Shown piece after piece: positions 1 through 64,000 of a stretch of DNA of 64,000 bases (position 1 is the stretch's first letter; each line of letters begins with the position of its first letter). The translations under genes and the position numbers were made by a program. The DNA is from Chitiniphilus purpureus. Lineage in GTDB: Bacteria; Pseudomonadota; Gammaproteobacteria; Burkholderiales; Chitinibacteraceae. Below the pieces are notes generated by a model. That model ran no database searches and was not told where the DNA came from. It was given only the letters and a program-made list of their open reading frames with translations. The stretch is from NCBI RefSeq assembly GCF_025642115.1, contig NZ_CP106753.1:1449501-1513500 (forward strand), given 5' to 3'.

Positions 1-517
1 TCCAGATGAACGAGCCGCTGGCGCTGAACACCGCGGAGAAGAACGCCAGCATGCCAAAGAGCAGCGCCGCATCGGCCGACCGCAGATCCACCCGGGCCGG
101 CAACGCGCGATAGGCGGCTGTGAACACCGCAAGCCCCAATGGGTTGGAAAGTGCAAACAGGGCGGCCCAGCCCGCCGGCATGCCTGAGTAGAGCGAGAGG
201 GTGAAGGTGGCGAGATAGGCCGGCACGGCTCCCCAGAGATAACCGAACCACAACGCCCAGAGCGTACAGATCACCAGCGGCGGATAGACCGAGATGAACA
301 CGGTCACGCCGCCGAACACCAGGGGCAGCCCCGACCACTGTCCGGCGATGGCGGCAAGGCCAAGGCCGATGCAGGCGGCAAGGCTGGCAAGCCAGGCGGA
401 CAGGATGGCGAGCCGCTGGCGGCGCGGCGAGGTACGGTGGATCAGGGCGAGTGACAGTGGGGTGTACAGCGAGGTCGGATCACCCCAGGGAGGGACGGCT
501 GGTTTCTCGGACTGCAT
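1..517 (-). CDS. N-terminal part of a multi-pass membrane protein (gene leaves window)
   Basis: The frame is open from an ATG at 517 to the window edge (172 codons), so only the N-terminus is present. After about 38 hydrophilic residues it shows four to five hydrophobic helices (roughly residues 42-62, 68-95, 98-125, 130-145, 155-172). This layout resembles the membrane input domain of bacterial sensor kinases or diguanylate cyclases, but no signalling domain is inside the window, so that is only a guess. A transporter is also possible. I do not recognise the family. Confidence 0.6.
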   Translation of the reverse strand, partial: MQSEKPAVPPWGDPTSLYTPLSLALIHRTSPRRQRLAILSAWLASLAACIGLGLAAIAGQWSGLPLVFGGVTVFISVYPPLVICTLWALWFGYLWGAVPAYLATFTLSLYSGMPAGWAALFALSNPLGLAVFTAAYRALPARVDLRSADAALLFGMLAFFSAVFSASGSFIW

Positions 518-1086
518 AAACAGCTTGCTTCCTCAAAGTCGGGGTAACGGCCTCTGGATTGGCGACGCGCTCCGGGCGACGGCAGCGGATGCCGGCAATC
601 GGGTGGGGCATGGCCGCTGTCTGGGGTTTCTTCTGGATGGCGATCGCCTGTACTGCCGCGGCGACCGATCACGCCGGCAGCGCCAGGGGCGCCTAGTGCG
701 CTTTCGGGTCGGCCAGCAAAGCAATTCGTGCCGGGTCGCTATGGATATACGTCCTCTGGATCGGACTTGCATGACAGATTGCTATTGGGTGGCGCGAACG
801 GCGCGCTTTCTCGCCGGACCGCCATTGTGGTGTCTGCACGTGCACGCAACAAGCGCGTCAGGACAACGCTGGCGGTGCGATGTCCGGGTCTGCGGGCCAG
901 GGATGGCACGCCGTCCGCAGCGTAACCCGGCGCTGATGCGCAAGCGGCCCCGGGGAAGGGGCCGGGTGGGGGATGGTGCGCGCGTCGGAGAGCCTGCCGG
1001 TGGCATCGGACACGGACAGGCCTTGTGCTCCGACCATGGTGCCGATAGGGCGCGACGGCCGGCGACCATCGCGCCCGCAGGCCCGG
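518..1086. other. 569-base stretch without a convincing gene
   Basis: Several overlapping open frames exist on both strands, but they are Arg/Pro/Cys-rich with no start context and look like GC-rich noise. A GGCCCC/GGGGCC stem around 942-959 follows the 3' end of the leftward gene at 1087-1383 and could end its transcript, but it has no T-run. Confidence 0.5.
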
Positions 1087-1383
1087 TCAATCGGCGAGCG
1101 GCACCACATCGATGCCGTGCTTGCCGGCGGCGCTTTGCAGCCGGGTGATGAACTCACCCTGGTTGGCCGTGCCAGGGCTGGTGGGCCAGCCTTGGCCCAG
1201 CAGCGCCTGCGACAGCGCATTGGCGATCTTGCCTGCCGCCGCCTTGTCGCCATTCCAGGTTTCGATGGCGTTGCGCAAGGTCGCGTGGTGTTCCACCAGA
1301 TGCGTCAGCTGTTCCTGGGTCAGCTTGATGCCGGAAATGGACTGGATGTGGGCGATGACGTGCTGAGCGTGTGTTTCGAGCAT
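1087..1383 (-). CDS. Small hypothetical protein (98 aa)
   Basis: Not recognised. The ATG at 1383 was chosen because a purine-rich AGAGGCAGAGG lies just upstream, although the frame stays open further upstream. The product is soluble, with no signal peptide or membrane segment. It looks mostly helical (a histidine-containing helix at about residues 22-34, then another) and has a Gly/Pro-rich segment near residue 65. It has no obvious operon partner. Confidence 0.5.
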   Translation of the reverse strand: MLETHAQHVIAHIQSISGIKLTQEQLTHLVEHHATLRNAIETWNGDKAAAGKIANALSQALLGQGWPTSPGTANQGEFITRLQSAAGKHGIDVVPLAD

Positions 1384-2020
1384 GATGGCCTCTGCCTCTA
1401 CCGTGGATGGGAAGATCGACCGACCGTGGCGGAATTGGTTGACGTACGCCCGCCCGGCGGTGTCGTTTGCCTTCAGTCTGCCGACAAAGCCGCCAACCAC
1501 GATCGACAATCTTCACGACCTGCCGATGAGGCCTTCTGCCGCCTGCGGTGCCAGCTTTTGCGCCGCCGGCACGCTCCGGGCAGGGCGCGCACAACGTCCT
1601 GAACGGCGATGGACCAGACTTCCTTCGATCGCCGGCTGTATGGGTCATACGGCAAGCGAGCGCGCTGCGGCCGGAAGGGGTTTGTCGGCGGCGCTTCACC
1701 CACAATAGGAGTGCCATGGGATTGCTGCGCGGGAATCGACGCGGATTCAGGTCGTGGCATTTGCCGGATGGACCGGTGCGGTCATGGGGGCGGCCGTACC
1801 CATGCCTGTGGCGGTTGATATGTCGGCCGCCGGTGTGGTCTGACCGGTTGCCGATCACCAACCGGCGCTGTCGGGTTGCCTGTGCTGCGACCGCATCGGG
1901 CTGCGAACAGGGCCGCCGTGCGCAGCGAACGACCGCCCGGCCAGCGGGCGGCCGGGCGACAGCCAGTGCCGCAATGCCCGCAACGGCCGGTGCGGGCAGC
2001 GCCATCGGCGCCGCGGTCGA
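1384..2020. other. 637-base stretch without a convincing gene
   Basis: Open frames here overlap each other on both strands and have atypical Arg/Ala/Pro-rich composition. I see no clear ribosome binding site, terminator or RNA gene. Confidence 0.45.
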
Positions 2021-4474
2021 TCAGTTCGCTGTTGTATAGCGCGGCAACTGGTTCGGCATGAACTGTATCTCCCTGCTGCCGACCACTGCCGAGACGGCTT
2101 CAGCGGTCCGGGTGACATTGACTGCCGGATTGGTGCAGCCGATATCGATCAGGATCAGGCTTTGCTGGCTGGTTCTTGCCGAACCGGTCGACCAGACCGA
2201 ATGGAATTGGTTGGCGGCATTCGGCAACGGCATGGTGCGCTCGGTCGTCTGCAGATGGTCGTATCGATCAGCCCCGTCCAGCAGTTGTCGCATGCACAGC
2301 TGCGCGCCCTGGTAGCTGATCTTCACTTGGCCGTTGCTCTCGATCGTGGGCGCCAGCAGTGAATGGAAATTCCATTCCCATTTGAGTGGGGTCGACGCTT
2401 CCAGGTCATCATGAACAAGCAGCACGTTCTTTCCGACATACGCAAGTGTGCGCAATGCACGCTTGATGATGGTGCGATCGTAGGCTCGCGCCGCATCACC
2501 GGTGGTGATGGTGAAGCCGGGCTCGGTATGAAATCCCCGGATCCTGCCTTGCGCATCGTAATTGGTCGGCAGATTGCCGATGGTCGCCGACTGGCCGACG
2601 CCACTGGTTGCGGGATGGCGCGGGTCGGTATAGGTGATTGCGTTGTGCGCCTTGGTCTGCCGATACCAATTCTTCCAATAATCGCTGCCATACCTGTCGT
2701 ATACACCACTGTCGATCAGCAGCATTTCCGTGCCGAGGGTACCAGGGGCGCCGACCACAAAGCTGTTCTGATCTGCATGACTATGATTGAAAGCTCCGAA
2801 CGGGCTGGAGCGAAAGAATACGGAAGCGCGGTTTTCATCCCAGCCGCCATGCATGGCGACCACGCCGACCGACGGGAACAGTGCGGCTGTCGGGGCGGTG
2901 GCGGGTGCGAAATCCGCAATGGCAGATGCCTCAGCCGCGGAAACGACGGGGGCCACCAGGGAACGGATTGCCGGATTGTTCACATTGCTGTTGCTGACGC
3001 TGGTTGCCGCCGCGTTGAGCGGCTGTTTTTCGGCCAGCCATTTCGAGATCGGATTCGGCATCCGGGTATACAGCCAGTATCCGTAGTAACCCTTGCCCGG
3101 GCCGCTGTTGCCGGCACCATCGCCAAATTGGGAAAGCACGGTGCGCGCCATGCCTTGCACCCGCGGCGGTGCCGTGAACAGGCGATAACGCGGATAGTGC
3201 TTCAACTGGGTGAGCTGATACGGATTCACGTCGACGGTCTGCGCCAAGGCATCCCAGAACGGGGTGGTATTGTCGAGGAATTCCTCGCCGTAACCGCCGC
3301 TATTGCCCCAGCCGCCATCCTCGCTCCCATAGGGATGGACCAAGGCATAGGAGAAGGTCACCCATTTGTTGAAGAAATTGTGATCGAACCTGGGATGGCG
3401 GCCGGACATGACCGCCGCAGTGGCACCCAGCGCAATCACGGTCGGTGCGCTGTGCGAATCCAGCGGGTTGTGCTCCATTTTCCGGTAGGGCCCGCTGATC
3501 GCGGCATCAATGATCGCTGCACGCTGTGCAATGACGGCTGCCAGTTGTTCGCGTTCGGCCTGCGTGATTGCCGGATACAACGCATCGTACCCGACCACCA
3601 ATGCCCAGAGCGCGGTACGCGCGGCCGTGTCGTTGCTGCCATCGTATTTATCAGCACCTACTCCAGCCCAGCCCGCGATGTGCATCACCCGTGCCTTGAG
3701 GCGGTCCCGAACCTGCGTATTGCCTTCCGCCAGCCAGACCAGTGCCGCTTCTTCAATGCGCTGCATGACCGCTTCCGATTTGCTGGCAAGCGTGATGACT
3801 TCCCCGCTGGGCTCGGAGAGCGCACTGGGATGGGCCACATCATCCATCACCGCCTGGCGCACCTTGTCCCACAACGCTTTGCGCTCGCCGGCAAAGGTGG
3901 CTTGAATGCGGCTGAGATAAGGGGCAGGCAGGATCCGGGGGTGGTCTTTGGCGGCAGTGGCGAGATACCACGACCGCGAATCCTGCGGCTTGATGTCGGG
4001 AAGGATAAAGCTCGAATCCGGGCCGATCGAAAAGCGGCGCCATTGGCCGATGCTTTCTGGCTGCCCCCTCAGCCCGCCGACCACGCGCCATTCGTAGACC
4101 CCATCGGCCAGCAGTTCCTTGTCCAGCGGCATATACCAGTTGTGTGGCAGATAATTGGCGTCGATCTGCAGCAGCGTTTCACCGACCTTCCGCACTTGCA
4201 CCCGATAGCTGACTTGCTCGTCGGCCCGGGTGAACGCATGCATCGGCCATGTGAAAACCGGGGTCCTTTGAATGGCTTCTGCCCCCGCGTGGCTCGGCTT
4301 CACCGGCATCACCGGAGTACCGGCCTGCCGCCGCGTTTCGATCAGCTGCGTGATCCAGTCATCGGGCTGGGTGACGGCAAGGTCATCCAACTGGACGTAG
4401 GTTGAGGACCAGGCACTTGGTGCAAGGAAAAGCATTGAAATGCCGGCGGAAATTGCGCGACGAACAAGTTGCAT
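2021..4474 (-). CDS. Secreted DUF4962 / heparinase II/III family polysaccharide lyase
   Basis: This 817-residue protein is predicted to cleave acidic polysaccharide by beta-elimination outside the cytoplasm. An N-terminal signal peptide (about residues 1-23) precedes a Fn3/DUF4962-type beta region (about 25-155). An alpha/alpha-barrel follows (about 165-480, with the MEHNPLDSH segment near 333-341). The C-terminal heparinase II/III beta region carries the family signature HSHADQNSF (564-572) followed by a Tyr-rich stretch and AHNAIT (609-614). These His and Tyr residues are the expected catalytic neighbourhood. The length fits large alginate or heparin lyase-like enzymes. An AGGAG lies nine bases before the ATG. 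It stands alone with no sugar transporter nearby, and the exact substrate cannot be told. Confidence 0.85.
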   Translation of the reverse strand: MQLVRRAISAGISMLFLAPSAWSSTYVQLDDLAVTQPDDWITQLIETRRQAGTPVMPVKPSHAGAEAIQRTPVFTWPMHAFTRADEQVSYRVQVRKVGETLLQIDANYLPHNWYMPLDKELLADGVYEWRVVGGLRGQPESIGQWRRFSIGPDSSFILPDIKPQDSRSWYLATAAKDHPRILPAPYLSRIQATFAGERKALWDKVRQAVMDDVAHPSALSEPSGEVITLASKSEAVMQRIEEAALVWLAEGNTQVRDRLKARVMHIAGWAGVGADKYDGSNDTAARTALWALVVGYDALYPAITQAEREQLAAVIAQRAAIIDAAISGPYRKMEHNPLDSHSAPTVIALGATAAVMSGRHPRFDHNFFNKWVTFSYALVHPYGSEDGGWGNSGGYGEEFLDNTTPFWDALAQTVDVNPYQLTQLKHYPRYRLFTAPPRVQGMARTVLSQFGDGAGNSGPGKGYYGYWLYTRMPNPISKWLAEKQPLNAAATSVSNSNVNNPAIRSLVAPVVSAAEASAIADFAPATAPTAALFPSVGVVAMHGGWDENRASVFFRSSPFGAFNHSHADQNSFVVGAPGTLGTEMLLIDSGVYDRYGSDYWKNWYRQTKAHNAITYTDPRHPATSGVGQSATIGNLPTNYDAQGRIRGFHTEPGFTITTGDAARAYDRTIIKRALRTLAYVGKNVLLVHDDLEASTPLKWEWNFHSLLAPTIESNGQVKISYQGAQLCMRQLLDGADRYDHLQTTERTMPLPNAANQFHSVWSTGSARTSQQSLILIDIGCTNPAVNVTRTAEAVSAVVGSREIQFMPNQLPRYTTAN

Positions 4475-5234
4475 ATAACAGGCTCCTGTTTCGGTCTCGA
4501 TTCAATGGTCTTGAAAGGCAGCGGAACGTAGCATGGGACAATGTCGGGGAAAAATGCAGAGAATTCACATTCACGCCACTTGCATTTGTGAAAAGCAGAT
4601 GGGTTATGTGGGAATTGCTGGCTTACTGTGTAACTGACGTATCGTCATTGCGTATGCTGAAGGGCGGTCCGGATTCCTCTCCATTGCCCGTGTTTTCATA
4701 AACAGCATGGGAATTGCAGATCAATGGTTGCCATTGCGTATTTCATATGGAGGGGAATTGTTCTTTTCAGATTGAATTGCCTCGCGTCCATGCATTGCCC
4801 TAAACCTCGTCCTGATCTTCAAGGGCAAGGCTGTCGAGGTTGATATTGCCATATCCGGTTCAAAAACTTTGATATGACCGAAGACAGCAGCTGGAATCGG
4901 AGCGGGTCTGTGGCGTGGCCGGTCGATGGTGGTGTTTGCCCAGTGCGCTGCAGCGTGGTGCGGTCCCCAATCCCAAATTCGGTCAGCACCGCAATGGTCA
5001 GTTCGGCATGGCAGCCGCCTTGGTTTTCACCACCAGGCCGATGGGCAGACCCAATTGGATGGCAACGTTGTTGATGCTGATGTGTGCGCTGGATGAGGCC
5101 AAGGTGCAATGGCCCGATGTGGCGCGCTGAGAGGGGGCTCGTCGGAGCGGGATGGGATGCGGTCACCGCTGGGGCCGGCAGCGGGGCCGCCATGTTGGTA
5201 TGATTGGCTTGAAGATACGGATTGAGAGGATCAC
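4475..5234. other. 760-base intergenic region
   Basis: It lies between the leftward lyase gene and the rightward DoxX-like gene and is AT-richer in its first 350 bases, so it probably holds both promoters. Weak open frames at 4819-5193 (minus) and 4915-5130 (plus) look non-coding. I identify no RNA gene. Confidence 0.4.
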
Positions 5235-5621
5235 ATGAAAAAAGTGGGATGGTTAATGACTGCGCTCTTCGCGCTCTTTATGGTGCTCGGCTCAGCCGCA
5301 CCCAAGTTGCTCGGCGCACCAGTAGCCATGGAGTCGATGACAAAGATCGGGTGGCCAGCTCAACACCTCATGCTGATCGGTGTGATCGAGATCGTCTGTA
5401 CCGTGTTGTTTATCGTGCCAAGAACCGCACCCATTGGCGCAATATTGCTGACAGGGCTTTTTGGTGGGGCATTGGCCAGCCATTGGCGTGTTGATAGCCC
5501 GTTGTTCAGCCACACACTTTTTGGCATTTACCTGGGCGCACTGATGTGGCTCTCGTTGTGGCTTAGAGCACGCACCATCAGAAAAATCCTCCCACTCATG
5601 AAAAGCGCAGACCAGGAGTGA
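5235..5621 (+). CDS. DoxX-like family membrane protein
   Basis: This 128-residue integral membrane protein has four predicted helices (about residues 5-25, 45-65, 68-88, 92-112) and the conserved small-protein layout of the DoxX-like (DoxX_2) family: an early PKLLG segment, then GWPAQHL, then a Pro-rich turn before helix 3. Many relatives lie next to regulators or oxidoreductases, and their biochemical role is poorly known. GAGGATCAC precedes the ATG. The DUF4287 gene starts only three bases downstream, so the two probably share a transcript. Confidence 0.75.
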   Translation: MKKVGWLMTALFALFMVLGSAAPKLLGAPVAMESMTKIGWPAQHLMLIGVIEIVCTVLFIVPRTAPIGAILLTGLFGGALASHWRVDSPLFSHTLFGIYLGALMWLSLWLRARTIRKILPLMKSADQE

Positions 5622-5624
5622 CGC

Positions 5625-5840
5625 ATGTCTAAAGACGAACAGGTAAAAGGCCCCGCTTCGTATTTTCCTGCAATCGAAAAGAAGTACGGTTTTCCTGTGG
5701 GTCATTGGTTTGATCTGCTGAAGGATCAAAAAGGGCTCAAGCATATGGAGATGGTCGCTTGGCTCAAGAGCGAGCATAAGATGGGGCACGGTCACGCAAA
5801 TGCGCTGGTTGCCTACTTTCGCAGCCAAGAGGGCATCTGA
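5625..5840 (+). CDS. DUF4287 domain protein
   Basis: This small soluble protein (71 aa) matches the DUF4287 pattern: an ASYFPAIEKKYG start, a W-F-LL helix, a GLKHMEMVAWLK segment, and a GHGHANALVAYF C-terminus. Function is unknown in the family. Relatives are often stand-alone or fused to START/AHSA1-like domains. The short gap to the DoxX-like gene upstream suggests one transcript. Confidence 0.8.
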   Translation: MSKDEQVKGPASYFPAIEKKYGFPVGHWFDLLKDQKGLKHMEMVAWLKSEHKMGHGHANALVAYFRSQEGI

Positions 5841-6115
5841 AGTGTATTTGCCTGACCATTGCATCAACCGGACAGCAAAAGGTCACGCTTTTGGGGTTCT
5901 GCCGTTTCGCTGAGGCGTCGGTTGATTTGAACTCAGGATTCACATGCGCCCACAGGAAAAGTGCTTCATTTGTGCCATTGCCCTGCTGGTGCCGGACGTG
6001 CTGCGCTTGGGCGGCAGATCGGGATCGGATTTCGAGCCGTCGCTTTGACAAGCCGCCCATGTCGCCCCAGGTCGGTAAGCCGCCGTTTGCAGTTGATTGG
6101 AGATCAGAGCTCGAT

Positions 6116-6541
6116 ATGCGGATCATCAGTGTTATGCCCATCCTTCTTGTCGCATTGGGGTGGGGCTCATCGGCTGCTGCTGCGGCCTGCGCTGCCGACT
6201 TTCCCGGTTTCATCAGCCGGTTTGAAGACAGCCCGGCTTTTCAGCGTCAGCACACACGCTTTCCTCTAACTGCATCGCGCATCGACAACAGCGGTGTGGA
6301 GGGACCGCGGGAAGTCGTGTACACCGTCAAGCGCCACGCCGATCAAGACTACAAATGGATTGCCTGGCCCACGCGCTTTGCGCAGGCAGCGATCCCGTTG
6401 GTGCGTCGTATTGAGCAGGCACCCGGTGGCATGCAGGTGGTGACATTCACCAAGCCCGACACCGACCAACTGGTCACCTTCTATTTCGAGCGGTCGGGCG
6501 GGTGCTGGTCCCTGGTCAAGTTCGCCGACTTCTCGTTGTGA
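6116..6541 (+). CDS. Small secreted protein of unknown function (141 aa)
   Basis: The frame is open further upstream, but the ATG at 6116 gives a typical signal peptide (basic MR start, hydrophobic core to about residue 17, Ala-rich cleavage region near 20-26). The mature part contains PGFISRFEDSPAFQRQHT and a C-terminal GGCWSLVKFAD. It looks like a periplasmic alpha/beta domain of the DUF4348-like kind, but the assignment is tentative. The Cys after the Ala run is not in a clear lipobox. Confidence 0.65.
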   Translation: MRIISVMPILLVALGWGSSAAAAACAADFPGFISRFEDSPAFQRQHTRFPLTASRIDNSGVEGPREVVYTVKRHADQDYKWIAWPTRFAQAAIPLVRRIEQAPGGMQVVTFTKPDTDQLVTFYFERSGGCWSLVKFADFSL

Positions 6542-6560
6542 GCAAAGCGCCCTCTTAAAG

Positions 6561-6992
6561 ATGAGTGGACCGGTTATCGATTTGCCCCGCACAAGACTGA
6601 TCACCATCTATTGCCTGACAGGCCCGCCGGTCGGGGCAATGGTGGTGACGCTGGCTTCCGTCTTTGCACCCCGATCCCCGTGGGCAAATCCGCTTGAGTT
6701 GTTTGTGTTTGCGCTCATCTTGTCTTATCCGGTCGGCCTTGCTTCCGCCCTGGCCGCCGGTGTCACGCACGCGCTCGTGGCCACCCGTCTTCGCCCCGCG
6801 CTGGCAGTGCCGGTCATCTGCATCACTGCGGTCGTCGCCATGGCCGTGCCGGTTTCCCTTATCGGGCGGCCAGAGGTTATTTTCCGTTCCTGGGACTACT
6901 TCCTGGGTTTCGTGATGCCCCCGGTGCTCGGCGCTGCGGCCCTTGCCAGCGTTCTGTTGTACCGGCAACAGTCTTCCGACCGAACAGCCTAG
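6561..6992 (+). CDS. Four-helix integral membrane protein (143 aa)
   Basis: Not recognised. Four hydrophobic helices are visible (about residues 13-35, 46-68, 77-98, 110-132) with short loops and a short charged C-terminus. The gene starts 19 bases after the preceding secreted-protein gene and probably lies on the same transcript. Confidence 0.55.
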   Translation: MSGPVIDLPRTRLITIYCLTGPPVGAMVVTLASVFAPRSPWANPLELFVFALILSYPVGLASALAAGVTHALVATRLRPALAVPVICITAVVAMAVPVSLIGRPEVIFRSWDYFLGFVMPPVLGAAALASVLLYRQQSSDRTA

Positions 6993-7205
6993 GATGATCA
7001 ACTCCAGCACTGCCCGTCCTGGTCAGCCTGCTCCCATATGGGAATGGGCCACGCCCAGCATAAGCCGGGGCCTTGTCATCGATGTCGGGAAGCGCCGCTC
7101 CCATACCGAAGCCGGCCGGTAAAGGCATGGAAACTCGCAAAGCTGCGCGCCCAGCAGGCGCGGAACACATCTGTCCTACCTGCGGTGCCGATACGCCACG
7201 GCTGC

Positions 7206-7244
7206 TTGACTGCCTAGGTCGGCTGTCCTAATAATCGCTAGGAC
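7206..7244 (+). promoter_or_regulatory. Promoter with overlapping palindromic operator for tetR-yciI-tag
   Basis: TTGACT (7206-7211) and TAATAA (7229-7234) are 17 bases apart, a good sigma70-type promoter. The inverted repeat GTCCTA (7225-7230) / TAGGAC (7239-7244) overlaps the -10 element. The placement just before a TetR-family gene fits autorepression. Confidence 0.55.
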
Positions 7245-7263
7245 ATCTGACCCAGGGGCTGCT

Positions 7264-7845
7264 ATGACCTCAGCGCCAACGACACGCGACCAAATCGTCG
7301 AGGCCGCCGATACGCTGTTCTACCAGCGTGGTTACGAGAAGACGTCGTTTGCGGATATCGCAAGCCGGGTGAGCATTTCACGTGGCAATTTCTATTACCA
7401 CTTCAAAACCAAAGACGACATCCTGGCCGCGGTGATCGCGCTACGTGCTTCCAAGACGCAGGCCATGCTGCAGGCATGGCATGAGCAGGAGACGACACCG
7501 CTCGGGCGGCTGTGCTGCTTCGCCGAGATGCTGATTCAAAACCGTCACGCCATTCAGCGCTTTGGTTGCCCGGTGGGCACGCTCTGCACTGAGCTTGCCA
7601 AGGTGGAACATCCTTCGCAGGGCGATGCCAGCATGATCTTCGGCCAATTCCGCCATTGGCTGCGGGAGCAGTTCGAGGCGTTGGGCCTTGCGGCGCGCGC
7701 GGAACATCTGGCGATGCACTTGCTGGCCCGCAGTCAGGGCATTGCGGTACTTGCCAACGCCTTCAACGATGAGGCGTTCATCCGCTACGAAGCAGGCCTG
7801 ATAAAGGACTGGCTGCAATCCCTGCTTCCCGAGCGATCGCAGTAG
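7264..7845 (+). CDS. TetR/AcrR family transcriptional regulator
   Basis: This 193-residue protein has the classic TetR N-terminus: helix 1 with IVEAADTLFYQRGYEKTS, then a helix-turn-helix at about residues 28-47 and the recognition-helix motif GNFYYHFKTKDDIL. The C-terminal helices (50-190) should bind a small ligand and dimerise. The palindrome over the promoter 20-40 bases upstream is the likely operator, so the protein probably represses itself and the downstream genes (a YciI-like protein and the Tag glycosylase). The ligand is unknown. Confidence 0.88.
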   Translation: MTSAPTTRDQIVEAADTLFYQRGYEKTSFADIASRVSISRGNFYYHFKTKDDILAAVIALRASKTQAMLQAWHEQETTPLGRLCCFAEMLIQNRHAIQRFGCPVGTLCTELAKVEHPSQGDASMIFGQFRHWLREQFEALGLAARAEHLAMHLLARSQGIAVLANAFNDEAFIRYEAGLIKDWLQSLLPERSQ

Positions 7846-7913
7846 CTTGGATCGCTGATCCGCGCGGATTGGCGCCGCCGCTTTTGGATTTCCAACCGCA
7901 AACGGGAGTATCC

Positions 7914-8213
7914 ATGTACGTCATCTTTCTCAGATTCAGTCCGAAGCGCGTGCAAGCTGCTCAATGGTTGGCAGGACACCGGCAGTGGCTTCAGCAAGGG
8001 CTCGATGACGGCATATTCCTGGCTGCCGGATCGCTTGAAGACGGGAAAGGCGGTGCAATTGTCGCCACGAGTGTGGAGCAAGGCGCGCTGACCGCCCGGA
8101 TAGAACAGGACCCCTTTGTCGTCCATGGCATCGTGACCCCCGAAGTGCATGCCATTGCGCCGTCACTCGTGTCCCCCGGCTTCGCCGAACTGCTGTCGGG
8201 TGCCAAGCCATGA
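7914..8213 (+). CDS. YciI-like family protein
   Basis: This 99-residue protein has the YciI/muconolactone-isomerase-like ferredoxin fold pattern: MYVIFLRFSP as beta 1, HRQWLQQGLDDGIFLAAGS, then a DPFVVHGIV segment and a short C-terminal beta strand. The conserved H and D of the family are visible. The ATG at 7914 is preceded by CGGGAGTATCC, a better start than the upstream in-frame codon. Its stop overlaps the tag start (ATGA at 8210-8213), which implies translational coupling. The biochemical role of the family is mostly unknown. Confidence 0.75.
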   Translation: MYVIFLRFSPKRVQAAQWLAGHRQWLQQGLDDGIFLAAGSLEDGKGGAIVATSVEQGALTARIEQDPFVVHGIVTPEVHAIAPSLVSPGFAELLSGAKP

Positions 8214-8854
8214 GCGTGCCGACGACCATTTTGGGTACGGACGGCCTGCCACGCTGCCGCTGGTGCGCAATCGTCCCGGAATTCGAGGTTTATCACGATT
8301 GTGAATGGGGGTTCCCCGTTGCAGACGATGTCCGTCTATTCGAAAAACTGTGCCTGGAAGGATTCCAATCCGGCCTGAGCTGGCGAACGATCCTCACCAA
8401 GCGGGAGAATTTCAGGCGGGCCTTCAGGAATTTCGATTTTCACCAGCTGGCGCAATTTGGAGAAACGCAAGTCTCGCAACTGCTGCTTGATGAAGGGATT
8501 GTGCGCCACCGCGGCAAGATCGAAGCGGTGATCAACAACGCAAAATGTGCGGTACGGCTGCACGCCGAATACGGCAGTCTGGCCGCCTATTTTTGGCAGT
8601 ATGAAGCCCGCCGTGCCGCAACTGCCTTGCCGCAAACGATTTCCATCCCGCCACAGGCCACCGGTTTATCCAAGGATCTGAAGAAACGTGGCTGGAAGTT
8701 CATAGGCCCGACAACCGTCTACGCCTTCATGCAGGCAATGGGCCTGGTGAACGATCATGTGGCGGCGTGCGTCATCGCCAAGCGGGTCGACCAGGCGCGC
8801 GAGGCTTTTACCGTTCCTGGACGCACCCTGCAGTCGTTTGGACGGCGTGCCTGA
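8210..8854 (+). CDS. tag: DNA-3-methyladenine glycosylase I
   Basis: The enzyme excises 3-methyladenine from alkylated DNA and starts base-excision repair. At 214 residues it is slightly longer than E. coli Tag and has the same marks. The zinc-snap ligands are Cys16, His29, His183 and Cys187, from CRWC, YHDCEWG and NDHVAACV. The LCLEGFQSGLSW segment contains the catalytic-pocket Glu50 and Trp58, and the helix-hairpin region GIVRHRGKIEAVINNA is present. It overlaps the yciI-like gene by four bases and sits under the TetR-type promoter. The gene ends about 85 bases before the prophage left repeat and is intact. Confidence 0.93.
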   Translation: MSVPTTILGTDGLPRCRWCAIVPEFEVYHDCEWGFPVADDVRLFEKLCLEGFQSGLSWRTILTKRENFRRAFRNFDFHQLAQFGETQVSQLLLDEGIVRHRGKIEAVINNAKCAVRLHAEYGSLAAYFWQYEARRAATALPQTISIPPQATGLSKDLKKRGWKFIGPTTVYAFMQAMGLVNDHVAACVIAKRVDQAREAFTVPGRTLQSFGRRA

Positions 8855-8958
8855 AATCGAATGGGATGAATGGGCAGCCCAGCCGAATTCACCAGCGTCA
8901 GGCTCGGGGTTGTTGCAATTTGCAAAAACCTGGGTTGTGGGAAAGCAGCGCTGAAAGC

Positions 8959-8985
8959 AAAAACGCGGCTGGAAGCCGCGTTTTT
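8959..8985 (-). terminator. Displaced tRNA-Leu terminator copy
   Basis: A CGCGGC/GCCGCG stem is flanked by an A-run and a T-run, so it can work in both directions. It can also end the rightward tag transcript. Confidence 0.75.
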
Positions 8986-8988
8986 ATC

Positions 8989-9043
8989 TGGTGCCCGGGG
9001 TCGGACTCGAACCGACACGCCTTGCGGCGGGGGATTTTGAATC
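8989..9043 (-). pseudogene. Displaced 3' fragment of tRNA-Leu
   Basis: This 55-base piece covers the CCA end, acceptor 3' strand, T arm, variable arm and part of the anticodon arm of the complete tRNA-Leu at 49695-49779. The 5' half is absent here, because phage DNA starts at 9044. It is the host 3' end left behind by integration. Confidence 0.9.
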
Positions 9044-9187
9044 TTAGATTTTTCTCAATCAATAGAGCAGGTTATTTAGTGATTGCAACAAGGCGTAAGC
9101 ACGTCTCCGCGGCGATATTAGGCGCCGATACTCGCGCACAGCATTAGTTATTGCTGCATATCGAGTTCGGTGAATTTCAAAGTAGTC

Positions 9188-9889
9188 TTAAGTGAATGCC
9201 CAGTGATAATTTGACGCATATATTGACATATCTCCCATTGACTTCCAAATCATTGGAGTCCACATATCGACGTCACCCGCAAATTTTGACTCTTTGTTCA
9301 GCCTATCGTATACGCTCGCCGTGATCCAAGTGGCAGCCCCAGAGAGGCTCGTGAGCTTGGCCGCATGATTCGCTGCACGGCCGACCCAAACAATATCGTT
9401 TTCTCCCCGAACTCCTATGCGCGCAGCACGTAACGGACTGGTATCTATTCCGACAACGTGCTTCAATATAAACGGCGATTGCTTGTATTGGGCCTGAATC
9501 GCAGGCTGGATTATAAATAGCACTGCATAGTTTATTCTAAGTGCACATCGCGCAGCTGCTGAATTTTTCGCATCTCCAGTGAAGATCGCCATTATCCTGT
9601 CACCATCATACGCGGTAATTACCCCTCCCTCGCCGCGTATTATCTGGCCAGCACATCGTAAATAAGATTTATATATTTCCGCGCTAAATTCCCAACTGTA
9701 GCTATCTACCATGCTTGTCGAGCCATCTAAGTCGGCATATAGCACCGTCGCTTCCTCAAGGTCTTTCGCATGGTTTGAATTCAATACCAAATCCGTCGGC
9801 TCCGGCACGGTTTCAGTTTTTTGCACTCTCCACGCGCTCTTAAATATTGTTGCAATTTCCGTGTCCAAGTCTGATTTAAGCCCCACCAT
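9188..9889 (-). CDS. pycC: Pycsar uridylate/cytidylate cyclase (PycC-like)
   Basis: This 233-residue class III nucleotide cyclase has the sequence style of the Pycsar cyclases, which make cCMP or cUMP on phage infection. The first metal motif is YADLDGST (residues 51-58, Asp53). The second is YDGDRIMAIF (94-103, Asp97), preceded by IIRGEGG. The transition-state region VGRAANHAAKL is at 169-179. There is no transmembrane or HAMP part, as in soluble PycC. The ATG at 9889 overlaps the stop of the effector gene (TGATG), with AGGAGG just upstream. The nucleobase specificity cannot be read from the sequence. An ordinary adenylate cyclase is the alternative, but the DUF5706 partner argues against it. 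Confidence 0.88.
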   Translation of the reverse strand: MVGLKSDLDTEIATIFKSAWRVQKTETVPEPTDLVLNSNHAKDLEEATVLYADLDGSTSMVDSYSWEFSAEIYKSYLRCAGQIIRGEGGVITAYDGDRIMAIFTGDAKNSAAARCALRINYAVLFIIQPAIQAQYKQSPFILKHVVGIDTSPLRAARIGVRGENDIVWVGRAANHAAKLTSLSGAATWITASVYDRLNKESKFAGDVDMWTPMIWKSMGDMSIYASNYHWAFT

Positions 9890-10389
9890 CAACCCTCCTT
9901 TTTAAGCAAAGCAACGACAGCGAAAAACCAAGGAGCTATCGCAACAAAGGACCACCACATCCCGTAACGAACCCACCGGAATTTTTCGCACGCAATCTGC
10001 GCATTTCGATGAATCTGCATAGACCAGTCCTCAAGCAAATCTTCGACAGACGCGTTTTTTAAATTCAAGCAATAATCTGCATCAGCACATGGACCGATTC
10101 GACCAAAAAAAACTAACGATTTCTGCGGCCCTTTTACTCGCGGCAGAACTGCCATTGCGGAGCAGAAGATCCCCGCTGCGATAAGCAAAGCAGCAAAAAT
10201 TGTGGTGGCAAGCGCCCAAGGCGTCAAAACATCTGCCTTCGCTGCACTAAAGGACGCGCCCAAAGCCCCTAGAATCGCAGTATCAAGCGCTACCACGACG
10301 CCAACCTTTGTCTCCGCAGCGGCTATCCAGGCGAGATTTCTTTCGAGCACCCATTGTGCGACCTGAAGCCGTTCTTTTTCATCATGCAT
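9889..10389 (-). CDS. pycTM: Pycsar transmembrane effector (PycTM-type, DUF5706)
   Basis: This 166-residue membrane protein matches the Pycsar effector pattern. An amphipathic start with WVLERNLAWIAAAETKVG comes first. Two hydrophobic helices follow (about 29-50 and 58-82), then SLVFFGRIG, a soluble helical segment with DLLEDWSMQIHRNAQIACEKFRWVR (split here over 117-141), and a last helix (143-162). Known PycTM proteins are opened by cyclic pyrimidine nucleotides and damage the inner membrane, killing the infected cell. ATG 10389 is chosen because GGGAG lies seven bases upstream. An ATG at 10395 and an open frame to 10452 exist. It is the first gene of the pair and overlaps pycC. Confidence 0.87.
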   Translation of the reverse strand: MHDEKERLQVAQWVLERNLAWIAAAETKVGVVVALDTAILGALGASFSAAKADVLTPWALATTIFAALLIAAGIFCSAMAVLPRVKGPQKSLVFFGRIGPCADADYCLNLKNASVEDLLEDWSMQIHRNAQIACEKFRWVRYGMWWSFVAIAPWFFAVVALLKKEG

Positions 10390-10420
10390 TTCCATTCTCC
10401 CTTTCACCAATGCAAATGGC

Positions 10421-10448
10421 ATTTTAGCAGTGAGTGCTTTGCGTTGAA
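10421..10448 (-). promoter_or_regulatory. Candidate promoter of the Pycsar pair
   Basis: On the minus strand, TTCAAC (10448-10443) and TAAAAT (10426-10421) are 16 bases apart. They lie between the integrase terminator and the effector start, so the pair can be expressed independently of phage early transcription. Confidence 0.4.
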
Positions 10449-10452
10449 CCAA

Positions 10453-10478
10453 AATAAAAGCCCGGCGGGAACCGGGCT
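10453..10478 (-). terminator. Terminator behind integrase
   Basis: The stem AGCCCGG/CCGGGCT is followed on the minus strand by TTTTATTTT. It separates the phage early operon from the Pycsar pair. Confidence 0.75.
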
Positions 10479-10503
10479 GTATTTCGATTCAACTACCGCG
10501 ACA

Positions 10504-11505
10504 CTATCGCAGCGGATCAACCTTGATCGCCTTGCGGTAGTGCTTCGTCATCGTCACCGTCGAGTGCCCCAGCCTTTCGTTGGCAACGGCCAGGTCCAGC
10601 TCGTCGGTGGCGCTCTTCGAGCGCAGGTCGCGCAGCTGGAAGTTCACGCCCGAGGCCTTGCGGGCGCGGTCGAACATGCCGCGCAGTTTGGCGTAAGTCA
10701 GGGCTTGGCCCTTGGCATCGCGGATCAGATGGCTGGATGCCACATGACCGGGCTCGACCGGTCGAGCCAGGATGCGCTCGATCACCTTGGCCAGCTCCCC
10801 GGTAATGGCCACACCCACCAGCTTCTTGGTCTTGCCTTGCCGGGTCCATAGCCGGCGATCCTTGATGTCGGTGCGCATCAGGCGGATCACATCGGTTACG
10901 CGCTGGCCGATCAGCAGGTAAAGGTCCATCGCGTCCTGCAGCGGCGGCTCGGCCACGGCATAGACAGCGCGGAAGTCCTCATCGAACACGTACACCTGCC
11001 GGCCGGTTTCCTTGTGGCCGGTGATGCCGGAGCACGGGTTCTGCGCCTCGGTGATGCCCCACTCGCGCGCCTTGTTGAACAGGTGAGAGAGCAGCGCCTT
11101 CTCGCGGTTGGCGCGCACCGGTGCGGTCTTCCCCCGAAGATCCAGGTATTTGCGCACATGCACCGGCTTGATTGCGTCGATTGGCATGGCGCCGAATACT
11201 GCCTCGATATGCTTGAATTCCTGATCGTTCTTCCGCTGGGTTTCTGCGGCCTTGGTTGGATATACCTCGCGCTGGTAGCGCTTGATCAGCTCCGAAACGA
11301 TGTTCGACCGCACATGGCTGTCGGCCCCGGAATCAAGCCGCCCGTACTTGGCAAATGCGGCTGCCCGATCCTTGCCGAGGTTGATCCAATCGCGGCCGTT
11401 GCCGTCCGGGCGTTCTGCCAGATAGTAATAGGTAGTGCCGCGCTTACCTTTGCGCGCAAACATCCTGGCCGGTAGATCGGCGTTCTTCTTGCGAGGTGGG
11501 GCCAT
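10504..11505 (-). CDS. int: Tyrosine-type phage integrase
   Basis: This 333-residue site-specific recombinase integrates and excises the prophage at tRNA-Leu. The N-terminal part (1-90) is a phage integrase arm- and core-binding region, and a SAM-like helical domain follows. The catalytic domain shows Arg202 (LLIGQRVTDVIRL), a Lys in RQGKTKKL (222-229), LRDLRSKSATD (291-301, box II Arg295, with Arg in place of the usual His), His314 (ERLGHST) and the nucleophile Tyr323. It starts directly after the stop of the DUF4224 gene. A terminator follows. It sits near attL, as expected for a phiCTX-like arrangement. Confidence 0.95.
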   Translation of the reverse strand: MAPPRKKNADLPARMFARKGKRGTTYYYLAERPDGNGRDWINLGKDRAAAFAKYGRLDSGADSHVRSNIVSELIKRYQREVYPTKAAETQRKNDQEFKHIEAVFGAMPIDAIKPVHVRKYLDLRGKTAPVRANREKALLSHLFNKAREWGITEAQNPCSGITGHKETGRQVYVFDEDFRAVYAVAEPPLQDAMDLYLLIGQRVTDVIRLMRTDIKDRRLWTRQGKTKKLVGVAITGELAKVIERILARPVEPGHVASSHLIRDAKGQALTYAKLRGMFDRARKASGVNFQLRDLRSKSATDELDLAVANERLGHSTVTMTKHYRKAIKVDPLR

Positions 11506-11769
11506 TTAACCCAGCGCTCCAAAGTTCGGTTGATATCCCTGTTCCTGGCTGTCGCCGACCAACTGCTCGCCGAGCGCTTCGCGCACCTTGGCACGACTCA
11601 CCTGGGGCCAACCGTTGAGCGCGAGCAGGAATGGGATCTGGTTCTTTTTCAGCCAGTGGCGCACGCGCGCCGCTTTGTCGTCGCCTACAAGGTCGACCAA
11701 CTCCTGACGCGATAACCACGGGCTGGGTGCGATCAGCACCACCGGATGAGCACTCGGTACCGTGTTCAT
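11506..11769 (-). CDS. DUF4224 domain protein next to integrase
   Basis: This 87-residue protein has the pattern of DUF4224: LSRQELVDLVGDDKAARVRHWLKKN as a helical DNA-binding-like start, then the IPFLLALNGWPQVSRAKV strand-turn-helix. Family members are usually found directly upstream of phage integrases. A role as a recombination directionality factor or local regulator is plausible but unproven. The start overlaps the methyltransferase stop (ATGA at 11766-11769) and the stop abuts the integrase ATG. Confidence 0.75.
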   Translation of the reverse strand: MNTVPSAHPVVLIAPSPWLSRQELVDLVGDDKAARVRHWLKKNQIPFLLALNGWPQVSRAKVREALGEQLVGDSQEQGYQPNFGALG

Positions 11770-12533
11770 GCTGCAACCCCTTCAAACAAGTCACCCTGCG
11801 CTTCCAGCTGCTCGAAGCGCTCGCGGGCGACGTGGAAATAGGAATGCTCAACTTCGATGCCGATGAACCTGCGGCCGGCGCGGGCGGCGCCGATGCCGGT
11901 TGAACCCGAGCCCATGAACGGGTCAAGGATCAGCGAGCCCGGCGGCACGATCAGGGACAGCTGTTCCATCAGCTCGGTTGGCTTTCCGGTCATGTGGAAC
12001 TTGTCGGACTGTCGGACCGTCACGTCGTAGCAGCCTGGATACGGGCCAGCATGCTCTGCGATCGCGCAGCCGCCCTTGGTGCCCCACACGATGTACTCGC
12101 ACTGGTGCCGAAAGTAGCCCTTGTGGGGAGCACGAGATCCCAAACCCTTGTTCCAGGGCACGATGCCGCGCCAGATGAAGCCGGCGCACTGCAGCGCATC
12201 CGTCATGCTCGGCAACTGGCGCCAATCCACGAAGGTCAAGAAGTAGCCGCCTTCGTGCAGCACGCGATAGCACTCGTGCATCCACAACTGGCACCACATC
12301 ACCCAGCTGCGCTGATCCCGGTGATCGCCGGAAAAGCCATGCCATTCCTTGGTCTGCCCGGTGCTCACATACTTCGCCGCGGTACTGAGCGTGCGATCAG
12401 ACTTGTGCAGCCCGCCGCTGCTATAGGGTGGATCGGTGATCACCGCATCGACGCTCACCGTGGGCAGCGTCTGCAACACTTGCAGCGCCTCGCCGTGGTG
12501 CAGGGTGCTGGTGCCGATTTCGTAGAGGGCCAT
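11766..12533 (-). CDS. Phage DNA methyltransferase (N6-adenine/N4-cytosine type)
   Basis: This 255-residue SAM-dependent enzyme of the N6-A/N4-C class has the DPPY motif near residue 34 and the SAM-binding DPFMGSGSTG motif near residue 211. That order (catalytic motif first) is the beta class. PWNKGLGSRAPHKGYFRHQCEYIVWG resembles the target-recognition side of small phage enzymes (split here for description only). The ATG at 12533 is preferred over an upstream GTG (12539) because GGGGAG lies nine bases before it. No restriction endonuclease is next to it, so it is an orphan that could protect phage DNA from host restriction or regulate phage genes. Confidence 0.88.
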   Translation of the reverse strand: MALYEIGTSTLHHGEALQVLQTLPTVSVDAVITDPPYSSGGLHKSDRTLSTAAKYVSTGQTKEWHGFSGDHRDQRSWVMWCQLWMHECYRVLHEGGYFLTFVDWRQLPSMTDALQCAGFIWRGIVPWNKGLGSRAPHKGYFRHQCEYIVWGTKGGCAIAEHAGPYPGCYDVTVRQSDKFHMTGKPTELMEQLSLIVPPGSLILDPFMGSGSTGIGAARAGRRFIGIEVEHSYFHVARERFEQLEAQGDLFEGVAA

Positions 12534-12535
12534 GG

Positions 12536-12673
12536 TCACAGCTCCCCACCATCGGATTCGACCAGATCAGCTGGGTAGCGCGAGGCCAGCGGCCACGGCT
12601 CTTCGAATGCGTCGGTGCCCGGTACCAGCTCACGCGGTGTGACGTGGAAATCGTCGTAGGTGTGGTAGTCCAT
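12536..12673 (-). CDS. Small phage protein (45 aa)
   Basis: A short acidic protein with no known family. GGAG lies seven bases before the ATG at 12673, which overlaps the stop of the upstream zinc-finger gene (TGATG). Its stop overlaps the region before the methyltransferase start. The tight packing supports it as a real early gene. Confidence 0.5.
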   Translation of the reverse strand: MDYHTYDDFHVTPRELVPGTDAFEEPWPLASRYPADLVESDGGEL

Positions 12674-12906
12674 CACTTTGCTCCGCTGATGCGGGCGGCA
12701 CGGCCGACGCGAGCGTGGTGCTCTTGCCAATCACCGGCGCACTCGGCCGTGCAAAAGGTGGCGCCGACCGGCGCTGCTTCCTCACACCACGGGCAGGTGC
12801 CGGTCGGCGCCGGTGTTTCGCGCTTGGCACCGGCGCGGGCGGCTTCGATGGCGTGATCGCGACTCAGCTGCTCAAGGTCGCTGGCCAAGTCAAATTGTCG
12901 GGACAT
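12673..12906 (-). CDS. Small zinc-ribbon phage protein (77 aa)
   Basis: The C-terminal half has CPWCEEAAPVGATFCTAEC, a four-Cys zinc ribbon typical of DUF2116-like or DksA/TraR-like phage proteins. The N-terminal 35 residues are a charged helix. The ATG at 12906 follows GGGGGAAGCC. It overlaps both neighbours and lies in the leftward early operon. It may bind DNA or RNA polymerase, but this cannot be shown here. Confidence 0.65.
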   Translation of the reverse strand: MSRQFDLASDLEQLSRDHAIEAARAGAKRETPAPTGTCPWCEEAAPVGATFCTAECAGDWQEHHARVGRAARISGAK

Positions 12907-13033
12907 GGCTTCCCCCTTGTTCGTTGTTGTGCTGGCGGGCGATTGATTCGGCGATGATCCAGGCGCCGGCCCGGCTGGCGCACCAGTGGCGCCAGCGCAG
13001 CCAGAGCAGGACATGGGCGTTGTAGGTGTTCAC
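12890..13033 (-). CDS. Small phage protein (47 aa, GTG start)
   Basis: The GTG at 13033 overlaps the stop of the upstream membrane-protein gene (GTGA). The product is Trp-rich near its start (LLWLRWRHW) and then helical. It overlaps the next gene start by 17 bases. The overlap arrangement is the main evidence, and the family is unknown. Confidence 0.4.
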   Translation of the reverse strand: MNTYNAHVLLWLRWRHWCASRAGAWIIAESIARQHNNEQGGSHVPTI

Positions 13034-13242
13034 GGCTGGTCTGCTTCGGGATAAAGCGCCGCATCGAGGCGGCAATAGGCGCGAGCCGCCGGTACCAGGC
13101 AAGCCAGTGCCGCGATCATGCCGACGGTACCGCCCAGGAACAGCAGTGCCGCGGCCATGGCGGCAAGCGTGGCAACAGCAATGGCCAGCCCACCGATCAA
13201 GTACGCAGCCATTCGGCCGATGATGCGTAGGGCGGTCCTCAT
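13030..13242 (-). CDS. Small two-helix membrane protein (70 aa)
   Basis: It has two hydrophobic helices (about residues 7-36 and 38-56) with a short polar tail. It is coupled to the gene before it by an ATGA overlap (13239-13242) and to the gene after by GTGA. It is part of the leftward early operon and its function is unknown. Confidence 0.6.
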   Translation of the reverse strand: MRTALRIIGRMAAYLIGGLAIAVATLAAMAAALLFLGGTVGMIAALACLVPAARAYCRLDAALYPEADQP

Positions 13243-13586
13243 GCGGCTGTCCTCGCAAGTTGACGCTGCTCAGCCGATTGGCATTGGCCGGAAACGAACC
13301 ACGCCCAGGTGAGGTGGTGTGCCCATGCGCACGCTTCGGCTTGCTCTGTACCGCAGTAGCGGCCGTATTCGTCTGGCACGGCCCGAACGCGCCGACCGTT
13401 GTCGAGGTGGGCTACCCCGTCCCTGATCTGGGTAACTGTTGTGGTGTGTGGGGTACCGCCGAGAGGGTAAACAGGGGCCCACCACACGTGACTTCCGCGC
13501 TGCAGTTCCATGGCATGCATTTGGGCACCGGATTCCAGCTCGGTGAACGGAGCACTTTGGATTTTCAGGACGTGGTCGAAGGTCAT
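13239..13586 (-). CDS. Phage hypothetical protein (115 aa)
   Basis: A soluble protein with a beta-rich centre (GGTPHTTTVTQIRDGVAHLDNGRRV fits a small SH3-like barrel; described, not matched) and a Trp-rich C-terminal helix (AWAHHLTWAWF). It is coupled by ATGA overlaps at both ends. I do not recognise a family. Confidence 0.6.
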   Translation of the reverse strand: MTFDHVLKIQSAPFTELESGAQMHAMELQRGSHVWWAPVYPLGGTPHTTTVTQIRDGVAHLDNGRRVRAVPDEYGRYCGTEQAEACAWAHHLTWAWFVSGQCQSAEQRQLARTAA

Positions 13587-13735
13587 GCTGCTACCCCATA
13601 CGGAATGGTCTTCGAGGCGCGGTAGCTATCGATGCCGATGGCCACCACGCGGTAGCCCATGGTGCGGAACAGCTGGACCACGTCGAAGAGCTCGGTCGCG
13701 TCGATGAATTCGACGATGCGGATCTGGCTACGCAT
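13583..13735 (-). CDS. Small phage protein (50 aa)
   Basis: An ATG at 13735 opens a 50-codon frame ending with a TGA that overlaps the next start (ATGA, 13583-13586). Translation gives a compact beta-alpha-beta pattern (QIRIVEFI, LFDVVQLFRTMGY, RVVAIGID). It overlaps the preceding gene by eight bases. It is probably real because of the packing and codon use. Confidence 0.55.
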   Translation of the reverse strand: MRSQIRIVEFIDATELFDVVQLFRTMGYRVVAIGIDSYRASKTIPYGVAA

Positions 13736-14132
13736 CAGCCACCTCGTCCGCCAGGTTGGTCTCGTCTTCCGCGGCGCGCTGCTCAGCTGCTTGCTCCCGG
13801 CGCTTGGCGCATTCCTCGATGTCGTAGCCCGACAGCACGTTTACATGGCAATCGGCGATCCGCAGCCCGCCGTCCGGGCCTTGCTCAAGGCGCAAAAGCG
13901 CCCTGCCTTCACCGCGAAAATTCGGCACAGCGACGTACTCGCCCTGAAACAGGCCCTGGTCACGCGCTGCGGCCAGCAGCTGGCAAAGTGCCTCGCCCGC
14001 ATCGCGTTCCCGTGTTTTGGCTTCACGTAGCGCGTCTTCTGCATCGAGCAGATTGCTCAACGCCCAGCCGTACGCGTTGAACGCGTTTTCGATTGCTGCG
14101 GACGTAACTGTGTCTTGATGGTGCTGTTCCAT
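13728..14132 (-). CDS. Phage hypothetical protein (134 aa)
   Basis: It lies directly downstream of gpA (11-base gap). The N-terminal half is a long helix rich in Glu, Ala and Arg (about residues 10-60), followed by a beta segment (EYVAVPNFRGEGRALL) and a charged C-terminal helix. No family is recognised. Confidence 0.6.
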   Translation of the reverse strand: MEQHHQDTVTSAAIENAFNAYGWALSNLLDAEDALREAKTRERDAGEALCQLLAAARDQGLFQGEYVAVPNFRGEGRALLRLEQGPDGGLRIADCHVNVLSGYDIEECAKRREQAAEQRAAEDETNLADEVADA

Positions 14133-14143
14133 GGTCGATTTCC

Positions 14144-16168
14144 TCAGTGCAGGGATGGCCGCGGGCGGTCCGGCGGGACGTGCGGCGGGGAGAATCCGGG
14201 CGAGGTGGCGATGGCCGGCCCGGATGCCGGTGCAGGTTTCCAGCGGCCAGCCCTATCCCAGGTGCCGCCGGTGATTGCGAGCTCGAGATCCCGGCGCCAA
14301 GTGACGGCGGAATCGGCGTTTTGACGTTCCAGCCGGGCCACTTGGCGAGCGGTGGCTTCGGGCTGGTTACAGTTATTCACACAGGTCCAAGTGCTCGCGG
14401 CTACGCCGCTGCGCTGAAAAGCGTCGACCTGCTGGTGTTCGCAGTCTGCCAACGCGCGGCGGCCCCACTCGATGGACCAGCTGTGCAGCTTGGTCTGGAC
14501 GCGCTCGACGACCTCACCGAGTACCACGCGGCGGCCGCACATCACCCGCTCGCGCACTACCACCGCAGCTCGGCGCAGCACTGGCTCCCCGAAACGATTG
14601 GAGGGCAGGCGCTGCTCGCCGGTATTCGGGCAAGCCTCTTGCTCGTGCTCGAACGTCACCCGGTAACCGCTACCGATGGCGCACCACGCCCGCATGAACA
14701 TGGCCCAGTCGCCCATGTCGGCGGCGCGGTGCAGCTCGCGTAGCATCATTTCGTTTTCGCTGGCGAACAGATCGGCCTTGCGCAGCTCGCGCCAGATCGT
14801 CACTGGCGGTGTGCCTAGGGTCTGGAACTGGCGGATACGGTGATTGCTCGCCCACTTGGCCACGCGGTCGGCGCCATCCTCGGCGGATAGGCCTGACTCA
14901 TCGTCGGTATCCATGCGGTGACCATCGATGTTCTTGGCCAGATACTTCGAGATGTACCCGACGGCGCTGCCCTTGCGCGGGTCGATCGCCTCCACCGTCA
15001 TGCGATGGTCGGCCGCGCCGGCCTCGGTGCCATCCTCTTCCAGCGCCTTGGCGCGCAGGATGGCCAGCATCTTGGTCGCGCGATCCTTGGCCACCCACAA
15101 CAGCAGGTGCCAGTGCGGGCAGCCGTCGTGGTGCGGCTCTGCAACCCGGATGCCAAACGGCGAAATGGCGTGTTTCTTAAACTGGGCGCGTGCCCTGGCC
15201 CACAGCGCGCACAGGTAGTCCTGAACGTCGCGTGCGGTAAAGCGCGGGTGGCCAGCCTTGCCGTACTTGTCGCTGCTCGGGTGGTACTTGCTGGGCGCAG
15301 TCAGCGTGATAAACCAGGCCGAGAGGCCGGCTGCTTTGGCCACCTCTTCCATGCCGCGGGCGCGCACCATCAACTCGGTGCGGCGGATGGCCGGGTTGGA
15401 CACGTTACGCTTGCTCAGCTCTTCCAGTGTCGCGGTATACCCGGTTTCGTTGGTCGCTTCGGCGGCGGCCAACATCAGGCGATTGCGACGGGCCCGGGCG
15501 CACAAGCGCCGATAGGTCGGCTGGGACAGATAGGCCGAACGCGTGCGCTTCACCTCACCGAGGCACACATAGGCGTGCTCCAGGACACCGGTCACACGCC
15601 GCTTGAGCCGGCCGCGCCAGAACTTTTCGTCCCCCAGGCGGCGCACCACGTAGGCGCGCTGCTTTTCGGTCAGCTCGTGTAATGGCTCTACGATGCCGGC
15701 GGCTTCGGCCTTGAGCCACGCCTCGATCACATAACGTGGGCGGCGGACGAAGCGCTCGCCGTCGCGCACCCTGAACACCTCGCCCGTTTCCGCCTGGACC
15801 AGAATGCGGGCGCACTCATCCGCCGCGACCCGCGCCATGCTGGACAGTTCGTCGTCATCCTTGTCCAGTGGCAAACCCGTGTCACGCAGCCTGGTGGCGA
15901 ACTCCCGCGCCCAGCAATTGGCAGCGACCAAGCGACGATTGGACTCCGCACCGTTGAAGTGATCCCTGCCCGGCAGCACCTCCACCTCACCGCGGCGTTT
16001 GATCCACACGCCCATCGCGGCATAGGCCAGCTCTTCCGGCAGCCCGTGCAACAGCGCGCGTGCGGCGGTGCGCTCCTGCCGGCGCACGCGGTCGCGCAAC
16101 TTGGTGATGGTGTGGGGCAGGGGCTGTGTGTTCACAACACACGCTACCGAAGCGGGGCGGCCCATCAT
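14144..16168 (-). CDS. A: Rolling-circle replication initiator (P2 gpA-like)
   Basis: This 674-residue HUH endonuclease nicks the phage origin in cis and starts rolling-circle replication. The central domain shows FITLTAPSKYH (286-296), the HUH metal motif PHWHLLLW (351-358, His352 and His354) and the catalytic pair GYISKYLAKN (404-413, Tyr405 and Tyr409), as in P2 gpA. The first 230 residues are the family's N-terminal region, and the C-terminal 200 are more variable. The length is close to P2 gpA. The P2 origin lies inside the A gene, and the same may hold here. It is leftward with the other early genes. A rightward cassette sits just upstream. Confidence 0.93.
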   Translation of the reverse strand: MMGRPASVACVVNTQPLPHTITKLRDRVRRQERTAARALLHGLPEELAYAAMGVWIKRRGEVEVLPGRDHFNGAESNRRLVAANCWAREFATRLRDTGLPLDKDDDELSSMARVAADECARILVQAETGEVFRVRDGERFVRRPRYVIEAWLKAEAAGIVEPLHELTEKQRAYVVRRLGDEKFWRGRLKRRVTGVLEHAYVCLGEVKRTRSAYLSQPTYRRLCARARRNRLMLAAAEATNETGYTATLEELSKRNVSNPAIRRTELMVRARGMEEVAKAAGLSAWFITLTAPSKYHPSSDKYGKAGHPRFTARDVQDYLCALWARARAQFKKHAISPFGIRVAEPHHDGCPHWHLLLWVAKDRATKMLAILRAKALEEDGTEAGAADHRMTVEAIDPRKGSAVGYISKYLAKNIDGHRMDTDDESGLSAEDGADRVAKWASNHRIRQFQTLGTPPVTIWRELRKADLFASENEMMLRELHRAADMGDWAMFMRAWCAIGSGYRVTFEHEQEACPNTGEQRLPSNRFGEPVLRRAAVVVRERVMCGRRVVLGEVVERVQTKLHSWSIEWGRRALADCEHQQVDAFQRSGVAASTWTCVNNCNQPEATARQVARLERQNADSAVTWRRDLELAITGGTWDRAGRWKPAPASGPAIATSPGFSPPHVPPDRPRPSLH

Positions 16169-16261
16169 GCAGCCTTCCCAACAAATAGGTGGTGGCTCGC
16201 AATGCTATGATCATTTCGCTGCCCCCCCGGGCTCACGAAACCACTTTGCAAAGGAGCCACC

Positions 16262-16339
16262 ATGAAAGAGCAAGAAAACTTCCGGAACCAGCGACCACCA
16301 AAGCCGGCGCCGCCGGCTCCTAGACCCAAAGGAACATAG
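16262..16339 (+). CDS. Leader-like peptide (25 aa, Pro-rich)
   Basis: A perfect AAAGGAG lies five bases before the ATG. The peptide is charged, then Pro-rich. Its stop is two bases before the ATG of the membrane protein gene, and its last codons contain that gene's ribosome binding site (AAAGGAA). It may couple translation of the downstream gene. Confidence 0.45.
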   Translation: MKEQENFRNQRPPKPAPPAPRPKGT

Positions 16340-16341
16340 AA

Positions 16342-16818
16342 ATGAGCCCAGCCAGCCGCACGTCTTTTGAAGTGAAATTCGATATTCAGTACGGGCTTTG
16401 CCTGAACGAACGACACCAGCGTTTGTACCGGCACCTGAAGAAGTGGTTGGCTGGCATCAATCTGCTCGCAGGAGCTGGCGCCATCGCTACCTTGGCAGCA
16501 CAGCTTCCTGGCTTGGGAATCGCCGTCGGGTTGATGGTGGCGGTGACGACGGTGCTGGAGAACCAGATTTCCCCGACCGAGAAAATCTACGCGTTTGGTG
16601 AGTGGCACAGCCGCTGGGGGCAACTGCATAAGCGCTTGGTGAGCGGGGACGCTCCAGCTACTTTGGAGTCGGATATTGCTGACTTGCACGCCGCGTGCTG
16701 CCCATGGATCGAAGGATTGCGTCCTGTCGCCTATAACGATGCGGCCATCGAGTTGGGGTGTGACGAAGGCTTGTATCAGCTGAACCGTTGGCAACGTATC
16801 GTTGCCGCTCTTGCCTGA
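16342..16818 (+). CDS. Two-helix membrane protein, SLATT-like (158 aa), antisense cassette
   Basis: A long amphipathic N-terminal segment (10-35) leads into two closely spaced hydrophobic helices (about 37-53 and 56-72), followed by a soluble helical domain (80-158). This layout resembles SLATT-type membrane effectors, which are often linked to nucleotide-signal or immunity systems, but I see no decisive motif. The gene runs rightward against the early operon, so it probably has its own promoter and is expressed in the lysogen, as expected for a moron. A superinfection-exclusion or membrane-effector role is inference. Confidence 0.5.
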   Translation: MSPASRTSFEVKFDIQYGLCLNERHQRLYRHLKKWLAGINLLAGAGAIATLAAQLPGLGIAVGLMVAVTTVLENQISPTEKIYAFGEWHSRWGQLHKRLVSGDAPATLESDIADLHAACCPWIEGLRPVAYNDAAIELGCDEGLYQLNRWQRIVAALA

Positions 16819-16829
16819 AATCTGGACCA

Positions 16830-17309
16830 TCATGCAGCCCTCTCTTCCTGGTCCGGCTCGGCGCGGGTGAATGGGGAATGCACCATCCCGCGGGAGCGGG
16901 CGCATTCGTCTTGATCCAGGCGGCGATCGAGGGCGGCGAGCAGCAGGCCGATCGAGACCAGCACGCCACGCAGCTGGTGCAGCTCCAGGCCGGCCACGTT
17001 GGCCAGGGCCAATGCCTGCAGCCGGGGCTGGATTGCCTCGGCGAAGCTGTAGAGCTCGCTGGCCAGATCGTGGAGGGCATCGCGCTGGCGCTTGGGGAGT
17101 GGGCGTTCGACGGAACGGCGCGGTGTCTCGTAAGCAGCGGACAACTGCCATGCCTGCTCGCGGCGGCAGTCCAGCTCCAAGCTGCGGGCGATGATGTTCT
17201 CGGGTAGCGGCAGCATATCCGGCACCACGTGACGGGCGGGCATGGCGTGCACCGCGGCGAGCAGTGCGTCACGCGCTGCGGCGGCTTGGGGCGTGGTGGG
17301 CGCGTGCAT
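16830..17309 (-). CDS. Phage hypothetical protein (159 aa)
   Basis: An all-helical soluble protein with strongly amphipathic stretches (about residues 10-25, 45-65, 75-130). It is in the early operon, 13 bases after the next gene upstream. Function unknown. It ends 11 bases from the convergent membrane-protein gene. Confidence 0.6.
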   Translation of the reverse strand: MHAPTTPQAAAARDALLAAVHAMPARHVVPDMLPLPENIIARSLELDCRREQAWQLSAAYETPRRSVERPLPKRQRDALHDLASELYSFAEAIQPRLQALALANVAGLELHQLRGVLVSIGLLLAALDRRLDQDECARSRGMVHSPFTRAEPDQEERAA

Positions 17310-17322
17310 GGCGGCGGGCCGA

Positions 17323-17793
17323 TTACAGTTGTACCAAGCGGGCCCGGGGCATTACCTCGCCGTTGCCCAGATGCAGGCACGCCTCGAAGTACCTGGCCAC
17401 ATTGCGCGACACTTCGGAGGCTGGCGTAAACGTGAAGCTGCGGATGCGCTCGATCTGCGCATCGCCAAATGCATTGCCCAAGTGCTGCTGTACCAGTGCA
17501 ACCTCATCCTGCGTAACCCAGAGTATGAGGTTGCGGTGCGGCGTGCCGCAGCGGGCATAGGTTTCGCGGATGGTGTAGCCATACAGGCTGATCCCAGCCC
17601 GGGTCAGGGAGTCGCAGGCATGGCGCCACTCGGCATCCAGCGCCATGTCGGCAAGGACGGCCGGCACGGGCAGGCTGGGTGGGGCAATGGTGGCGAACAG
17701 GCCGATCAGTCCTTGATCGGCTGCGGTCCGCTCCATGCCAAGCAAAGTCCAGAGAAAGCGCTCGAAGCGCGCGGCGGCGTGCGGATGCGACAT
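17323..17793 (-). CDS. Short protein resembling a degenerate gpA core (156 aa)
   Basis: The middle of the protein parallels the gpA catalytic core encoded 1.2 kb downstream. GYTIRETYARCGTPHRNLILWV lines up with gpA's strand plus PHWHLLLWV, but the second His of the HUH motif is Asn (PHRN). A later VARYFEACLH sits where gpA has SKYLAKN, with one Tyr retained. This suggests a truncated HUH-type relative without nuclease activity, perhaps a regulator of replication. The similarity was seen by eye only. It lies in the early operon between the Ogr-like gene and the 159-residue gene. Confidence 0.6.
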   Translation of the reverse strand: MSHPHAAARFERFLWTLLGMERTAADQGLIGLFATIAPPSLPVPAVLADMALDAEWRHACDSLTRAGISLYGYTIRETYARCGTPHRNLILWVTQDEVALVQQHLGNAFGDAQIERIRSFTFTPASEVSRNVARYFEACLHLGNGEVMPRARLVQL

Positions 17794-17885
17794 GGTGCGA
17801 TTTCCTTGGGCGTAACTCGCCCCTCGCGGCCCGCAATGGGCACGATGAGCGATGAGTGGATAGGGAAGGGGAGCGCTGCGCTGCG

Positions 17886-18167
17886 TTAGCTGCTAGGGCT
17901 GAAACTCAAGCCCTGCTGGCCATCGTCGTTCGCTGCACCCTGGCGCTCGGCGTGCATGAACACCGCGCGGTTGGGCGTGAAGCTGGCCTCGAGAAAGTCC
18001 GTGACCTGGCAATCGATGTTGAGCCGGCTGCCGCAGCTCTTGCATTGATTGGTGGCCTTCTTGGCCGTGGGCGACACGTAGTAGCTGCTGCGGGTCACGG
18101 TGGGGCCGCCGCACTTGGGGCACAGGAACTGGGTGTTGCCGGTGTCTTTGGCGTTGGTCGCAGTCAT
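17886..18167 (-). CDS. ogr: Ogr/Delta-like zinc-finger late activator
   Basis: This 93-residue protein has CPKCGGPTVTRSSYY and NQCKSCGSRLNI, the CxxC-(about 22)-CxxC metal site and Arg/Ser/Tyr pattern of P2 Ogr and P4 Delta. Those proteins bind upstream of late promoters and recruit RNA polymerase through its alpha subunit. The C-terminal extension (about residues 55-93) is longer than in P2 Ogr (72 aa). ATG 18167 is preferred because GGGG lies at the right distance, and an ATG at 18173 is also possible. In P2, ogr is beside D. Here it is in the early operon, about 7.5 kb from D. Confidence 0.75.
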   Translation of the reverse strand: MTATNAKDTGNTQFLCPKCGGPTVTRSSYYVSPTAKKATNQCKSCGSRLNIDCQVTDFLEASFTPNRAVFMHAERQGAANDDGQQGLSFSPSS

Positions 18168-18169
18168 GT

Positions 18170-18427
18170 TCATCCCCAATGGCCGCCGCGCGGGCGGTAG
18201 TTGCAGCACTGGCGGGCCAGCGCTTCGCGGCTGAATTCGCTGATGCGCCGCAACAGCCAGGCCAAGGCGGCAACGCGCTGCTCATCGTTCAGGCCGGCGA
18301 GCAAACCAGCGGCTATCCTGTTGCAATCGCGCACACCGATCGACCCTTGCACCGCGCCCTCAAAGGCAAAGCGCATGGACCGTTCCCGTGCCTCATCTAG
18401 CCCGAAAAGTGGATCAGGACCAAACAT
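18170..18427 (-). CDS. Phage hypothetical protein (85 aa)
   Basis: A helical soluble protein (RFAFEGAVQG, AALAWLLRRISEF, ALARQCCNY). The ATG at 18427 follows GGGGGCGTTC, and a second candidate is the ATG at 18376. The start codon overlaps the ATG of the rightward gene (shared CATG at 18425-18428). It ends three bases before the Ogr-like start. Confidence 0.6.
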   Translation of the reverse strand: MFGPDPLFGLDEARERSMRFAFEGAVQGSIGVRDCNRIAAGLLAGLNDEQRVAALAWLLRRISEFSREALARQCCNYRPRGGHWG

Positions 18428-18701
18428 GAACGCCCCCGACCTCTCGTTGAAAATTTCCTTCACACCCAGCGCGCAGCTCCTGCACTTCCAAGACCGCGCG
18501 CCGCCGGCCGACCTTGATCTCGGGCACGCGGCGATCCCGCAGACCGGAGACTGGATCAAGATCGAAAATCAAACCTTCGTGGTGGCTGGGCGCCTGTTCC
18601 ACGGCGTGGACCAAGCTGGCGCCACCCACGTGGATTTGCTGCTGGCCCACCCCAATGAGCTGCCCGCCAACGACTTGATGAACGCCTTCATGAGCAATTA
18701 G
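18426..18701 (+). CDS. Rightward small phage protein (91 aa)
   Basis: It runs against the early operon. Codon use is normal (GC-rich third positions), and AGGA lies seven bases before the ATG. The product has a beta-rich middle (DWIKIENQTFVVAGRLFH, THVDLLLAHP) and resembles a small beta-barrel. It converges on the 71-residue basic gene, with stops six bases apart. Function unknown. Confidence 0.55.
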   Translation: MNAPDLSLKISFTPSAQLLHFQDRAPPADLDLGHAAIPQTGDWIKIENQTFVVAGRLFHGVDQAGATHVDLLLAHPNELPANDLMNAFMSN

Positions 18702-18706
18702 CGGGC

Positions 18707-18922
18707 TCACCGTAGGTACCCCAGCTGGATTGCCAGGCGCTTCCAAACCACTGCGTCACGTGGATTTGTAACAGCCCGCGCGGCCAAAGCTGATGCCAGC
18801 CACTTTCTTCCTCTGCATTTCCGGCTGCGCTTCGCTGTGAACCCAAACACACGCCCGCGGCGCGTCAGGCGGCGGGTGGGCTGCGTCACTGGGAATGGGC
18901 GGGCTTTACGAATAGCTTTCAT
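18707..18922 (-). CDS. Small very basic phage protein (71 aa)
   Basis: The start overlaps the stop of the upstream RHH-like gene (ATGA, 18919-18922). The product is dominated by Arg and Lys (TRRLTRRGRVFGFTAKRSRK), so it is likely to bind nucleic acid. No family is recognised. Confidence 0.5.
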   Translation of the reverse strand: MKAIRKARPFPVTQPTRRLTRRGRVFGFTAKRSRKCRGRKWLASALAARAVTNPRDAVVWKRLAIQLGYLR

Positions 18923-19149
18923 GCCAAGCATTCCAGTAAGCCCGACAGGCCGCGCGCCTCGGCTTCGGCGCGCAAGCCTTTCACCAGCATTTGCCGGCCG
19001 AATTCCGCGTTCGAGTAGCCGGCCTGGGCGTTCAGGGCGTCGAACGCGGCCCGCTCGCCGGGGAGCATGCGCACCCACACCGGCTTGTCGGTTTCCACGC
19101 CACGCGGGGCACGGCGTTTGACGCGAGGTAGCTGTCCATTTGCTGACAT
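18919..19149 (-). CDS. Ribbon-helix-helix-like early regulator (76 aa)
   Basis: The first gene of the leftward early operon, divergent from the repressor. After a basic tail, KPVWVRMLPGERAAFDALNAQAGYSNAEFGRQML follows the strand-helix-helix pattern of RHH DNA-binding proteins (described in pieces, not matched). In P2 this position is held by cox, which represses the lysogenic promoter and directs excision. A Cox-like role is inferred from position only. Confidence 0.6.
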   Translation of the reverse strand: MSANGQLPRVKRRAPRGVETDKPVWVRMLPGERAAFDALNAQAGYSNAEFGRQMLVKGLRAEAEARGLSGLLECLA

Positions 19150-19166
19150 GGTTGCTATGATCAGAC

Positions 19167-19211
19167 GTAGTTATTGAGCACAACTACATGCTAGGTCAAA
19201 AAAACTTGACC
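19167..19211. promoter_or_regulatory. Repressor/early switch with two inverted repeats
   Basis: Between the divergent starts (19149 and 19237) are two different inverted repeats: GTAGTT (19167-19172) / AACTAC (19182-19187), and GGTCAA (19194-19199) / TTGACC (19206-19211). TTGACC on the plus strand, and its mirror on the minus strand, could each serve as a -35 element. One repeat may be the operator of the XRE repressor and the other that of the RHH-like protein. Confidence 0.55.
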
Positions 19212-19236
19212 AGCAATAGGTGAGGGTAAAATTTTC

Positions 19237-19722
19237 ATGACCTTTGGTCATCGGCTACGTGCCGAGCGAGAGCGAGTGGGGCTGAATCAAAAGGAATTCG
19301 GGGCCATCGGGGGCGTCTCGAAAACGACCCAGCTCAACTACGAAGCCGACGAACGGCACCCCGATACCAAATACTTAGATGCGATCGCTGCCCACGGAGT
19401 GGACCTTGTCTTCCTTCTGACCGGACGCCGCGACCCATATGCCAACAACCCCGAGCACCAGCTGCTGCTCGGTGCCTATGGCACCGCCTCGCCCGAGCTG
19501 CGCCAAGCCGCGCTGCGCGTGCTGCTGTCCGGCCAAGCCGTGCCCGCCGCCGGCTCCGTGACGCAAACCGCGTCCGGCGCCCACGCCACCAACGTGAGCG
19601 GCAGCCACAACACGGTGAACAGCCCAAGCCCCACCACGCACGTGGCCGGCGACATCGGCCAACAGGTAGCGGGGAATGTGACGGTGAAGGGTGGCTTCAA
19701 CATGGGTGGGAAGAAAAAATGA
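19237..19722 (+). CDS. XRE-family phage repressor (C-type)
   Basis: This 161-residue protein has an N-terminal helix-turn-helix (residues 5-62): LRAERERVGLNQKEFGAIGG, then SKTTQLNYEADERHPDTKYL. It should keep the prophage silent by binding the intergenic repeats. A short helical part (72-100) may dimerise. The C-terminus (100-161) is unusual: Ala/Ser/Thr/Asn-rich with SGSHNTVNS, then HVAGDIGQQVAGNVTVKGG (135-153), and it ends in GGKKK. There is no LexA/S24 peptidase motif, so induction is probably not by RecA-driven self-cleavage. A GGTGAGGG lies upstream of the ATG. Confidence 0.82.
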   Translation: MTFGHRLRAERERVGLNQKEFGAIGGVSKTTQLNYEADERHPDTKYLDAIAAHGVDLVFLLTGRRDPYANNPEHQLLLGAYGTASPELRQAALRVLLSGQAVPAAGSVTQTASGAHATNVSGSHNTVNSPSPTTHVAGDIGQQVAGNVTVKGGFNMGGKKK

Positions 19723-19761
19723 ACCCGGTTCTGCTTGCCGAAAAACATACGCAGCCAAGGT

Positions 19762-19780
19762 GTAACTAAAAAACAGTTAC
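19762..19780. promoter_or_regulatory. Inverted repeat before hicA
   Basis: GTAACT (19762-19767) and AGTTAC (19775-19780) flank a seven-base A-rich spacer, 28 bases before the hicA ATG. It fits an operator for HicB autoregulation. It has no T-run, so it is not a good terminator for the repressor gene. Confidence 0.4.
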
Positions 19781-19807
19781 TCAAAATAAAAGCCCTGCTA
19801 ATATCCG

Positions 19808-20053
19808 ATGACCAAGAACGACAAGCGCCTGCAACGCCTGAAAACCATCCCAGCGGACTACCACTGGGACGAGCTGCGCGCCTTGTTGGAATCGTTGGAC
19901 TGGACCTTGGTCCAATCAGGCGGCGGCTCTCACTGCTTCTTCGAGCATGTGTCTGGCCGCCGCTTGAACACTTACCGACCGCACCCAGGCGGCATCATGA
20001 AGCGCTACCAGCTCAAGGAAGTAGTTGCTTTGCTCGATGAGATGGGTGTGTGA
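19808..20053 (+). CDS. hicA: HicA-like mRNA interferase toxin
   Basis: This 81-residue protein has the HicA double-stranded-RNA-binding-like fold. An N-terminal extension, MTKNDKRLQRLKTIP, precedes WDELRALLESLDWTLVQSGGGSHCFFEH, and the C-terminal KRYQLKEVVALLDE helix follows HPGG. The GSH motif contains the catalytic His (residue 42) of HicA toxins, which cleave mRNA. It is the first gene of a three-gene cluster directly behind the repressor gene, separated by a short inverted repeat. It appears intact. Confidence 0.83.
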   Translation: MTKNDKRLQRLKTIPADYHWDELRALLESLDWTLVQSGGGSHCFFEHVSGRRLNTYRPHPGGIMKRYQLKEVVALLDEMGV

Positions 20054-20074
20054 GCGATGATTGAAAGGATGAAG

Positions 20075-20578
20075 ATGATGGATAACGTGCTGGAGTACCG
20101 GGGGTATCACGGCTCGGTTGAGTTCAGCGCCGAAGACCGCTGCTTTTTTGGGAAGCTGCTGTTCATCAACGATGTGATCATGTACGACGGCACCTCCGTC
20201 GATGAGCTTGAAGCAGCCTTCCGCAGCCAGGTAGATGCCTACCTTGCACACTGCGAGGAGCGCGGCGCAGAGCCGAACAAGCCGTGCAAGGGACAGTTCA
20301 ACGTGCGCGTATCGCCAGAGCTACACCAGAAGCTGGCTGTGCTGGCCGTGAGTAGGCGCACCTCGCTGAATGATGTGGTGAAGGAGGCGCTGGAGTGCCA
20401 TGTGCGCAAGCCGGATACGGTGGAACACAAGCATCACCATGTGCATGTGATGCAGACGACGACACGATCCCCCGTCGAGATGGTGGAGCAGCTTTCTGCC
20501 AGTGTCCGCCCCAGTGCCTTTCTTGAACCGAGCGGAATTGATATTGGAGAAACGCAGTGGCTCCAACCTTCGCACTAG
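20075..20578 (+). CDS. hicB: HicB-like antitoxin with C-terminal extension
   Basis: The 167-residue protein has an N-terminal HicB RNase-H-like part (NVLEYRGYHGSVEFSAEDR, FFGKLLFINDVIMYDGTSVDELEAAF) and an RHH DNA-binding part (FNVRVSPELHQKLAVLAVS, SLNDVVKEAL). After about residue 115 comes an additional tail of about 50 residues with a His cluster (HKHHHVHVM) and a hydrophobic Trp-containing end. Plain HicB proteins usually stop near the RHH part. Such tails in antitoxins next to SecB-like genes are chaperone-addiction (ChAD) sequences. The start is set at 20075 because GAAAGG lies six bases upstream, and an ATG at 20057 is also in frame. Confidence 0.82.
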   Translation: MMDNVLEYRGYHGSVEFSAEDRCFFGKLLFINDVIMYDGTSVDELEAAFRSQVDAYLAHCEERGAEPNKPCKGQFNVRVSPELHQKLAVLAVSRRTSLNDVVKEALECHVRKPDTVEHKHHHVHVMQTTTRSPVEMVEQLSASVRPSAFLEPSGIDIGETQWLQPSH

Positions 20579-21009
20579 TCTCGTTCCGGGTGACGGAATG
20601 CGGCCTGCGGAATACCTTGCCCGACAGCAACGGATTCAAGATCGATTTCGTTCCAGAATGCACATTGCACATTCGGGAGAGCAAGCGCCCTTACGTTGTT
20701 GTTCGCGCCAGCATCTATGTGCGCAATGAAACGCAGCCCCATGAAGAGATAGATCTTGATGCCCCGGCCTTTGCCGCCACGCTGACCACTGAAGCGTCCA
20801 TCGTTTTTCCGAAGGTGCAGAGCAAAGACGAGCTGCAGGCAAAGATGGACGACCCTCAAGCCCGGGCAGATGTTGTGGCTACGGCCATGCCGTTGACGTT
20901 GCGGCAACTGCGATTGCTTCTGGAAGGCGCCGGACTCAGCACGAAGGGGGTTCCATTGAACATGGTTCCCGAGGTAATTGAGCTGGGTCCGGAAGGCGAC
21001 GCCTGCTGA
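20557..21009 (+). CDS. SecB-like chaperone of a toxin-antitoxin-chaperone module
   Basis: This 150-residue protein starts at a GTG with GGAG seven bases upstream and overlaps the end of hicB by 22 bases. The pattern follows the SecB fold: three long strands (FALVSFRVTECGL, KIDFVPECTLHIRE, YVVVRASIYVRN), a fourth strand with TLTTEASIVF, then a helix, then MPLTLRQLRLLLEGAGLSTKGVPLNMV. The last resembles the SecB LYPYxRE...LPP region. The position after an antitoxin with an extended tail supports a TAC chaperone that shields the antitoxin. Overall sequence identity to classical SecB is low, so structure prediction would settle it. Confidence 0.68.
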   Translation: MAPTFALVSFRVTECGLRNTLPDSNGFKIDFVPECTLHIRESKRPYVVVRASIYVRNETQPHEEIDLDAPAFAATLTTEASIVFPKVQSKDELQAKMDDPQARADVVATAMPLTLRQLRLLLEGAGLSTKGVPLNMVPEVIELGPEGDAC

Positions 21010-21055
21010 AGCCGTGCGCAATGTCTGCGCGGACAAACGATCAAGGTAGACCTCG

Positions 21056-21232
21056 ATGCAGCCCAGATTCATCGCCCTGTTCGCCGCCGCCCTCTGCCTG
21101 ACCCTGCCAGCAGCGCAGGCCCGAAACTACCCCTGCTCCGGCAAGAAAGGCGGCGTGTCGCACTGCCAAGGCGACAAGTTCGTCTGCAATGACGGCTCCA
21201 TATCACAATCCAAGAAGGTTTGCCGGCGCTAG
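21056..21232 (+). CDS. Small secreted Cys-rich protein (58 aa)
   Basis: A clear signal peptide ([19 protein letters not shown], cleavage near residue 22) precedes a short mature domain with four Cys: [19 protein letters not shown], then VCNDGS, then KKVC. Two disulfides are likely in the periplasm. Similar small YdcA-like proteins occur in proteobacterial genomes and prophages with unknown role. GGTAGACCTCG precedes the ATG. It lies between the TAC module and the next operon. Confidence 0.65.
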
Positions 21233-21394
21233 GGCTAAAAAGCCAGTTATGGCTTACTGTTTTTTCGTCCAATCACGAACCAAGATCCATCGGAGCAACA
21301 GACGTAATCCAGTGCCAGCGTGATTGGTCAGTCTGCATTGGGCGGATAAAAGCATGATCGTCTTTTTGGGTGCACTTTGATTCAAGGGCATGCA

Positions 21395-22741
21395 ATGTCG
21401 TCTTCCAATTCCAGAAGCAAATACCAGAAGAAGCCATCGGGCCCCAAGGCCACTGCCTCGGTGCCCACCACGGCGCCCAAGCTGGCTGTTCCAAAAGCTG
21501 CAGCGTCCAAACCCGCCTCGCCGTTTGCCAGCCTCACTACAGGTGAGGTGCGCGGGCTTGCCGCGCAGCAGGAGATTCGCACAGTGCGGCAAAAGGGGCT
21601 TCAGAAAACGGGGGTGGATCCCCTCGATGGGTTGAAGCCGACCAATGATCTGCTCCACCGGGCCGCAAGCTCGGGCGGCCCCGCTTTTCCTACTGTGCTG
21701 TCCCGTACTGCCGTTGCCCCGGCTCGGACGCGGCCTGGGCCGGATTTCGCCTCGGCAGAGAGCTTGCAAAACAAGTACCAGGTATTGCTGCGCGGGACTG
21801 AAAAGAGGGGTGAAGTCATTGGCAAGGATTCGGGCTTGCTCACGCCCGGCCAGGTGCGCGGGTTTGAGGCCCAGCGCGAGATCCGCGAGCTGCGGAAAAA
21901 ATCGAGCGGCGACCCCCTGGAGGGCTTGCGGCCGACGAACGACAGCCTGCATGCCTATGCGGAGGCCACCCTGGCCTCGACAGTGAAGGATGCCCGAGGG
22001 ACGGTGTTAACGGGCAAAGCCGCCGAACGGGAGAAAATGGGGCGCATCGGCGCCGCCATGCAGGGCCATGGGCTGGTGCATACCCCGAATCGCCCGGGCG
22101 AAGTGCTGCTGGGATCGCGTTCGTCCGGCGAGTACAAAGCGCTTGCAGACGAAACCACATCGCTCACACGCAAGAGCCGCGCAGGAACGGACATGACCGC
22201 AGAGCGCGGCCAAGCGCGGGTGGCAAATGTGGTGAACTGGAATATCAACCGCAACGATGCGTTCATGGCCGGCGCCCTGTTGGGGCATAACACCTTCAGC
22301 TTGCCCCTGACCAACGCGCAGTCGGACTACGTGAGCGATAAGCAGAAGCGCGGGGCACCCCCTGGCCGGGTCACGATTCGAGAGATGGCCCAAGTCAATG
22401 ATTTGGCGCCGATGCCCAGTGGACCGGTGAGGAAATCCGACCGCTACCAGGTGGGCCAAAGCAAAGCGCTATCGCCGATGCACACCCCCGGTGGCTTGGT
22501 GCAGCATCTACCCGCGATTGGGCAACCGGCGCAGGACAAGCCGATCCCGCACTTCAACGCGCTGCCTGGCGTGACTCAGATTCCCGTCTCCACAGGCACC
22601 GGTAGGCGTGGCGGCACGAGTAGTGGCAGCACCATGCCTTCCCTCGCTTCTACGAGCCAACCGACCAACACGGGCTTCAAGCGGGGCGGCGGCGGTCGAG
22701 GCAGGGGCGGACGCAATGGTGGTGGGTCATCCGGCTTTTAG
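21395..22741 (+). CDS. Unknown 448-residue protein with internal duplication and Gly/Arg-rich tail
   Basis: I do not recognise this protein. After a Ser/Lys/Pro/Ala-rich low-complexity start (1-45) there are two similar units. LTTGEVRGLAAQQEIR with DPLDGLKPTNDLLH (about 47-88) recurs as LTPGQVRGFEAQREIR with DPLEGLRPTNDSLH (about 149-186). A central region (about 230-320) contains NVVNWNINRNDAFMAGALLGHN. The tail is Gly/Ser-rich and ends in an RGG-like stretch. There is no signal peptide or membrane helix. It is the first gene of a rightward operon with the next two genes. It could be an exported or nucleic-acid-binding effector, but that is speculation. ATG 21395 was chosen (AAGGG upstream) over a TTG at 21377. 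Confidence 0.6.
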   Translation: MSSSNSRSKYQKKPSGPKATASVPTTAPKLAVPKAAASKPASPFASLTTGEVRGLAAQQEIRTVRQKGLQKTGVDPLDGLKPTNDLLHRAASSGGPAFPTVLSRTAVAPARTRPGPDFASAESLQNKYQVLLRGTEKRGEVIGKDSGLLTPGQVRGFEAQREIRELRKKSSGDPLEGLRPTNDSLHAYAEATLASTVKDARGTVLTGKAAEREKMGRIGAAMQGHGLVHTPNRPGEVLLGSRSSGEYKALADETTSLTRKSRAGTDMTAERGQARVANVVNWNINRNDAFMAGALLGHNTFSLPLTNAQSDYVSDKQKRGAPPGRVTIREMAQVNDLAPMPSGPVRKSDRYQVGQSKALSPMHTPGGLVQHLPAIGQPAQDKPIPHFNALPGVTQIPVSTGTGRRGGTSSGSTMPSLASTSQPTNTGFKRGGGGRGRGGRNGGGSSGF

Positions 22742-22780
22742 CATCGATCCCCATCCCTCTTTTCGAGTGACTTTGAGTTT

Positions 22781-23053
22781 ATGGAAAACGCTTACCTCAC
22801 CCCGCTACGCCCGCCCTTTGACAGCGCGGTCTCCGACGCCATTACCGCTGCGGCCGACGATTGGGGCGGCGGTGCCAAGCGCATGGATGTGGGCATCGCC
22901 GATGAGCGCGGCCAGATCTATCGCCGCGTGCGCGCCTGGGGCATGGGCGAGTACACCCGCCTGGTGAATCAGCTGAAGGAGCGCGGGTTCGCGAATGAAG
23001 GCGCCGGCCGTGGCTACGACGATGTGTTCCGCTTCGTGGGCGGTGCCGCATGA
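22781..23053 (+). CDS. Unknown 90-residue protein, middle gene of the operon
   Basis: A small soluble protein with pieces KRMDVGIADERGQIYRRVR and MGEYTRLVNQLKERGF, which suggest strand-turn-strand then helix, and a Gly-rich GAGRGYDDVFRFVGG end. It starts 39 bases after the 448-residue gene and overlaps the next gene by ATGA (23050-23053), so it is co-translated with it. No family is recognised. Confidence 0.55.
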   Translation: MENAYLTPLRPPFDSAVSDAITAAADDWGGGAKRMDVGIADERGQIYRRVRAWGMGEYTRLVNQLKERGFANEGAGRGYDDVFRFVGGAA

Positions 23054-23859
23054 CCCAACCGCAGCATCATATTGCCGGCGATGTGGGCGTGGTGGCGCAT
23101 GGGTCGGTGACCATTCATGGTGGCCTGCAGATGAGCGCGGCAGCCAACCAGGACCAGGGGGATGCCCTGATTGGCGCGCAGCGAGCCCGGCTGCATGCAC
23201 TCGTGGCGGAAATCCAGGCACTGCGCGGTACCAGCAGTGAAGAGGATGCGCAAGCGGCGTGGCAGGTGATGCACCGCGCCACCGGGCGCAAGCTGGCCGA
23301 CATGACGCAAGCGCTGTTTGCTGCTGGCGAGGCGGCGCTGCTGGCCGAGATCGAGGCGCTGACGGGCGAGCGCCGCCGGCAAAGCCTGCTGCGCCTGATC
23401 CTGACCCGCACCAGTGAGGACGCGGGCCTGAAACAGAGCGCGGCGGGCTATGCGCTGCGCCACTACGGCACGGGCTATTTCAAGGATCTGGACTTCGCCC
23501 AGCTGCAGGGCGTGCTGACCCATCTGGACGCCCTGGCTCAAGCCCCGGTGACGCCAGACGTGTGCAACGCCTGTGCCAGCCATCAGGAGCGGGTGACCCA
23601 GCTGCAGCGCGACAACAAGGCGCTGCGCGCGGCGGCGCGGAGTATTCAGGACAAGCGGGACCGCGAGCACGAAGCCACGGCCACCCGGCTAGGCGAAGAG
23701 CGCGACCAGCTGAAAGCAGCGCTTGCCACGGCACGGCAGCGAGAAACGGATCTGCAGCTGGCCCATGCCGCCCATTTGGAAACGGTACGTGGGCGCTGGA
23801 TGGTGGTGGCGGCGATGGCGGGGTTTGGTGGGGTGTTGATTGGGGCGTGGTGGTTGTAA
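23050..23859 (+). CDS. Tail-anchored coiled-coil protein (269 aa) with repressor-like Gly motif
   Basis: The N-terminus carries HIAGDVGVVAHGSVTIHGG (residues 7-25), closely similar to the C-terminal motif of the phage repressor. A helical region (40-160) follows, then CNACASH (about 178-184), a long coiled coil (185-245) and one hydrophobic helix at the very end (about 249-267), which would anchor it in the inner membrane with the rest in the cytoplasm. It is coupled to the 90-residue gene by ATGA. This is compatible with a membrane-linked sensor or effector, but the function is unknown. Confidence 0.55.
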   Translation: MTQPQHHIAGDVGVVAHGSVTIHGGLQMSAAANQDQGDALIGAQRARLHALVAEIQALRGTSSEEDAQAAWQVMHRATGRKLADMTQALFAAGEAALLAEIEALTGERRRQSLLRLILTRTSEDAGLKQSAAGYALRHYGTGYFKDLDFAQLQGVLTHLDALAQAPVTPDVCNACASHQERVTQLQRDNKALRAAARSIQDKRDREHEATATRLGEERDQLKAALATARQRETDLQLAHAAHLETVRGRWMVVAAMAGFGGVLIGAWWL

Positions 23860-23900
23860 TCAGGTGTACGCTGACACGCCTTCAAAAAACTGAGGGGAAA

Positions 23901-24422
23901 ATGGAAACATCAATACTATTCGCAAGCCTTTTCTCCATTGCAACGGGTGCATTCATTTTTAACTTGGTTAGCGGGCGAATGCACGCAAAGCCGTGGCTAT
24001 TACTAGTTCCTGCATTTTTAGCCATTATCTTAACATTTGGATTCCAAGTTTTAATCGATGATCTGGTCTCAGCCCTTGATGCCGCCAAACCGAAAGAAAA
24101 GCACTTTGAAGATTTAAAGCTAGCAATGACCTTGATCAACACCATAGTCGGCGCATTCTCCGGTGCACTCATTGGCACAGCGATCAGCAATCGCGCGCTA
24201 CATCTACACTCAAAAGAGATAAAATCACTAAACGAACGAAAAAAACTAAATGATCGAATTTTTGAAGAGATCGATGAAATAGGCGCTCAACTCTCAAGCC
24301 CCGATTCTTCATACACAAATGAAGATCGCATAAAAATGAACGATCATAGAAATATGCTCATTTCCGATCACATCAGAGAGTTGAGGGAAATACGCAAAGC
24401 GGAAAGAGCATTATCCATATAA
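23901..24422 (+). CDS. Low-GC three-helix membrane protein (173 aa)
   Basis: Three hydrophobic helices (about residues 3-22, 32-52, 78-98) are followed by a long charged cytoplasmic helix pair (105-170) rich in Lys, Glu, Asn and Ile. Base composition and codon use (AAA, ATA, AAT) are far AT-richer than the neighbours, which points to recent transfer. GAGGGGAAA precedes the ATG. It could be a membrane-damaging or exclusion effector, but no family is recognised. Confidence 0.55.
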   Translation: METSILFASLFSIATGAFIFNLVSGRMHAKPWLLLVPAFLAIILTFGFQVLIDDLVSALDAAKPKEKHFEDLKLAMTLINTIVGAFSGALIGTAISNRALHLHSKEIKSLNERKKLNDRIFEEIDEIGAQLSSPDSSYTNEDRIKMNDHRNMLISDHIRELREIRKAERALSI

Positions 24423-24588
24423 CCCCAAATGCTTGACTGAAGCCGCGCAACATCCTGGCCTGAAGGGGCATCGGCGTGGCGGCGATGACTGGGCTTGGTG
24501 GGTGCTGGTGAAGGCGTAGATGCTTAGATGCAGGCCAGCACGTACGCAACGATCGTTTTTTTCTTTCACGTCAAGGACTGCAACTCAC

Positions 24589-24990
24589 ATGAACCCGCTC
24601 ATTCACGGCCTTGAGTCTATCGTGGCAGGCACCACATCGTTTTCCGCGCCCCCCGTTGAAAGTGACGCCTACAACGACTTCCAGGCGATGGCAGAAGCGC
24701 TGACGGAGGCCAAAACCGCCGGCCTTCTGTACCAGGTAGCGGTGCAGCGCTCACGAGCACGGGCAACCTATGACCACGCAAAGACCATCGTTGTGTCCGG
24801 CGGGCTCACCCCCAAAGGGCGCGAATTTCTGGAAGCTGCGAAGGTACCGCCTCCTGAAGCTGCCACACCCACGCCAGCAGGTGTCGAGAAGCCAGCGGAG
24901 ATATTGCAACTCAAGCCCACGTTCGCAGGCATGAGCATTGACCTGAAGGCCTTGTGGCAAAAATGGAAGTCACGAGGCGGCACGGCTTAG
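24589..24990 (+). CDS. Phage hypothetical protein (133 aa)
   Basis: A soluble protein with an Ala/Thr-rich helix (FQAMAEALTEAKTAGLLYQ, ARATYDHAKTIV), then VSGGLTPKGREFLEAAK and a Pro/Ala linker before a short C-terminal helix. The SGGLTxxG..FLEAAK segment resembles a winged-helix-like end. The frame extends upstream, but ATG 24589 (AAGGA ten bases before) is the best start. A terminator follows. Confidence 0.5.
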   Translation: MNPLIHGLESIVAGTTSFSAPPVESDAYNDFQAMAEALTEAKTAGLLYQVAVQRSRARATYDHAKTIVVSGGLTPKGREFLEAAKVPPPEAATPTPAGVEKPAEILQLKPTFAGMSIDLKALWQKWKSRGGTA

Positions 24991-25017
24991 CGCAGCGCCA
25001 AGCGGATACCAGAAAGC

Positions 25018-25043
25018 CAAAGGCCCGCAATCGCGGGCCTTTT
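25018..25043. terminator. Bidirectional terminator
   Basis: The stem AAGGCCCGC/GCGGGCCTT with loop AATC is flanked by an A-run and a T-run. It separates the rightward accessory genes from the leftward higBA pair. Confidence 0.8.
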
Positions 25044-25062
25044 CATTGCGACAGCGATCCGA

Positions 25063-25374
25063 TCACGCCGCCATCGGCTGCACTTCGCGTTCGATGTCCG
25101 CCGCGATGGTCTGCTCGGCCACCTTGATGTCATAGGCCGTTTGCAGGTTGATCCAGCTTTGCACGTCGCCGCCGAAGTAGCGCACCAGGCGCAGGGCGGT
25201 GTCGACGGTGATGCCACGCCGCCCCAGCACGATGTCGTTGATGCGCGAGGCGGGCACATGCAGCGCCTTGGCCAGGGCGTTGGCGGAGATATGCAACGGC
25301 TTGAGGTAATCCTCGCGCAGCACCTCGCCCGGGTGGACGGGCCGCATGCCATTCTTGGGGGCAGCAATAGCCAT
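25063..25374 (-). CDS. higA: HigA-like antitoxin
   Basis: The 103-residue protein starts with the family hallmark RPVHPGEVLREDYLKPL and continues as an XRE helix-turn-helix (ISANALAKALHVPASRINDIVLGRRGIT, described) with DTALRLVRYFG and a WINLQTAYD C-terminus. It neutralises HigB and represses the operon by binding the palindrome upstream of higB. It lies 11 bases downstream of higB, the usual toxin-first order. Confidence 0.92.
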   Translation of the reverse strand: MAIAAPKNGMRPVHPGEVLREDYLKPLHISANALAKALHVPASRINDIVLGRRGITVDTALRLVRYFGGDVQSWINLQTAYDIKVAEQTIAADIEREVQPMAA

Positions 25375-25385
25375 GATGGGCTCTC

Positions 25386-25664
25386 CTAGTGGTAGTCCAC
25401 GATTTCGACGTGCTCGACCCCTTCAGCGGTCCAGACAAAGCACACGCGCCACTGATCGTTGATGCGGATGCTGTGCTGGCCGGCCCGATCGCCGTGCAGC
25501 TGCTCCAGCCGATTGCCCGGCGGGGCTCGCAGGGCATTGAGGGTGGCTGCGCTATCGAGCTGCTGCAGTTTGCGGGTGGCCACGCTGGCGATATTGGCAA
25601 ACCGGGCAACGCGCTTCCCGGCAAACAAATCCGCAGTCGCTTGGTCGGCGAAGGATCGAATCAT
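25386..25664 (-). CDS. higB: HigB-like RelE-superfamily toxin
   Basis: This 92-residue ribosome-dependent mRNA interferase shows MIRSFADQATADLFAG, the RKLQQLDSA helix, GNRLEQLHGDRAGQHSIRIN and a QWRVCFVW strand. That is the GxxxxLxGxxxGxxxIRVNxQWRxxF pattern of HigB. It appears intact, with higA directly downstream. The pair should stabilise the prophage or act against other phages. Confidence 0.92.
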   Translation of the reverse strand: MIRSFADQATADLFAGKRVARFANIASVATRKLQQLDSAATLNALRAPPGNRLEQLHGDRAGQHSIRINDQWRVCFVWTAEGVEHVEIVDYH

Positions 25665-25676
25665 GCCTCATGATAT

Positions 25677-25696
25677 ACCGTTTAACGGTAAACGGT
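25677..25696. promoter_or_regulatory. higBA operator palindrome
   Basis: ACCGTTTA (25677-25684) and TAAACGGT (25689-25696) form a perfect eight-base inverted repeat around ACGG, 13 bases before the higB ATG. This is the expected HigA binding site. Confidence 0.75.
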
Positions 25697-25718
25697 AAGG
25701 CACTGTGCGTGGGCCGGA

Positions 25719-26762
25719 TCACTTGCCCGGTGCCAGCTCCAGCTCGACGGCGCTGGTCAGGCCGCCATCGCCCAAGGTGTGCACGATCCGCACCACCAGC
25801 CAGCCCGCGCCGTCGATTTCCGGTTTGAAGCCGGATACCGTGACTGGCGTTTCTGGGTAGAGGTCGGGCCGGCCGTGGGCCAGGGTGAGCGAGAACTGGG
25901 CGACACCGCGCTGCAGCCGCGCCCATTCCGCTTTGGCCGCCCGTGTGGCGGTGGCCTTGGTGGCGTAGGTGTGGCGCAGCACGCGCACATTGTCGGCGCT
26001 GGGCGCTGTGCCTCGCCCTGAGGCGACCCCCTTGCCATTCACCGACACGCTCTGCCTCTTCGCGGCCTTGGCGTCGTGGTAGTAGGCGCGCACGGCTGAG
26101 AAGGCATCCCGATCGGCGAAGGTGAAGCGGTGGCTGTCGCCGCTGGCGCGGGTGAGGGTGACGCCAGGAATGGGCTGGCCGCTGGCGGTTTGTGCCTGGC
26201 CAGCCCGGCAGAACAGCAGGCGATCCGCCTTGACGGTGGCGATGGCATCGCATTGCTGGGCCAGCCGGGTGAGCAGGTTGGCGTCCGATTCGTTGGTCTG
26301 GTCGAGGTGCTCGATCAGCTCGTCGGCCAGCCCTGCGCCGAGCACGGGCTGCAGCTGGTTGCGGGCAGCGATGCTGCGCACGATGGCGCCCACAGTCTGG
26401 CGGTGATAGCTCTGCTCGCGCTGGGTGGTGAGGCCGGCGCGCAGATCCGCACTGCGGGCGCGCAGGGTGAGCCGGTCCGGGCTGCCACTGTGCTCGACCT
26501 CATCGACGATGTAGGTGCCCTTGTCGAGGAGGCCGGTATCCGACCAGCCCAGCGCGAGTGACAGTTTTACGCCGCGGCGTGGGATGGCCAGCTGGCCGTC
26601 ATGATCGAGCAGCGTGACGTCGAGCTGATCGGCCTCAAAGCCGCGGTTGTCGGTGAGGGTGAGCGATTCGAGGCGATCTTCCAGCCGGCGGGTGAGGTCC
26701 TGCCCATCCAGCGCGAGGCTGAACAGCGGGCGGGCAACGCGGTGGTTGCGGCTGTCCGTCAT
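25719..26762 (-). CDS. D: Late control / tail spike hub protein gpD
   Basis: The 347-residue protein belongs to the phage late control gene D family (gp27/VgrG hub-like). It forms the trimeric hub between tube and spike and has a tail role despite its name. It shows an N-terminal barrel segment (RPLFSLALDGQDLT), DRLTLRARSADLR, and the Gly-rich middle, and ends in TSAVELELAPGK. Its start overlaps the end of gpU (26759-26762). It is the last gene of the leftward FII-E-T-U-D operon. Confidence 0.92.
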   Translation of the reverse strand: MTDSRNHRVARPLFSLALDGQDLTRRLEDRLESLTLTDNRGFEADQLDVTLLDHDGQLAIPRRGVKLSLALGWSDTGLLDKGTYIVDEVEHSGSPDRLTLRARSADLRAGLTTQREQSYHRQTVGAIVRSIAARNQLQPVLGAGLADELIEHLDQTNESDANLLTRLAQQCDAIATVKADRLLFCRAGQAQTASGQPIPGVTLTRASGDSHRFTFADRDAFSAVRAYYHDAKAAKRQSVSVNGKGVASGRGTAPSADNVRVLRHTYATKATATRAAKAEWARLQRGVAQFSLTLAHGRPDLYPETPVTVSGFKPEIDGAGWLVVRIVHTLGDGGLTSAVELELAPGK

Positions 26763-27184
26763 GCGGCCCTTTCGGCGTGCGGCGGCGTGCCCAGCTGGTC
26801 GATGGCGTCGTCGTCGATGCGCTTGAGCACCAGGCTGAATTCGATGCGGCGGGCGGTGCCGTCGCTGAAGAACAGGCTGGCCGTGGTCTGGAGCGATTCG
26901 ATCACGTAGAGGCCGTAGATGTGGCCTTCGCCATCCAGCAGCGGCCAGGCCGCGCCCTCGTCGCCCATGGTTTCGAGCTCGGCCAGCGACGCCGGGCCGC
27001 CGGTGAGCTGCGGTAGCAGCACGCCGGAGAGCGTGATCGTTTCGTCATCCTTGCCCAGGTATTGCCGGGCCGGCCGCAACCCCACGCGGGCGGTGCTGGC
27101 GTGCCGCCAGGCGAGTTGTCGCTGCAGTTCCTGATAGGGCACGCTGCGCAGCCCAAACACGAACATTCCCAGTGCCATCATCAT
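26759..27184 (-). CDS. U: Tail protein gpU
   Basis: This 141-residue tail protein shows the P2 gpU start (MALGMFVFGLRSVPYQELQRQ split by type) with WRH, TITLSGVLLP and GDEGAAWPLLDGEG. It is needed to finish the tail tube or baseplate. GAGGG lies eight bases before the ATG at 27184, and other ATGs follow directly. It lies between T and D as in P2. Confidence 0.9.
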   Translation of the reverse strand: MMMALGMFVFGLRSVPYQELQRQLAWRHASTARVGLRPARQYLGKDDETITLSGVLLPQLTGGPASLAELETMGDEGAAWPLLDGEGHIYGLYVIESLQTTASLFFSDGTARRIEFSLVLKRIDDDAIDQLGTPPHAERAA

Positions 27185-27195
27185 GCTGGCCACCC

Positions 27196-30100
27196 TCAAT
27201 CCCGATCCGACAAGGCCGAGCGCAGCCGTGCCGCCTTGGCGTGCTCGCGTTCATCCAGCAGCTGCGCCAGCATCTGCCGCAGTTCGCCCACCTGCTGTCC
27301 TGGCCCGACCTTGATTTCGATGGTGATCTGATCGCCCGCGATCTGAATGCCCCCGGCCTGCGTGGCCAGCGGTGGGCGGGTGTCGATACGCAGCGGGCTG
27401 CCGTCGGCTGCCGCTGGCCCAGACAAGGCGCCCAGGGTGATGCCACTGCCGGCGACGGTGAGCCGCCTGGCCGTATCCAGGACCGCGGCCAGCGGGCCTT
27501 GCTGGTTGCGCTCCAGGCCCTGCTGCAAGCCGGCCATGGTGTGGCCGCCGATGGTGGCGAATACCCGCGATGGTGAGCGGATGCGAAGCACATCCTTTAC
27601 TGAGCCACTGATGCTATTGCCCAGTGCAGTGAGCCGCGCCTTCAGGGCTTCCCATTTCTGGTTGATGCCCCCAATCAGGCCATCGATCAGCATGCGGCCA
27701 AAATCCGTGAATTTGGCGGGAATGTCGATTCCGAACCACGACAGCACGGCGGCGAAGGCCCGGTGGAACAGCCCCAGCGGTGACCAGTTGAGGATCAGCA
27801 CGCCGATGCCTGAGAGGCCGCCGCCGGCGGCGCCCTGCAGCTCGGCCCATACCGCACGAAAGAAGCCGGACACCTGGCCCCAGTTGTTGATCAGCGCACG
27901 GGCCGCGCCGATCACGGGGAATACGTAATTCAGGATGGGGTGTTGCCGGAACGCGGCGTCCACCTGAGCCCAGTAGCGCCACAGCAGATATACGGCACCG
28001 GCGATCATGGTGATGGCCAGCCCGACCGGGTTCAACATCAGCGCACGGCCGAGCCAGAGCATGCCCTGCCCAAAAATGCGGATCAGCCGCCAGGCATTGC
28101 CCAGCATGCCCGGCAGCGCTACCAGTGCCCGCTGCGCCAGCGATAGCCCGGCGGTGGCCGCCCGGGCGCCGCTACCCAGGCCGAACAGCGCCAGCCCGGC
28201 GCGCGCCAGGATGAAGCGCGATAGCAGCATGGGGCCGAGTACGGATGCGGCAGCCACTGCGACGCCACCGAGGGCGGTGATCAGCAGTGCGGCGATGCCC
28301 AGCACCTTCATCAGCGTACCGGCGAGGCGCGGATTCTCTACTGCCCAGGTGCGTACAGCGCTGGCCGTCCTGCCGATCCACTCCGTGAGCGCCTTCAGCT
28401 CCGGGGCGATGGCTTCGCCGAAGGCGGCCAGCATGTTGGTGGCGGTGCCGCTGGCGGCTTCCCACAGGTTCTTGAGCGTGCCGAGCTGTTCGTTCACGCG
28501 CTGTTGCAAGCTGGCTTGATCGCGCATGCGCTGCAACACGTCGTCGTAGCCGGCTTGGCCCTTCTCGATGATCTTGGAGAGGACTTCGTTGGTTTCCTTG
28601 TCGTCGCCGTAGATGTCTTTCAGCACCTGTAGCCGCGTAACGGTATTGAGGCCGCGCAGCTTGGTGAGCTCCTTCATCATCTTGTCGAAGCCGCCGAACT
28701 CGCCCTTGCCATTGGTGAAGTCAAGATTCAGGCGCACGCCGGTGGCTGCGCGCAGGTCGGCCTGGGCCTTGGCGATCTTGCCGACGTTGAGCGAGCCGGC
28801 CACGACCTTGCGGATGGCGTTGCCGGCGGATTCGCCGCGCATGCCGGCCTGATCCATCATCACCACGAACGGGGCCATGGCGTTGGCACCGGCCAGGCCC
28901 TTCTGCTTGATCATGTCCATCACCGGGCCGAGACCCTTGTAGGCTTCGAGCATGTTGCTCGGATCGACACCCAGGTAGAACGCACGTTGAATGGTGTCGG
29001 TGAGCGCCAGCATGTCGCCGTTGGCGGTGCGGGTGGCGTCCTGCAATTTGGCGGTGAACTCCGCAGCCTGGTCCGGCGCCATCTTGAGTTGCACGCCCAG
29101 CAGCGCGGTGGCTTCGCCGACGCCGGCCAGGATGTTCCGCGCCGGGACGCCCTGGCGCACCAGCATGGTCATCATGTTCTGGAAATCGGCCGTGGTGCCA
29201 GGCAGACGGTCACCAAGTTTGGTGGCCAGCGCATCAATCTTGGCGAACTCGGCCGCTGCCTTGCCGTTGGCCCCCATCATTGAGACACGCAGCTGGGTGC
29301 GTGCATCCTCGGCCTCGGCGTAGGCGCCAATCGGTTTCATCATGGCACGCTGCCCGGCCTGGCCGGCAGCGAGCATGGCGTAGCCGGCGCCGCCGACCAT
29401 GCCGGTGTGCAGCATGGCCTTGGCGTGGCCAGCCTTGAGCTTTTCCAGGCGCTCCATGCGCTGGGAGGCTTCGGCGACAGTCTTGCTCTGACGCTCGATT
29501 TCGGCCGTGGCAGCAGCGACATCGCGCCTGAGCTTGAGCTGATGGGCGCCCAGCGCATGGGTCGTGATGCCGTTTTGCCCGAGTACGTCCTTGAGACGGG
29601 CCAGGTCCTGGCGCTGTTTGCCATAGTTTGCGCTCAGTTTTTCCACTTCGCGCCCAACTGCCTTCATCTTGTCCGCGATGTCGCTGTGCGCCTTCTTGGC
29701 CCCGCCCAGCTCGGCACTCAATTGGCCGAGCACCTGGCGCTGCTGCTCGACTGCCTTGATCGCTTCCAGCCTGGCGCCCTTGTCCTTGACCAGCTGCGCT
29801 TCGGCCGCCCGCAGGCTGGCCAGGGTGCGCTGCTGGGCGGCAACGAGTTCGTTGTGGGCGCGCTTCTGGTTGTCGGTGACGCCGCTGGCGTCGCCCATGC
29901 CGGTTCTCATGGCGCGGATTGCGACCTGATTTTTCTCATGCTCGGCAGTGAGCTTTGCCACCTCGCCACGCGTTTTGCGCGTGGCTGCGTCGGCGGCACG
30001 CTGGGCGGCTCGATGTGCGTCGAGCGCAGCCCGGCCCTGCTCGATACGGGCATTGAGCGCGGCCAGCTGGCGCTCGCCTGGCGCGGCCTGGCGCCGCAGG

Positions 30101-30333
30101 GCGGCCAGCTCGGCCTCGGCTTCCTTGAGTTTGCGCCCCATGGCACCGGCGGCGATGCCGATGCTGGTGAATTGCTCGGCCAGCCGCTGCGACTTCTCCA
30201 GCGCGGCCAGCTGATCGCGGGCAGCCTTGAGCCCCTTGGCGGCATCGCCGCCGCCGGCGCGAATACGCTTGAGCGGTGCGGTTACCCGGTCAATCGCGCT
30301 CAGCACCACCTGAAGGCGCAGATCGCGATTCAT
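27196..30333 (-). CDS. T: Tail tape measure protein gpT
   Basis: At 1,045 residues it is the tape measure that sets tail length and is injected with DNA. The first 300 residues are a long Ala/Gln/Lys-rich coiled coil. The segment around 330-560 is the TP901/P2-type conserved tape-measure core (MGANGKAAAEFAKID, LVRQGVPARNILAG, MDQAGMRGESAGNAIR). Hydrophobic segments at about 670-860 follow, and the C-terminus is again helical. It is longer than P2 gpT (815 aa), so the tail is expected to be somewhat longer. Confidence 0.93.
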   Translation of the reverse strand: MNRDLRLQVVLSAIDRVTAPLKRIRAGGGDAAKGLKAARDQLAALEKSQRLAEQFTSIGIAAGAMGRKLKEAEAELAALRRQAAPGERQLAALNARIEQGRAALDAHRAAQRAADAATRKTRGEVAKLTAEHEKNQVAIRAMRTGMGDASGVTDNQKRAHNELVAAQQRTLASLRAAEAQLVKDKGARLEAIKAVEQQRQVLGQLSAELGGAKKAHSDIADKMKAVGREVEKLSANYGKQRQDLARLKDVLGQNGITTHALGAHQLKLRRDVAAATAEIERQSKTVAEASQRMERLEKLKAGHAKAMLHTGMVGGAGYAMLAAGQAGQRAMMKPIGAYAEAEDARTQLRVSMMGANGKAAAEFAKIDALATKLGDRLPGTTADFQNMMTMLVRQGVPARNILAGVGEATALLGVQLKMAPDQAAEFTAKLQDATRTANGDMLALTDTIQRAFYLGVDPSNMLEAYKGLGPVMDMIKQKGLAGANAMAPFVVMMDQAGMRGESAGNAIRKVVAGSLNVGKIAKAQADLRAATGVRLNLDFTNGKGEFGGFDKMMKELTKLRGLNTVTRLQVLKDIYGDDKETNEVLSKIIEKGQAGYDDVLQRMRDQASLQQRVNEQLGTLKNLWEAASGTATNMLAAFGEAIAPELKALTEWIGRTASAVRTWAVENPRLAGTLMKVLGIAALLITALGGVAVAAASVLGPMLLSRFILARAGLALFGLGSGARAATAGLSLAQRALVALPGMLGNAWRLIRIFGQGMLWLGRALMLNPVGLAITMIAGAVYLLWRYWAQVDAAFRQHPILNYVFPVIGAARALINNWGQVSGFFRAVWAELQGAAGGGLSGIGVLILNWSPLGLFHRAFAAVLSWFGIDIPAKFTDFGRMLIDGLIGGINQKWEALKARLTALGNSISGSVKDVLRIRSPSRVFATIGGHTMAGLQQGLERNQQGPLAAVLDTARRLTVAGSGITLGALSGPAAADGSPLRIDTRPPLATQAGGIQIAGDQITIEIKVGPGQQVGELRQMLAQLLDEREHAKAARLRSALSDRD

Positions 30334-30466
30334 CGCGCACCCCCAGGCGGAACAGCGCCGCGAGCATGCGGCCCATGTAGTACAGCAGCGGCACGAGCAA
30401 CGAGATCAGCCAGAGCACGACCAGCACGCACAGGGCGATGGCGATCAACGAGAGAATGAGATCCAT
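30290..30466 (-). CDS. Possible small membrane protein between E' and T (58 aa)
   Basis: An ATG at 30466 opens a 58-codon frame with one or two hydrophobic helices (residues 2-33) and a polar end. It overlaps the T start by 44 bases. No clear ribosome binding site is visible, and P2 has no gene here, so confidence is limited. Confidence 0.35.
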   Translation of the reverse strand: MDLILSLIAIALCVLVVLWLISLLVPLLYYMGRMLAALFRLGVRDESRSAPSGGAERD

Positions 30467-30507
30467 GGCGCAGTCGGGACAAGGGATGCCCTCATCATAG
30501 GGGGAAA

Positions 30508-30550
30508 CAAAAACGGCAGTGCGTGGCGCGAATCACGCCCCGTCACTGCC
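30508..30550 (-). terminator. Hairpin with T-run between E' and T
   Basis: On the minus strand, GGCAGTG (30550-30544) pairs with CACTGCC (30521-30515), with a nested GCGTG/CACGC stem, followed by GTTTTTGTTT. It looks like an intrinsic terminator but lies inside the tail operon, so it may only attenuate. Confidence 0.45.
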
Positions 30551-30957
30551 GCAGCGGACGCGGGCACGCTCGCGCCAGGCCATCAGCTCGGACACTGGCA
30601 TCGCATCCATGGCCTGGGGGGGCCAGTGGAACACGGTAGCGATGTCCGCCATGGCGTCCTCTACGCGATCTGGAATTCCGCTTTCACTGCTTTCGGCAGC
30701 AAAAAATTGGTCACCTCGGTACCACACTGCAGCAGATCAGCCGGATCGAGCCGGCGTGCTTCCTCGGGCAATAGGGTGGGCTCGGTGATCCGGGGCAGCA
30801 GGGTGATCAGCGCGCCGGCTTCCAGGCGGGTGAGCTCGACCAGCGAGATGCCACGCAGTTCGCCGGCATTCGGCTTGCGCAGGGTGAGCGTGGCGATGGT
30901 CTGTTCACCGCGGACGAGGGCGGTATCGAGGGTGATGGTTGCGGTTTGTTGGCTCAT
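30533..30957 (-). CDS. E': gpE+E' frameshift fusion (tail assembly chaperone, long form)
   Basis: Reading gpE to the slip site at 30700-30706 and continuing in the -1 frame gives an in-frame extension of about 55 residues to the stop at 30533. The extension contains ADIATVFHWPPQAMDAM and ELMAWRERARVR, the conserved P2 GpE' (GpE family) sequence. By analogy with P2 and lambda G/GT, the long form links the tape measure to tube subunits. The E' part also has an ATG at 30652. Confidence 0.85.
30661..30957 (-). CDS. E: Tail assembly chaperone gpE (short form)
   Basis: This 98-residue protein (TITLDTALVRGEQTIATLTL, RKPNAGELRGISL, TNFLLPKAVKAEF) is the phage tail assembly protein family, equivalent to P2 gpE. 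It lies between the tube gene FII and the tape measure. About 86 codons in, it contains the T TTT TTG slip site that produces the E+E' fusion. Confidence 0.9.
   Translation of the reverse strand: MSQQTATITLDTALVRGEQTIATLTLRKPNAGELRGISLVELTRLEAGALITLLPRITEPTLLPEEARRLDPADLLQCGTEVTNFLLPKAVKAEFQIA
30700..30706 (-). promoter_or_regulatory. Programmed -1 ribosomal frameshift site
   Basis: The minus strand reads T TTT TTG in the gpE frame, the same heptamer used by P2 for E+E'. The -1 frame then continues without stop into the E' sequence. Confidence 0.85.
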
Positions 30958-30988
30958 TGGGGGTTCCTTGGGATCAGACGGGCCGGGC

Positions 30989-31504
30989 TCAGAGGCCCAG
31001 CGCGCGGCGGTGCTCGGCTTGACGATCGACGCCGCCGATGATTTCCAGCATGTTCACCGGGTCGATTTCGACATCGGCGGTGCCGTTGAAAATCTCCTTG
31101 TAGTAGGCGCACCGGGTCTTGATCTTGGTGACGGTATCCTCACCGCGCTTGGCTTCGCCGCGGTCGATTTCTTCGTGCCGGCCGCGCATGACGATTTCGA
31201 CGGCATCGACTTCGCCGGTGTCGTCGCGCTGTAGCGAGCCGGTAAAGCGGATCAGCACGCCATCGATCCTGGGGGTACCGAGCGAGCGGATTTCCTCGCG
31301 CGACCAGCCGGCGCGTTCCCACTCGACGATCAGGGCATCGTCGTCGAGGCCATGATCGATGCCCACCGCGCCGGCCATGCCGCCAGCCGAATAGGCTTCG
31401 GTCTTGCGGGTGAGCTTGGGCAGGGTGACGCTGGTGACCTGGCCGGCGTAGCCGACACCGTCGACGAACATCATCAGGTTCTTGAGTTTGCGTGGCAGTG
31501 CCAT
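30989..31504 (-). CDS. FII: Major tail tube protein FII
   Basis: This 171-residue inner tube subunit of the contractile tail is recognised by LPRKLKNLMMFVDGVGYAG, KLTRKTEAYSAGGMAG, GRHEEIDRGEAKRGEDT and the ending of P2 FII. It is followed by E/E' and preceded by the sheath gene, as in P2. Confidence 0.94.
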   Translation of the reverse strand: MALPRKLKNLMMFVDGVGYAGQVTSVTLPKLTRKTEAYSAGGMAGAVGIDHGLDDDALIVEWERAGWSREEIRSLGTPRIDGVLIRFTGSLQRDDTGEVDAVEIVMRGRHEEIDRGEAKRGEDTVTKIKTRCAYYKEIFNGTADVEIDPVNMLEIIGGVDRQAEHRRALGL

Positions 31505-31551
31505 GGCGTTTCCTTTTCATGGCAGGCCGGCGCGCCGGCCCGCACCGGGGG

Positions 31552-32724
31552 TTAACTGTTGACGCGCTCGGCGAAATCGGCGAAGTAGCGGTCGGTGATG
31601 CGCTGCCGGAACATCAGGTTTTCCAGCGGCGGCACCGGCGTGTAGTCGTAGTCGATGTAGAGCTTGCCTTCCTTGAGGGTGGCGGCGGTGTTCACCTCTT
31701 CGTCGTACCAGGCGCCGCCATCGATGATGTAGCCATTGGCCTTGAGCTCGCGGAACTTGGCGTTGACGGTTTCCACGATATCCTTGACCAGTGATGGCGT
31801 AAGCGGCTTGTCGACGGCCCACAGCATGGCGTCGGCAACGCTGTCGGCCAGCACCTGGGCGGTACGGGTGGCGACCTCGAATGCAAACAGCGGTTCATCC
31901 GAGCAGGTGCGGTTACCCCAGAAGCGATAGCCGGACTTGTTGATCAGCGCGGTGACCTCGTTGCTGTTGAGGTAACCGGCATCGGTGGCCGGGTTTTGCA
32001 GATCCCAGAACACGTCACGGGTCAGCCCCGATACGCCGGTGACCGCGATGTTCGACAGCGAACGGTGCCAGCCTTCCTCTTCGTCGATACGGGCACGCAG
32101 GCCCAGGGCACGGGCGGTTGCCCAGGTGGTGGCCTTGGTGTTGGTTGCGGTATCCCAGGTGGTGAAGTCCGGCCACAGCAGCATGAGTTCGCGATCGCCG
32201 AAGTTGTCGCGATAGGTGACCGCTGCTTCCTTGGTGGCGCAATCCCAGCAGCTGGCGTAGACCATGGCGCGCATCTGCTTGGCCACGCTGACGAGCTCGG
32301 TAGCGACGTCCACCGTATCCAGGCCAGGGGCGCCGAGAATACGCGGGGTGACGCCCAGCGTGGTTTGCGCGGCGAGCAGCGCTTTGATGCCGGTCATCTT
32401 GCCGGCGGCCGTGGTGGTGCCGATGACATTGCTGGTGGTTTCGGCCGGTGTGAGCCCTTCCTCGACACGAATGACCACGATCAGCGGCGATGCCTGATCG
32501 GCGATGGCCTCCAGTGCCTTGGCCAGCGTGCCTTGCTTGCCAGCAGCGCCAATCGACTGGCGCACGTTGGTGATGAGGGTGGGGATATTGAGCGGAAACA
32601 CGGCGGGGTCGGCGTCGCTTGCCGTGGCGACCAAGCCGATGATGGCGGTACTGATGGTGCGGATGGCGCGCACGCCTTCGTTGATTTCGATGACGCGCAC
32701 GCCGTGGTGAAAGTCTGCCGGCAT
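31552..32724 (-). CDS. FI: Tail sheath protein FI
   Basis: This 390-residue contractile sheath subunit starts with FHHGVRVIEINEGVRAIRT (one of the most conserved P2 FI segments). It continues with the RILGAPGLD, MVYASCWDCATKEAA and LLWPDFTTWD regions and ends in IDYDYTPVPPLENLMFRQ. ATG 32724 follows AGGATCAGCCCC. The frame is open far upstream, but that part is non-coding. Confidence 0.95.
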   Translation of the reverse strand: MPADFHHGVRVIEINEGVRAIRTISTAIIGLVATASDADPAVFPLNIPTLITNVRQSIGAAGKQGTLAKALEAIADQASPLIVVIRVEEGLTPAETTSNVIGTTTAAGKMTGIKALLAAQTTLGVTPRILGAPGLDTVDVATELVSVAKQMRAMVYASCWDCATKEAAVTYRDNFGDRELMLLWPDFTTWDTATNTKATTWATARALGLRARIDEEEGWHRSLSNIAVTGVSGLTRDVFWDLQNPATDAGYLNSNEVTALINKSGYRFWGNRTCSDEPLFAFEVATRTAQVLADSVADAMLWAVDKPLTPSLVKDIVETVNAKFRELKANGYIIDGGAWYDEEVNTAATLKEGKLYIDYDYTPVPPLENLMFRQRITDRYFADFAERVNS

Positions 32725-32786
32725 GGGGCTGATCCTATGTAGGGGTTGAGCAGCCCCCAGCATGCCGGGCACGCAACGCCGCCGCG

Positions 32787-33386
32787 CTAGGCGGCTGGTG
32801 TGCCTTCTTCCTGCACAGATGGTGCAGACGCCCAACCGACCGAATAGGTGGCCAGTGCCGCGTCGGACAGCGCGGTGACTTCGGCTTCCATCTGCAGGCG
32901 GCGCTGCCAGATTTCGCCGCCGCGGACTACGATGGCGTCCCACAGCGCCTGCAGCGTGAGACGGTCCATCGGCACCACCTCGCGACTCGCGTCTACCCAC
33001 ACGTCGCCAGGAATGAGCGTGGCCTGCAGCACGTCGCGGATATCTTGCAGTGCTGATGGCGTGGTGAGCCAGTGGCGGCCGCCGAACTCGACGCCGCTGG
33101 CGCGCTCCTGGCGTTCCCATACCTCGATCGCCGCCAGGACGGTGGCCCGCATGCCCTCGCTGTTGCTGGGGTCGGTCCCTTCGTCCGCTTGCAAAAATGG
33201 ATCGGCAAGCAACACCCATTGCCCATCGATGCGCCGTGCCCGCTGGCCGGGCATCCCCTGCGGTGGCGCCTCCTCAAAGGCGCCTGCCGGGACCAAGTAA
33301 ACGCCCGGTTCCAGGGGGCTTTCGTCCGCAACGGTGGGTCCGCAATACCAGCCGTTCTGGTCTGCTTGATACACAGTCTTTTCCAT
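32787..33386 (-). CDS. Tail fibre assembly chaperone (DUF4376-like)
   Basis: This 199-residue protein sits directly downstream of the fibre gene. The N-terminal part (YQADQNGWYCGPTVADESPLEPG in pieces) is typical of fibre assembly proteins. The C-terminal part, with ASGVEFGGRHWLTTPSALQ and a DRLTLQALWDAI helix, resembles DUF4376. It probably helps trimerise the fibre tip and co-varies with it. Confidence 0.8.
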   Translation of the reverse strand: MEKTVYQADQNGWYCGPTVADESPLEPGVYLVPAGAFEEAPPQGMPGQRARRIDGQWVLLADPFLQADEGTDPSNSEGMRATVLAAIEVWERQERASGVEFGGRHWLTTPSALQDIRDVLQATLIPGDVWVDASREVVPMDRLTLQALWDAIVVRGGEIWQRRLQMEAEVTALSDAALATYSVGWASAPSVQEEGTPAA

Positions 33387-33400
33387 TCCACGTTACCCCG

Positions 33401-36400
33401 TCAGTATTTGATGCAGTACAACAGCGCCACGTTGCGTGGCCTCGTCTCCGTGCTGCCAGTTGCCCCGGTGGTAAAGGAGTGGGAGTGTGCACCGGCGTAG
33501 TTCGTCGAAAAGCCGTGCGCGTGATCGCCTACCCATGTCGTCTGCTGAGACTGATCGCCGAGATTGCCTGGGGCAGAGCCGCCTGATCCGTTCCCCTGCC
33601 ATGACTCCCAGCTTGACTGGTACATCCCGTGCGTATGGCCGCCCGCGCCACTGGTAGAGCCGGTGTGGTTGTGATCTCCACCGCTACTGGTGCTGCCAGC
33701 GTGGGTGTGGCTGGCGAATGCATGGTTCTGCCAGGTTTGCAGCGTGCGGCCAAGGTCGATGCCGCGCCCGTCATCCAGACCCCGGATGAATTCGCCGCGT
33801 AGATCCGGCAAGTTGAAGGTGGTCGACCCGTCGCCACTGCCATATAGGGTGCCAATCACGGCGAAGAGGGCGGCATACGCTGTGCGACTGACTGCTGCAC
33901 CATTGCATTTCAACCAGCCAGCTGGCGCCGAGGTCATGGGAAAAGGGACGATGGCCCCCGGCGGTACGCCGCCAACCTCGACGCCGGTCCATGCCACATT
34001 GGCACTGCCATCAACCGACTTGCTCACGCCGTTGATGGTGATGGTGCGCGCGGCGCCCCAGCTTGCTGTCACGATATTGGCCAGGCCGTCGAACGCGGTA
34101 CCGTTGATGGTCCGTGCGGTTTGCAGCTTGGTCGCGCTGCTGGCATTGCCGGCGATGCCGCTACCACCGATACCGGCCATCAACGTCCCATTCGAAAACA
34201 AGTAAAGCCCTTCGCCGACACGGGCATCGGCATTGGGATGGCCGGCACGAAGCCAAGCTACCCCATACAGGCCCGCCGGGGTGTAAGTTACTCCCCAGCT
34301 AGATCCCGAAAAGGACGGCCCAATGGCGAAGAGCTGACCGCCCCAGCTGTTGCCTGATCCACTGCCGCCGGGGGCCCCGTAGCCGCTGTTGATTCCACGA
34401 AGGAACGTTGTAGCAGCCAGCACCGTCCCGCCGGTCGAGCGCGATAGTCGGTCGTTCAGATCGGCTTGCAGCCCTTCAATGTCGCTAATCGGGTGACCGT
34501 GATTCACCTCGACGTTCAGGCCCACATTGCCCGAGCCATCGATGATCGCGCTGCCCGTGACGGCCCCGGACAGGGTGAGCGTACGGGCGGTAGTCCACTT
34601 GTCCGCGGTCGCGGATCGGCTGCTGTCCGGTAAATCCGCTGTCACCAGATCGTAGTCACCCAGCGTAGTGGCCAACTCGCTCGACCAGTTGCGGCAGTAG
34701 TCGTCGGTAGCGCCTGTGTACCCCAACAACGCTTCGACGATGGAGAGGTGCGGATAGGACCATTCATCCGTCACGTCGCCGATGATCAGCACGTTTTGCC
34801 CGGTGCTGATCTTGCGGCCCCATCGCACACGTGGGCGGCGCTTGCCGTACTGCACCAGGGATCCGCTCAGCCAACTGGTGTACGAGTATCCGGTCACCAT
34901 GAAATCGATGCTGTTGCCTGAGAGGGCACCGCTACCGTAGTTGTGCCCCATCACACGCAACGCATGCATGACGTTCTTGACCGCAGTGACCGGCGCTACG
35001 AACACGATGGCGCCGACATAGGAGGCGGCATCGCCGCGGTACTGCGCCAAGTGCGGTACGGCTCGGCAATTGACAGTACTCCCGGCGATGAGGGCATTGC
35101 CATTCCCCACCCGCAGGGAGAAGCCGTCATAGATGCCCTGCAAGCGCTCGTCCGGCACGGTGCCACTGGTCAGACGCTCGGCCGGGATACCCGGAATGTC
35201 GCCGGCCTGCAGCGCACGTCCGGCGGTGGCACGGCCCTTGGCGTCGACCGTGAGCACCGGGTAGGTGCCTGGTACCACGCCGCTGTTCGCCAAGGTCAGG
35301 ATGCCCGACACATTGCCCGATCCGTCGAAGCTGACCGACCAGATGGCATCACCCGTGGCCGCAATGGTGCGTAGGCCGGTGAGCTTGGAGGCGGTGGTGG
35401 CGTTCCCGGTGATGTTGGCCGGCAGTTCGCCGCTGGCATTCATCCGCAGCAGCTTGCCGGCAGCCGGGGCAATGACTGCCTCGCTACTGGCCAGGGCATC
35501 GGTAATCCCGTAGCCGCCCAAGGTGGTTGGCTTGCCGGTGATGTTCCCCCAGGCCGGCGCGACGGTGACCACTGCGGCAAGCGTGAGTCGGCCTTGGGCA
35601 TCTACGGTAAATGTCGGCACTTGGCTGGCGCTGCCGTATGTCCCTGCCGCAACGCCAGTGCGGCCATACACCATCGCGAAGGATAGCGCCGTGGCGCCCA
35701 GCTCCACAGGCGCATCGGTGATCAGCATCCACACCGAATCGCCAAAGAGTGCACCTTGCTCGACGGGCACGTGCAAGCCAGGCGTGACGCGTTCATTTCG
35801 GTCCGCATCCACTGCGCGGGACCAGTTGCCCGCGACGGCGACATAGATGCCGTTCTCCGCGGCAGCGGTCTGCTGACGTACCAGCACTCGGTCGCCGGCG
35901 GTGAGCGCCACGCCGTCGATTGTTGGCAGGCCGGACAGCGCGATATTTGCTGTGGTGGCTGCTCGCACGCTGACTTTGCTGTCGAGCAGGTAGATCCGAT
36001 CGTCGATGTCGTCAAGCGTGGCGGTGATCACCTCGGGATCGATGATCAGTGCGACGTTTTCCGCGTGGGCCACCTTGATGATCATGCGAATGGCCTGCTT
36101 GCGGACAGCGCCCTCGCCCGACAAGGGCTTGTAGCTATCTGCCACCTTGGCGATGGCGCACATCGTGCCGGTTTCATCCAACAGCGCCAGCTCGCGGATC
36201 CACCAGCCGCCTACGTTTTCGGGAATGATCATTTCCGCGATGAGCTGATCAGGCCGACGCGGGTTGATATATAGCCGATTGATTGTGGTGCGCCAGCGCT
36301 CGGAGGCCAGTGCAGTGAGGGCCGGGTCTGGAGCTGTAGCGATACCATCGCCTACGGCCATGTGCGTGTAGCGGACCGGCGCGCCGGCTTGTTTGGCCTG

Positions 36401-36457
36401 CACCTCGTGCAGGGCGCCGGCATGGGTCAGCAATGCGTAGTAGGTTGGCGTGGGCAT
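33401..36457 (-). CDS. H: Tail fibre protein gpH
   Basis: The 1,018-residue host-recognition fibre begins with the P2 gpH-type attachment domain (residues 1-160: YYALLTHAGALHEVQAKQAG, ERWRTTINRLYINP, WWIRELALLDETG). A long repetitive shaft follows with repeated LTLSGAVTGSAIIDGSGNVG-like units. Near residue 855 comes a tail-collar domain (GAIVPFPMTSAPAGWLKCNG, TFNLPDLRGEFIRGLDDGRG), then a Gly/Ser/His-rich tip ending in RPRNVALLYCIKY. The tip decides host range. Confidence 0.93.
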   Translation of the reverse strand: MPTPTYYALLTHAGALHEVQAKQAGAPVRYTHMAVGDGIATAPDPALTALASERWRTTINRLYINPRRPDQLIAEMIIPENVGGWWIRELALLDETGTMCAIAKVADSYKPLSGEGAVRKQAIRMIIKVAHAENVALIIDPEVITATLDDIDDRIYLLDSKVSVRAATTANIALSGLPTIDGVALTAGDRVLVRQQTAAAENGIYVAVAGNWSRAVDADRNERVTPGLHVPVEQGALFGDSVWMLITDAPVELGATALSFAMVYGRTGVAAGTYGSASQVPTFTVDAQGRLTLAAVVTVAPAWGNITGKPTTLGGYGITDALASSEAVIAPAAGKLLRMNASGELPANITGNATTASKLTGLRTIAATGDAIWSVSFDGSGNVSGILTLANSGVVPGTYPVLTVDAKGRATAGRALQAGDIPGIPAERLTSGTVPDERLQGIYDGFSLRVGNGNALIAGSTVNCRAVPHLAQYRGDAASYVGAIVFVAPVTAVKNVMHALRVMGHNYGSGALSGNSIDFMVTGYSYTSWLSGSLVQYGKRRPRVRWGRKISTGQNVLIIGDVTDEWSYPHLSIVEALLGYTGATDDYCRNWSSELATTLGDYDLVTADLPDSSRSATADKWTTARTLTLSGAVTGSAIIDGSGNVGLNVEVNHGHPISDIEGLQADLNDRLSRSTGGTVLAATTFLRGINSGYGAPGGSGSGNSWGGQLFAIGPSFSGSSWGVTYTPAGLYGVAWLRAGHPNADARVGEGLYLFSNGTLMAGIGGSGIAGNASSATKLQTARTINGTAFDGLANIVTASWGAARTITINGVSKSVDGSANVAWTGVEVGGVPPGAIVPFPMTSAPAGWLKCNGAAVSRTAYAALFAVIGTLYGSGDGSTTFNLPDLRGEFIRGLDDGRGIDLGRTLQTWQNHAFASHTHAGSTSSGGDHNHTGSTSGAGGHTHGMYQSSWESWQGNGSGGSAPGNLGDQSQQTTWVGDHAHGFSTNYAGAHSHSFTTGATGSTETRPRNVALLYCIKY

Positions 36458-36459
36458 GT

Positions 36460-36996
36460 TTACTCCAACGGGTAGACGGTGAGCGTGTCACCGTCGGCGA
36501 CCGCGGCGGCGATCCAGAAAGTGCCGCGCGGCTCAAGATTGATCATGATTTGTGCGAGCTTGCGGGAAAGCGGCTTGGCGTCGTCGACCAGCCGTTCGAG
36601 CTCGGCATACAGCTCGGGGCTGATGCCCTCGTCGAGCACCGAGACTTCGAGGGCGAAGGTGCCGGGCTCGCCGGCCGGTTCCATCTGCCACCACTCGATC
36701 ACGGTCAGGTCGTAGCCGAATGGCTCGACAACACGACGCAATGCGCCGATCGTGCCCTTGTGCTGGTGCACGTAGAACGCATCTCGGATCACCTGGCGCT
36801 TGGTGGCTTCAGACCAGCTGGCATCCCAGCGATCGACCGAAAACGCCCACGCGAGATATGGCAGCAGCGGCGCCGGGCATGTATCGGGATTCCATAGCGT
36901 ACGAAACGGTAGCGGCACCCGGTCGAGTGCTTGGGCGCCAGCAAGAGTGAGCGCGTGCTCGATCGGGCCGGCACCTGGCGGCAGCAGGCTATTCAT
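36460..36996 (-). CDS. I: Baseplate wedge protein gpI
   Basis: A 178-residue P2 gpI family protein: LPPGAGPIEHALTLAGAQAL, PLPFRTLWNPDTCPAPLLP and AFSVDRWDASWSEATKRQV are the diagnostic segments. It joins J to the fibre in the baseplate. It overlaps gpJ by eight bases. Confidence 0.93.
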   Translation of the reverse strand: MNSLLPPGAGPIEHALTLAGAQALDRVPLPFRTLWNPDTCPAPLLPYLAWAFSVDRWDASWSEATKRQVIRDAFYVHQHKGTIGALRRVVEPFGYDLTVIEWWQMEPAGEPGTFALEVSVLDEGISPELYAELERLVDDAKPLSRKLAQIMINLEPRGTFWIAAAVADGDTLTVYPLE

Positions 36997-37891
36997 CGGG
37001 GGCCCCTAAGCTGATCGCCGTTGCAGTGCAGTGCGCAGCCTGCTCAGCGCTGAGCACGACATCCGCGGCGGGCTGGATCAGGTCGACGCGCTGCACGCCG
37101 CTGACGTGCAGGGCGGCATAGAGCGCGGAGCGACGCACATCTCGGCCGACTCGGCGCTGGTCTGCCACGTAGTCCGCCAAACGGGCATTGGCCGCGGCCA
37201 GGATGGGCTCGGCTTCAGGGCCTGGATACAGGTGCAGCACGGCCTGTACCTGATAGGGCACGACTTCGACTGACTGCACAGTCAGCCGGTCGCCCAGCGG
37301 GCGTACGTCTTCGTCGTTGAGCGCCGCTTGCACCACGTCCAGCAGGTCCGACGGGGCTGCTCCATCTCCTTCGCGGGCCAGCACTGACACCACCACCACG
37401 CATGGCGAAGGGCTGATCGCCGATACGTCGGCCACACGGCCATCTGCGGATAAGGCGTGGTACACGTAGGCGGCGCGCGGTCCTGCCACGGAGAGGCGAT
37501 CAAAGGCCCGCTGCCCCCGCTCGCGGTAGGCGGCATCGCTTTCGCGCACTTCGGGCACCGGCGGCACCGCATTGGGCTGGGCTGGCTGGATCACCAAGCG
37601 CGGCACGCCGAAGCGGGCCAGCACCTGATCGAGGTCTGCACCCTGGGCATAGGCCAGCAGCGTGGCCAGACCGGATTCGTTCATCCGCTGTATCCAGTAC
37701 AGCTCCCGATAGGCGCTTTCCTGCAGCATCACGGCCATGGGCTCGGACTCGAGTGCGAGCACTGCCGCTACTGCATCCCGCGATTCGGCGGGCAGCAGCG
37801 CCAGAAATGCCGCCTTGCGTTCGGCATAGACGGCCTCGAAATCGGGCACCACCGCAAAACGCGGCGGCGGCAGCTGGGACAGATCAAGCAT
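36989..37891 (-). CDS. J: Baseplate wedge protein gpJ
   Basis: The 300-residue baseplate J-like protein (T4 gp6 relative) has LSQLPPPRFAVVPDFEAVYA, the helical ESREAV-like middle, and the ARFGVPRLVIQPA and AYVYHALSADGRV segments. It forms the outer baseplate with W and I. It overlaps both neighbours by eight bases. Confidence 0.94.
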   Translation of the reverse strand: MLDLSQLPPPRFAVVPDFEAVYAERKAAFLALLPAESRDAVAAVLALESEPMAVMLQESAYRELYWIQRMNESGLATLLAYAQGADLDQVLARFGVPRLVIQPAQPNAVPPVPEVRESDAAYRERGQRAFDRLSVAGPRAAYVYHALSADGRVADVSAISPSPCVVVVSVLAREGDGAAPSDLLDVVQAALNDEDVRPLGDRLTVQSVEVVPYQVQAVLHLYPGPEAEPILAAANARLADYVADQRRVGRDVRRSALYAALHVSGVQRVDLIQPAADVVLSAEQAAHCTATAISLGAPDE

Positions 37892-38231
37892 CGGGGTTCC
37901 TCAGTGAGGCAGACAGGTGCAGGCCGCGCGGCCCATCGATGCGATCGGCCCTGAGTTCGACGGCCAGGGCGCCGGCCTCGCCCACCTGCAGCTGCACCTG
38001 GGTGAGGCGCAGACGTGGCTCCCACCGAGTCAGCGCCATGGCGGTGGCCGCGAGGACACGCAGCGCGGTGGCTCCGTTCAAGGGCGCATCGATCAGCTCG
38101 GGCAGCTGTGATCCGAAGTCGCGGCGCATGACGCGTGAGCCGATGGGCGTGGTCAGGATGCGGCGTACCGATTGCTGCAAGTGGGCGAGCTCGTCGAGCT
38201 GGCGACCGTCGCTGGCGTTGATGCCGCTCAC
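37884..38231 (-). CDS. W: Baseplate protein gpW (gp25-like lysozyme fold)
   Basis: The 115-residue protein has the GPW/gp25 family pattern: HLQQSVRRILTTPIGSRVMR, DFGSQLPELIDAPLN and LTQVQLQVG. It connects the sheath end to the wedge. It overlaps V and J by four and eight bases. Confidence 0.94.
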   Translation of the reverse strand: MSGINASDGRQLDELAHLQQSVRRILTTPIGSRVMRRDFGSQLPELIDAPLNGATALRVLAATAMALTRWEPRLRLTQVQLQVGEAGALAVELRADRIDGPRGLHLSASLRNPDA

Positions 38232-38866
38232 AGCGGACCACCCGTCATATCGCCGATGGATTCGGGGTGGCGGTGGTTGTCGAGTACGACGCCGTTGCTC
38301 GATAGTGCGCCGCCCGTTTGCGTGATCGGGCCCGTGATGGTGGAGCCGCCGCCACTACCACCATGCCCAATGAGGCCGGCCAGATAGGTCAGCAGCCCTT
38401 CGATGGTGTGCTGATTGGTCGAGGTGGCTTGCGGCGTATCGAGCACCAGTTCGCGGCCGGCGCGCAGGGTAATGCGGTCTGAGGCATTGACCACCAGCGA
38501 GGCGATGCCATCGATGGTCATCGCGTGGGTGGCGTGGTTGTAGCGGAGGGTGGCGCCATCCGGGTAGACGGTCAGCGTTTCATCGGGGTCGCTCGATGGG
38601 GCAGGGCTCGCCTCACTGAACATGCCCAGGAGCACCACGCCGCCGGCCAGCTCACCGGATGGTGCGAGCACGAGGCACTGCTCGCCAACCGTGGGCGGGT
38701 TCCAGCACTGGGTACGGCCTGCACGCAGCGCGAACCAAGGCAGCCACTCGGTGGTGATGCCGCCGGTGGTGACGGTGCAGCGGGCGCGGCCAGGGTCCAC
38801 TTGAGCGATGGTGCCGAAGCGCAGCAGGCTTTCCAGGCGGCGGGCGAGGTCAGGAGTCGGATTCAT
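38228..38866 (-). CDS. V: Baseplate spike protein gpV
   Basis: The membrane-piercing spike at the tail tip (212 residues from ATG 38866). It shows an OB-fold start (LLRFGTIAQVDPGRARCTV, GITTEWLPWFALRAG, GEQCLVLAPSGELAGGVVLLG in pieces), then a beta-helix with TLTVYPDGATLRYNH, and a Gly-rich end. ATGs at 38878 and 38887 (GTG) are possible starts, but none has a clear ribosome binding site. Confidence 0.92.
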   Translation of the reverse strand: MNPTPDLARRLESLLRFGTIAQVDPGRARCTVTTGGITTEWLPWFALRAGRTQCWNPPTVGEQCLVLAPSGELAGGVVLLGMFSEASPAPSSDPDETLTVYPDGATLRYNHATHAMTIDGIASLVVNASDRITLRAGRELVLDTPQATSTNQHTIEGLLTYLAGLIGHGGSGGGSTITGPITQTGGALSSNGVVLDNHRHPESIGDMTGGPL

Positions 38867-38935
38867 GGAGGGGAGCATGCCGCGCACGCCCGCGTGCTGC
38901 GTGCCGTGGCTGGTGTGCCGCCGCCAGGCACATGG

Positions 38936-39382
38936 TCAGGGCACGAGATGGGCGAGCACGAGATCCAGCACCAGGCGCTCGTCGGCTTCGGTGAAGCCCA
39001 ACAGCTGGCGCTCGGCATAGTCCACCTCGGGGCCATCACGCCGCACGCGATCGCGCAGCCCGTACTGATGAACCCGGGCTACGCGCAGCACGCGGCTGGC
39101 GAATTCGATCACCGCGCCGTCGGCGCCAGCCTGCTGCCGTAGATAGCGCGCCGTGCGCAGCCGGGCGAACATGGCGCGGCGGATACGGCCCTTCTTGTCG
39201 CGCAGCTGTGGTTTACGCGGGGCGAAGGGACGGCCATCGGGGTTGCGCTGCTGGGCAATCCGCTGGACCTGGCTACGGCGCAGTGCCGTGGCGATCTCAC
39301 GCGCCAGCGCCCGCCGGGCGGGCGCCGCCACCTGGACAAGCAGCCCACCGACTTGCGCCTGCAGATCGAGCAAGTCCCTCAC
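38936..39382 (-). CDS. S: Tail completion protein gpS
   Basis: A 148-residue P2 gpS / phage virion morphogenesis protein. It starts at a GTG overlapping the gpR stop (GTGA, 39379-39382), which explains why it is easily mis-started further upstream. Diagnostic parts are QQRNPDGRPFAPRKPQLRDK and the FARLRTARYLR region. It completes the tail end that joins the head. Confidence 0.88.
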   Translation of the reverse strand: MRDLLDLQAQVGGLLVQVAAPARRALAREIATALRRSQVQRIAQQRNPDGRPFAPRKPQLRDKKGRIRRAMFARLRTARYLRQQAGADGAVIEFASRVLRVARVHQYGLRDRVRRDGPEVDYAERQLLGFTEADERLVLDLVLAHLVP

Positions 39383-39861
39383 GGCAACACCGGCGGCCAA
39401 CTGGCGACGGGCTCGCCCTTGATGAAGAGCGTCCAGCGTTCGACATCGGCGCGTGGATCGTCGGGTGGCTCCGAGCAATGCTCGGCGGTCAGCGCGCCGC
39501 CCTCGCCCTGACGTACCACGACACGCTCGGTCAGCTGGATTTTGAGCGAGAGGTCGACCCCGCCATGACTGAGCAGATCGGCTTCGAACACGAAGCCGTC
39601 GCGGCGCTTGTCCGGGTTGTCGAGCAGGTCGGGCTGGTTGACGTGCAGCCATGACAACACCGGCACTACGATCGCGTCCGCATGGCCGGCGTATTCAGTG
39701 ATGATGGCGTTGAGGGTGTAGGCGTACTCGAACGAATGGGAGTGCGCACCAGTGGCGATGATCCGCCCCTCGTCGAGGAAGATTTGCAATCGGTCTGGAT
39801 CGACATTGAGGCCCGGCACGCTGGCCAGCAGCGTAGCACGCAGGCTATTGGGCTTGAGCAC
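39379..39861 (-). CDS. R: Tail completion protein gpR
   Basis: A 160-residue P2 gpR family protein: MLKPNSLRATLLASVPGLNV, the FEYAYTLNAIITEYAGHAD core and the WTLFIKGEPVASWPP end. It lies between the spanin genes and S. The start overlaps the i-spanin end. Confidence 0.92.
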   Translation of the reverse strand: MLKPNSLRATLLASVPGLNVDPDRLQIFLDEGRIIATGAHSHSFEYAYTLNAIITEYAGHADAIVVPVLSWLHVNQPDLLDNPDKRRDGFVFEADLLSHGGVDLSLKIQLTERVVVRQGEGGALTAEHCSEPPDDPRADVERWTLFIKGEPVASWPPVLP

Positions 39862-40372
39862 GGGACGCCTCGCGGTCGCTTTCGACGATGGCCTGGCAGG
39901 CGGCGAGCTGACGCACTACGGTGTCGGCTTCGTAGGCGAGGCCGACAAGAAATCCTGCAGCTTCGTCTGAAAGTTCGGCTCGCGCTTCACCATCACGGCC
40001 GCCGGTGCCGGCGGCAGCGTCGGGCATAGGGCAAGCGTCGATGGTACGGACGGGGACTGACAGCCGGAGAGCGCCGCGGCGAGCATCGGCAAGCAAGCGA
40101 TCGTGACGGGCTTTTTCATAGGTCAGGGACTCCTGATAGGTGCGTTCGGCGGCCGCCTCGCGGTCTGCGGCGGCGCGCTCGATGCGGCGGGCTTGCTCGT
40201 GGGCGGTGGCCAGCGCCCGGGCGTCCTGCAGATTGCGTTGCAGGTCGGCACGTTCCCAGTCATCACGGACCGAGGCGGCGCCACGCAGCCAGGCGTAGCC
40301 GAATAGCGCGGCGGCGAGGCCGGCCAGCAGCAGCCAGCGCAGCCCGACGGTACGCAGCAGCGCCCACGTCAT
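39845..40372 (-). CDS. Rz-like i-spanin (LysB position)
   Basis: This 175-residue protein has a single N-terminal membrane anchor (residues 12-30) and a long periplasmic coiled coil (35-105). It forms the inner-membrane part of the spanin complex that fuses the membranes at lysis. The start overlaps the endolysin stop (ATGA, 40369-40372). A lipoprotein frame (40119-39916) is nested inside it. Confidence 0.82.
   Translation of the reverse strand: MTWALLRTVGLRWLLLAGLAAALFGYAWLRGAASVRDDWERADLQRNLQDARALATAHEQARRIERAAADREAAAERTYQESLTYEKARHDRLLADARRGALRLSVPVRTIDACPMPDAAAGTGGRDGEARAELSDEAAGFLVGLAYEADTVVRQLAACQAIVESDREASRAQAQ
39916..40119 (-). CDS. Nested Rz1-like o-spanin lipoprotein
   Basis: A 67-residue frame wholly inside the i-spanin gene in another register. 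It has a basic start, a short hydrophobic stretch and the lipobox LSGC (Cys20), then a Pro-rich mature part (CPTLPPAPAAV). This is the classic Rz/Rz1 nested layout. The product would sit in the outer membrane and pair with the i-spanin. Confidence 0.8.
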   Translation of the reverse strand: MKKPVTIACLPMLAAALSGCQSPSVPSTLALCPTLPPAPAAVMVKREPNFQTKLQDFLSASPTKPTP

Positions 40373-41166
40373 GCCGGCACCTTGGCGTAGCGGTCGTAGG
40401 CGCGGGCGAGCTTCACGTCATAGAGATTTTCCTTGTAGGCCGGCCCGTTGTAGCCGCGGGCAAAGTCGGCCCACTTCCTGGCCTTGAGCGCCTTATGCAG
40501 CGCGGCATCGGCCAGGATGAAGCGCACGAAGGCCTGCAGCTGATGGCCTTCGGAATCGTGCATGTCGCGCACGAAATCCTGCACGGTGCCGTAGCCGAGC
40601 GTTTGCCAGTGGAAGCCCATGATCTGGAAGGCGCCCCAACTGGCCGAGGCCAGCGCGCAGTCTGCGTCGATGCTGATCGCCTGGCCGAGCCGCATATGCT
40701 CGGTGGCGCCGCCGGCGTAACCACCACGGGCAGTATTGACGATGGCCGGATAGCGCTGGGCCAAGGCATCGGCATCGCGGCCAGCAGCGTGCAGCTGCCG
40801 GTACATGATGTGGCGCTCGAACAGGATCACCGGGCGGCCATCGGGCAGGAAGCCCTTGCCGCGGCTTTCCACTTCGTTGACGGCCTGCACGCTTGCGAGC
40901 GGGACGCCGAGGGCTTCGCTGGCGCGCTGCAGATCCTGCAGGGTCAAGAGCTTGAGTGGGCGTTGGCCTGCCTTGAGCGTTTCCAGGGTCTTGGGGCCGG
41001 CGATGCCATCGACCACCAGGCCGTAGCGCTGCTGCGCGGCGCGCACGGCGAGCTCGGTGGCTTCACCGAACCAGCCGTCGACCTTGCCCTGCCAGCCGTT
41101 TCGCACGAGCTGCTGCTGCAGTTCGCGCACTTCCACGCCGGTATCACCGAGACGCAGGACGCGCAT
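40369..41166 (-). CDS. Endolysin: peptidoglycan-binding plus N-acetylmuramidase (DUF3380)
   Basis: This 265-residue lytic enzyme has an N-terminal PG_binding_1 domain (5-68; LRLGDTGVEVRELQQQLV, DGWFGEATELAV) and a muramidase domain of the DUF3380 type. That domain carries the catalytic Glu in VNEVESRGKGF (about residue 97), RPVILFERHIMYRQL, SASWGAFQIMG and FARGYNGPAY. No signal peptide is seen, so release depends on the holins. It replaces the P2 gpK type and matches enzymes of other betaproteobacterial and pseudomonad phages. Confidence 0.9.
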   Translation of the reverse strand: MRVLRLGDTGVEVRELQQQLVRNGWQGKVDGWFGEATELAVRAAQQRYGLVVDGIAGPKTLETLKAGQRPLKLLTLQDLQRASEALGVPLASVQAVNEVESRGKGFLPDGRPVILFERHIMYRQLHAAGRDADALAQRYPAIVNTARGGYAGGATEHMRLGQAISIDADCALASASWGAFQIMGFHWQTLGYGTVQDFVRDMHDSEGHQLQAFVRFILADAALHKALKARKWADFARGYNGPAYKENLYDVKLARAYDRYAKVPA

Positions 41167-41470
41167 GACGCCGGCCCTCCAGCAGTTGGCAGATCAGGCT
41201 GCGCGCATCAGCACGAAACAGCGCCATCAGATTGCCGCGCACCGAGAACAGCGCGAGGCAGACCAGGCCGTTGATCAGTACCGTCGACACATCGACCGGG
41301 ACCGCGATGCCGAACAGGGTGCGAATCGGCACCGAGCCGGCGGCCACGACAATGACGTAGGCCAGCCAGGACACCCACGGGCGGTAGGTGGCGCCTGCAC
41401 GGCGGAACGCGACCAGCCGCCCGGCGATCAGCAGGCACAGCAGCGCGTTGATCCAGATGAGGTAAGTCAT
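41144..41470 (-). CDS. Phage holin family protein (3-TM)
   Basis: This 108-residue membrane protein has three hydrophobic helices (about 3-18, 30-48, 58-80) and a charged C-terminal tail. The layout and position before the endolysin fit the superfamily III-type phage holin. It overlaps the endolysin by 23 bases and the upstream holin-like gene by four. The ATG at 41470 gives a short N-terminus, and longer reading frames upstream look non-coding. Confidence 0.75.
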   Translation of the reverse strand: MTYLIWINALLCLLIAGRLVAFRRAGATYRPWVSWLAYVIVVAAGSVPIRTLFGIAVPVDVSTVLINGLVCLALFSVRGNLMALFRADARSLICQLLEGRRHARPASR

Positions 41471-41850
41471 TGCTTGCGCCCTCGCAATAGGTCGAGCCAC
41501 GCGGACGGATCGTCCGAGCGGCGGATCAGCCACAGCAGCAGCCGTACCGCACTGGCCGCGGCGATCAGTGCGCCGACTGGCCGATCGACGTTGACCAGGC
41601 CCAGCAGCACCACGCCGAGCAGCGAGGCTGCGAAGGAGGCGGCGAGACAGCCGGCGATCAGCGAGACGACGAGATAGAGCAGCTTCGACCAGAGGCCAAG
41701 CTCGGCCGAGGTGCCGACGAACAGCACGGCGCCAGCGAACGCGGCCAGGGCAACGCCGGCGTCGACGCCGGGAAACAGGCCGACCAGCACCGCTCCGATA
41801 AAGGCAAAGGTGCTGACGCTGCTGGTGGTGATGGGTTCAGGCATGGTCAT
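41467..41850 (-). CDS. Putative phage holin (Phage_holin_8-like)
   Basis: The 127-residue protein begins EPITTSSVSTFAFIGAVLVG and has four hydrophobic segments (about 10-30, 33-52, 57-80, 85-105) and the GAVLFVGTSAELGLWSKLLY pattern of this holin family. ATG 41850 overlaps the gpX stop (ATGA). Two membrane genes before the endolysin suggest a holin plus a helper or antiholin. Confidence 0.72.
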   Translation of the reverse strand: MTMPEPITTSSVSTFAFIGAVLVGLFPGVDAGVALAAFAGAVLFVGTSAELGLWSKLLYLVVSLIAGCLAASFAASLLGVVLLGLVNVDRPVGALIAAASAVRLLLWLIRRSDDPSAWLDLLRGRKQ

Positions 41851-42053
41851 TCCCACAGTTGCACCTGCTGGCGTGCGGCCATGGGTGCGGGTTGGTCAGG
41901 TAGTTCAATGAGGTGGCCTTGCGGCAAGATCGGGCCCCGGTCGGCTAGGCCGGGATTGGCCCGCAGCACCTGCTCGGTGACGCCACCGGTGCGGCCGTAG
42001 TGGCGCCAGCACAGCAGATCGACGGTATCGCCCTGGCGTGCGCGGACTTTCAT
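41847..42053 (-). CDS. X: Tail protein gpX (LysM-like)
   Basis: A 68-residue P2 gpX family protein: RARQGDTVDLLCWRHYGRT and EQVLRANPGLADRGPILPQG, the short LysM-like fold that binds at the tail. The ATG overlaps gpL (ATGA, 42050-42053). Confidence 0.93.
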   Translation of the reverse strand: MKVRARQGDTVDLLCWRHYGRTGGVTEQVLRANPGLADRGPILPQGHLIELPDQPAPMAARQQVQLWE

Positions 42054-42517
42054 ACGAGCTCGACCGTGCAGCGCGGCCGCTGCTGGATGTCGGCCACGGC
42101 CCAGCCCGCATCCCGGCGCAGATCGTCGATCGGCTCGTCGAGCGCTTCGGCTTTGTCCTCGCCGGTGCGGGTCAGGTCGTAGTCGCGGTAGCGCTCTACC
42201 AGGTTCGCTTTGGCGATGCAGTAGACCGCGCGCAGGTAGCGCTGCACCTTCTCGCTCTGGCCATCGACCATTTCCGCTGGCACCGCGGCGAGGGTGGCGT
42301 AGCCGCCAGCCTGCTGTTGCAGCCGCCAAGGTGCCAACTGGCCATTGACCCCGGCAATCGCCTCGATCAGTGCACCGCGGACCCGGTTGGCCGTGATGGC
42401 GCTGTCTGCGCGCATGGCCAGGCGGAAATCCGCCGGCGAGATCGCGGGCCAAAACGCGCCGCTGGTGATGGCTTCGCCGGCGGGCTCGGTGGCGGTGGGG
42501 CCGATTGCGACAAACAT
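42050..42517 (-). CDS. L: Head completion/stabilisation protein gpL
   Basis: The 155-residue protein shows FWPAISPADFRLAMRADSAI, RVRGALIEAIAGVNGQLAPW and RYLRAVYCIAKANLVERYRD, diagnostic for P2 gpL. It stabilises filled heads together with the connector. Confidence 0.94.
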   Translation of the reverse strand: MFVAIGPTATEPAGEAITSGAFWPAISPADFRLAMRADSAITANRVRGALIEAIAGVNGQLAPWRLQQQAGGYATLAAVPAEMVDGQSEKVQRYLRAVYCIAKANLVERYRDYDLTRTGEDKAEALDEPIDDLRRDAGWAVADIQQRPRCTVELV

Positions 42518-42621
42518 CGGTGATCCTCATGCAGGAGGCGGTGGGCGGGGTTTTGATTGGCCGTCCGGTCAGGGGTGGGCCATCGCCACCCCGCGCCGCC
42601 TGTCGCGCGGGGTACGCTCGG

Positions 42622-43320
42622 TCAGCTGGCGCCAGCGGCGCCGGCCAGGTTCTTCAGCTCGCGTTCGAGCCGTTCGATGTCTTTCTTCACGCCGACCTTG
42701 TCGTGGAGCGCCAGGGCGCGGCGCAGGTACTGCAGCGCTTGCTCGCGCAGGGGCACGTCGTCGGGCAAGGCATCGGCGGCGAGGCCCAGGCCGATGGCTT
42801 TGTACAGGCGGCTGCGCACTTCATCGGGCATATCCTTGTCGGCGGTGAGTTCGTCCGCGCGCATCAAGCTGGCGTGGTCGATCAGGCCGCCGGCAGCGTG
42901 GGCACGCAGGGCCATGTCGGCGAACTCTTCGGCGATCCAGTTGGCGGCAGTGCGCTGGTACTGATCCGGCATGGCCAGGCCGTAGCGGATCGCGTACTCG
43001 GCAATGGCCAGCGCGCCGGCGAAGTCGGCGATGTCGATGCGCCAGGCCATCACCGTCATCAGCACGTCGTCCTGGGCGCCGGTGCCGGCAGCGAGCACGC
43101 CGGCCACGTAGTCGGCGTACTCGGGCAGGATCTGGCGCTTGAGCTCGGCCTTGCCTTCCATCGACATGACGCCCTTCAGGCGGCGGCGGTGCTCGGCGAG
43201 CTGTAGCAGCTGCAGCTGGTAGTGGGTGGCGTCGGCATGCGACATCGGCTCGGCGCCGGCTGCGGCGGCTTCCTTGGCCGCGATGGCACGGGCGAAGTGG
43301 CGGCGAGATGGGCTGTTCAC
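42622..43320 (-). CDS. M: Terminase small (endonuclease) subunit gpM
   Basis: The 232-residue P2 gpM family protein (SPSRRHFARAIAAKEAA, TVMAWRIDIADFAGALAIAE, YQRTAANWIAEEFADMAL) cuts the cos site and starts packaging with gpP. The gene starts two bases after gpN ends. Confidence 0.94.
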   Translation of the reverse strand: MNSPSRRHFARAIAAKEAAAAGAEPMSHADATHYQLQLLQLAEHRRRLKGVMSMEGKAELKRQILPEYADYVAGVLAAGTGAQDDVLMTVMAWRIDIADFAGALAIAEYAIRYGLAMPDQYQRTAANWIAEEFADMALRAHAAGGLIDHASLMRADELTADKDMPDEVRSRLYKAIGLGLAADALPDDVPLREQALQYLRRALALHDKVGVKKDIERLERELKNLAGAAGAS

Positions 43321-43322
43321 GA

Positions 43323-44345
43323 TCAGGCCTCGCCGAACTCGATGTTCTCGACTAGGCAGCCGGCCTCGAAGCGCTCGATCACGTAGCCTTCGTTCACCGA
43401 TTCGAAGTTCTCGATCCGGTCGTATTCCGGCGCCTCGCGGAGGGTGCGGCGGCGGGAATCCTTCTGGTAGTAGACCGAGAGGTTCTTCAGCTTGGTGATC
43501 AGCAGCTTGCCGTCCGGGAAGCTGGTTGGCGCGATGGCCTGCAGGCCGCCCATGCGCTTCTGGCTGATGATCATGTCGCTGGCCAGCACCTCGGATGCGG
43601 GCTGGTCGCGGTTGAGCAGCGGGAAGTATTTATCGGCCAGCGTATTGGTGCTGCAGAGCACGACCAGGTCCGTGGCGCCGCGGAAGTTGGGGTGGACCAG
43701 GCCGTTCACGGCGTCGTAGACCAGCGCGTCGATATTCTTGAAGTCGGCGCCGACGCCACCGACCTTGACCTTGCTCGAGTTCTCGACCACTTCGCTCATG
43801 ACGCGCTCCGGTGCGTTGTTACGGTACTGCTGCAGCCAGCCGATGTTCATGTCCTGCAGCAGCGGGAAGGCGATCGGGTCGCTATCCGGCGCGGCATGGG
43901 TGCCGTGGAAGCCGATCATCAGGCGGTCGGCGGCTTGCTGTTCGAGGATGGCGTCACGCAGCATGGTCTGGAACTCCGGGAATTCCGACCATTGATCGAT
44001 CATTTCGTAGGTGATGTGGGTGTCGAAGTCGGTCTTGTGCAGCTCGTACATCAGATCGTCGAGCGCGGCGACATCCTTGGTCTTGCGAGCCTTCACCTTG
44101 GTGTTGGTGCGGCTGGCGATCGAGCCGGCGACGCCCATGCCGATGCGCTTGCCCTTGAGGTCACGCACGCCGTAGGAGTTGATCCGTGAGAGGAAGTCGC
44201 TGGATTCGCGGATCTTCTTCTCGATGGTCTGGCTGACACTGGGGGTGGGCGTGAAGCGCTTGGACAGGTCATCAACGTCGATGCCGTTGAGCTTGGCCAG
44301 CTGCTGCAGGTACTTCTTGAAGGCAAGGCGGGATTCGGGGCGCAT
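43323..44345 (-). CDS. N: Major capsid protein gpN
   Basis: The 340-residue capsid protein of the P2 family (HK97-like fold): MRPESRLAFKKYLQQLAKLN, FTPTPSVSQTIEKKIRESSDF and GFHGTHAAPDSDP are diagnostic. The N-terminus is likely trimmed by the gpO protease, as in P2. Confidence 0.96.
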   Translation of the reverse strand: MRPESRLAFKKYLQQLAKLNGIDVDDLSKRFTPTPSVSQTIEKKIRESSDFLSRINSYGVRDLKGKRIGMGVAGSIASRTNTKVKARKTKDVAALDDLMYELHKTDFDTHITYEMIDQWSEFPEFQTMLRDAILEQQAADRLMIGFHGTHAAPDSDPIAFPLLQDMNIGWLQQYRNNAPERVMSEVVENSSKVKVGGVGADFKNIDALVYDAVNGLVHPNFRGATDLVVLCSTNTLADKYFPLLNRDQPASEVLASDMIISQKRMGGLQAIAPTSFPDGKLLITKLKNLSVYYQKDSRRRTLREAPEYDRIENFESVNEGYVIERFEAGCLVENIEFGEA

Positions 44346-44386
44346 GGTGCGGTTTCTCTCTTTTAGGTATCGGGGGCCGCTGGCAA

Positions 44387-45208
44387 TCAGCAGTCGGTGG
44401 CGTGGTTGACGTCGCCGCCCTTGGCGGCCGGACGCTGGCCGCCACTGTCTTGCTGGCTGAGTTCTTCGCGCAGCGCGGTGAAGGCTTCGCGGTCCTTGTC
44501 CTGGTCGGCCTTCAGGGCACCGACTTCGGCCTGCAGCGCCTTGATGTCACGCGAGTACGCCTGGCGCAGGCTGGCTTGATCGCTGGCGACCAGTTCGATG
44601 GCTTCGTCGGTTTCCTTGTTGCGGCCGGCCTGGGCTTGGGCGCTGCGGCTGAAAAGCTGCTTCACCTTGTCGAGGATGCCGGGACCGGTGTCTTCGTCGG
44701 ACTCGAGCTCCAGCTCGATGGCGAAGTCGGCGGCGGAAAAGAGGTTTTCCGGGCGCTGCTTGCGGGAGGCGAACGGGTTGACCTTGGCGCCAGCGGCGAA
44801 AGCCAGCATGTCGGTACCGAGGCTGGCCGGGGTGTCGGTGAAGGCCAAGCCGACGAGATAGGCCTCGCCGCTGTCGGCGAACTCGGTGTCGATTTCGATC
44901 GACGGATAGACCTTCTTGCGCTTGCGGTTGAGCGCGATGGCTTCGTCGGTGGGGTCGATCTGCGCATAGAGGCCCAGCTTGCCGCCCTCTTCCTGAACCG
45001 GTTCGGCCTTGAGGGCGAGCACGTCGCCGTAGGCGCAAAACGGGCTGTCGGGCGAAATGCCCTTGATGTGTTCCAGATTGCAGCGGGCACCGTAGCGGGT
45101 CGGACGGTAGTTCTTGGCCATCTGCTCGATCCAGGCGCGCTGGATTACGCGGCCGTCAGTGGTGGCGCCTTCGAGCGCTACGCGGAAAAACTTCGTCTTG
45201 CCTGCCAT
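44387..45208 (-). CDS. O: Capsid scaffold and protease gpO
   Basis: The 273-residue protein has an N-terminal serine protease part: TKFFRVALEGATTDGRVIQ, then CNLEHIKG with His47, then YPSIEID with Ser103, a likely part of the catalytic site. The C-terminal half is a helical scaffold with a coiled coil. It shapes the procapsid and processes N and itself. ATG 45208 is the family start, and the frame continues upstream. It is the first gene of the leftward late operon, divergent from P. Confidence 0.94.
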   Translation of the reverse strand: MAGKTKFFRVALEGATTDGRVIQRAWIEQMAKNYRPTRYGARCNLEHIKGISPDSPFCAYGDVLALKAEPVQEEGGKLGLYAQIDPTDEAIALNRKRKKVYPSIEIDTEFADSGEAYLVGLAFTDTPASLGTDMLAFAAGAKVNPFASRKQRPENLFSAADFAIELELESDEDTGPGILDKVKQLFSRSAQAQAGRNKETDEAIELVASDQASLRQAYSRDIKALQAEVGALKADQDKDREAFTALREELSQQDSGGQRPAAKGGDVNHATDC

Positions 45209-45365
45209 CTCGGCTCCCTGTTCGGTGACTCGCCCCGGTGGGCGCTGGTTACAGGTGCCATGTTGGTGACGGCAGGACAGGCGCGGCAATCAAGGGCCGA
45301 TGTGCCACAGCGGGGCACAGTGGCGGCTGCGGGATAGGCTGGGATCGGCGCGACATCCTTGCGCC

Positions 45366-47144
45366 ATGGATGCCCTGACCTACAACCCCGACCCGCGCCG
45401 CCGCGCCCAGCTGCTCTACTGGCAGGGGCTGCGCGTGGCCCGCATCGCCGAGCTGATTGGCGAGAAGCCGGTGACGATTCACAGCTGGAAGCGCCGCGAC
45501 CAGTGGGACCAAGCCACGCCGGCCGATCGCGTCGACGCGACCTTCGAGGCACGACTGATCGAGCTGACGCTGAAGCCGGCCAAGGAAGGCCGCGACTTCA
45601 AGGAAATCGACCTACTGAATCGGCAGCTGCAGCGCTCCGAAGAGCGCAAGGCGCGCGTGGGCCGCTACCAGAACGGCGGCACTGAGGCGGACCTGAACCC
45701 GAAGGTGGCCAATCGCAACGCGAAGCCAAAAAAGGCGCCGACGCGCAATGCGATCACCGAGGCCGAGCAGGAGGCACTGGTCGAGGCCTTCAAGGCGAGC
45801 CAGTTCGAATACAACAAGCACTGGTATCGCGCCGGCCTGAAGCACCGGATCCGCACCATCCTGAAAAGCCGCCAGATTGGGGCAACGTTCTACTTCGCCC
45901 GCGAGGCGCTGATCGATGCGCTGCTAACCGGGCGGAATCAGATTTTCATCTCGGCCAGTAAATCGCAGGCGTACCAGTTCCGGCTGTACATGCAGGACTT
46001 CGTGCGCGAGACGATCGGCATCGAGCTCAAGGGCGATCCGATCCAGTTGCCCAACGGGGCCAAGCTCTACTTCCTGGGCACCAACTTCCGCTCGACGCAG
46101 AGCTATTCGGGCAACGTCTACATCGACGAAATCTTCTGGATTCCACGCTTCGCGCAGCTGCGCAACGTGGCTTCCGGGATGGCCAGCCACGAGCGGTTCC
46201 GGCAGACGTATTTCTCGACGCCGTCGGCGATCAGCCACGAGGCGTACCCGTTCTGGTCCGGTGAGCTGTTCAACGAGGGGCGGCCGAAGGACGAGCACAT
46301 CACGGTGGACACCAGCCACGCGGCGCTGCAGCGCGGAGCGCTGTGCGGGGATGCGCAGTGGCGCCAGATTGTGACGGTGAAGGATGCGATCGCGGCCGGC
46401 TGCTCGTTCCTGAACATGGACACGCTGGAGCGCGAACGCAATCCGCTGGAGTTCCGCCAGCTCTATATGTGCGAGTTCGCGGACGACGCGACCAGCGTGT
46501 TCCCGCTGTCGATGCTGCAGCCGTGCATGGTGGACAGCTGGGCCGAATGGGCGGACGTGAAGCAGCTGGCGCTGCGGCCGTATGCCTATGAGCCGGTGTG
46601 GATCGGCTATGACCCGGCCGGCTCGAACACCGGCGGCGACAGCGCCGGCTGCGTGGTGCTGGCGCCGCCCAAGGTGCCGGGCGGGCCGTTCCGCGTGCTG
46701 GAGCGGCACCAGTGGAAGGGCTTGGACTTTGCTGCCCAGGCCGAGGCGATCCGCCTGATGACCCAGCGCTACAACGTGCAGTACATCGGGATGGACATCA
46801 CCGGCATCGGCGCCGGCGTGTACCAGCTGGTGAAGCAGTTCTATCCGGGCGTGCGCGGTTTCAACTACTCGGCCGACCTGAAGAACTACATGGTGCTGAA
46901 GGCGTACGACGTGATCAGCAAGCGCCGGCTGCAATGGGAACACGGCTGGACCGAGATTCCCGCGGCCTTCATGGCGATCAAGAAAACGATGACTGATTCC
47001 GGCCGGCAAGCGACCTACAAGGCCGGCCGCAGCAAGACCACCAGCCACGCCGATCTGGCGTGGTCGATCATGCACGCCCTTTGCCATGAGCCATTGGAAG
47101 GGGAAAGCGCACACAGCCAGAGTTTCATGGAGATTTTCGAATGA
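45366..47144 (+). CDS. P: Terminase large (ATPase) subunit gpP
   Basis: This 592-residue packaging motor starts with a helix-turn-helix-like part (residues 8-48: GLRVARIAELIGEKPVTIHSW in pieces). It then has the P-loop-like KSRQIGAT (167-174), Walker B VYIDEIFW (251-258) and a C-terminal nuclease/RNase-H-like domain beginning WIGYDPAGSN. It is divergent from gpO, with late promoters expected in the 157-base gap. It overlaps Q by four bases. Confidence 0.95.
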   Translation: MDALTYNPDPRRRAQLLYWQGLRVARIAELIGEKPVTIHSWKRRDQWDQATPADRVDATFEARLIELTLKPAKEGRDFKEIDLLNRQLQRSEERKARVGRYQNGGTEADLNPKVANRNAKPKKAPTRNAITEAEQEALVEAFKASQFEYNKHWYRAGLKHRIRTILKSRQIGATFYFAREALIDALLTGRNQIFISASKSQAYQFRLYMQDFVRETIGIELKGDPIQLPNGAKLYFLGTNFRSTQSYSGNVYIDEIFWIPRFAQLRNVASGMASHERFRQTYFSTPSAISHEAYPFWSGELFNEGRPKDEHITVDTSHAALQRGALCGDAQWRQIVTVKDAIAAGCSFLNMDTLERERNPLEFRQLYMCEFADDATSVFPLSMLQPCMVDSWAEWADVKQLALRPYAYEPVWIGYDPAGSNTGGDSAGCVVLAPPKVPGGPFRVLERHQWKGLDFAAQAEAIRLMTQRYNVQYIGMDITGIGAGVYQLVKQFYPGVRGFNYSADLKNYMVLKAYDVISKRRLQWEHGWTEIPAAFMAIKKTMTDSGRQATYKAGRSKTTSHADLAWSIMHALCHEPLEGESAHSQSFMEIFE

Positions 47145-48145
47145 CCCAACAGACCCAACACATCGAGGCGTTCACCTTCGGCGATGCGGTGCCGGTGATG
47201 GACCGCCGCGAGCTGATCGACTATCTGGAGTGCGCGCGCTTCGGCAAGTGGTACGAGCCGCCGATCCCGTGGGATGCGCTCGCCAAGTCGTTCCGGGCGG
47301 CGGTGCACCACAGCTCGCCCATCTACGTGAAGCGCAACATTCTGGTGAGCACGTTCAAGCCGCACCGGATGCTATCGCGCGCGGACTTTGGCCGGCTGGT
47401 GCTGGAATACGCGATCTTCGGGAACTGCTACGCCGAGGTGCGGCGCTCGCGCTTGGGCTCACGGTTCAAGCTGCAGCCGGCGCTGGCGAAGTACACGCGG
47501 CGCGGGGTGGATCTGGATCGCTACTTCTTCGTGACAGAGGTCGGCCAGGCGCACGAGTTCGAACCGGGCAGCGTATGGCATCTGAGCGAGCCGGACATCA
47601 ATCAGGAGGTGTACGGCCTGCCCGAATACCTGTCGTCACTGCAGGCGACCTGGTTGAACGAGTCCGCCACACTGTTCCGGCGGCGCTATTACACCAACGG
47701 CGCGCACGCCGGCTTCATCCTCTACATGACCGATACGGCGCAGCAGCAAGGCGATATCGACCGGCTGCGCGAGGCACTGAAGAACGCCAAGGGGCCGGGC
47801 AACTTCAAGAACCTGTTCATCCATGCGCCGGGCGGGAAGGAGAAAGGGATCCAGATCATCCCGGTATCGGAAGTGGCAGCCAAGGATGAGTTCTGGAACA
47901 TCAAGAACGTGACCCGCGACGACCAGCTCGCGGCGCACCGCGTGCCGCCGCAGCTGATGGGGATCATCCCGAACAACACTGGCGGCTTTGGCGACGCGAC
48001 CAAGGCGGCCCAGGTGTTCGAGGCCAACGAGGTGAAGCCGCTACAGATGCGGTTTGCCGAACTGAACGATTGGCTCGGCGAAGAGGTGGTGCAGTTCGAG
48101 CCCTACGCGCTGTCCGTGGAGGCGGCGCGGGAAGATTTGCCGTGA
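47141..48145 (+). CDS. Q: Portal protein gpQ
   Basis: The 334-residue P2-type portal: FTFGDAVPVMDRRELIDYLE, WYEPPIPWDALAKSFRA, RRYYTNGAHAGFILYMTD and HRVPPQLMGIIPNNTGGFGD are diagnostic. It forms the dodecameric channel at the head vertex. A strong terminator follows 20 bases after the stop. Confidence 0.96.
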   Translation: MTQQTQHIEAFTFGDAVPVMDRRELIDYLECARFGKWYEPPIPWDALAKSFRAAVHHSSPIYVKRNILVSTFKPHRMLSRADFGRLVLEYAIFGNCYAEVRRSRLGSRFKLQPALAKYTRRGVDLDRYFFVTEVGQAHEFEPGSVWHLSEPDINQEVYGLPEYLSSLQATWLNESATLFRRRYYTNGAHAGFILYMTDTAQQQGDIDRLREALKNAKGPGNFKNLFIHAPGGKEKGIQIIPVSEVAAKDEFWNIKNVTRDDQLAAHRVPPQLMGIIPNNTGGFGDATKAAQVFEANEVKPLQMRFAELNDWLGEEVVQFEPYALSVEAAREDLP

Positions 48146-48165
48146 TTCGGCCGGCACCGAACCTC

Positions 48166-48190
48166 AAGCCGCCTTCGGGCGGCTTTTTTT
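48166..48190 (+). terminator. Terminator after gpQ
   Basis: The stem AGCCGCC/GGCGGCT with loop TTCG is followed by a run of T. Confidence 0.9.
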
Positions 48191-48242
48191 CATGCCTGAC
48201 TGTCGCAGTGATTGAAGGTCACCAGCACCCAGCGCGCGCCCT

Positions 48243-48259
48243 CGTGCCCCCGCCACGCC
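48243..48259. other. Candidate cos site
   Basis: The bases GTGCCCCCGCCACGCC resemble, in the same orientation relative to gene Q, the P2 cohesive-end sequence as I remember it (GTGC, a T run, CCCCGCC, then CGCC). The position just downstream of Q is where P2-type phages have cos. This is by eye and from memory. Confidence 0.4.
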
Positions 48260-48452
48260 TGCGCGCTTAAGGGGTCTGTTTTTATGCAGTTGCACAAATG
48301 CCCAGGAACCCAGCCAGAATGCGTGCTGCAGCGATGCCAGGACCGGTGACAAAAACTTGCGGATTTATGCAGTCAAGCGCTTGCAGCATAGTGCCGACCT
48401 CGAGAATCGAACTAGAATTGCGCAGACCCTACCAGAACTCCCAGGACATACC

Positions 48453-49558
48453 TTGCAAGCTCTTCGTGACGTGTTCGACCATTATCTAGCAACCAAAGCC
48501 ACGCTAGGCGGAAAAGCAAAAAGAATAAGCACTCCCGATCAGGTTGCCCTCCTAGAGACATTGCCTGCTCTCTTTCAACAGGTGATTGCCGAAGAAGGTA
48601 TGTCCGTTCCACACATCGTCGACAAATCGATCGGGGCTGGGAACATCGCTGAGGTGCCGTGGGTGTCGATCTTCAATACGCAGATCACTCGGACAGCTCA
48701 GGATGGCTATTACATCGTTTTGCTTTTCGCTCGAGATATGAGCCCTGCTTTCTCAGCCTCAACCAAGGCGTGACTGCGTTTCGGAAGCTGTACTCAAGTA
48801 AAGTTGTTCTCGACAAGGCGAGGCAGTCTGCAGAACGTGCGTTGAGCTATCTCGAGATCGACCAAACGTGTATCGCTGGCGAAATTGATCTACGCGCAAA
48901 GCTAGACCTTGGAACCGGATACCAGTCTGCAGCCATCCTCAGCTACGAATATCCTATTACGGCTTTGCCTAGCAAGGAGGCGTTCTGCGAACACGTGCGA
49001 ATTCTGCTTCGGCATTACGCGCGGCTGCACAAGATAGCGGGAAGCACACTCGCCAATTTGGTTGTCCTGAACGAGTCGGAATACCAACAAGCCGCTATCG
49101 AAAAGGCTACTGATTCCAAACCCGTGGAGTGGAAGGAACAAGTAGGTGGTGAGCCACCGCCGCCAAAAAAGGCAGTGGGTTACAACCGTGGCTATCAAAG
49201 AAACCCAATGGTTGCAGCTAAAGCCCTTCTCGATGCTAACTTTCAATGCGAAGTTGATCCAGTCCATGCAACGTTCATTTCTCAGACAAGAAACAAGCCT
49301 TACGTCGAAGCACATCATCTAGTGCCCTTCGCACGTCAATGCGAATTTGCTGTATCACTAGACGTATTGGCAAACGTCGTAGCGCTGTGCCCGCTCTGCC
49401 ACAAGCTGTTGCACCATGCTACGCCGGCAGCCAAGCGCGAGATTCTCGGGCAGCTCTTTGATCAAAGGAAGGCGAAACTCGAGGGCAAACAAATCCGTGT
49501 CACAAGACAGGAGCTACTCGGCTTCTATAGCCGAGACTTGCCTGAAGAGGAAGGGTGA
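48453..49558 (+). pseudogene. MrcB N-terminal domain / HNH endonuclease, frameshifted
   Basis: Two overlapping frames make one protein if a single base is restored near 48752. The first frame (TTG start at 48453 with AGGA seven bases before; the frame is open from 48357) has the MrcB-N pattern EVPWVSIFNTQITRTAQDGY and IVLLFARDM and stops at 48773. The second frame resumes with FLSLNQGVTAF in a +2 register and runs to 49558, ending in an HNH nuclease domain (YVEAHHLVPFA, then VALCPLCHKLLHH). The family resembles modification-dependent (type IV-like) restriction enzymes. It lies between cos and attR, a typical moron site. It could be a sequencing error rather than a true loss. Confidence 0.75.
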
Positions 49559-49645
49559 TCAACCACAAGTGGTATGCATGTCGCAGTTGGACGACATGAG
49601 CAGGACGAGCGGCGATGTTGCAAGTTGCAACATCACCAGTTTTGA

Positions 49646-49749
49646 GAAAGCAGCGCTGAAAGCAAAAACGCGGCTGGAAGCCGCGTTTTCATTATGGTGC
49701 CCGGGGTCGGACTCGAACCGACACGCCTTGCGGCGGGGGATTTTGAATC
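49646..49749. repeat. attR direct repeat
   Basis: The right copy of the att repeat (see 8941-9043). It includes the terminator and the 3' half of the restored tRNA-Leu. Bases 49750 onward are the host 5' half of the tRNA. Confidence 0.92.
49664..49689 (-). terminator. tRNA-Leu terminator (phage-supplied copy)
   Basis: A CGCGGC/GCCGCG hairpin flanked by an A-run and TTTT lies five bases after the tRNA 3' end. It was brought in by the phage together with the tRNA 3' half. Confidence 0.75.
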
Positions 49750-49779
49750 CCCTGCGTCTACCGATTTCGCCACCCGGGC
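49695..49779 (-). tRNA. tRNA-Leu (anticodon CAA)
   Basis: An 85-base class II tRNA with encoded CCA. The acceptor GCCCGGG pairs with CCCGGGC, and a D arm with GGTAGACGC is present. The anticodon stem GGGGA/TCCCC encloses loop TTCAAAA, giving CAA (reads UUG). A long variable arm and T arm GGTTCGAGTCC follow. It is restored by the integrated phage. Confidence 0.96.
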
Positions 49780-50021
49780 AGGGAAGACGGCGATTATGGC
49801 CGAGCGGCACGGGGCTGGCAAGCATGGGGCGTGCCTTGCGTAAGGGCCTGCCCACGGCTATGTACCGGCTTCTGCATCCGGCCGCTGAGGCGGGCTGGCC
49901 GTGCTGCCGCCCGAGCATCGGCGATACTGCCCCTGGTACGGGCTTATCCGTGGCAGCGGCAGGGTTGCGGCGCGTCCCATTGCCATGGCGGGCGGGTAGG
50001 GCGGGCTTGCACCGATGTGTC

Positions 50022-50888
50022 TCAGTCCGTTTCCTTCAACTGCAGTGCCCGGGCGTACAGCGCATTGCGCGGGGCGCCGGTGATCGATTGGGCAAGGGCG
50101 ACTGCCTGTTTGAGCGGCAGTTCGGCCACCAGGGGGGCGAGCACGGTGTCATGCGCGTCGGCGGCTGTGGCCGCCGGGCGCGGTGGGGCGGCGTCGAGCA
50201 GCAGTACGAATTCGCCGCGCTGCTGGTTGGTATCGGCGCGCACGAACAAGGCCAGTTCGGCGAGCGGGGCGCGGCGTATGGTTTCGAAGGTCTTGGTCAG
50301 TTCGCGGGCCAGCACCGCGGGCCGGTCGCCGCCGAACAGCGCCACCAGATCGTCCAGCGTTTCCACGATACGGTGCGGCGCCTCGTAGCACACCAGCACG
50401 TAGGGCAGCTCGGCCAGCGGGGCGAGGGCGGCCTGGCGCTGGGCGCGCTTGGGCGGCAGAAAGCCGTAGAACAGGGTGTGCGGGCAGGTGAAGCCCGCGG
50501 CGCAGAGCCCGGTGGTCAGCGCGCTGGCACCGGGGATCGGCACCACCGGCAGGCCGGCGGCGTGCACCGCGGCGACCAGATGCGCCCCCGGGTCGGAGAT
50601 TGCCGGGGTGCCGGCATCGGAGACCTGGGCGATCGCGGCGCCCTCGGCCAGCCGGGCCACCAGTTTCTCGGCCATCGCGCGCTCGTTGTGTTCGCGCAGG
50701 CTGAGCATGGGCGTACCGATGCCCAAGTGCTTGAGCAGCTGCCCGGTCACCCGTGTATCCTCGGCCGCGATCAGGTCCACCTGCGCCAGGACGTCACGCG
50801 CGCGCGACGACAGATCCCTCAGATTCCCGATGGGTGTGGCCACCACATATAATGCAGGCCTTGTGATGAGGAAGGGCTCGTTATGCAC
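50022..50888 (-). CDS. rsmI: 16S rRNA (cytidine1402-2'-O)-methyltransferase
   Basis: The 288-residue SAM-dependent enzyme methylates the ribose of C1402 in 16S rRNA. It shows the tetrapyrrole-methylase fold: LYVVATPIGNLRDLSSRA, AEDTRVTGQLLKHLGI, SDAGTPAISDPG, PIPGASALTTGL and FYGFLPPK. The start appears to be the GTG at 50888, overlapping the divergent lpoA ATG, with GGAG upstream. The same divergent rsmI/lpoA layout is known from E. coli. Confidence 0.95.
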   Translation of the reverse strand: MHNEPFLITRPALYVVATPIGNLRDLSSRARDVLAQVDLIAAEDTRVTGQLLKHLGIGTPMLSLREHNERAMAEKLVARLAEGAAIAQVSDAGTPAISDPGAHLVAAVHAAGLPVVPIPGASALTTGLCAAGFTCPHTLFYGFLPPKRAQRQAALAPLAELPYVLVCYEAPHRIVETLDDLVALFGGDRPAVLARELTKTFETIRRAPLAELALFVRADTNQQRGEFVLLLDAAPPRPAATAADAHDTVLAPLVAELPLKQAVALAQSITGAPRNALYARALQLKETD

Positions 50889-52130
50889 GCTCTCGGTCTC
50901 CTGGCACGGCGCGGTCGGCGCCTGATGGCGTTGGCACTATACGGCGCGCTGGTATTGGCGGCCAGCGGTTGTGCGTCGCCCCCGCCCGCACCGCGCGAGA
51001 CGCCACTGGTGCTGCAACCCCGGCCCACCGCCGTACCCACGCCGCTTCCCAGCCCGGTGGTCGAGCTGCGTCCGCTCGCGGATGAGCCGGTGCGTTCAGG
51101 TCAGCCTGTCACCCCGGTCGCGGCCCCGCCCGGTCCGGCGTTCATCGGGCTGTTGCTGCCCACCCAATCGAAAACCTGGCGCGCCGCCGCGGAAGCCGTG
51201 CGTGCCGGCGCGCTGGCGGCCGAGCGTGCCCTGGCGGTGCCCGGCGCGCCGCCGTTGCAGACCATCGACACCTCGGACAACGAGCAGGACATCCTGGGCG
51301 CGTTCCAGCGCGCCCAGGCGCAAGGGGCGGTGGCGGTGATCGGGCCGTTGACCAAGGGAGCGGTCTCGTACCTGGGCGACAGTGCACAGTTCGATTTTCC
51401 GGTCATCGCGCTCAACAATTTCTCCGAGGAGACGCTGCGCCGGCCCAATCTGTACAGCTTCAACCTCTCGCTCGAATACGAGGCACGCCAGGCAGTGCGA
51501 TTCGTGGCCGACCAGGGGGCGAACCGCCCGGTGGTGGTGGTGGCGGGCGGTGTGCTGGCCAGGCGCATGGCACAGGGCTTCAGCGAGGGCTGGCGTGAGG
51601 AGCGCAATGGCCAGCCGTTGCTGGTGCAGGTGGAGGGCAACGATTTCGCCCAGGTGCGCGAGCGCGTTGCCGCCGCCGGGGGCGATGCAGTGTTCCTTGC
51701 TGCCGACAGCCGCATGGCGCGGCGGATCAGGCCGTTTCTGGGCAATGAACTGCCGGTGTTCTCGTCCAGCCAGATCGATCCGGGCAACCTTGGCCCGGCC
51801 GCGCTGGTCGATCTGGCCGGGATACGCTTTCTCGATATGCCGTGGCTGGCCAACCCCGGCGACCCCACCTACGATTTCTACCGCCGCACCCGCAGCAGGT
51901 CCAACGACATCGAGCGCCTGTTCGCGATGGGTGTCGATGCCTACCGGTTGGCGCTGGCCCTGCTGGAAAAGCAACCGGCGCAGGTGTACATCGCGGACGG
52001 CCTGACCGGCAGGCTGTCGATCGCGGCCGATGGGACAGTGCTGCGCGAACTGGTGCCGCGCAGCCTGACGGCCAGCCACACGGACCTGCCCGAGGCCCCG
52101 CCGCCGGTGGAGCCGTTGCCGGCGCTATGA
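50883..52130 (+). CDS. lpoA: Penicillin-binding protein activator LpoA
   Basis: The 415-residue outer-membrane lipoprotein stimulates PBP1a. The signal peptide ends in a lipobox with Cys30 (AASGC). A Pro-rich linker (33-80) leads to a periplasmic-binding-protein-like domain: [52 protein letters not shown] and [14 protein letters not shown]. The TPR part of E. coli LpoA is missing, as in many shorter homologues. It overlaps yraN by ATGA. Confidence 0.9.
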
Positions 52131-52468
52131 CCGCGCGGGGTGCCGCCGCCGAGGCCCAGGCCGCCGATTACCTGGTACGCCAGGGCCTGCGCATCGTGGC
52201 CCGTAACTGGCGTTGCCGGCAGGGTGAGATCGACCTGATCGCGCGCGACGGTGCCACCTTGGTCTTTGTCGAGGTGCGCGCCCGCGCCGACAGCCGCTTC
52301 GGCGGGGCCGCAGCCAGCATCACCGCGGCCAAGCAGGCCCGCATCGCCGCCGCCGCGCGGCACTACCTGATGACCGTATCGCCATTGCCGCCGTGCCGCT
52401 TCGATGCCGTGTGCATCGACGGCGGACGGCTGCAGTGGCTGAAGAACTGCTTCGATGCCGCCGGTTGA
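52127..52468 (+). CDS. yraN: YraN family putative endonuclease-fold protein (UPF0102)
   Basis: A 113-residue protein with the family pattern [36 protein letters not shown] and LVFVEVRAR, including the E-x-D-L...E-V-R Holliday-junction-resolvase-like residues. It is translationally coupled to lpoA. The function is unproven. Confidence 0.93.
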
Positions 52469-52486
52469 GCGGCACAAAGGAATGAC

Positions 52487-53077
52487 ATGGTATTGACCGA
52501 ACGGGTACAGCGGCATTTCTTCGACAGCATCGCCGCTGCCGAGACCACGATGGCGCTGCTGGCGCCCGCGATCGCCGTCTCGGCCGAGAAGATCGTGCAG
52601 ACGTTGATGGTCGACGGCAAGGTGATGGCCTGCGGCAACGGCGGCTCGGCGGCGCAGGCGCAGCATTTCGCGGCCTGCATGGTCGGCTGCTTCGAGCGCG
52701 AACGTCCGGGCCTTGCGGCACTGGCGTTGTCCACCGACAGCTCGGTGCTGACCGCGATCGGCAACCACTACGACTTCGACCTGGTGTTTTCCAAGCAGGT
52801 GCATGCGCTGGGCCGTGCCGGCGATCTGCTGCTGGCGATCTCGACCTCCGGCAATTCGGCCAATGTGATCTCCGCGGTGCATGCGGCGCACGACAGGCAG
52901 ATGGGCGTGATCGCGCTGACCGGGCATGAGGGTGGCCAGGTCGGGGAACTGCTGGCGGGCGACGACATCCACCTGTGCGTGCCGCTGACGCGTACCGCGC
53001 GCATCCAGGAGGCGCATATCACCATCATCCACGCATTGTGCGATGCCGTGGACTATCTGCTGTTGGGAGGGGAATAA
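52487..53077 (+). CDS. diaA: SIS-domain protein, DiaA-like
   Basis: A 196-residue GmhA/DiaA family protein: KVMACGNGGSAAQAQHFAA, STDSSVLTAIGNHYDFD, AISTSGNSANVI. The family includes sedoheptulose-7-phosphate isomerase and the DnaA-binding initiator-associating factor DiaA. The gene order lpoA-yraN-diaA-dolP favours DiaA. The product name GmhA cannot be excluded from sequence alone. Confidence 0.87.
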   Translation: MVLTERVQRHFFDSIAAAETTMALLAPAIAVSAEKIVQTLMVDGKVMACGNGGSAAQAQHFAACMVGCFERERPGLAALALSTDSSVLTAIGNHYDFDLVFSKQVHALGRAGDLLLAISTSGNSANVISAVHAAHDRQMGVIALTGHEGGQVGELLAGDDIHLCVPLTRTARIQEAHITIIHALCDAVDYLLLGGE

Positions 53078-53078
53078 C

Positions 53079-53666
53079 GTGAAACAACGTCTTGTCGCCT
53101 TGGCCGCCGTGGCGGTGCTCGGGCTCTCGGCGTGCGTGCCGGCCGTGTTCGTGGCCGGCGCCGCAGTGGGGGCGCTGGTCGGTTCCGATCCGCGCAATGC
53201 GCAGACCATCAAGAGCGACATCGATATCGGCGCGGGCATCAGCGCGCGGGTGATCGATACCTACCGCGAGCGCGCGCATGTCAACGTGAACGTCTTCAAT
53301 GGCCGCGTGCTGCTCACCGGCGAACTGCCGGACGAGGCGGCGCGGCAGAATGTGGCGCAGGTCGCCAGTACCTGGCCCGGCGCCAGGGTGGTGTACAACG
53401 AGACCGTGGCAGCACCGCCCTCGACACCGACCGAGCGCCTCAACGACACCCAGCTGACCGCACGGGTCAAGGCCACCATCCTGTCCGATGCAGGCAATGC
53501 CAGCGCCTTGCATTTCCTGGTGACCACCGAGCGCGGCACGGTCTATCTGATGGGCCTGGCCAGCGCCGAACTCACTGAGCGTGCCGCACGCTCGGCAAGC
53601 TATGTGCAGGGGGTGAACCGTGTGGTCAAGTACGTGGAAGTGATGCCCGAGCAGCAGAACAAATAG
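53079..53666 (+). CDS. dolP: BON-domain outer-membrane lipoprotein DolP
   Basis: The 195-residue protein starts at a GTG with GGGAGGGG upstream. It has a lipobox with Cys19 (LGLSAC) and two BON domains (about residues 50-115 and 120-190: INTYRERAH-like start, GRVLLTGELPDEAAR, YLMGLASAELTERAARSA). The E. coli homologue (YraP) supports outer-membrane integrity and cell-division-site functions. It is the last gene of the lpoA cluster. Confidence 0.92.
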   Translation: MKQRLVALAAVAVLGLSACVPAVFVAGAAVGALVGSDPRNAQTIKSDIDIGAGISARVIDTYRERAHVNVNVFNGRVLLTGELPDEAARQNVAQVASTWPGARVVYNETVAAPPSTPTERLNDTQLTARVKATILSDAGNASALHFLVTTERGTVYLMGLASAELTERAARSASYVQGVNRVVKYVEVMPEQQNK

Positions 53667-53672
53667 CGCCGG

Positions 53673-54305
53673 CTACAGCAGCGGCGCCAGGTCGCGTGCC
53701 AGCATCCGCGCCAGCAGCGGCTGCGCCTCGGCCGTGGGGTGCAGCCGGTCGTTCTGGAACAGATCCGGCCGCGCGATCACCGGGGCGAGCAGGAACGGCG
53801 TGAACCCGGTGCGGTAGCGTCTGGCAAGGTCGGCATAGGCGGCGGCGAATTCGGCGGTGTAGTCCGGGCCGTAGTTGGGCGGCATCTGCATGCCCACCAG
53901 GTGTACCTTGGCGCCGCTGCGCTGCGCCGCTTCGATCATCGCCGCCAGGTTGGCACGGGCGGTCTTGACCGGCAGCCCGCGCAGTCCGTCGTTGGCACCC
54001 AGCTCGATGACCACGATAGTGGGCTTGTGCTGTTTGAGTGCCGCCGGGAACCGAGTCCGTCCCCCGGCGGTCGTTTCGCCCGACACACTGGCGTTCACCA
54101 CCCGATAAGGCTTGCCCTGCTGCTTGAGCGTCTGGTCGAGCAGCCGTGGCCACGCCGCCTGTGCCGCAATGCCGTACCCGGCCGAGAGACTGTCGCCGAA
54201 TACCAGCAGCACTGGCTCGGCTGCCCGTACCGGGGCCGTGATCAGACCCAACCACAAGGCCAACAGGCCCACCACCATCCGCCCATATCCGCGAAGGCCC
54301 ATCAT
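53673..54305 (-). CDS. tesA: Periplasmic GDSL esterase TesA-like (thioesterase I / lysophospholipase)
   Basis: The 210-residue SGNH hydrolase has a signal peptide (residues 1-28), block I FGDSLSAGYG (Ser39), block II with Gly in VSGETTAGG, block III GANDGLRG and block V DRLHPTAEAQ with the catalytic Asp and His. It is divergent from ybbA as in E. coli. The ATG at 54305 is one base from the GTG of ybbA on the other strand. Confidence 0.93.
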   Translation of the reverse strand: MMGLRGYGRMVVGLLALWLGLITAPVRAAEPVLLVFGDSLSAGYGIAAQAAWPRLLDQTLKQQGKPYRVVNASVSGETTAGGRTRFPAALKQHKPTIVVIELGANDGLRGLPVKTARANLAAMIEAAQRSGAKVHLVGMQMPPNYGPDYTAEFAAAYADLARRYRTGFTPFLLAPVIARPDLFQNDRLHPTAEAQPLLARMLARDLAPLL

Positions 54306-54306
54306 C

Positions 54307-55008
54307 GTGAATCCCGCTCCTGTCAATCCGCCTTTCATGCTCGAAGCCGCCGGCTTGGGCAAGCATGTCACCGCCGCCACGGAAGAGCTCGACATCCTGG
54401 CCGACGTTTCGTTCCGGCTGCCCGCCGGGGCGAGCCTGGCCATCGTCGGTGCCAGTGGCTCGGGCAAGTCTACCTTGCTCTCGCTGCTGGCGGGCCTGGA
54501 CGTGCCCAGCCGCGGCACGGTGAGGCTGGCGGGCACGTCGCTTGGCGAGCTGGACGAGGATGGCCGCGCCCGGCTGCGCGGGCGGGTCAGCGGCTTTGTG
54601 TTCCAGGCCTTCCACCTGCTGCCCGAACTGACCGCGCTGGAGAACGTGATGCTGCCGTTGGAGCTGGCCGGGCGTGCCGATGCGGCCACTGTCGCCGGGG
54701 AGTGGCTGGCGCGGGTGGGGCTCGCGGCGCGGCGCGAGCATACGCCGCGCACGCTCTCGGGCGGGGAGCAGCAGCGCGTGGCGCTGGCCCGCGCGTTCGC
54801 ACCCGGCCCGCAGCTGCTGTTCGCTGACGAGCCCACCGGCAGCCTGGATACCCATACGGGCGAGCACGTCGCCGACCTGTTGTTCGAGCTCAACGCCTCG
54901 TCCGGCACCACGCTGGTGCTGGTGACGCACGACGAGAAGCTGGCCGCACGCTGTGGCGCGCGGCTGCGGCTGGCCGGCGGGCGCGTGATCGAGCAGGTGA
55001 ACGCATGA
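54307..55008 (+). CDS. ybbA: ABC transporter ATP-binding protein YbbA-like
   Basis: The 233-residue ATPase has Walker A GASGSGKST, a Q-loop in FVFQAFHLLPE, signature LSGGEQQRVALARA, Walker B LLFADEPTGSLD and the switch His in LVTHD. It belongs to the LolD/MacB-like class. The GTG at 54307 gives the family length, and an ATG at 54337 is an alternative. It overlaps the permease by ATGA. With ybbP it probably extracts or moves a lipophilic substrate, but the substrate is unknown. Confidence 0.92.
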   Translation: MNPAPVNPPFMLEAAGLGKHVTAATEELDILADVSFRLPAGASLAIVGASGSGKSTLLSLLAGLDVPSRGTVRLAGTSLGELDEDGRARLRGRVSGFVFQAFHLLPELTALENVMLPLELAGRADAATVAGEWLARVGLAARREHTPRTLSGGEQQRVALARAFAPGPQLLFADEPTGSLDTHTGEHVADLLFELNASSGTTLVLVTHDEKLAARCGARLRLAGGRVIEQVNA

Positions 55009-57476
55009 GCGGCGGACTTCTCACGCTGGCCTGGCGCCAGTTCCTGCGCGGGCTGCGCGCGGGCGAGCACCGTACGCTGATCGCCGCGCTCGCGGTCACC
55101 ATCGCGGCGCTGACGGCGGTGGGCCTGTTCGCCGGGCGCGTGGGCGCACTGCTGAATGCCGAAGCGAACAACCTGCTGGCGGCCGATGCGGTGCTGTCCG
55201 CCGACCATCCGATCCGGCCTGCGGCGCAGCAGCAGGCGGCCCGGCTCGGGCTGGCCACCAGCCAGGTCCAGACCTTCCCGTCGATGGCCTCGGCCAACGG
55301 CGATGCGGCACTGACCACGGTCAAGGCGATTGCCGGCCGCTACCCCTTGCGCGGCAGGCTCACGCTGAATGCCGGTCGGGGCAGCTACGCCGTGCACGCC
55401 GCGCCACCGCAGGGCGAAGTCTGGATCGACGAGCGGCTCGCGCACCGGCTCAAGCTCAAGGTCGGCGACGGGGTGCGGCTGGGGCGGCTGCAATTGCGCG
55501 TCGGCGCACTGATCGAGCGCGAGCCGGATATCGCGGTCGACTTCGCCGGGCTGCAGCCACGCCTGATCATGAATGCGGCACAGCTGCCGCAATCGGGCCT
55601 GCTCGGATTCGGCAGCCGCATCCGCTACCGGCTGCTGGTGGCCGGGCCGGATGCGGCGGTGGCGCAGTGGAAGCAGCAGGCCGAGCGCACGCTGGCGCGC
55701 GGCGAGCGGCTGGAGAATGTGCGCGAGTCGCAGCCGCAGGTGCGGCGCGCGCTGGAGCGTGCGGAAACCTTCCTGCGGCTGGTCACGCTGCTGGCGGCCA
55801 CGCTGGCCGGCACGGCCGTGCTGCTGGCGGCAAGGCGCTACAGCGCCCGGCAGGCCGACGCAGTGGCGCTGTTCGTCACGCTGGGTGCCACGCGCATGCG
55901 CATCCGCGCGTTGCTGTTCGCCGAGCTGGCGTTGATCTTCGGGCTGGCGGCGCTGATCGGCGGCGCGGTCGGCTGGATCACGCAGGCCGTGCTGGCGCTG
56001 CTGATCCGCGACAGTCTGCCCGGGGCGCTGCCGCAACCGGCACCCTGGCCTTGGCTGGCCGCCTGCGCGCTGGGGCTGGTGTTGCTCGCGGGGGTGGCGG
56101 GGCCGACGCTGATGCAGCTGGCGCGCACGCCGCCGGCGCGCGTGCTGCGGCGCGAGCTGGTCGCACCGGCGCGATTATGGCTGAGCTTGTCCATCACCCT
56201 TGCGGCGGCCGCGGCCGTGTTCTTCTGGGTGGCAGGCAGTGCCACGCTCGCGCTGTATGTGGCCGGTGGCATCGCCGGCGCATTGCTGGCCTCCGGCCTC
56301 TTGGGCTGGCTGCTGCTGCGGGTGGCTGCGCGCGTGGTGCGCGGCTTCGCCGCCCGTATCGCACTGCGCCAGCTGGCGCGCCGCACCTGGCTGTCGGCCG
56401 CCCAGCTCGGGGCGCTCGCGGTCGGCCTGCTCGGCCTGTGGCTGCTCACCGCGGTCGAACGCGATCTGCTGTCGAGCTGGGAGCGGCGCCTGCCGCCAGA
56501 TGCGCCCAATCTGTTCGCCTTCAACATCCAACCCGATCAGGCGGCGTCGTTCCAGCGGGCGCTGGCTGCCGCCGGTGTGACCGATGCGCTGCTGCAGCCG
56601 ATGATCCGGGGCCGCTGGGTGGCGCTGAATGGCCGTCCGGTCGAGGTGGCGCGCTATGAGGACGACCGGGCCCGCCGGCTGGCTGAACGCGAATTCAACC
56701 TCTCCTGGGGCGAGCAGCTGCGCGAGGACAACAAGCTGCAGGCCGGCCAGCCGTTGTCGGGCGCATCCGGCTGGTCGGTGGAGGCGGGGCTGGCCGAGAC
56801 CCTCGGCATCCGGTTGGGCGATACGCTGACCTTCGATGTGGCCGGCACGCCGGTGCAGGGGCGGGTGGTCAATCTGCGCACCGTGGAGTGGGACTCCTTC
56901 CGGGTGAACTTCTTCGTGGTCGGTACACCGGCGATGTTCGGCGAGGCGCCGACCAGCCTGATCACCAGCTTCTACCTGCCGCCGCAGCACCGCGCCGCAG
57001 TGGCCGGCTGGTCGCGGACGTTTCCCAATGTGACCTTTATCGACGTCGGCGAAGTGCTCGGCGAGGTGCGGCGCGTGCTGGGCCTGTCCGCCAGCGTGCT
57101 GCGACTGGTGTTCGTGTTCTGCCTTGCCGCCGGGGTGGTGGTGCTGCTGGCCGCGCTGGAGACCTCGGCGCCGGAGCGACGGCGCGAGGCAGCGGTATTG
57201 CGGGCCTTGGGCGCGCACAGCCGGCAGATCGCCGCGATCCAGTGGTGGGAGGGCGCACTGATCGGCGCCACCGCCGGCCTCGTGGCCGGGCTCGCCGCCA
57301 GTGCCACCGGTTGGCTGGTGGGGCGGCAGGTGCTGGCGTTGCCGGTGTCCTTCAACCTGTGGCTGCCGGCGGCGAGCCTGATCGCCGGGCTGGCGCTGGC
57401 GGGCATCGTCACGCTGTGGGAGCGGCGGCGGCTGGCCAGCGAATCGGCATTGGGGCTGCTGCGCGACCCCGGCTGA
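55005..57476 (+). CDS. ybbP: FtsX-like ABC permease YbbP-like
   Basis: The 823-residue permease has an N-terminal helix, a large periplasmic region (50-240), three helices with a FtsX domain (about 260-380), two to three further helices (390-500), a second periplasmic domain (500-690) and a final FtsX domain (about 700-815). The layout matches E. coli YbbP and similar ten-helix permeases. It pairs with YbbA. Confidence 0.92.
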   Translation: MSGGLLTLAWRQFLRGLRAGEHRTLIAALAVTIAALTAVGLFAGRVGALLNAEANNLLAADAVLSADHPIRPAAQQQAARLGLATSQVQTFPSMASANGDAALTTVKAIAGRYPLRGRLTLNAGRGSYAVHAAPPQGEVWIDERLAHRLKLKVGDGVRLGRLQLRVGALIEREPDIAVDFAGLQPRLIMNAAQLPQSGLLGFGSRIRYRLLVAGPDAAVAQWKQQAERTLARGERLENVRESQPQVRRALERAETFLRLVTLLAATLAGTAVLLAARRYSARQADAVALFVTLGATRMRIRALLFAELALIFGLAALIGGAVGWITQAVLALLIRDSLPGALPQPAPWPWLAACALGLVLLAGVAGPTLMQLARTPPARVLRRELVAPARLWLSLSITLAAAAAVFFWVAGSATLALYVAGGIAGALLASGLLGWLLLRVAARVVRGFAARIALRQLARRTWLSAAQLGALAVGLLGLWLLTAVERDLLSSWERRLPPDAPNLFAFNIQPDQAASFQRALAAAGVTDALLQPMIRGRWVALNGRPVEVARYEDDRARRLAEREFNLSWGEQLREDNKLQAGQPLSGASGWSVEAGLAETLGIRLGDTLTFDVAGTPVQGRVVNLRTVEWDSFRVNFFVVGTPAMFGEAPTSLITSFYLPPQHRAAVAGWSRTFPNVTFIDVGEVLGEVRRVLGLSASVLRLVFVFCLAAGVVVLLAALETSAPERRREAAVLRALGAHSRQIAAIQWWEGALIGATAGLVAGLAASATGWLVGRQVLALPVSFNLWLPAASLIAGLALAGIVTLWERRRLASESALGLLRDPG

Positions 57477-57581
57477 TCCATGTGGTGGGCGCATGGGGTC
57501 GATGCGCACGGCGCCGGTGGCACTGCCGGCACGGTCGCGTATGCTGCCTACATGACAACGTCGCATCGGGGGAGGGGCGAG

Positions 57582-57902
57582 ATGGATTGGTATATCGAAA
57601 ACGTGGTGCCGGCGCTGATCGGCACCGCGGTGCTCTGCCTGCTGCTGTACGTGCTGTTGGCGCGGCTGCTGTTCGACTACATCGCGCGCAACTATGGCGA
57701 CCTGTTGCCCAAGCGCGAAACATGGATGCATGGCGACGATATCGCGATGGGGTTCATCACCACTCTGGGCGACATCGGCCGCAGCGGCAACTGGCGCCGG
57801 ATCGCACATCCGTTCTGGCGGCGGCTGTTCGTGGCCAACCGCGTCATCGGCTGGGTCGGCACGCTGGCCTTGATGGTGTTTTTGGCGGGTTTCCTGATCT
57901 GA
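57582..57902 (+). CDS. Small two-helix membrane protein (106 aa), paralogue A
   Basis: GGAGGGG six bases before the ATG supports this start. One helix near the N-terminus (about 7-30), then FDYIARNYGDLLPKRETW, a soluble middle (40-75) and a C-terminal helix (82-104). It shares its plan with the next gene. The family is unknown. Confidence 0.65.
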   Translation: MDWYIENVVPALIGTAVLCLLLYVLLARLLFDYIARNYGDLLPKRETWMHGDDIAMGFITTLGDIGRSGNWRRIAHPFWRRLFVANRVIGWVGTLALMVFLAGFLI

Positions 57903-57965
57903 CCGAAACACAGGGCAAGCGCCCCCGATCATGCTGACCGGGTCACGGATCTGACCGGCGTGGTG

Positions 57966-58301
57966 ATGGCCCATTGGTTTACCGATTACATGCTGCCCGG
58001 CCTGGTGGTCGGTGCCGTGGCCGGCGAATTCGGCTACCTGATCTGTGCCCGCGTCCTGTACGAATACGCCGAGCGGCACTACCCCGATCTGGTGCTGATG
58101 CGCGAGGCAGGCGAAGAGCGCGATCTGACCGGCTTCATCCGCATGCAGCGCCACTGGCGCCGCAGCAGGGCCTATCGCCGGATCGAGGCCCGATGGTGGC
58201 AATGGCTGTTCCAGAGCAATTTCTGGCTGGGCTGGTTTGCCGTGTGTTGCATGGTCCTGCTGCTGCTGGCGTTTGCGCTGGGTGACCGCTGGCTGCCCTA
58301 G
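57966..58301 (+). CDS. Small two-helix membrane protein (111 aa), paralogue B
   Basis: The helix at 8-28, then YEYAERHYPDLVLMREAG, a basic middle (RRSRAYRRIEARWW) and a C-terminal helix (86-104). The segment after helix 1 matches paralogue A in spacing and residues (Y-x-x-R-x-Y-x-D-L), so the two are tandem duplicates. ATG 57966 lies after two GTGs in frame, and the start is uncertain. Confidence 0.6.
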   Translation: MAHWFTDYMLPGLVVGAVAGEFGYLICARVLYEYAERHYPDLVLMREAGEERDLTGFIRMQRHWRRSRAYRRIEARWWQWLFQSNFWLGWFAVCCMVLLLLAFALGDRWLP

Positions 58302-58304
58302 ACC

Positions 58305-60101
58305 TCAGCGCTGCGCTGCGATCACGCCAAGGAAGGCGTCGCCGTATTTCTCCAGCTTGCGATCGCCCACGCCCGAGATGCGCGACAGCTCGTAGTGGTC
58401 GGCCGGGCGCAGCCGTACCATCTCCTTCAGCGTGGTGTCGCCGAAGATGACGTAGGCCGGCACGTTCTGCGCATCGGCCAGCTCCTTGCGGCAGCGGCGC
58501 AGGGCCTGCCACAGCGCGCGGTCGGCCGGCTGCTCGAACTCGCCGCCCCGCTCGCCGCGGTAGTGGAATTTCTCGGTACGCGCACGCAGCGACAGCGGCG
58601 CATCGCCACGCAGGAAGGCGCGGGCCGCGTCGGTCAGTTCCAGCCCCCCGTGGCCTTCGAGCTTGAGCCGCAGCGCGCCACGCGCAAGCAGCTGCCGGTA
58701 GATCGCCCGCCACGTGGCTTCGTCCACGTCCTTGCCGATGCCGAAGGTCGACACGCGGTCGTGGCAGAATTCCTTGACCTTGGGGCTTTGCTTGCCCTGC
58801 AACACGTCCACCAGGTGGCCCACCCCGAAGCGGTTGCCGGTGCGGAACACGCAGGAAAGCGCTTTCCTGGCCGATTCGCTGTGATCGATCAGCTTGGGCG
58901 GATTGAGGCAGTTATCGCAATTGCCGCATGGCTGTGTCTGTTCGCCGAAGTAGCCAAGAATGGCGATGCGTCGGCAACCGGTGGCCTCGCACAACCCCAG
59001 CATCGCCGAGAGCTTGGCACGCTCGACCGCCTTTTGCTCCTCGGCGCTGCCGCTGCCTTCGATCATCTCGGTCAGCAGCATCACGTCGTTCAGGCCGTAG
59101 GCGAGCCAAGCGTCGGCAGGCTGGCCATCGCGGCCGGCGCGGCCGGTTTCCTGGTAGTAGTTCTCGATGCTCTTGGGCAGATCCAGATGCGCGACGAAGC
59201 GCACGTCCGGTTTGTCGATACCCATGCCGAAGGCGATGGTCGCCACCATCACCACCCCCTCGTCGCGGATGAAGATCTGCTGGTTGCGCGCCCGTGCCTC
59301 GGCCTCCATGCCGGCGTGGTAGGGCAGCGCCTTGATCTCCTGCGTGCGCAGCCAGGCGGCCGTGTCTTCGACCTTCTTGCGCGACAGGCAGTAGATGATG
59401 CCGGAATCGCCCTCGTGCTCGCGGCGGATGAACGAGAGCAACTGCTCGCGTGCGCTCTTCTTCTCGACGATGGTGTAGCGCAGGTTGGGGCGGTCGAAGC
59501 TGGAGACGAATTGCCGGGCTGTCTCCAACCGCAGCCGGGTGATGATGTCCTGCCGCGTGGCATGGTCGGCGGTTGCGGTCAGTGCGATGCGCGGCACCCC
59601 GGGAAACCCGTCGGCGAGTACCGACAACTGCAGGTACTCGGGCCGGAAATCATGGCCCCAGGCCGAGACGCAGTGCGCCTCGTCGATGGCAAACAGCGCA
59701 AGGCGCGCCCGCGCGAGCAACGACAGGAAGCGCGGCGTCACCAGGCGCTCGGGCGCCACATACAACAGCTTGAGCTCGCCGGCCACGAAGGCGCGCTCCA
59801 CCTCACGCGCGGCATCCATCTCCAGGGTGGAGTTGAGAAACGCCGCCGCCACGCCCAGCTCCTTGAGCGCATCGACCTGATCCTGCATCAGCGCGATCAG
59901 CGGTGAGACCACCACACCGCACCCCTCGCGCAACAGGGCCGGCACCTGATAGCACAACGACTTGCCGCCCCCTGTGGGCATCAACACCAGCGCATCGCCT
60001 CCCGCCGCCACCTGCTCGACGATCGCCGCCTGCTCACCACGAAAGGCGCGGTAGCCGAAGACATGCTCAAGCAGATGCAAGGCCGGGGAGGGGGAGGACA
60101 T
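58305..60101 (-). CDS. recQ: ATP-dependent DNA helicase RecQ
   Basis: The 598-residue 3'-5' helicase acts in recombination and fork repair. Walker A is MPTGGGKSL (41-49) and the DEAH box is at 140-143. It also has the aromatic-rich loop (SAWGHDFRPEY), helicase C-terminal motifs (ATIAFGMGIDKPDVRFV), the RecQ zinc site (CEATGC...CGNCDNC), a winged helix and an HRDC domain at the C-terminus. ATG 60101 follows CCTCC on the plus strand (GGAGG-type context is weak on the minus), but it gives the family start. Confidence 0.95.
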   Translation of the reverse strand: MSSPSPALHLLEHVFGYRAFRGEQAAIVEQVAAGGDALVLMPTGGGKSLCYQVPALLREGCGVVVSPLIALMQDQVDALKELGVAAAFLNSTLEMDAAREVERAFVAGELKLLYVAPERLVTPRFLSLLARARLALFAIDEAHCVSAWGHDFRPEYLQLSVLADGFPGVPRIALTATADHATRQDIITRLRLETARQFVSSFDRPNLRYTIVEKKSAREQLLSFIRREHEGDSGIIYCLSRKKVEDTAAWLRTQEIKALPYHAGMEAEARARNQQIFIRDEGVVMVATIAFGMGIDKPDVRFVAHLDLPKSIENYYQETGRAGRDGQPADAWLAYGLNDVMLLTEMIEGSGSAEEQKAVERAKLSAMLGLCEATGCRRIAILGYFGEQTQPCGNCDNCLNPPKLIDHSESARKALSCVFRTGNRFGVGHLVDVLQGKQSPKVKEFCHDRVSTFGIGKDVDEATWRAIYRQLLARGALRLKLEGHGGLELTDAARAFLRGDAPLSLRARTEKFHYRGERGGEFEQPADRALWQALRRCRKELADAQNVPAYVIFGDTTLKEMVRLRPADHYELSRISGVGDRKLEKYGDAFLGVIAAQR

Positions 60102-60500
60102 GCGGCGGGAAGGGCTGCGAAGGGCAAAGCCGGATTGTACCGAAATCACCGCATCGGATGCTTGGGTGCAGCAGGCAGCAATGACATACCGAGCGGCTGG
60201 TTCTGCGCGCCCTTGCATCGGGTTGGGGATATTTGACTGGCGCAGTTGTGCTTTGGCAGTTCTGCCAGCCGGAGTAGATCTCTGTCGTGCCCTGGCTGTG
60301 GAACTGCGTGATTAACGACAGAAATTGGTCTTGAAAAACAAGTTTAGGCAGACGTAAGTCATACACGGACTTGATTGAGAGGGCTAAAAATCAGGATGTT
60401 TAAATTTCTTCCAGCGAAACCTTGTCATTTCCATCTGTTTTGTTGTCGTGACCGTTTTCCTTTGATTGAATAGGGTAAGAATTTCTGGTTTCTTGGTTTT
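60102..60500. other. Intergenic, AT-rich towards the right
   Basis: About 400 bases between recQ and the toxin locus. It contains no convincing gene. Base composition changes sharply to AT-rich near 60320, marking the edge of the Rhs locus. Confidence 0.4.
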
Positions 60501-60662
60501 TATTCTTGATTCTTTTCTGGTTTTCCACGGATTTTTGATTTTTTTAACGAACCCCAAGCCCCTGCGGACCCAAGCAGTGCTGCAAGTGAGATCGATGTTA
60601 AAACAAAAAATATAGTCTTTCCAAGGAAGACGGACGTTGCCCAGTTTAGGAAATCTTGCATT
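60501..60662 (-). CDS. Possible small membrane protein (53 aa)
   Basis: The minus-strand ATG at 60662 opens 53 codons with a hydrophobic helix (about residues 14-36) and a Lys-rich end. AAAGAG lies nine bases upstream. It follows the Imm50-like gene in an AT-rich segment and could be a second immunity-type gene or chance. Confidence 0.3.
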
Positions 60663-60892
60663 GGTGTCGCTCTTTGTCTAAATTCGGTGATAGAGTTTTC
60701 AATGGCCCCTATGGGTATATTGATAATGCTTTGCCGTAGCTTCTGTTTTTTACTTCTGCTATTAAATAACGTGTGGCAAACAGCTTGATCCTGGTGATTG
60801 GATTAATGCTGGGTCTTGCTCTGTTGTTCTTCCGTAATATGTCAATCCCTAATCTAGGAATTTATGCAAAACAACAGGTGTGGTATGCCTGG

Positions 60893-61300
60893 TCAGGCTA
60901 GTGATGCATCACGGTATGCGCTGATTTTATCAACGATCAACGATTCTCCTGTTAAATTAAACTGAACGATTCCATTGTCGGCTTGTAATCGAATTAGAGG
61001 CCCGTCTTTGTTGATTATGATGTTGATGCGTGTCTGTGGCTTCAATCCTATTATCAATAAATCCTGGATGTTGGAAATTAGTAGTTGTATTTGCACCCGG
61101 TTGAATCCTGCGTCGACCCATTTCTTGGGCGGGTGTTGGGGGAAATCTTGCAAATCAAATCGTAACAAGACCCTTGGCCCATCGCGATGAAGAACCATTT
61201 CGTGAAGATCGACTGCCTCAAGAGTTGGAGGATTTGCCCCATATATTGCCCTAATGGGGTTCACGTCCAAAACCAGATCAGTCCAGTAATTTGTAACCAT
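60893..61300 (-). CDS. Imm50-like immunity protein
   Basis: The 135-residue protein follows the Imm50 pattern: NPIRAIYGANPPTLEAVDLH, then VLHRDGPRVLLRFDLQDFP, PKKWVDAGFNRVQIQLL and a beta-rich end. Immunity proteins of this type protect against a toxin encoded directly upstream. The start is seven bases after the Rhs stop, so they are co-transcribed. Base composition is AT-richer than the Rhs core. Confidence 0.65.
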   Translation of the reverse strand: MVTNYWTDLVLDVNPIRAIYGANPPTLEAVDLHEMVLHRDGPRVLLRFDLQDFPQHPPKKWVDAGFNRVQIQLLISNIQDLLIIGLKPQTRINIIINKDGPLIRLQADNGIVQFNLTGESLIVDKISAYRDASLA

Positions 61301-61306
61301 TGTTAT

Positions 61307-63586
61307 TCACCATGAATAATGTTCTTTCGTGCCAGCTACATAACCGGTACGTGTATTTTCAGGCGGGCGCACGTTGAAATGTGGTCCCTGATCTCCAACC
61401 CCTCCTTGACCATAGCGGTGCCCGGCAGAGTGGTCCTGAACAACAACTTTGCTACCATCTGGGCGCGTGTAAGTATATTCGCGTGTGACAATTGGCCTGC
61501 CATCCGGACCTACTATACTCTTCCCACTTTTGCTAGTCATAGGGATGCGCGAGACAGAGTCAGGATGTTGCGAACGTGGAATACCTAGATCACGCTTCGC
61601 TTGATTAAGAGCGCTGCTTCGACCATTCCCTGGCTTTGCCCCTCCAGCAGCCCCGCGCAAAGCGACTTCTGGGCAATTTTCCGGTATACCAATATTGGCC
61701 CCGGGCTCTGGAAGGTCATTGAGATTGTCAGTGCAGCCAGCAGTTGAAAATGGATCGCACTTGATTCTCAGATAACCCGCCAAACCCGATGGATCGGCGT
61801 TCTGAAGTGGGCTTCCCTCTACATACGCATACGTATTAATCCCCCCCGCCAAGCCAATCGGATCACTCTGGTAATACCGGCCCGTCCGCTGATCATAATC
61901 CCGGAAGTAGTTGTAGACGAAGCCAAAATCCTTGTCGTAATACTGCCCGGGGAAGCGCTGGTTGTAGGCGATCCTGACGCCGTCACCATCCGGGTCTTCG
62001 TTGGGCTGGCTGTGGCCGAACGGCTCGCCGATCGGCCAGTCCCACACCACCTTCTTCGTCGTCGGCTCGGACAGCTGCCGCGGCGTGCCTAGGTGGTCGC
62101 TCCAGGCGTAGTAGAGCCGGGTCGCGCTGCTGGGGCCTTGCAGCACCGCGATCGGGTGCCCGTTCAGCCACACCGTTTCCTGCACCCGCTGCCCGGTGGC
62201 GTCGTATTCGCCCAGCAGTTGGCCGGCTTCGTCGTAGGCGAAATAGCTGGTGCGACTGCCGTTGTCGGTCTTCCTCACCCATTGGCCGAGCGCGTTGTAC
62301 TGGTTGTCCCACCACACATTGCTGTGCTTGTTGCGGATGCGGCGGCCAGCGTTGTTGTAGACGAAGGCACCGCTGTTGGTCATGTTGCCGGCGGCGTCCC
62401 AGGTGTGGCGCACGGTGCTGCCGCCTTCGGTCCGCTCGTGGATGCGGTTGCTGGTCGGGCTGTAGGTGATGACCTGGCTGGTCTGGGTGCCGGTGGTCTT
62501 TTCGGTGCGGTTGCCGTTGCGGTCGTATTGGAAGCCGAAGGTGGTGTGCTGCCCGATGTTGGCCAGCCGCAGCCGGTCGTTGGCATCGTAGCCATAGCTG
62601 CGCACCTGGGTGGCGATGCCGGGGTCCTGGTGGGTCAGGTTGCCGCTGCGGTCGTACTGGTAACTGTAGCTTTGGTTGGCCAGGGTGATGCCGGCAGTGC
62701 GGCCGGCGAAGTCGCCCGGTTGTTGCCACACCTGACCATTGCCCCAGGTCCAGCCGATCAGGCGGCCGTCGGCGCTGTACTGGATGTTGCGGGCGATGAA
62801 GGTGTTGCCCAGCTGCACCGCGGCGATGCGGCCATTGGCCCAGCTGTAGCGGATCGGGCTGCCCGACGGATAGGTGAGCCGTTCCACCTGGCCGGTCGCC
62901 AGATGGCCATAGCTGCTGGCCAGGGTGACGGCGCCGATCCGGCGTTCAACCCGGCTCAGCCAGCCTTGCGCGGTGTAGCTGTAGCGGGTGCTGCCACTGC
63001 TGTCGCCAAAGCCGGCCAGCTGGCCGATGGCTTGGGCCGGGTCGTAGTGGAAGGTGTGGGTTTCGTCACCGTAGGCGACGCTGGTCACGCGGCCGAGGGG
63101 GTCGTAGCGGGTGGTGGCAGGCTTGTTGCGGGCGTCGGTCCGGGTCTGCAGCTGGCCGTCGGCCTGGTAGGTGTAGGTGGTGGTGCCGCTGTCGGGACTG
63201 ATCTGCTGGATCAGGTCGTCAAAGCCGTTGTAGCTGTAGCGGGTGGTGAAGCCCTCCGGATCTGTGACGCTGACGAGGTTGTCGCGGGCGTCATGGCTGA
63301 GGCTGACCACGCCGCCATCCGGATAGGTGATCCTGCTCAGCCGGTTGAGCGCGTCGTATTCATAGCGCGTCACCCTGCCTTGCGGGTCTGTTTGCGCGGT
63401 GCGGTTGCCGTTGGCGTCATAGGTGAAGGTGGTCTGGTGGCCCTGGGCATCCATGATGCGTTCGAGCCGGCCGAGCGCATCGTAGTCGTAGAAGGTGCTG
63501 ACCACCGGTTGGTGGGTCGGTACGGCGGCGGCCAGCAGGCCGGAGGCGCCCAGCGTTAGCAGGGCGGCAATGAGGTGCTGTTGCAT
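61307..63586 (-). CDS. Secreted Rhs/YD-repeat polymorphic toxin with nuclease-like tip
   Basis: The 759-residue protein starts with a Sec signal peptide (residues 1-21). Many YD repeats follow (FYDYDALGRLERIMD, FTYDANGNRTAQTDPQG, and similar), then the Rhs core end with FGFVYNYFRDYDQRTGRYYQ, DPIGLAGGINTYAY and NADPSGLAG (to about 604). The variable tip is 155 residues with QDHSAGHRYGQGG (about 717-729) and GPHFNVRP (734-741), a His-rich pattern like HNH/EndoVII-type toxin tips. AAGGA lies seven bases before the ATG. The immunity gene follows. Export is probably through Sec or with the neighbouring Rhs gene, and no T6SS gene is in view. Confidence 0.85.
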   Translation of the reverse strand: MQQHLIAALLTLGASGLLAAAVPTHQPVVSTFYDYDALGRLERIMDAQGHQTTFTYDANGNRTAQTDPQGRVTRYEYDALNRLSRITYPDGGVVSLSHDARDNLVSVTDPEGFTTRYSYNGFDDLIQQISPDSGTTTYTYQADGQLQTRTDARNKPATTRYDPLGRVTSVAYGDETHTFHYDPAQAIGQLAGFGDSSGSTRYSYTAQGWLSRVERRIGAVTLASSYGHLATGQVERLTYPSGSPIRYSWANGRIAAVQLGNTFIARNIQYSADGRLIGWTWGNGQVWQQPGDFAGRTAGITLANQSYSYQYDRSGNLTHQDPGIATQVRSYGYDANDRLRLANIGQHTTFGFQYDRNGNRTEKTTGTQTSQVITYSPTSNRIHERTEGGSTVRHTWDAAGNMTNSGAFVYNNAGRRIRNKHSNVWWDNQYNALGQWVRKTDNGSRTSYFAYDEAGQLLGEYDATGQRVQETVWLNGHPIAVLQGPSSATRLYYAWSDHLGTPRQLSEPTTKKVVWDWPIGEPFGHSQPNEDPDGDGVRIAYNQRFPGQYYDKDFGFVYNYFRDYDQRTGRYYQSDPIGLAGGINTYAYVEGSPLQNADPSGLAGYLRIKCDPFSTAGCTDNLNDLPEPGANIGIPENCPEVALRGAAGGAKPGNGRSSALNQAKRDLGIPRSQHPDSVSRIPMTSKSGKSIVGPDGRPIVTREYTYTRPDGSKVVVQDHSAGHRYGQGGVGDQGPHFNVRPPENTRTGYVAGTKEHYSW

Positions 63587-63604
63587 CGGATCGTCCTTGA
63601 GCGC

Positions 63605-64000
63605 TCAGTGGGCGGTGGGTGCGGTGGGCAGGGCCTGTGCCGCGGTGACCGCCTGTTGGCCGGCCGCCAGTGCGCCGCTTGGATCGATCCGGTCTTCGCG
63701 CGTGCGATTGCCGGCGGCATCCAGCGTGTATTCCACCTTGCTGCCACTGCTGTGGTCGAGGCCGACCAGGCGGTGCGCCGGATCGTAGCGATAGCTGAGC
63801 CCGCTGCCATCGGGCAGGGTGACCCTGCTGAGCAGGCCGGTGGGCAGGTAATCAAAGGTGGTGGTGCCGTGGACCTCGGTGCGGGACTTCAAGCGCTGGC
63901 GCAGGTCGTAGCTGAAGGTGGTGCTGCGGTTGTCCGGGTCGATCTGCTCCAGCAGGTTGCCGTGGGCGTCATAGCGGGGATAGCGGGTGACCTGGTTCAG
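63605..64000 (-). CDS. C-terminal end of another Rhs/YD-repeat protein (gene leaves window)
   Basis: The frame is open from the window edge to a stop at 63605 (131 residues seen). It contains YD repeats (FSYDLRQRLKSRTEV, FDYLPTGLLSRVTLP, SYRYDPAHRLVGLDH) and ends in an Ala/Pro/Thr tail without a toxin tip. It lies 18 bases upstream of the secreted Rhs gene, so the two could be a split Rhs protein made from one transcript. Confidence 0.85.
   Translation of the reverse strand: MNQVTRYPRYDAHGNLLEQIDPDNRSTTFSYDLRQRLKSRTEVHGTTTFDYLPTGLLSRVTLPDGSGLSYRYDPAHRLVGLDHSSGSKVEYTLDAAGNRTREDRIDPSGALAAGQQAVTAAQALPTAPTAH

Follow-up and report, generated by a model that had tools for sequence, protein, structure and literature searches.

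A probable HicAB-type toxin-antitoxin-chaperone module in a P2-like prophage of Chitiniphilus purpureus

HicAB was listed among the chaperone-associated toxin-antitoxin families by 2014 (PMC3968373), and a HicAB-type toxin-antitoxin-chaperone (TAC) system from Methylomonas methanica MC09, Mmet-TAC, has been described as cloned and controlled in E. coli by its cognate chaperone (Bordes et al. 2016, PMC5105189). Mmet-TAC contains hicA, a hicB with a C-terminal extension and a gene for a SecB-like chaperone, as does the locus described here, with the extension spanning residues 119-159 of HicB in Mmet-TAC and residues 118-173 in this case. The likeness is drawn from the published description of Mmet-TAC. 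The module described here is borne by a prophage, whereas the parts of that paper dealing with Mmet-TAC do not mention a phage origin (PMC5105189), and its chaperone goes undetected as SecB by the family libraries used. The first-pass annotation had placed the locus in the rarer HicAB type of TAC, which was right, but the type is not new, having been tested in Mmet-TAC in 2016 (PMC5105189). What is new is a prophage-borne example with a chaperone too divergent for the family libraries used.

The other described TAC systems are built around different toxins. Mtb-TAC (HigBA1-Rv1957; Guillet et al. 2019, PMC6377645) is a HigBA and not a HicAB system, and no likeness between its tail, as described, and the unaligned tail found here is evident beyond a Trp. 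CmdTAC and MqsRAC of E. coli are reported to defend against phages, and in CmdTAC newly made capsid protein diverts the chaperone, upon which the antitoxin is degraded (PMC11618068, PMC9519451). P2-like prophages are presented as defence hotspots in a 2022 paper (PMC9519451). These two systems share with the present locus a three-gene TAC layout with a SecB-like chaperone, but as described they use other toxin and antitoxin families, and the defence shown for them is a role that the module described here may have. Identity with CmdTAC was considered and rejected, the toxin being a HicA and not the ADP-ribosyltransferase CmdT, and none of the three proteins of the trio had a match in PADLOC. 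Ordinary two-gene HicAB modules, such as those of phages mEp234 and HK106, have the same HicA and HicB core, but their matches stop near residue 128 of the HicB described here. A term search of the 2024 review of HicAB (PMC11594946) found neither chaperone nor SecB, and searches of an open-access library, which lacks most subscription papers, in listings of at most 30 papers each, showed none whose title deals with a phage-borne HicAB TAC or a third gene like the HicX described below. HicAB-type TACs seem to have been little followed since 2016.

The window analysed here is a 64 kb stretch of C. purpureus DNA, in which hicA, hicB and a third gene abut or overlap as one trio behind the repressor of a P2-like prophage (Table 1). 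A phage-encoded trio of hicA, hicB and a GTG-start gene directly behind a repressor had been proposed in the first-pass annotation; open frames and domain matches bore out all three genes, the repressor was found to end 85 nt upstream of hicA, and PHROG and Pfam matches of the neighbouring genes confirmed a location within a prophage. Twenty window proteins were scanned against PHROGs, and phage genes were spread from 10504 to 48145, with the trio located between the repressor and the tail genes. A genome search found a single copy of the module in the source genome. Approximately 4 kb from the trio, in the same prophage and on the opposite strand, are genes for a HigB-like toxin (PF05015) and an adjoining HTH protein (25063-25664), which probably form a second toxin-antitoxin pair. 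Behind the module, an open frame of 454 aa (21377-22741) contains two similar segments and had no match above cut-off in Pfam or NCBIfam. A promoter scan returned 0 promoters, and a terminator scan returned 4 terminator-like sites compared with 2.7 expected.

Table 1. Position of the trio, its prophage neighbours and the HicX genes of other loci (window positions, except where a locus is named).
Feature	Position	Strand	Evidence and remarks
Integrase	at 10504		PHROG/Pfam scan
Replication protein, Phage_GPA family	at 14144		PHROG/Pfam scan
Prophage repressor, Xre/CI type	19237..19722	+	HTH_3 E 3.9e-06; PHROG transcriptional regulator and repressor families; upstream neighbour, outside the module
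Palindrome GTAACT-N7-AGTTAC, probable HicB operator	19762..19780		Begins 46 nt and ends 28 nt before the hicA start
hicA, toxin, 81 aa	19808..20053	+	PF07927 HicA_toxin, E 7.5e-12, 45.6 bits, cut-off 27
hicB, antitoxin, 173 aa	20057..20578	+	PF05534 at residues 62-112, E 8.8e-18; PHROG 9151 HicB-like antitoxin at residues 8-122
HicB tail, residues 118-173, putative chaperone-addiction region	20408..20575	+	Missing from classical HicBs
Third gene, 150 aa, GTG start	20557..21009	+	Predicted fold is that of a SecB-like chaperone
Tail, sheath, baseplate, capsid, terminase and portal proteins	25719 to 48145		PHROG/Pfam scan
HicX genes	L095:2263-2592; L099:5473-5730; L166:1946-2242; L167:1934-2245; L171:2012-2311		Also in L168 and L196

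HicA and HicB both matched their Pfam families above the cut-off and form a type II toxin-antitoxin pair, side by side in HicAB order, with the toxin gene first and 3 nt between the open frames. The HicA is presumably, by its family, an RNA-cutting toxin (mRNA interferase). HicB consists of a HicB-type domain with a ribbon-helix-helix part, followed by a long C-terminal tail. An inner ATG at 20078 is an alternative start that would give a protein of 166 aa, and it is the start used in a database copy (P0003). The palindrome before hicA has a single match in the window and no match in 100 shuffles, and its arms are identical in a prophage of C. shinanonensis. The more permissive form GYAACT-N7-AGTTRC was found at -290 to -316 bp from hicB in 17 of 19 testable non-redundant loci with a tailed HicB, including both types of third gene discussed below, versus 3 of 83 other hicB loci for an exact match and 25 of 83 when the spacer was 6-8. 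The palindrome is probably the operator bound by HicB.

The tail of HicB had been put at about 50 residues; it is real but slightly longer, at 56 residues, and homologues and their alignment show that classical HicB relatives are mostly 110-118 aa long. A C-terminal extension of the antitoxin missing from two-component relatives is a feature of TAC systems. In this case, the tail starts with a His-rich stretch (EHKHHHVH) and has a single Trp close to its end (ETQWLQPSH). A Trp is present within the last 25 residues in 22 of 31 tailed HicBs, which together have 27 Trp in 1593 tail residues versus 2 in 3392 core residues; this set comprises 17 loci (L100 and the near-copies L005/L006 included) and 14 database proteins without neighbour data, and the tailed loci L166-L171, found later, stand outside it. 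Trp108 in the chaperone-addiction region (ChAD) of Mtb-HigA1 is reported to lie buried within a chaperone pocket (PMC6377645), and by this analogy the tail Trp is a putative chaperone-binding residue. By the same analogy, the tail would be a ChAD through which HicB depends on the third protein, with neutralisation of HicA probably limited to HicB whose tail is bound by the chaperone. Indirect pointers to such dependence are this Trp, the association of tails with third genes and the joint divergence of tail and third protein described below. The tail alone does not prove dependence on a SecB-like protein, since related tailed HicBs occur with a different third protein or, in L100, with none. 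The HicB of L100 (3125-3685) has a 76-residue tail with a basic stretch at its end and has no third gene, nor any open frame of at least 60 aa, behind it; not every HicB tail goes with a partner.

The third gene overlaps hicB by 22 nt and has the sequence GGAG just upstream of its GTG start. Its product had no significant family match in Pfam, NCBIfam, PADLOC or PHROGs, including PF02556, the family of canonical export SecB. The one PF02556 match in the source genome is the housekeeping SecB (G000:C1:3681250-3681666, E 7.3e-55), which is located away from the module. The third protein may work like SecB, yet is not filed as an export SecB. A match to the Lon substrate-binding domain was weak and below cut-off (E 0.081). 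Among approximately 5.8 billion proteins searched for relatives sharing short exact words, only the protein itself and one hypothetical protein of C. shinanonensis (51% over 85%) were found. Phage records, mEp234 and HK106 among them, and plasmid records contained no relative beyond one phage match at E 0.7, a close search of viral contigs matched only the C. shinanonensis third gene, and of 274 sampled genomes of the class only the source genome matched, with no same-genus genome among the matches listed.

Proof of SecB kinship from sequence alone failed for the window protein with family libraries and profile comparisons, the window pair tested by itself giving no significant result. A wider profile of third genes had H. 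influenzae SecB as its best PDB sequence match (E 0.0025), and its profile-profile comparison to 24 canonical SecBs (24 of 25 fetched loci, with L151 left out) gave 93.8%, or 96.3% without the window pair. Of 19 matches to this profile, three are named "preprotein translocase subunit SecB" and two others contain PF02556. The third open frames of L005 and L041 reached E 0.0017 and 0.00034 against PF02556, both below the cut-off.

The fold predicted for the third protein was SecB-like in two models, one made from a 23-row alignment, whose mixed composition is a possible source of bias, and a control made from the two Chitiniphilus sequences only, an alignment without SecB-like rows. SecB and the TAC chaperone Rv1957 were the best structural matches of both models, and the 19 best PDB matches of the control were all one or the other. 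The first-pass annotation had likened the strand-helix pattern to that of SecB, which agrees with both models (E6-19, E34-40, E46-56 or 57, E72-83, H90-97, H100-124). Whether the protein folds like SecB had been set beforehand as a check, and structure prediction, including the control, indicates that it does. Two proteins of unknown function, 2o2a and 2hng, match the models nearly as well as SecB, and viral proteins with the same predicted fold, two of them named SecB, also match; a family absent from the fold search listing is not thereby excluded. By predicted fold, a SecB-like chaperone gene is located directly behind the antitoxin gene, as is characteristic of TAC systems.

The C. shinanonensis prophage retains the GTG start of the third gene, its overlap with hicB and the N-terminal sequence of its product. 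Between the two Chitiniphilus modules, identity is 83% for HicA (67/81 residues) and 82% for the HicB core (96/117), versus 38% for the HicB tail (20/53) and 54% for the third protein. The third gene is also the more divergent at third codon positions (0.65, versus 0.26 for hicA and 0.30 for the hicB core), which suggests that the divergence of the tail and third protein is not due to faster protein evolution alone. Recombination may have replaced the two jointly, and they appear to change as a unit, as parts of one whole would be expected to do. The module of the C. shinanonensis prophage (L141) is not directly behind the repressor; it follows a distant homologue of the window gene at 23050-23859 (31% over 271 aa), and DNA similarity to the window (83.5% over 667 bp) begins at 19761, the edge of the palindrome. 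This difference in position, together with the edge of similarity, suggests that the module is a cassette-like unit that includes its control region. Another genome of the genus (G658) carries the module, with a HicB tail and a compared part of the third protein equal to those of C. shinanonensis locus L004.

We compared the tail and the downstream gene across HicB loci gathered from the best 80 of 519 genome-contig loci, 22 of 22 viral contigs, and three genome samples (398, 41 and 399 genomes, contributing at most 30, 15 and 30 loci). The 155 HicB open frames covering the core, from model position 10 or lower to 105 or higher, were reduced to 104 after removal of near-copies: 82 of up to 125 aa, 2 of 126-139 aa and 20 of at least 140 aa. 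Too little downstream DNA was available for 1 of the 82 short ones (3 of 128 before near-copy removal). A profile-matched third gene was directly behind 13 of the 20 tailed HicBs (8 SecB-like, 5 HicX), 0 of the 81 testable short HicBs and 0 of the 2 of middle length; the third-gene profiles were built from these very loci and the tailed HicBs group loosely on a tree of poor resolution, and the result is an association, more than chance, and not a count of independent events. Five of the other seven tailed HicBs are followed by an unclassified overlapping or adjacent open frame of 121-165 aa, and that of L169 by one of 90 aa. The third open frames of L089, L101/L102, L092, L093 and L105 are suitable in size and position and fall into no class by profile. 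The hicA gene was upstream of hicB in 19 of 19 loci checked, near-copies included. On a HicB tree of the 20 tailed and 63 short rows (every second above 95 bits), which has too few columns to give the number of tail or partner gains, the label "short" needs 5 changes versus a shuffled mean of 18.2, and HicX does not form one clade. Among records with a HicB match, none of the 12 from phages and 1 of the 1111 from plasmids covered at least 80% of the query. Two viral contigs sharing the source number IMGVR_UViG_2757320410 (L097 and L098) carry two different tailed HicAB modules with SecB-like third genes and different tails.

A second class of tailed HicAB loci has a different overlapping gene of 86-110 aa behind hicB (L095, L099, L166, L167, L168 and L171). 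We refer to its product, of approximately 100 residues with the consensus LxEITELLxKHYGLHEGLFDLAxEFQIGxGAVGP...PGAMxGVxKIGL, as HicX. It is found beside a tailed hicB in seven loci, two of which are nearly identical and one of which (L196) is at a contig end, and the permissive palindrome is upstream in all five non-redundant loci of this class tested. When 399 genomes of the order were searched, 7 HicX matches were found in 6 genomes, 5 of them (in five genomes) beside a tailed hicB; these comprise three members of the profile, one near-copy and the new locus L196. In genome G581, two distant HicX-like matches (L197 and L198, E 1.4e-10 and 5.8e-4) lack hicA and hicB within the 3.2 kb examined, and HicX proteins may therefore also occur independently of HicAB. 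Three HicX proteins had no Pfam match up to E 5, L099 had none, and L095 matched DUF4777 below the cut-off (E 0.13). Five proteins had no PHROG match, the PDB sequence matches were weak and to ribosomal proteins (best E 0.013), and no similarity to SecB was found by profile. The existence of this class suggests that different HicB tails may recruit different kinds of partner. We suggest, tentatively and at less than even odds, that tailed HicBs form a family in which the tail is a docking handle for at least two unrelated third proteins, SecB-like and HicX, with the toxin, HicB core, palindrome and overlap geometry kept and the partner exchanged. The exchanged partner would then be the sensor that chooses the event freeing the toxin, for example an incoming phage.

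We consider it likely, with a probability of roughly 0.75, that the trio is a HicAB-type TAC module carried as an accessory cassette of a P2-like prophage, in which HicB is addicted to its chaperone and HicA is released upon diversion of the chaperone or loss of the prophage. The analysis of the locus and its relatives shows the three genes with their arrangement and overlap, the domains of HicA and HicB, a SecB fold by prediction, an association between tail and third gene, a conserved palindrome and a prophage setting. Every functional step is modelled on Mtb-TAC, Mmet-TAC and CmdTAC, and by this analogy the module would have tail-chaperone binding, addiction, a trigger and a benefit, and may have a role in defence. 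The N-terminal domain of HicB would bind HicA, while its ribbon-helix-helix part would bind the operator and thereby repress its own operon. The tail would make newly made HicB unstable until it is captured by the SecB-like protein, which, translated from the overlapping start, would hold the tail, probably through its terminal Trp as suggested by W108 of Mtb-HigA1. Were the chaperone diverted, for instance by large amounts of unfolded protein from an infecting phage, as happens in CmdTAC, or the prophage lost, HicB would be degraded and HicA would stop translation.

The strongest competitor, which we consider somewhat unlikely, is that the trio provides only addiction or superinfection immunity, with the prophage kept by post-segregational killing and no phage-sensing role. 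It would suit a trio that neighbours the repressor of a prophage equipped with genes for integrase, replication, tail, capsid, terminase and portal proteins, as well as the HigBA-like pair 4 kb away, and such a role has been proposed for the HicAB of phage Adephagia (PMC11594946). However, it leaves the retention of a chaperone and a tail unexplained, and in CmdTAC the chaperone is described as the phage-sensing part, with MqsRAC also protecting (PMC11618068, PMC9519451).

That the third gene encodes a SecB-like chaperone for phage export or assembly, and is no more than a neighbour of an ordinary HicAB, is improbable. In such an arrangement HicB would be self-sufficient and its tail would serve DNA binding or oligomerisation, which would fit the SecB-like genes reported in certain phages and plasmids (PMC4257090), the viral proteins that match the model and the tailed HicBs without a SecB-like partner (L100 and the HicX loci). 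The start codon of the third gene overlaps hicB, however, and a neighbour of this kind was behind none of the 81 testable short HicBs, with a SecB-like one behind 8 of the 20 tailed. Furthermore, the tail and third protein differ together between the Chitiniphilus modules, whereas HicA and the HicB core do not. Least probable of all is a third protein that is a second antitoxin or regulator with only the predicted shape of SecB and no relationship to it; the lack of a significant sequence link for the window pair alone, the Lon domain as the only match (E 0.081, below cut-off) and the nearly equal fit of 2o2a and 2hng would be in keeping with it.

If the trio is a TAC module, as we favour, a probable TAC chaperone can escape standard family libraries. 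The locus offers a compact prophage-borne example of a probable HicAB-TAC with a second copy in C. shinanonensis, and the two Chitiniphilus modules, with divergent tails and chaperones and a similar toxin and antitoxin core, are a natural pair for the study of tail-chaperone specificity. The HicX class makes it testable whether partners other than SecB serve antitoxin tails, and if HicX too serves the tail, TAC-like control would not be limited to SecB.
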